DNA from: Syntrophomonadaceae bacterium
GTDB taxonomy: Bacteria > Bacillota > Syntrophomonadia > Syntrophomonadales > Syntrophomonadaceae
Length of the DNA stretch: 9,074 nt
Direction of reading: 5' to 3'
Assembly: GCA_031265005.1 (NCBI GenBank)
Contig: JAISDD010000184.1
Span: forward strand, 1-9,074
The notes beneath the pieces are model-generated. The model ran no database searches. It worked only from the letters and a program-made list of their open reading frames with translations, and was not told the DNA's origin. Below are positions 1 through 9,074 of the stretch, piece by piece. The stretch's first letter is position 1, and every line of letters starts with the position of its first letter. A program made the position numbers and the translations under genes.

Positions 1-17
1 ACAAGTGCTTTAGCGAA

Positions 18-29
18 AAAAGTCGTCAA
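18..29. repeat. 12-bp direct repeat, left copy
   Basis: AAAAGTCGTCAA occurs here and again at 800-811 in the same orientation. The two copies bracket the XRE regulator and the small membrane ORF. The match is short and could be chance. Nothing else is seen in bases 1-78. Confidence 0.3.
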
Positions 30-78
30 ACTTTTTAAATCCATATGCTGGGAAAATACTATATATTAAAACAAATTA

Positions 79-402
79 CTATTCCCGGCTTTTGATTACT
101 GCCTTTATTAATTCAATAATCAGCCTTGTATCTTTCTCATCACATTGCTGCAGCAAAAGAGCGATCTCTTCATTTAAATATTCTTTAGAATTAAAAAACG
201 AATCATATAATAAGAAATCCGGTGTTACTTGTAAAGCGTCGCTGATTCTTATTAGCGCGTCTATGCTCATTTTAGAAGCGCCGGTTTCAATATGGCTGAT
301 GTGAACAGTTGAAAGGCCAACTTTTTCAGCTAAATTATTTTGATTTAAATTAAGTTTTAAACGCGCTTTTTTTACGCGGCTACCTAATTTTTTATAATCC
401 AT
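79..402 (-). CDS. XRE-family HTH transcriptional regulator, 107 aa
   Basis: This is a Cro/CI-type DNA-binding protein that probably acts as a repressor. Residues about 6-60 form the five-helix HTH_3 domain, with the recognition region around QNNLAEKVGLSTVHISHIETG and the usual following segment ISDALQVTPDFLLY. The remaining 45 residues are charged and helical (LLLQQCDEKDTRLIIELIKAV), likely for dimerisation. There is no peptidase or ligand domain. The ATG is preceded by a good ribosome site, AAGGTGAGG, about five bases upstream. The gene is divergent from the 29-residue peptide at 685, with a long AT-rich gap carrying dyad repeats that could be its own operator. The HTH assignment is secure. 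Whether it is a phage immunity repressor, a cassette regulator or a host gene cannot be told from this window. Confidence 0.9.
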   Translation of the reverse strand: MDYKKLGSRVKKARLKLNLNQNNLAEKVGLSTVHISHIETGASKMSIDALIRISDALQVTPDFLLYDSFFNSKEYLNEEIALLLQQCDEKDTRLIIELIKAVIKSRE

Positions 403-465
403 TCAACCTCACCTTTTATAATTAAAACGCATTTAAAAATAATATAAATAAACTAAAAAAACATA

Positions 466-532
466 TTGTTCTTTTATTTTATGTAAGTTAAAATGTTATT
501 ATTAAAAGAAACATTTTTATTATATGGAACAA
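466..532. promoter_or_regulatory. Nested dyad repeats upstream of the XRE gene (candidate operator)
   Basis: Perfect 8-bp arms AAAATGTT (490-497) and AACATTTT (510-517) lie 12 bp apart, and outer arms TTGTTC (466-471) and GAACAA (527-532) enclose them. The region is very AT-rich, which raises the chance of accidental symmetry. The position between two divergent genes fits an operator for the XRE protein at 79-402. The rest of the 403-684 gap shows no gene. Confidence 0.3.
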
Positions 533-623
533 ATTACATATTTTTGCTGTATAATTTCATAAAGGCAACTATATCTTGAGAAAATTGAACGCAAAACTAT
601 GCGCAATGTATATCAACAAAAAC

Positions 624-652
624 TTGACACTTTTCGCCGAAGTTATTTTTAT
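624..652 (+). promoter_or_regulatory. Candidate sigma-A promoter for the 29-aa ORF
   Basis: A perfect -35 TTGACA (624-629) is followed after 17 bp by a weak -10 TTTTAT (647-652). A better -10-like TATACT at 656-661 is too far from this -35. The promoter would give a leader of about 25 nt before the ribosome site at 671. Confidence 0.4.
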
Positions 653-684
653 GGATATACTAAACCATTTGGAGTGAACCGTTA

Positions 685-774
685 ATGAAAAAACCTTTTG
701 TTGTAACGATTGTCGTTATATTTACATTATGCGTTATTATATTTACAGGTTATTATTTAAATACAATCTCGTAG
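685..774 (+). CDS. Small single-pass membrane peptide, 29 aa (hypothetical)
   Basis: The reading frame starts with ATG after GGAGTG at 671-676 (8-base spacing) and encodes MKKPFVV, a run of about 16 hydrophobic residues (TIVVIFTLCVIIFTG), and a short tail YYLNTIS. Two lysines ahead of one hydrophobic helix suggest an inner-membrane peptide or a short exported signal peptide precursor. A TTGACA -35 sequence lies upstream. It is divergent from the XRE regulator at 79-402, an arrangement seen for small toxins and for secreted signalling peptides, but no conserved family is recognised and either role would be a guess. In such AT-rich DNA the hydrophobic composition may partly be chance. The ribosome site and promoter are the main reasons to list it. 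Confidence 0.45.
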   Translation: MKKPFVVTIVVIFTLCVIIFTGYYLNTIS

Positions 775-799
775 TTTGCCTTAGTCGTTCTCAGTGTGC

Positions 800-811
800 A
801 AAAGTCGTCAA
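800..811. repeat. 12-bp direct repeat, right copy
   Basis: This is the second copy of AAAAGTCGTCAA, matching 18-29. It lies just after the small membrane ORF and before the repeats at 856-897. It could mark the edge of an inserted segment or be accidental. Confidence 0.3.
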
Positions 812-855
812 TAATGGGATTTATTTATTTTAAGCTTTGCATAATAACACATTAA

Positions 856-897
856 TTGACCACAGTTTTCAAAAAAATGTGGTCAAAATGTGGTCAA
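856..897. repeat. Three copies of a 9-bp motif, TTGACCACA / TGTGGTCAA
   Basis: One copy reads TTGACCACA (856-864). Two copies of the reverse complement, TGTGGTCAA, follow at 878-886 and 889-897. The last two are 11 bp apart, about one helical turn, so both would face the same side of the DNA. The outer pair can form a hairpin with 9-bp arms, but no T-run follows, so an intrinsic terminator is not supported. It lies just past the 3' end of the small repressor gene. A protein-binding array or recombination-related site is possible. Confidence 0.5.
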
Positions 898-922
898 GGG
901 CTCTCGTACCTTTAGGGTATCC

Positions 923-1135
923 TCACACCTTCTCGCCCGTATCGCGCAGAGTAAACACCCCTTCAAAATCACAGTTAAGCGCTTCGGCAATCTCTCTGAT
1001 TTCTCGTTCAGCTAGATTGTCGCGCTTGAGTTTATTTGATAAATTTTGCGGTGTCATACCTAGTTTTTCAGCTAAAGCGTTATTCGTCATTTTTCTTTTA
1101 ATCAAAACTATTTTTACTTTTTCGCCCATACTCAA
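923..1135 (-). CDS. Small Cro/CI-type HTH regulator, about 70 aa
   Basis: This is a compact DNA-binding protein consisting almost wholly of one HTH domain: GEKVKIVLIKRKMTNNALAE, then KLGMTPQNLSNKLKRDN as the turn and recognition helix, then AEREIREIAEALNCDFEGVF. This form is common in phages and conjugative elements. The start is uncertain. The Shine-Dalgarno-like GGGGTGAT (1147-1140) is spaced four bases from a TTG at 1135, chosen here. An ATG at 1129 is the main alternative, and GTG 1144 and ATG 1141 overlap the ribosome site. It is divergent from the 112-aa gene and recombinase, with operator-like repeats between them, so it most likely represses that promoter and its own. It is the best candidate for the lysogeny switch of this element. 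Confidence 0.88.
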   Translation of the reverse strand: MSMGEKVKIVLIKRKMTNNALAEKLGMTPQNLSNKLKRDNLAEREIREIAEALNCDFEGVFTLRDTGEKV

Positions 1136-1157
1136 ATGCATCACCCCATCTATTTCA

Positions 1158-1185
1158 TTATTACACTTTAAATTTTACAAATCAA
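1158..1185 (-). promoter_or_regulatory. Leftward promoter for the small regulator
   Basis: On the minus strand, -35 TTGATT (1185-1180) and -10 TAATAA (1163-1158) are 16 bp apart. Transcription would begin near 1151, leaving a very short leader before the start codon. The promoter overlaps the operator-like repeats, consistent with autoregulation. Confidence 0.5.
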
Positions 1186-1198
1186 CTTTAAAGTAAAA
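1161..1198. promoter_or_regulatory. Operator-like TTTAC/GTAAA repeats
   Basis: TTACACTTTAAATTTTAC (1161-1178) and AACTTTAAAGTAAAA (1184-1198, with the 10-bp palindrome ACTTTAAAGT at 1185-1194) share the elements of the palindrome at 1258-1283. They cover the leftward promoter. The likely ligand is the small Cro/CI protein encoded alongside (inference). Confidence 0.5.
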
Positions 1199-1226
1199 TT
1201 TTTTTCTGAAAAATTTATTTTTCTAC

Positions 1227-1254
1227 TTGACATATACATTTTACAGTTTATAAT
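1227..1254 (+). promoter_or_regulatory. Strong rightward sigma-A promoter for the 112-aa gene and recombinase
   Basis: Perfect consensus hexamers TTGACA (1227-1232) and TATAAT (1249-1254) are 16 bp apart. The predicted start of transcription lies inside the palindrome at 1258-1283, so a bound repressor would directly block it. Confidence 0.85.
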
Positions 1255-1257
1255 TTA

Positions 1258-1283
1258 ATTATAGTGTAATTTTACACTATAAT
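1258..1283. promoter_or_regulatory. Perfect 26-bp palindrome over the transcription start (operator)
   Basis: The arms ATTATAGTGTAA (1258-1269) and TTACACTATAAT (1272-1283) are perfect 12-bp inverted repeats separated by 2 bp. The site begins four bases after the -10 box of the strong rightward promoter. This is the classic place for a repressor operator. The core AGTGTAA/TTACACT is echoed at 1161-1167. Confidence 0.75.
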
Positions 1284-1323
1284 ATTACAAAATAAACTTG
1301 GCATAAAGAAAGGGGATCTGAAG

Positions 1324-1662
1324 ATGAAAAAAAATAAGCTTAGCGAAGATTTTAAAAGATTATGTGAAGTGCATGACAAAATAGTAGCGGAAAGAAAATT
1401 ATTCTGGGTAATACAAAACCCCATGAAGTATAAAGGGTCGTCATACTACACTCTTCCTGAATTATACGCGAGCTTTACTACTGAAGAAGAACGACAGAAA
1501 TTCTTAAACCATTTTGAAGGGCGCTTTGTCGTTCATGACGGCCCGCCTGACCATTTAGAGAAGTACAAATGTACAAATAGTGATTACTATGAAAGCATAG
1601 GCATTAGTCCAAATTGTGAAAGTTTCATTCCTGTACATCAAGAAATTTTGAATCTCTTATAA
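1324..1662 (+). CDS. Hypothetical protein, 112 aa, first gene of the recombinase operon
   Basis: No family is recognised. The protein is soluble and charged, with a helical lysine-rich start, a middle segment YTLPELYASFTTEEERQKFL suggesting helices, and a C-terminal half containing HDGPPDH and CTNSDYYESIG. There is no signal peptide, membrane segment or clear metal motif. The start is supported by AAAGAAAGGGG at 1305-1315, eight bases before the ATG, and by a consensus promoter with operator upstream. The recombinase starts 20 bases after its stop, so the two are almost certainly co-transcribed. That position would suit an accessory factor for recombination or a cargo gene, but this is only context. 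Its codons are more AT-rich than the recombinase that follows, hinting at separate origins. Confidence 0.75.
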   Translation: MKKNKLSEDFKRLCEVHDKIVAERKLFWVIQNPMKYKGSSYYTLPELYASFTTEEERQKFLNHFEGRFVVHDGPPDHLEKYKCTNSDYYESIGISPNCESFIPVHQEILNLL

Positions 1663-1682
1663 ATAAAGGAGCAAAAAAACTA

Positions 1683-2522
1683 ATGACAGAACCAAACACA
1701 GTAAAACGCGTGGCGCTGTACACCCGTGTTAGCACACGTGAGCAGGCGCAGGAAGGCTTCTCCCTGGAAGCGCAGGAGAGGACATTGCGTGAATACTGTA
1801 CTCTAAAAGGCTGGGAAATCGTCAGAACATACAGCGATAAAGGAAAAAGCGCAAAAGACATCAAGCGCCGCTCCGATATGCTGAGATTGCTTGAAGACGT
1901 CAAAAAGAAAGAATTTGATATAGTCCTGGTCTGGAAGCTTACCCGCGCTACTCGCAGCTTAACGGACTTGTGTAAAATATGTGAAGTCTTTGAAAAGTAC
2001 GGCGCAGGGCTTGTAAGCAGCACAGAAGCTTTTGATACTGTTACCTCGACAGGGCGAATGATACTACATATTTTAGGAGTGATCGCCCAATTCGAGCTTG
2101 AAGTCATATCTGAAAACGTCAAGTTAGGGCTGTCCGAACGCGTCATGCAAGGCTTGCCTACCATGACCTATACGTTGGGTTACGACCGCTGCGGCGAAGA
2201 CATTTCCATAAACCAAAAAGAGGCAAAAATCGTAGAATTCATCTACAGTTATTATCTGGAATGTCAGAACATCAGCGAAGTTTCCCGCTCCTGCATCGCA
2301 AAAGGATACCGGGGCAAGAGAGGCGGCGTATTGACCCCAAACAGCGTTACGGTTATCCTGACAAGCTTTTCCTATTGCGGTTACAATAGCTTTAATAGAC
2401 AGCCCTACAAAGGCCAGCATGAGGCGATCATAAGCGCTGAGACTTACAATCGCGTTCAGCAATTGCTAGACGCCAGATTGGGCCGCCGCAAGCGTATCTA
2501 CCCGCTCGTCCTTCTTCCGTAA
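1683..2522 (+). CDS. Serine recombinase, short form (279 aa, no zinc ribbon)
   Basis: This protein should cut and rejoin DNA through a serine-DNA intermediate. Residues about 8-150 are the resolvase/invertase catalytic domain: YTRVSTREQAQEGFSLEAQ with the nucleophile Ser17, KLTRATRSL (arginine motif, usually KLDRLSRN) and GRMILHILGVIAQFELEVIS leading into the long E helix. Residues about 163-262 match the Recombinase domain (GYD through HEAIISAETYNRVQQLL). Large serine integrases then continue with a Cys4 zinc ribbon and coiled coil to about 450-600 residues. Here the frame ends at IYPLVLLP, where the ribbon would begin. No other frame downstream supplies the missing part, so it is truncated or a naturally short type. 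AAGGAG at 1666-1671 supports the start. It may be the phage integrase or a decayed one. Confidence 0.92.
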   Translation: MTEPNTVKRVALYTRVSTREQAQEGFSLEAQERTLREYCTLKGWEIVRTYSDKGKSAKDIKRRSDMLRLLEDVKKKEFDIVLVWKLTRATRSLTDLCKICEVFEKYGAGLVSSTEAFDTVTSTGRMILHILGVIAQFELEVISENVKLGLSERVMQGLPTMTYTLGYDRCGEDISINQKEAKIVEFIYSYYLECQNISEVSRSCIAKGYRGKRGGVLTPNSVTVILTSFSYCGYNSFNRQPYKGQHEAIISAETYNRVQQLLDARLGRRKRIYPLVLLP

Positions 2523-2551
2523 TTGACATTTAAACAATATTTCTTTAAAAT
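2523..2551 (+). promoter_or_regulatory. Candidate rightward promoter just after the recombinase stop
   Basis: TTGACA (2523-2528) and TAAAAT (2546-2551) are separated by 17 bp, an 11 of 12 match to sigma-A consensus. No rightward gene follows; the transcript would run through the two GC-rich hairpins at 2584-2634. The stretch also holds an imperfect direct repeat, ATTTCTTTAAA (2539-2549) and ATTTCTTCAAA (2569-2579). The surrounding DNA is AT-rich, so chance is possible. Confidence 0.4.
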
Positions 2552-2583
2552 AAAATTGGTTATTCAAAATTTCTTCAAATGTT

Positions 2584-2600
2584 CCCCGCCGTCTGCGGGG
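2584..2600. other. GC-rich hairpin
   Basis: CCCCGC and GCGGGG pair around a five-base loop. It stands between the convergent recombinase and late operons. Without a T-run on either side it is not a standard terminator by itself, but it may reinforce the neighbouring one or belong to a small RNA from the promoter at 2523. Confidence 0.5.
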
Positions 2601-2607
2601 GTTGCAA

Positions 2608-2636
2608 CAAAAAGGGGCCGGATCACTCCGGCCCTT
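2608..2636 (-). terminator. Terminator of the leftward late operon
   Basis: Read on the minus strand, AAGGGCCGGA, the loop GTGA and TCCGGCCCC form a strong stem of at least 8 bp, followed by TTTTTG. It lies 22 bases past the stop of the 81-aa gene and closes the late transcript before it meets the convergent recombinase gene. On the plus strand the tail (TTAATCATTT) is poorer, so any bidirectional action would be weaker. Confidence 0.85.
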
Positions 2637-2658
2637 AATCATTTAATATTTATCTGCC

Positions 2659-2904
2659 CTAGCCTACTGCCTTATACAATGCCAGCAGCTTAGGATTTTG
2701 CTGCAAATCGTAAGGCTGTCCGTCCTTGCGGTTGCCTCCTATGTATGCCTCCGTCTCGCTGTACACCACCACAAACTGATCGCCTACCACCGGGTAATTC
2801 GAGAAACTTTCAAAATCCGTCTCCACCGTCTTGTGGTCTCCAGCTATTTCCTTCTTAGGTACAATCTTCAAAATCCCGTAACTATCTTTATATGCAAAAC
2901 CCAT
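2659..2904 (-). CDS. Hypothetical phage protein, 81 aa, downstream of the holin
   Basis: No family is recognised with confidence. The sequence has alternating hydrophobic strands (YGILKIVPKKEI, GDQFVVVYSETEAYIGG) and looks like a small soluble beta-rich protein. It has no membrane segment. AGAAGGGAG about ten bases before the ATG is a good ribosome site. It is the last gene of the late operon, 35 bases after the holin and followed by a strong terminator, so it is expressed with the lysis genes. A role at the end of infection is possible from position only. Confidence 0.7.
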   Translation of the reverse strand: MGFAYKDSYGILKIVPKKEIAGDHKTVETDFESFSNYPVVGDQFVVVYSETEAYIGGNRKDGQPYDLQQNPKLLALYKAVG

Positions 2905-2939
2905 CTTAAAAAAACTCCCTTCTAATTTAATTAATTTTC

Positions 2940-3191
2940 CTAATCCCTTCCAATGGATTGTTTCAGTTCTTTCAAATACTCGTCGGCCTTAATAGCCGCC
3001 CCGGTCACGCTATTATTCTTCCACCAAGCCGCGACCGCCGTACCAATAGTAATTCCTAACGCAAACAATTCTTCCGCCTGCTCGCTCGAAAACGGCAGCG
3101 GAGCCTTACCCAGCGCCGTCAGCACCTGATTAGTCAACGCCAGCACCAACACCACACTTCGAACCCAGGTTCCCTTAGCGATCATCTCCAT
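2940..3191 (-). CDS. Phage holin, SPP1 family
   Basis: Holins form lesions in the cytoplasmic membrane at a timed moment so that the endolysin reaches the wall. At 83 residues this has the SPP1-holin pattern: WVRSVVLVLALTNQVLTALGK as the first membrane helix, a short PLPFSSEQAEELF link, a second helix LGITIGTAVAAWWKNNS, and the charged tail KADEYLKELKQS. The first ATG is chosen because AGGGAGGTGAGAT precedes it directly at ideal spacing; the ATG two codons in is less well placed. The amidase it serves lies upstream, separated by the protease cassette and that cassette's terminator at 3215-3239. No promoter is seen between the terminator and this gene. Confidence 0.88.
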   Translation of the reverse strand: MEMIAKGTWVRSVVLVLALTNQVLTALGKAPLPFSSEQAEELFALGITIGTAVAAWWKNNSVTGAAIKADEYLKELKQSIGRD

Positions 3192-3214
3192 ATCTCACCT
3201 CCCTTCGATAGGCA

Positions 3215-3239
3215 CAAAAAAACCACCCTTTCAGGCGGT
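3215..3239 (-). terminator. Terminator closing the aspartic-protease cassette
   Basis: On the minus strand ACCGCC, the loop TGAAAG and GGTGGT form a 6-bp stem with one G-T wobble, followed by TTTTTTTG. The G-T pair works only in the leftward transcript, which supports that direction. It separates the cassette at 3286-4128 from the holin gene. Confidence 0.75.
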
Positions 3240-3285
3240 CTTGGTTTCAATAATTTTCAGTTATCAGGGGATATTTTTCAGTATC

Positions 3286-3831
3286 CTAATTTCTACCACA
3301 ACAATGCTTAAACTTCTTTCCGCTTCCACAAGCACATAGTGCATTTCTTTCTTGTTTCTGAAGCACTCTTAATGGGGTTTTGTAAGTGTTTTTAACGAAA
3401 TCTATACTACCCAATGAAGGAATTCTAAAACTAAACATCGTTTTACCGTTATAGTTCGATACTGCAAAATCTCCCATACCTATAATATCCATTCCAACTA
3501 ACACATCGCAATTATGAGGCACCGCTTGGGTAACACGCACCCGTTTAATTTCAACATGATTAGGTAAGAACAAATTGACATAAAATTGATCACAGTCCAT
3601 TTCTCCGCTCGGTGTATGAGCTTTTATAACTGACACCACACGCAAACCTAAATCTTTAACAACTTTAGGGGTGATAACCGTAGATGTAGCCCCAGTATCC
3701 CATATTGCTTGATATTCATAGATAGGCGTATCATCATGTGATACTGCTTGGACTCCGATAGGACCACATAGCATGTTAGCCAATCCTGAGTATATGCTTG
3801 TAAAAGCACGATCATACCTATTTGACGCCAT
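3286..3831 (-). CDS. Retropepsin-like aspartic protease with C-terminal SEC-C zinc motif
   Basis: This is a probable cytoplasmic peptidase. AIWDTGATSTVI places the catalytic DTGA motif at Asp45. The second conserved element of this fold, DVLVGMDIIGMGDF, lies at about residues 109-122. A single catalytic Asp triad in about 140 residues implies a retropepsin-type homodimer. The last 20 residues are a SEC-C motif, CACGSGKKFKHCC (Cys166, Cys168, Cys177, Cys178), which binds zinc and in SecA and other proteins mediates contacts with ribosomes or other proteins. There is no signal peptide. It follows the 76-aa gene by eight bases with only a weak ribosome site, suggesting translational coupling. 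Promoter and terminator flank the pair, and its base composition is more AT-rich than the amidase and holin around it. Not a structural phage gene; a defence, exclusion or host-modifying moron is inferred, substrate unknown. Confidence 0.85.
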   Translation of the reverse strand: MASNRYDRAFTSIYSGLANMLCGPIGVQAVSHDDTPIYEYQAIWDTGATSTVITPKVVKDLGLRVVSVIKAHTPSGEMDCDQFYVNLFLPNHVEIKRVRVTQAVPHNCDVLVGMDIIGMGDFAVSNYNGKTMFSFRIPSLGSIDFVKNTYKTPLRVLQKQERNALCACGSGKKFKHCCGRN

Positions 3832-3839
3832 AATAATAG

Positions 3840-4070
3840 TTAAACCAAAGAAACATTAAATTGGTAGGACTGCACCAATTTAGACGGTGAATCAACGCAC
3901 TCTTGAATTATAAAGCTTCCTAGTTCTTCTTTTCTAGACACATCATCGAAAGCATCATCAAAGGATTTATAAGTTCCTAAAACTTTTTTGTTCTTTATTG
4001 CTATAAAGCAATGTCCATATTCTTTATAAAAGACCTCTAAGTTTTCTTGAAAATACTTATAATCTTCCAT
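3840..4070 (-). CDS. Small conserved-looking partner of the aspartic protease, 76 aa
   Basis: The protein begins with an acidic and aromatic helix (MEDYKYFQENLEVFYKEYG), then a compact beta-alpha-beta core, FIAIKNKKVLGTYKSFDDAF, and GSFIIQECVD. The pattern 'is-exposed-to, I-K-N-x-K-V-x-G-x-Y-x-S-x-x-x-A' resembles small proteins of the DUF5678 kind encoded beside aspartyl proteases; this recollection is not checked. A strong ribosome site AGGGAGG (4085-4079) lies eight bases before the ATG, and a consensus-like promoter lies just upstream. As the first gene of a two-gene transcript with the protease, it may be its substrate, inhibitor or targeting subunit. No membrane segment or catalytic motif is seen. 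Confidence 0.8.
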   Translation of the reverse strand: MEDYKYFQENLEVFYKEYGHCFIAIKNKKVLGTYKSFDDAFDDVSRKEELGSFIIQECVDSPSKLVQSYQFNVSLV

Positions 4071-4098
4071 GAGTAACGCCTCCCTAATTCGTAAATAG

Positions 4099-4128
4099 AT
4101 TATACCTTTTTTAAATACTTAGCGTCAA
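4099..4128 (-). promoter_or_regulatory. Sigma-A promoter of the protease cassette
   Basis: On the minus strand TTGACG (4128-4123) and a perfect TATAAT (4104-4099) are 18 bp apart, 11 of 12 consensus positions. It gives the two-gene cassette its own expression independent of the late operon. The rest of the 4129-4231 gap shows only A/T-runs and no clear terminator for the amidase. Confidence 0.8.
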
Positions 4129-4231
4129 TAGATATAAAAGTGCAAATCAGTATAGGCATTTAAACAAAAAAATATTCTTTTTAAGGTGTTTTTTTACTTA
4201 ATTCGTCTTCTCCTTTCATCCAAAATTAATT

Positions 4232-4948
4232 TCAGTTATACAACCCCATTCGGTCATTGATCACCAGCACCCGCAGCATATCCCTACTTATGTCGATCTT
4301 CCCGTCATCTGGCACGGCCAGCAAGTCTTTGTCTATCAGCTTCTGAATTGTATCCCGCCCCCAATCTGCCGGCACATCCTCTATTTTTTCATACCTTACC
4401 ATATCGTCTTCTTCCTCCTTCCATTCTAATCCCAATCCTTTAAACAGCCCGCGCACGAGAGCCTGGCAATACTGCTCAAAATGTGCTTCCAGCATCTTCA
4501 CGTCAGCGGGATTATTAATAAACCCCATCTCCGCCAGCACCGCCCGCCCGCCGTTCGGCAGCGCTCCTAACTTTTGCACCTTTACCTTGCGGTCTATGGC
4601 CGGGGCCACTTTCAAAATCTCGCTCAGCACCGCTTGCGCTAAGCTCCGGTTGTTCTCCGTCTCAAACAGCACTTCCAGCCCTGTAGCTACGGCGACCGCC
4701 GAATTTAGGTGTATACTCAGCATAGCGCCGCAACCGGAAGCAATCTTACACCGTGCCGCCAAATCCAAGGCCTCCGTGCTGCCCAGCGAAACATCCGCGC
4801 TCCGCGTCAATACCGCCTCATGTCCCTGATCCGTCACGATCTGGGCCACCCTTAGCCCTAGCCGCAAAGTATAATCCTTCTCCCGGCGGACACCGCTCAC
4901 CGCTCCCGGATCCCAGCCCCCATGCCCTGGGTCAATACAAATCTTCAT
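4232..4948 (-). CDS. Endolysin: N-acetylmuramoyl-L-alanine amidase (Amidase_3)
   Basis: This zinc enzyme cuts the bond between N-acetylmuramic acid and L-alanine of peptidoglycan to lyse the cell. Residues 1-180 are the Amidase_3 fold: CIDPGHGGWDPGA (His9), Glu23 in RREKDY, SIHLN (His80) and the catalytic glutamate in AEMGFINN (Glu140). Residues about 186-238 (RYEKIEDVPADWGRDTIQKLI through DRMGLY) form the C-terminal segment common in clostridial and negativicute phage lysins, probably for wall binding. There is no signal peptide, so release needs the holin at 2940-3191. The start chosen is the ATG six bases after GGGAGGTGAT (4962-4953); the frame stays open to an earlier ATG at 4984, which would overlap the terminator at 4985-5008. 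That terminator lies immediately upstream and no promoter fits between, so expression must pass it. Confidence 0.93.
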   Translation of the reverse strand: MKICIDPGHGGWDPGAVSGVRREKDYTLRLGLRVAQIVTDQGHEAVLTRSADVSLGSTEALDLAARCKIASGCGAMLSIHLNSAVAVATGLEVLFETENNRSLAQAVLSEILKVAPAIDRKVKVQKLGALPNGGRAVLAEMGFINNPADVKMLEAHFEQYCQALVRGLFKGLGLEWKEEEDDMVRYEKIEDVPADWGRDTIQKLIDKDLLAVPDDGKIDISRDMLRVLVINDRMGLYN

Positions 4949-4984
4949 TAAATCACCTCCCTTCATAGCTTTATTTCTGCACAC

Positions 4985-5008
4985 AAAAAAGCACTCTAAA
5001 GAGTGCTT
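4985..5008 (-). terminator. Terminator of the toxin transcript, upstream of the amidase
   Basis: Arms AAGCACTC (4989-4996) and GAGTGCTT (5001-5008) form a perfect 8-bp stem with a four-base loop. On the minus strand the stem is followed by TTTTTTG. It ends the toxin mRNA that begins near 5293 and overlaps the -35 box of the antisense promoter. Confidence 0.85.
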
Positions 5009-5036
5009 GACAAATCAATTTATTAACCGTTAATAT
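5007..5036 (+). promoter_or_regulatory. Rightward promoter of the antisense RNA
   Basis: TTGACA (5007-5012) is perfect and is followed after 18 bp by TAATAT (5031-5036). Transcription would start near 5043. No rightward gene follows, but a hairpin terminator does at 5111-5153. Confidence 0.6.
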
Positions 5037-5043
5037 AAATTAT

Positions 5044-5091
5044 ACGGAGGCGATGCCGTTGACCTGTCTGCCGACAGGCAGGCGGTTCGCC
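5044..5091. repeat. 3' copies of inverted repeats within the toxin transcription unit
   Basis: ACGGAGGCGA (5044-5053) and CGGTTCGCC (5083-5091) are each perfectly inverted relative to sequences near the start of the toxin mRNA (5286-5295 and 5251-5259). In the leftward mRNA these become 3' segments able to pair with the 5' leader. A third, 8-bp copy, CGGAGGCG, is at 5132-5139. Confidence 0.65.
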
Positions 5092-5110
5092 CAACAATTA
5101 GTTATTCATG

Positions 5111-5153
5111 AGAGTAACCGCACCATTGGATCGGAGGCGGTTACTTTCGTTTT
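5111..5153 (+). terminator. Hairpin terminator of the antisense RNA
   Basis: AGAGTAACCGC (5111-5121) pairs with GCGGTTACTTT... (5137-5147) as an 11-bp stem with one G-T wobble, followed by TTTCGTTTTG on the plus strand. No T-run follows on the minus strand, so it stops rightward transcription only. It covers the end of the toxin frame. Confidence 0.7.
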
Positions 5154-5221
5154 GTATCTATGATTTTTAGCACCAAAATCGCAAAAGCAATCATAAGCGC
5201 TATAGCCTCATATGTACTCAA
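5141..5221 (-). CDS. Type I holin-like toxin, 26 aa
   Basis: The frame starts at TTG, seven bases after GGGGGTGA, and encodes MSTYEAIALMIAFAILVLK followed by IIDTKRK. This is the signature of the 'putative holin-like toxin' family (TxpA/BsrG/YonT-like): an N-terminal STYEA, one hydrophobic helix and a short basic tail. Such peptides insert in the cytoplasmic membrane and stop growth unless an antisense RNA blocks their mRNA. The frame's last codons lie in the hairpin of the antisense RNA. The gene has its own promoter (5300-5329) and terminator (4985-5008), with a roughly 70-nt structured leader. It lies between tail and endolysin genes, as an addition to the phage late operon. At 26 residues it is at the short end for the family. 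Confidence 0.82.
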   Translation of the reverse strand: MSTYEAIALMIAFAILVLKIIDTKRK

Positions 5222-5250
5222 AACGGCCTCACCCCCTATCTTGGAGATGT

Positions 5251-5295
5251 GGCGAACCGTCCCCTAAAACCTATAAACTGGCTTTTCGCCTCCGT
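5251..5295. repeat. 5' leader elements of the toxin mRNA
   Basis: TCGCCTCCGT (5286-5295) and GGCGAACCG (5251-5259) are the inverted partners of 5044-5053 and 5083-5091. In the mRNA the leader begins near GGAGGCGAA and later carries TTCGCC, so GGCGAA at the 5' end can also pair with TTCGCC inside the leader. Two mutually exclusive folds are therefore possible, one local and one with the 3' end. Confidence 0.6.
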
Positions 5296-5299
5296 TGGT

Positions 5300-5329
5300 A
5301 TTTTATCCTACCTTAGCGGACCTTGTCAA
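5300..5329 (-). promoter_or_regulatory. Sigma-A promoter of the toxin
   Basis: On the minus strand TTGACA (5329-5324) and TAAAAT (5305-5300) are 18 bp apart, 11 of 12 consensus positions. Transcription should start around 5292-5294. It begins 20 bases after the stop of the preceding tail gene, and no terminator is seen between, so late transcription can also enter. Confidence 0.8.
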
Positions 5330-5348
5330 TCTAACCCTACGCCCCCCT

Positions 5349-6518
5349 TTAACAAATCACCAGCGAGCCTTGTATAAAATCCGTGGGAAGCTCCTTCGAA
5401 AAAAAAGTCATAAGATTATCGGCCTTCATCTTACCAGTCATTAACAGCCCGGCGGCCTGTGCTATAACACCCCCGTCCGCGTCTAAACATAATTGAAAAT
5501 AATGTTTGGGTATAGAATTCAATTTCACATTTTCCACCCATACCGTTTGCTCATAACCATACCCCTCATAAACACTAGAAGCCGTCCAGCTACCTACTGA
5601 AAAAGATACTAGAGTGGCGCTTATACCGGTGTAACGCTGAGAGACTAGATAAAAAGCAGTGCCATTGTACACCACTTGATAAATCTGATTATTTAATAAC
5701 AAAAACCAACTAATGGAAGCATCCATGGAAAAAGAGTCCACGCCGTCAAAATAATATACCTTTTTATCCCCTAAACCATTGACGTTCACAGTGACGCCGC
5801 CTCCGACCAAAGCCGCAGTCGACCTGATAGAAATCACCTTATTAACCAACTGACTGTAATCAGTTACCCCTGGTATAGTCACATTCCGGTACATCGAACC
5901 CATCCCCTGGCTGTCGGGATAAACGACGCTCCCAAAATTGCCGCCCAAGGCCGCTATCTCCTCGCGCAGTTCCCCCTCCACCTCCGACAAATTCTTATAC
6001 CCGAGAACTTCCTCCTCAACCAGTTGCCACCTACTCTCCCAGGTCCAGTTAATCCCAAAAAAATTCCCTAGCGTCTCCCAATCCCCACTTATCCGCTTAT
6101 TAACCACACAATTCCCGTCCTCGTCCAACCCTATCCAGCCGCCGTTCCCCCCATCATAAATAACCTCGCCAAACTCAAAAGCGTCCCCCGCCTCGTTGAG
6201 CTTAGCGTAACCTATAACAACAGCATTCACGACGCCGTCATTCCTAAACATCCCGAACATATTAAACTCATCATCCACCGTCAGAAACTGCCCGCTGAAC
6301 TCGACTGCCACGAACGGGGCAGGCGTCTTAACAAAATGCAGCTTAGTCCCTGGAGCGATATCATACGGCGTTGGAACGGGCACATAACCCCCTTCACGTT
6401 CGACAAACGGCACCTTATCCGCCTTACCCTCCAGCGCCGCCGGGTTCCCTCCAGCGTTGCCGGGTCCACCGGAATATGGGGCATAAAAACATTGTTTATC
6501 TAGCCTGGTAAAAAGCAA
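5349..6518 (-). CDS. Tail fibre-like phage protein, 389 aa
   Basis: This is probably a virion tail tip or fibre component that contacts the host. It is rich in glycine, aromatic residues and short beta strands. A short helical coil, LSEVEGELREEIAAL, at about residues 177-191 looks like a trimerisation segment. Residues about 245-295 contain VNVNGLGDKKVYY and YQVVYNGTAFYLVS, the 'NVNGLG...YNGTxF.L' repeat typical of tail fibres. The start is a TTG six bases after GGAGGG at 6530-6525, immediately after the stop of the upstream gene. The frame is open further upstream, but the 17 extra residues (basic and hydrophobic) would overlap that gene and lack a ribosome site. The C-terminal 90 residues are unlike known domains and may be the receptor-binding or chaperone part. 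Confidence 0.8.
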   Translation of the reverse strand: MLFTRLDKQCFYAPYSGGPGNAGGNPAALEGKADKVPFVEREGGYVPVPTPYDIAPGTKLHFVKTPAPFVAVEFSGQFLTVDDEFNMFGMFRNDGVVNAVVIGYAKLNEAGDAFEFGEVIYDGGNGGWIGLDEDGNCVVNKRISGDWETLGNFFGINWTWESRWQLVEEEVLGYKNLSEVEGELREEIAALGGNFGSVVYPDSQGMGSMYRNVTIPGVTDYSQLVNKVISIRSTAALVGGGVTVNVNGLGDKKVYYFDGVDSFSMDASISWFLLLNNQIYQVVYNGTAFYLVSQRYTGISATLVSFSVGSWTASSVYEGYGYEQTVWVENVKLNSIPKHYFQLCLDADGGVIAQAAGLLMTGKMKADNLMTFFSKELPTDFIQGSLVIC

Positions 6519-6537
6519 ATTGATCCCTCCTATAATT

Positions 6538-6867
6538 CTAACTATTACGCGCCACAATCTCCCTATCATGTTCTTTGATCTTCCCTTCTACCGTCTGCAA
6601 AGCATTGAACGCTTCCTCCAGTTCCCCGTTAGGCGTTCCGGTTACGATAGCCCGGTGCAGCCAGAACAAAACCCTCCCCTGGGCGTGATGAAGCTCATCT
6701 TCCAGCCTGGCCCTTAGCAGACGGTTTTGCGTTCTCAGCGCCCTCACTTCTTCACTGGCCGATAGTTTTTGTTCCAGCCAGCGGCGTATAAAATAAAGGG
6801 CGATGCCGATGATTCCGGAACCGCCCAATACTGCCGCTATTATGATTTGCAAGACGTTATTCGTCAT
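6538..6867 (-). CDS. Membrane-anchored coiled-coil protein, 109 aa
   Basis: One membrane helix at residues 5-27 (VLQIIIAAVLGGSGIIGIALYF) is followed by RR and a long charged helix, EEVRALRTQNRLLRARLEDEL, and a second helical stretch ending in KIKEHDREIVARN. The layout, a short N-terminal anchor plus coiled coil, resembles phage XhlA-like or antiholin-like accessory lysis proteins and also some tail-associated membrane proteins; no family is certain. Its ATG overlaps the end of the 28-aa ORF by 11 bases and has no strong ribosome site of its own, indicating translational coupling. Its stop is followed directly by the ribosome site of the tail protein gene. Confidence 0.75.
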   Translation of the reverse strand: MTNNVLQIIIAAVLGGSGIIGIALYFIRRWLEQKLSASEEVRALRTQNRLLRARLEDELHHAQGRVLFWLHRAIVTGTPNGELEEAFNALQTVEGKIKEHDREIVARNS

Positions 6868-6943
6868 CGTTTATGGCCGCCTCTAATCTCTCTAAATTTC
6901 CTCCTAAAAGCCAATTGGTGAACCTGTACATCAAACGCGCCAT
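6857..6943 (-). CDS. Small ORF, 28 aa, coupled to the membrane protein gene
   Basis: The frame encodes MARLMYRFTNWLLGG followed by NLERLEAAINDDE: an amphipathic aromatic start and an acidic helix. A strong ribosome site AAGGAGG (6958-6952) lies nine bases before the ATG, the best evidence that it is translated. It begins 19 bases after the 121-aa gene and overlaps the next start by 11 bases. No family is recognised. It may be a tiny tail-operon protein, or a leader peptide whose translation delivers ribosomes to the following gene. Confidence 0.6.
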   Translation of the reverse strand: MARLMYRFTNWLLGGNLERLEAAINDDE

Positions 6944-6962
6944 AGTCTAAAGCCTCCTTCCC

Positions 6963-7328
6963 CTAAGCTCTTTCCACCACTACGTCTAAAGTCCCCTCTA
7001 CCCGGAGCTTACCAACCAAAGCCCATTTAGACACCAGGTTGTACACTCCGTTGACCGTCACTCCTTCAGTATCGTCTGCGAAGTACACCGTTCCCGAACC
7101 CTTTACCGATATGCTGACCGTCTCCGCGTAAGGAACGTCTATAGCCTCATCGGTTAATTCCCCGGCGAACAGGACTTTGCTATTTACCGGCGGTTCGTCC
7201 GCGACCAATTCCATATCGGGATATTCGCTTAGCGGGACGAAGAAAGACACTTCCATCCTCTCACCTGCGGGGAACCATTGTTTATTAAACAGTACCGCTT
7301 TATTGCCGTGATTAAAATATGTGGGCAT
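6963..7328 (-). CDS. Hypothetical phage protein of the tail operon, 121 aa
   Basis: No family is recognised. The protein is soluble, acidic and predicted beta-rich, with SFFVPLSEYPDMELVADEPP, then repeated strands such as VSISVKGSGTVYFADDTEGV and a final KLRVEGTLDVVVERA. It has no signal peptide or membrane segment. GGGAGGTGAG lies at ideal spacing before the ATG. It sits between two tail fibre-like genes in the same direction with short gaps, so a minor tail or fibre-associated structural role is likely from context. Its small beta-sandwich look would suit a virion decoration or capping protein, but this is inference. Confidence 0.75.
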   Translation of the reverse strand: MPTYFNHGNKAVLFNKQWFPAGERMEVSFFVPLSEYPDMELVADEPPVNSKVLFAGELTDEAIDVPYAETVSISVKGSGTVYFADDTEGVTVNGVYNLVSKWALVGKLRVEGTLDVVVERA

Positions 7329-7373
7329 TTACTCACCTCCCTTAAAATCTCATGCCCCGACAGGGGTATTTAT

Positions 7374-9074
7374 TTAAGCCGTCAAAGGCGTTACCTGGAA
7401 ACATTCGCCGTAGTTGTTCGCCGATGCGGGCCAGTTATACTCCTGATTGAAATACCTTCCTTGAAGAATACCCACTTTCAGCGCTTTCAATTCAAACGAC
7501 GCCGTGCCGACTGTGGAACTATAACTTATTTGGGTGCCGCTTCCGCTAAGAATTCCGCTGGAGCTGGTAAACCGCCAGCGTTTAATGAAAATTAGGGCGA
7601 CATCTGGTACGTTCCCGCCCTCCATATACCAGCTGGCTGAAATCGCCGGGTTAGCGTAAAAATACGTACTGGAATTGTTATTGTACCCGTTCAGCGCTTT
7701 TCTCGGGAATGTGGATGAGTTAGCCGCGCATACGGCCAGCGCCGCGTCAAAATAAGCGTCAGTTAAAATGCTGTAGGCTGGATTGCTGATACTGTAGGAC
7801 AAAATACTAGGATATGCCGCCACCCGGCGCAAACCGTTAACGGTATTGAACAGTTTCTCTGCCAAGCCTCCGCTAGCCTTCAATCCGTCTGAATAAGTAG
7901 CGCCACTATTCGTAACAAGTTCATTAATTCGCGTAAGCACTTTTGTCCATGTATCGTAATTTTTATTGGGAAACAACGTCAGCATATTAGACGGACACAG
8001 CGGCGAATTAACAAATCCTTGTCCGATAAACGGATGAACACAGGCAAAGAAATAATTCAGCGCCGTATTCCCTAAATTATATATCCTGGTCATAGCGGCG
8101 GGCCTGCCAGTAACCAGAGCCGTCATGCCGTAGTTGTTAAAAATAGTGTTTACATTAGCCGTCGTTGAAATCACCGTAGTAAAAGAGCTGTTAGGAGTTT
8201 TATTTAAAAGAACGGCCAAAGCCCTCGACATGGAAGAATCAGAGATATAATCGCTGCCTAAAAACGCGGGATTATTCTTAGCCACCGCGTCGTACCCCGC
8301 AGAGTAACTGAAAATAGACGCTATCCCTGTATCGCCGCTATTACCAGTTATTTGATCCATAGCATAAGGCGAAGAAGACAGCCTTTCCCATAAATCAGCA
8401 TACTGCCCTAACTCAGTTGCCAAACTGCTTGCAAACACAGCGCTGAGCGTCGGAAGGTCTTCTATAGTAGGGGGAGCTCCCACGCTCATAAAACTTATAT
8501 TAAAAGCCTCGGTCAAAACCTTGCCCGCGACCCCGTCCTTATCCGCCATCCTGAAAGCCCAGTCTAATGATTCCCTATTCGCGTTTTCCAGTAAAGTCTG
8601 TGAATAAATATTGTGGCCTTCGCCCATACCTTCTACCTCCTGCCATGTCTGCCCGCTGTCCGTACTGTATTGCAACTTGCCTTCCGTTACTTGTAACCTT
8701 ATCCCGTTTACTGCTGCGGAAGAGCCGCTAATATCAGTTATCTGCACCGCGCCGCTGTTTCCGTTTACACTGCTCACGAAAGACGGCAGCTGAGCATTCG
8801 GCACCTTGCCCCCGCTATCCAGAGAAGCTACCCCGTTTGCCGCTCCTTTCTGAGATGAAGGAATGGCGTTGCCAGCGGTAGTATTAGCCGCGCCGGCCAA
8901 ATCATACGCGGCGCTGGCGGCGCTTCCCAGCCCGTCAAGCGTATCTCCGGCGTACCCCATAAAGCCCTCTACCTCTGATAAATAGGTGCCCAGCGTAGTT
9001 TTTCTATTAACGATGGAAACCGCCACCTTTTCAGCTTCCAGCATTCCGTCAGTGTTAGTCTGCCACTTATACGA
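7374..9074 (-). CDS. Tail fibre protein, 5' end outside the window (at least 566 aa)
   Basis: The reading frame is open to the window edge. The ATG at 9044 is internal, since the ten codons before it (SYKWQTNTDG) match the phage fibre motif continued by MLEAEKVAVSIVN. Visible residues about 50-75 are an alanine-rich stalk, and 78-98 carry GVASLDSGGKVPNAQLP, a well-known tail fibre repeat. SVNGNSGAVQITDISG (about 102-117) and LQYSTDSGQTWQEVEG (about 134-149) are further fibre elements. The next 400 residues are serine-, asparagine- and aromatic-rich with no recognised domain and probably hold the receptor-binding part. No catalytic motif is seen. The 7329-7373 gap holds only the next gene's ribosome site and a weak hairpin. 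Confidence 0.85.
   Translation of the reverse strand, partial: SYKWQTNTDGMLEAEKVAVSIVNRKTTLGTYLSEVEGFMGYAGDTLDGLGSAASAAYDLAGAANTTAGNAIPSSQKGAANGVASLDSGGKVPNAQLPSFVSSVNGNSGAVQITDISGSSAAVNGIRLQVTEGKLQYSTDSGQTWQEVEGMGEGHNIYSQTLLENANRESLDWAFRMADKDGVAGKVLTEAFNISFMSVGAPPTIEDLPTLSAVFASSLATELGQYADLWERLSSSPYAMDQITGNSGDTGIASIFSYSAGYDAVAKNNPAFLGSDYISDSSMSRALAVLLNKTPNSSFTTVISTTANVNTIFNNYGMTALVTGRPAAMTRIYNLGNTALNYFFACVHPFIGQGFVNSPLCPSNMLTLFPNKNYDTWTKVLTRINELVTNSGATYSDGLKASGGLAEKLFNTVNGLRRVAAYPSILSYSISNPAYSILTDAYFDAALAVCAANSSTFPRKALNGYNNNSSTYFYANPAISASWYMEGGNVPDVALIFIKRWRFTSSSGILSGSGTQISYSSTVGTASFELKALKVGILQGRYFNQEYNWPASANNYGECFQVTPLTA

What the first reader, a model, noticed from the sequence alone, without database searches (positions are those of the whole stretch)
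3215..4128. Autonomous cassette of a 76-aa protein and a retropepsin-like protease with SEC-C motif inside the lysis module
Promoter, two coupled genes and terminator form a closed unit between the endolysin and the holin, more AT-rich than both. An aspartic protease (DTGA) joined to a zinc SEC-C motif is not a virion or lysis function. Its placement is typical of morons expressed from a resident phage, so defence, superinfection exclusion or host modification is possible. Function and substrate are unknown, and this is the best candidate here for an undescribed system.
Basis: partly seen in the sequence, partly recalled or inferred. Interest (0 to 1): 0.78.

Follow-up and report, generated by a model that had tools for sequence, protein, structure and literature searches.

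The report
Prophage HIV-like protease with partner gene
Between the two cell-bursting genes of a bacterial virus lies a two-gene unit, a predicted protease built like HIV's plus a small companion protein, which recurs as a side-by-side pair in phages and in bacteria of more than 20 phyla and likely works as a switchable weapon that protects the host cell or its resident virus.

Summary
Between endolysin and holin lies a separate AT-rich unit: sigma-70-type promoter, Shine-Dalgarno, 76-aa ORF, 181-aa retropepsin with SEC-C tail, terminator. The main result could not be seen from the sequence alone: the two genes are one conserved module. A homologue of the small ORF lies directly upstream of the protease in 155 of 161 loci with a protease ORF (78 of 78 bacterial contigs, 74 of 79 viral, 3 of 4 other). 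Searched the other way, in 247 genomes of one phylum, the small protein occurs at 10 places: 8 are followed by a retropepsin, 2 by short ORFs that look like broken ones. Asp45 is kept wherever that column is present. The C-terminal tail is mostly basic even without the zinc motif. Copies are sporadic, mix between phages and bacterial contigs, and have no fixed place in phages. The nearest described thing is PADLOC's two-gene candidate PDC-M08 (small protein plus shorter retropepsin); the window's small protein does not match its A model. My searches found no paper on either. Best reading: a mobile, partner-controlled protease, probably for defence or addiction. Function, substrate and the partner's role are untested.

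The parts
4099..4128 (-). sigma-70-type promoter of the unit, TTGACG-18-TATAAT
   Evidence: 11 of 12 consensus bases; reached in 2 of 1000 shuffles of the intergenic stretch
4079..4085 (-). Shine-Dalgarno AGGGAGG of the small ORF
   Evidence: sequence
3840..4070 (-). 76-aa partner protein, remote DUF5678-like; helices, beta hairpin, helix, strand, low-confidence C-terminal tail
   Evidence: homologue directly upstream of the protease in 155 of 161 loci; model pLDDT 84; 50 of 70 family members hit PF18929 at E up to 0.1, the window's own protein only at 13.2 bits, below the 23.2 cut-off
3286..3831 (-). 181-aa retropepsin-like aspartic protease with SEC-C tail
3697..3699 (-). codon of predicted catalytic Asp45 in IWDTGAT
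   Evidence: D in 157 of 161 aligned copies, gap in the other 4
3292..3348 (-). SEC-C zinc motif, residues 162-180
   Evidence: PF02810 34.1 bits; CxC...(C/H)(C/H) motif in 104 of 161 copies
3219..3242 (-). intrinsic-terminator-like hairpin followed by a T run
   Evidence: -13 kcal/mol, z -2.5
4232..4948 (-). flank: amidase_3 endolysin
   Evidence: PF01520 112 bits, phrog_435
2940..3191 (-). flank: SPP1-type holin
   Evidence: PF04688 97 bits, TIGR01592

Best explanation
The unit is a two-gene module found in phages and on bacterial contigs, in which a small protein made first likely holds or aims a predicted dimeric HIV-type aspartic protease that would cut a cell or phage protein when triggered, as in toxin-antitoxin or abortive-infection systems. 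Shown: the pair and its order, the retropepsin sequence motifs, the conserved Asp45, a tail that is mostly basic with or without the zinc motif, sporadic distribution, intermixing of viral and bacterial copies, a promoter-like and a terminator-like site around the unit in the window. Inferred from family knowledge: two copies must dimerise to build the active site, each giving one Asp. Inferred: the partner binds and restrains or directs the protease (its gene comes first, with a strong ribosome site here, and it has a C-terminal tail that is conserved in most relatives although low-confidence in the model, which could lie in the active-site cleft as pseudosubstrate or substrate). Inferred: the basic/SEC-C tail brings the protease to ribosomes or nucleic acid. 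Inferred: the benefit is protection of the host or of the resident prophage.
For: Pairing: 155 of 161 loci with a protease ORF. Reverse test in 247 genomes of one phylum, the centre genome (chosen for having a pair) included: 10 small-protein loci, 8 followed by a retropepsin ORF with a profile hit, 2 by short ORFs that look by eye like broken retropepsins but have no profile hit. In 40 genomes known to hold a pair, 45 of 48 small-protein hits have a protease within 300 bases downstream; of the other three, two lie within 240 bases of a contig end and one is partial. Distances in the two families correlate over 149 pairs: r 0.41, largest of 500 shuffles 0.14. Asp45 conservation. Fold. A Shine-Dalgarno of 4 or more bases precedes the small gene in 56 and the protease gene in 21 of 112 scorable pairs of 149, as expected if the small protein is made first or in excess. 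Mixing: the fewest viral/bacterial label changes on a 141-row tree is 34 (47 in shuffles; well-supported branches alone force 6); 23 phylum-level groups by record title. Defence link: the pair of the same plan is listed as candidate PDC-M08; the nearest larger genes of the bacterial copies match 83 PADLOC models, with type I and II methylases, a type II restriction enzyme, AbiD, PDC-S22, PDC-M13A/B, PDC-M24A and PDC-M10A among the 25 shown, against 21 models, mostly generic, for 132 control genes. Tails: mean charge of the last 20 residues +4.0 with and +5.4 without the zinc motif, body 20-mers -0.2.
Against: No assay of any kind. The same pair structure fits a regulator, or a protease whose substrate is the partner. 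The neighbour comparison counts models, not proteins (many methylase models overlap on one gene), and the control (132 genes from 35 stretches of the first 40 genomes, where the tested genes come from 78 loci) is not well matched, so the enrichment is a hint. Most Pfam families among the neighbours are ordinary, such as response regulators (first 25 of 131 shown). The window's own proteins do not match PADLOC's pair convincingly (no A hit; B at E 7e-4). Contigs called bacterial may be unrecognised prophages. Tree support is thin (19 of 138 inner branches starred). Orphans of either gene are rare, so they do not tell an inhibitor from an activator. The window's own partner tail departs from the consensus.
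Confidence: 0.45

Rival explanations
1. A stress or growth regulator without defence role: the protease trims a ribosome-bound or nucleic-acid-bound host protein, as RimB trims ribosomal protein S6 (RpsF), and the partner sets its activity or is itself the processed product.
For: RimB is a bacterial retropepsin that acts on the glutamate tail of RpsF (PMC11957791, abstract and passages seen); the tail here is mostly strongly basic; the bacterial copies often sit among ordinary genes.
Against: Sporadic presence: only the own genome of 101 in the relatives search, 9 of 247 in another phylum; many phage copies; viral and bacterial copies intermixed. No ATP-grasp gene among the ten window proteins scanned.
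Confidence: 0.2
2. A phage head-maturation protease that cleaves capsid proteins, as retroviral protease does, with the partner as a scaffold-like factor.
For: In L121, L122 and L166 the protease follows two shared genes of about 480 and 516 aa that I take, by order and look, for portal and minor head proteins; one search finds minor-head and head-morphogenesis families among the viral neighbours without naming the member. 0 of 12 virus records searched hold a Peptidase_S49 match; other prohead protease families were not searched.
Against: Here it sits between endolysin and holin; elsewhere neighbours are integrases (8 of 130) and repressors (7 of 130). 9 of 27 scored records have it within 5 kb of the integrase, 5.3 expected at random: no fixed place. 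At least 470 relatives lie on bacterial contigs. L166, one of the three head-type cases, lacks the partner.
Confidence: 0.1
3. A phage counter-defence protease that destroys a host immune protein.
For: Phage-borne copies; compact accessory cassette.
Against: Relatives are at home on bacterial contigs of many phyla, where counter-defence would not pay unless inside mobile elements.
Confidence: 0.1
4. A plain addiction (toxin-antitoxin) module that only stabilises its carrier, without phage protection.
For: Gene order, size and closeness as in type II modules; five pairs in one genome (G291).
Against: The small protein has no match to a DNA-binding family; its profile's best PDB sequence match is an RpiR-family regulator domain at only E 0.007. 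Toxicity untested.
Confidence: 0.15

Closest known systems
PADLOC candidate system PDC-M08 (PDC-M08A + PDC-M08B)
   Same: Small protein of about 85 aa followed by a single-domain retropepsin of about 128 aa (seen by motif in 10 of the 15 fetched M08A loci). Retropepsins alike by profile: hhalign probability 95%. Small proteins possibly alike: 76%, over 39 columns.
   Different: M08B lacks the C-terminal GDFAVSN...PS..IDF block and SEC-C of this family; the window's small protein has no M08A hit at E up to 1 and only 2 of 70 family members do.
Retropepsins of bacteria: Rickettsia APRc; RimB/RloA
   Different: RimB and RloA are described in operons with an ATP-grasp enzyme, and RloA is secreted (PMC11957791 and PMC12239564, passages seen); the passages seen mention no DUF5678-type partner, and SEC-C does not occur in the text of PMC12239564.
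Lit protease of prophage e14 (recalled, no call)
   Same: Prophage-borne protease that blocks another phage by cutting a host translation factor: the working analogy.
   Different: Recalled as a zinc protease acting as a single gene; no homology tested.
SEC-C tail of SecA / YchJ
   Same: Same zinc motif.
   Different: Here joined to a protease, and missing in many phage copies while the tail stays basic.

Membership tests
Retropepsin-like aspartic proteases (A2 type) | Asp-Thr/Ser-Gly active site | tested here: met
   IWDTGAT; Asp45 kept in 157 of 157 copies with that column
Retropepsin-like aspartic proteases (A2 type) | hydrophobic-hydrophobic-Gly motif after the flap and a single-lobe beta fold | tested here: met
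Retropepsin-like aspartic proteases (A2 type) | homodimer and peptide-bond cleavage | not testable with these tools
   no complex prediction or assay
SEC-C motif proteins | PF02810 above its cut-off | tested here: met
   34.1 bits against 20.4
DUF5678 (PF18929) | score above Pfam cut-off | tested here: not met
   window protein 13.2 bits against 23.2; relatives: 50 of 70 hit at E up to 0.1, best 9e-11
PDC-M08 | partner matches PDC-M08A | tested here: not met
   no hit at E up to 1; 2 of 70 family members, best 6e-4
PDC-M08 | protease matches PDC-M08B | tested here: inconclusive
   E 7e-4 for the window; 42 of 80 members hit one M08B model at E up to 0.01, best 9e-8
PDC-M08 | small gene directly before the retropepsin gene | tested here: met
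   same order at the 10 M08 loci where the retropepsin was seen
Type II toxin-antitoxin module | two small adjacent genes found together | tested here: met
   155 of 161 loci
Type II toxin-antitoxin module | toxicity relieved by the partner | not testable with these tools
   no assay
Anti-phage defence system | reduced phage plating | not testable with these tools
   no assay; neighbour comparison only a hint
RimB/Rlo operons | ATP-grasp (RimK/RloC) partner gene nearby | tested here: not met
   none among ten window proteins scanned against Pfam

The most novel reading that the evidence does not exclude
A new class of bacterial and phage immunity whose executioner is an HIV-type protease: a DUF5678-like partner keeps the retropepsin dimer silent through its conserved C-terminal tail until infection, and a basic zinc tail places it on the translation machinery; PDC-M08 would be a shorter branch of the same class.
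Probability: 0.3. Interest if true: 0.87.

Novelty: new variant of a known kind. Interest (0 to 1): 0.66.

Why it matters
The bacterial retropepsins met in the papers seen (APRc, RimB, RloA) are single cases; here a retropepsin with a nearly invariable partner is found in 23 phylum-level groups (by record title) and in many phages. My searches found no paper on it: searches returned nothing; (DUF5678) one paper on clubroot by its title; some searches returned lists of which only the top was seen; preprints are not held. If it is an immune or addiction module, a retropepsin as the effector would be a kind that I recall from no described system (not searched exhaustively). The question can be put to a direct test with two short genes and one catalytic residue, and it would give a function to part of the DUF5678 family and to a PADLOC candidate.

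Tried and rejected
Single-sequence search with the 76-aa protein found only itself, and the phage collection gave nothing: the partner family became visible only by reading next to protease homologues. A profile search then gave 1728 small proteins at E up to 0.001.

Empty-site test of the cassette: no close relative of this prophage was found. Endolysin: 26 viral loci, 29-43% identical apart from one 18-residue match, and 2 of the other 60 genomes searched; none of these has an ORF like the window's holin or protease (phmmer/hmmsearch). The 81-aa gene: no relative in viral contigs. So insertion into an older lysis module is not shown.

Integrase-end location: 9 of 27 scored records against 5.3 expected (of the 29 records with a tyrosine integrase match, L098 and L136 with several were left out): not a rule. 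The TerL search over 50 records hit 8, 4 over the cut-off, and was not used.

Unpaired proteases: L107, L160 and L161 (same ORF coordinates relative to each other and same upstream gene), L166 (more divergent), and two loci cut near the contig start (L006, L145). Three loci without a complete protease ORF (L051, L086, L120) and two SEC-C-only matches (L002, L003) were left out of the 161. Six of the 155 overlap by more than the 60 bases first allowed, because the longest ORF was taken.

Full report
WHAT IS THERE. The window (a 9,074-base contig of a 1.6-Mb draft genome, 77% complete) holds part of a temperate phage: genes with tail-family matches, endolysin, holin and a serine-type integrase reading the other way, and two short ORFs that look like HTH repressors by eye (not scanned). 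Whether it is integrated is not shown, as no host gene was identified on the contig. Between endolysin and holin lies the reported unit. Its parts are confirmed: promoter 11 of 12 (2 of 1000 shuffles), Shine-Dalgarno, 76-aa ORF, 181-aa ORF 8 bases on, terminator-like hairpin. The unit's genes have 30.3% and 38.5% GC against 55% and 52.4% for the genes beside it.

THE PARTNER. Alone, the 76-aa protein finds nothing. Reading next to relatives of the protease changes this: a Leptospira phage record carries an 80-aa ORF of the same pattern right before an unannotated 183-aa retropepsin ORF. Over 80 bacterial and 80 viral loci plus the window and three phage records, an iterated profile finds the partner directly upstream of the protease in 155 of 161 loci with a protease ORF: 78 of 78 on bacterial contigs, 74 of 79 viral, 3 of 4 other. 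Of 149 strictly scored pairs, 66 overlap, 77 lie 0-35 bases apart and 6 further. The reverse test starts from the small protein: in 247 genomes of one phylum (the centre genome, chosen for having a pair, included) 9 carry it at 10 places; 8 are followed by a retropepsin ORF with a profile hit and 2 by short ORFs that look by eye like broken retropepsins. In 40 genomes known to hold a pair, 45 of 48 small-protein hits and 45 of 48 protease hits lie together; the three lone proteases are partial and weak (E 3e-5 to 6e-4). Distances between copies correlate in the two families (149 pairs, r 0.41, best of 500 shuffles 0.14). The partner's model (pLDDT 84) has helices, a hairpin and a helix, with a low-confidence C-terminal stretch that is nevertheless conserved in most relatives (YTQ-x-F-H-S-R-V-x-F); the window's own tail departs from it.

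THE TAIL. A CxC...(C/H)(C/H) motif is present in 104 of 161 copies: 69 of 78 bacterial, 34 of 79 viral, 1 of 4 other. Where it is missing the tail is still mostly basic: mean charge of the last 20 residues +5.4 (36 copies, at least two of which keep part of the motif) against +4.0 with the motif (97 copies) and -0.2 for body segments; +3 or more in 30 of 36, 88 of 97 and 11 of 161; 28 of 161 copies were not scorable. I read this as binding to ribosomes or nucleic acid rather than zinc as such (inference).

DISTRIBUTION. In the relatives search (101 genomes) only the own genome has a hit stronger than E 2e-8; the listed others cover only the SEC-C end, mostly in SecA-sized frames (list cut). 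Bacterial copies come from 23 phylum-level groups by record title, mostly draft genomes, so some may be misbinned and some may be prophages. On a 141-row tree the viral/bacterial label changes at least 34 times (shuffles 47; well-supported branches alone force 6; 19 of 138 inner branches starred); the window's copy falls in a starred set of 15 (12 bacterial, 3 viral) and its nearest rows are from Bacillota, Synergistota and Spirochaetota. In viral contigs the nearest larger genes include integrases (8 of 130), repressors (7 of 130), anti-repressors and head genes; 29 of 50 records sampled have a tyrosine integrase match. There is no fixed position. So the unit behaves as a roaming accessory pair.

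DEFENCE LINK. PADLOC's candidate PDC-M08 has the same plan: small A, then a retropepsin B of about 128 aa. PDC means phage defence candidate (PMC11514479, passages seen). Profile comparison links the proteases clearly (95%) and the small proteins weakly (76%). The window's partner does not match the A model, so I do not file it as PDC-M08. The nearest larger genes of the bacterial copies (132) match 83 PADLOC models, with restriction-modification, AbiD and several PDC proteins among the 25 shown; 132 control genes match 21 models, mostly generic. This counts models, not genes, and the control is not well matched, so it is a hint.

HOW IT LIKELY WORKS. The partner gene comes first and more often has a Shine-Dalgarno (56 against 21 of 112); in the window I see none before the protease. 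This fits a partner made early and in excess that restrains or directs the protease. When the balance is upset, for instance by an incoming phage, the protease dimer would cut a target near the ribosome or on nucleic acid. The working analogy is the prophage protease Lit (recalled). Rivals are a regulator like RimB, a head-maturation protease in some phages, counter-defence, or plain addiction.

LITERATURE. Ten searches of the held library were made. Searches returned no paper; (DUF5678) one on clubroot by its title; some searches returned 4, 759, 25 and 8,007 papers, of which 4, 20, 8 and 5 were listed. No listed paper describes this pair by title or abstract start. The PADLOC papers gkac400 and gkab883 do not mention PDC in the main text (find only). 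No preprints are held, so a description there cannot be excluded.

Noticed in passing
window 1683-2522 (+): Serine-type integrase of only 279 aa: its match ends at position 370 of the 651-position phrog_95 profile, so the gene looks cut short, just before the spacer next to the lysis genes.
   Followed up: no
L004 5980-6531 (KF114879.1); also L005: Leptospira phage records leave the retropepsin ORF (183 aa in L004) unannotated, although it directly follows its annotated partner gene.
   Followed up: yes
L121 5753-6477, L122, L166: Protease lies right after two genes of about 480 and 516 aa that look like portal and minor head proteins (by order and look; not assigned by a call), the usual place of a head-maturation protease, unlike in the window.
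   Followed up: partly
G291 contigs C71, C72, C80, C91 (Fibrimonadales draft genome of L043): Five pairs in one genome, two of them in tandem on C91.
   Followed up: partly
L167-L181: PDC-M08A occurs in 17 of 199 genomes of the window's phylum, five matches in one genome; the window's own family was seen only in the own genome of 101 in a different, overlapping sample.
   Followed up: partly
window 5349-6569 (-): 406-aa gene before the endolysin without any Pfam or PHROG match at E up to 0.1.
   Followed up: no
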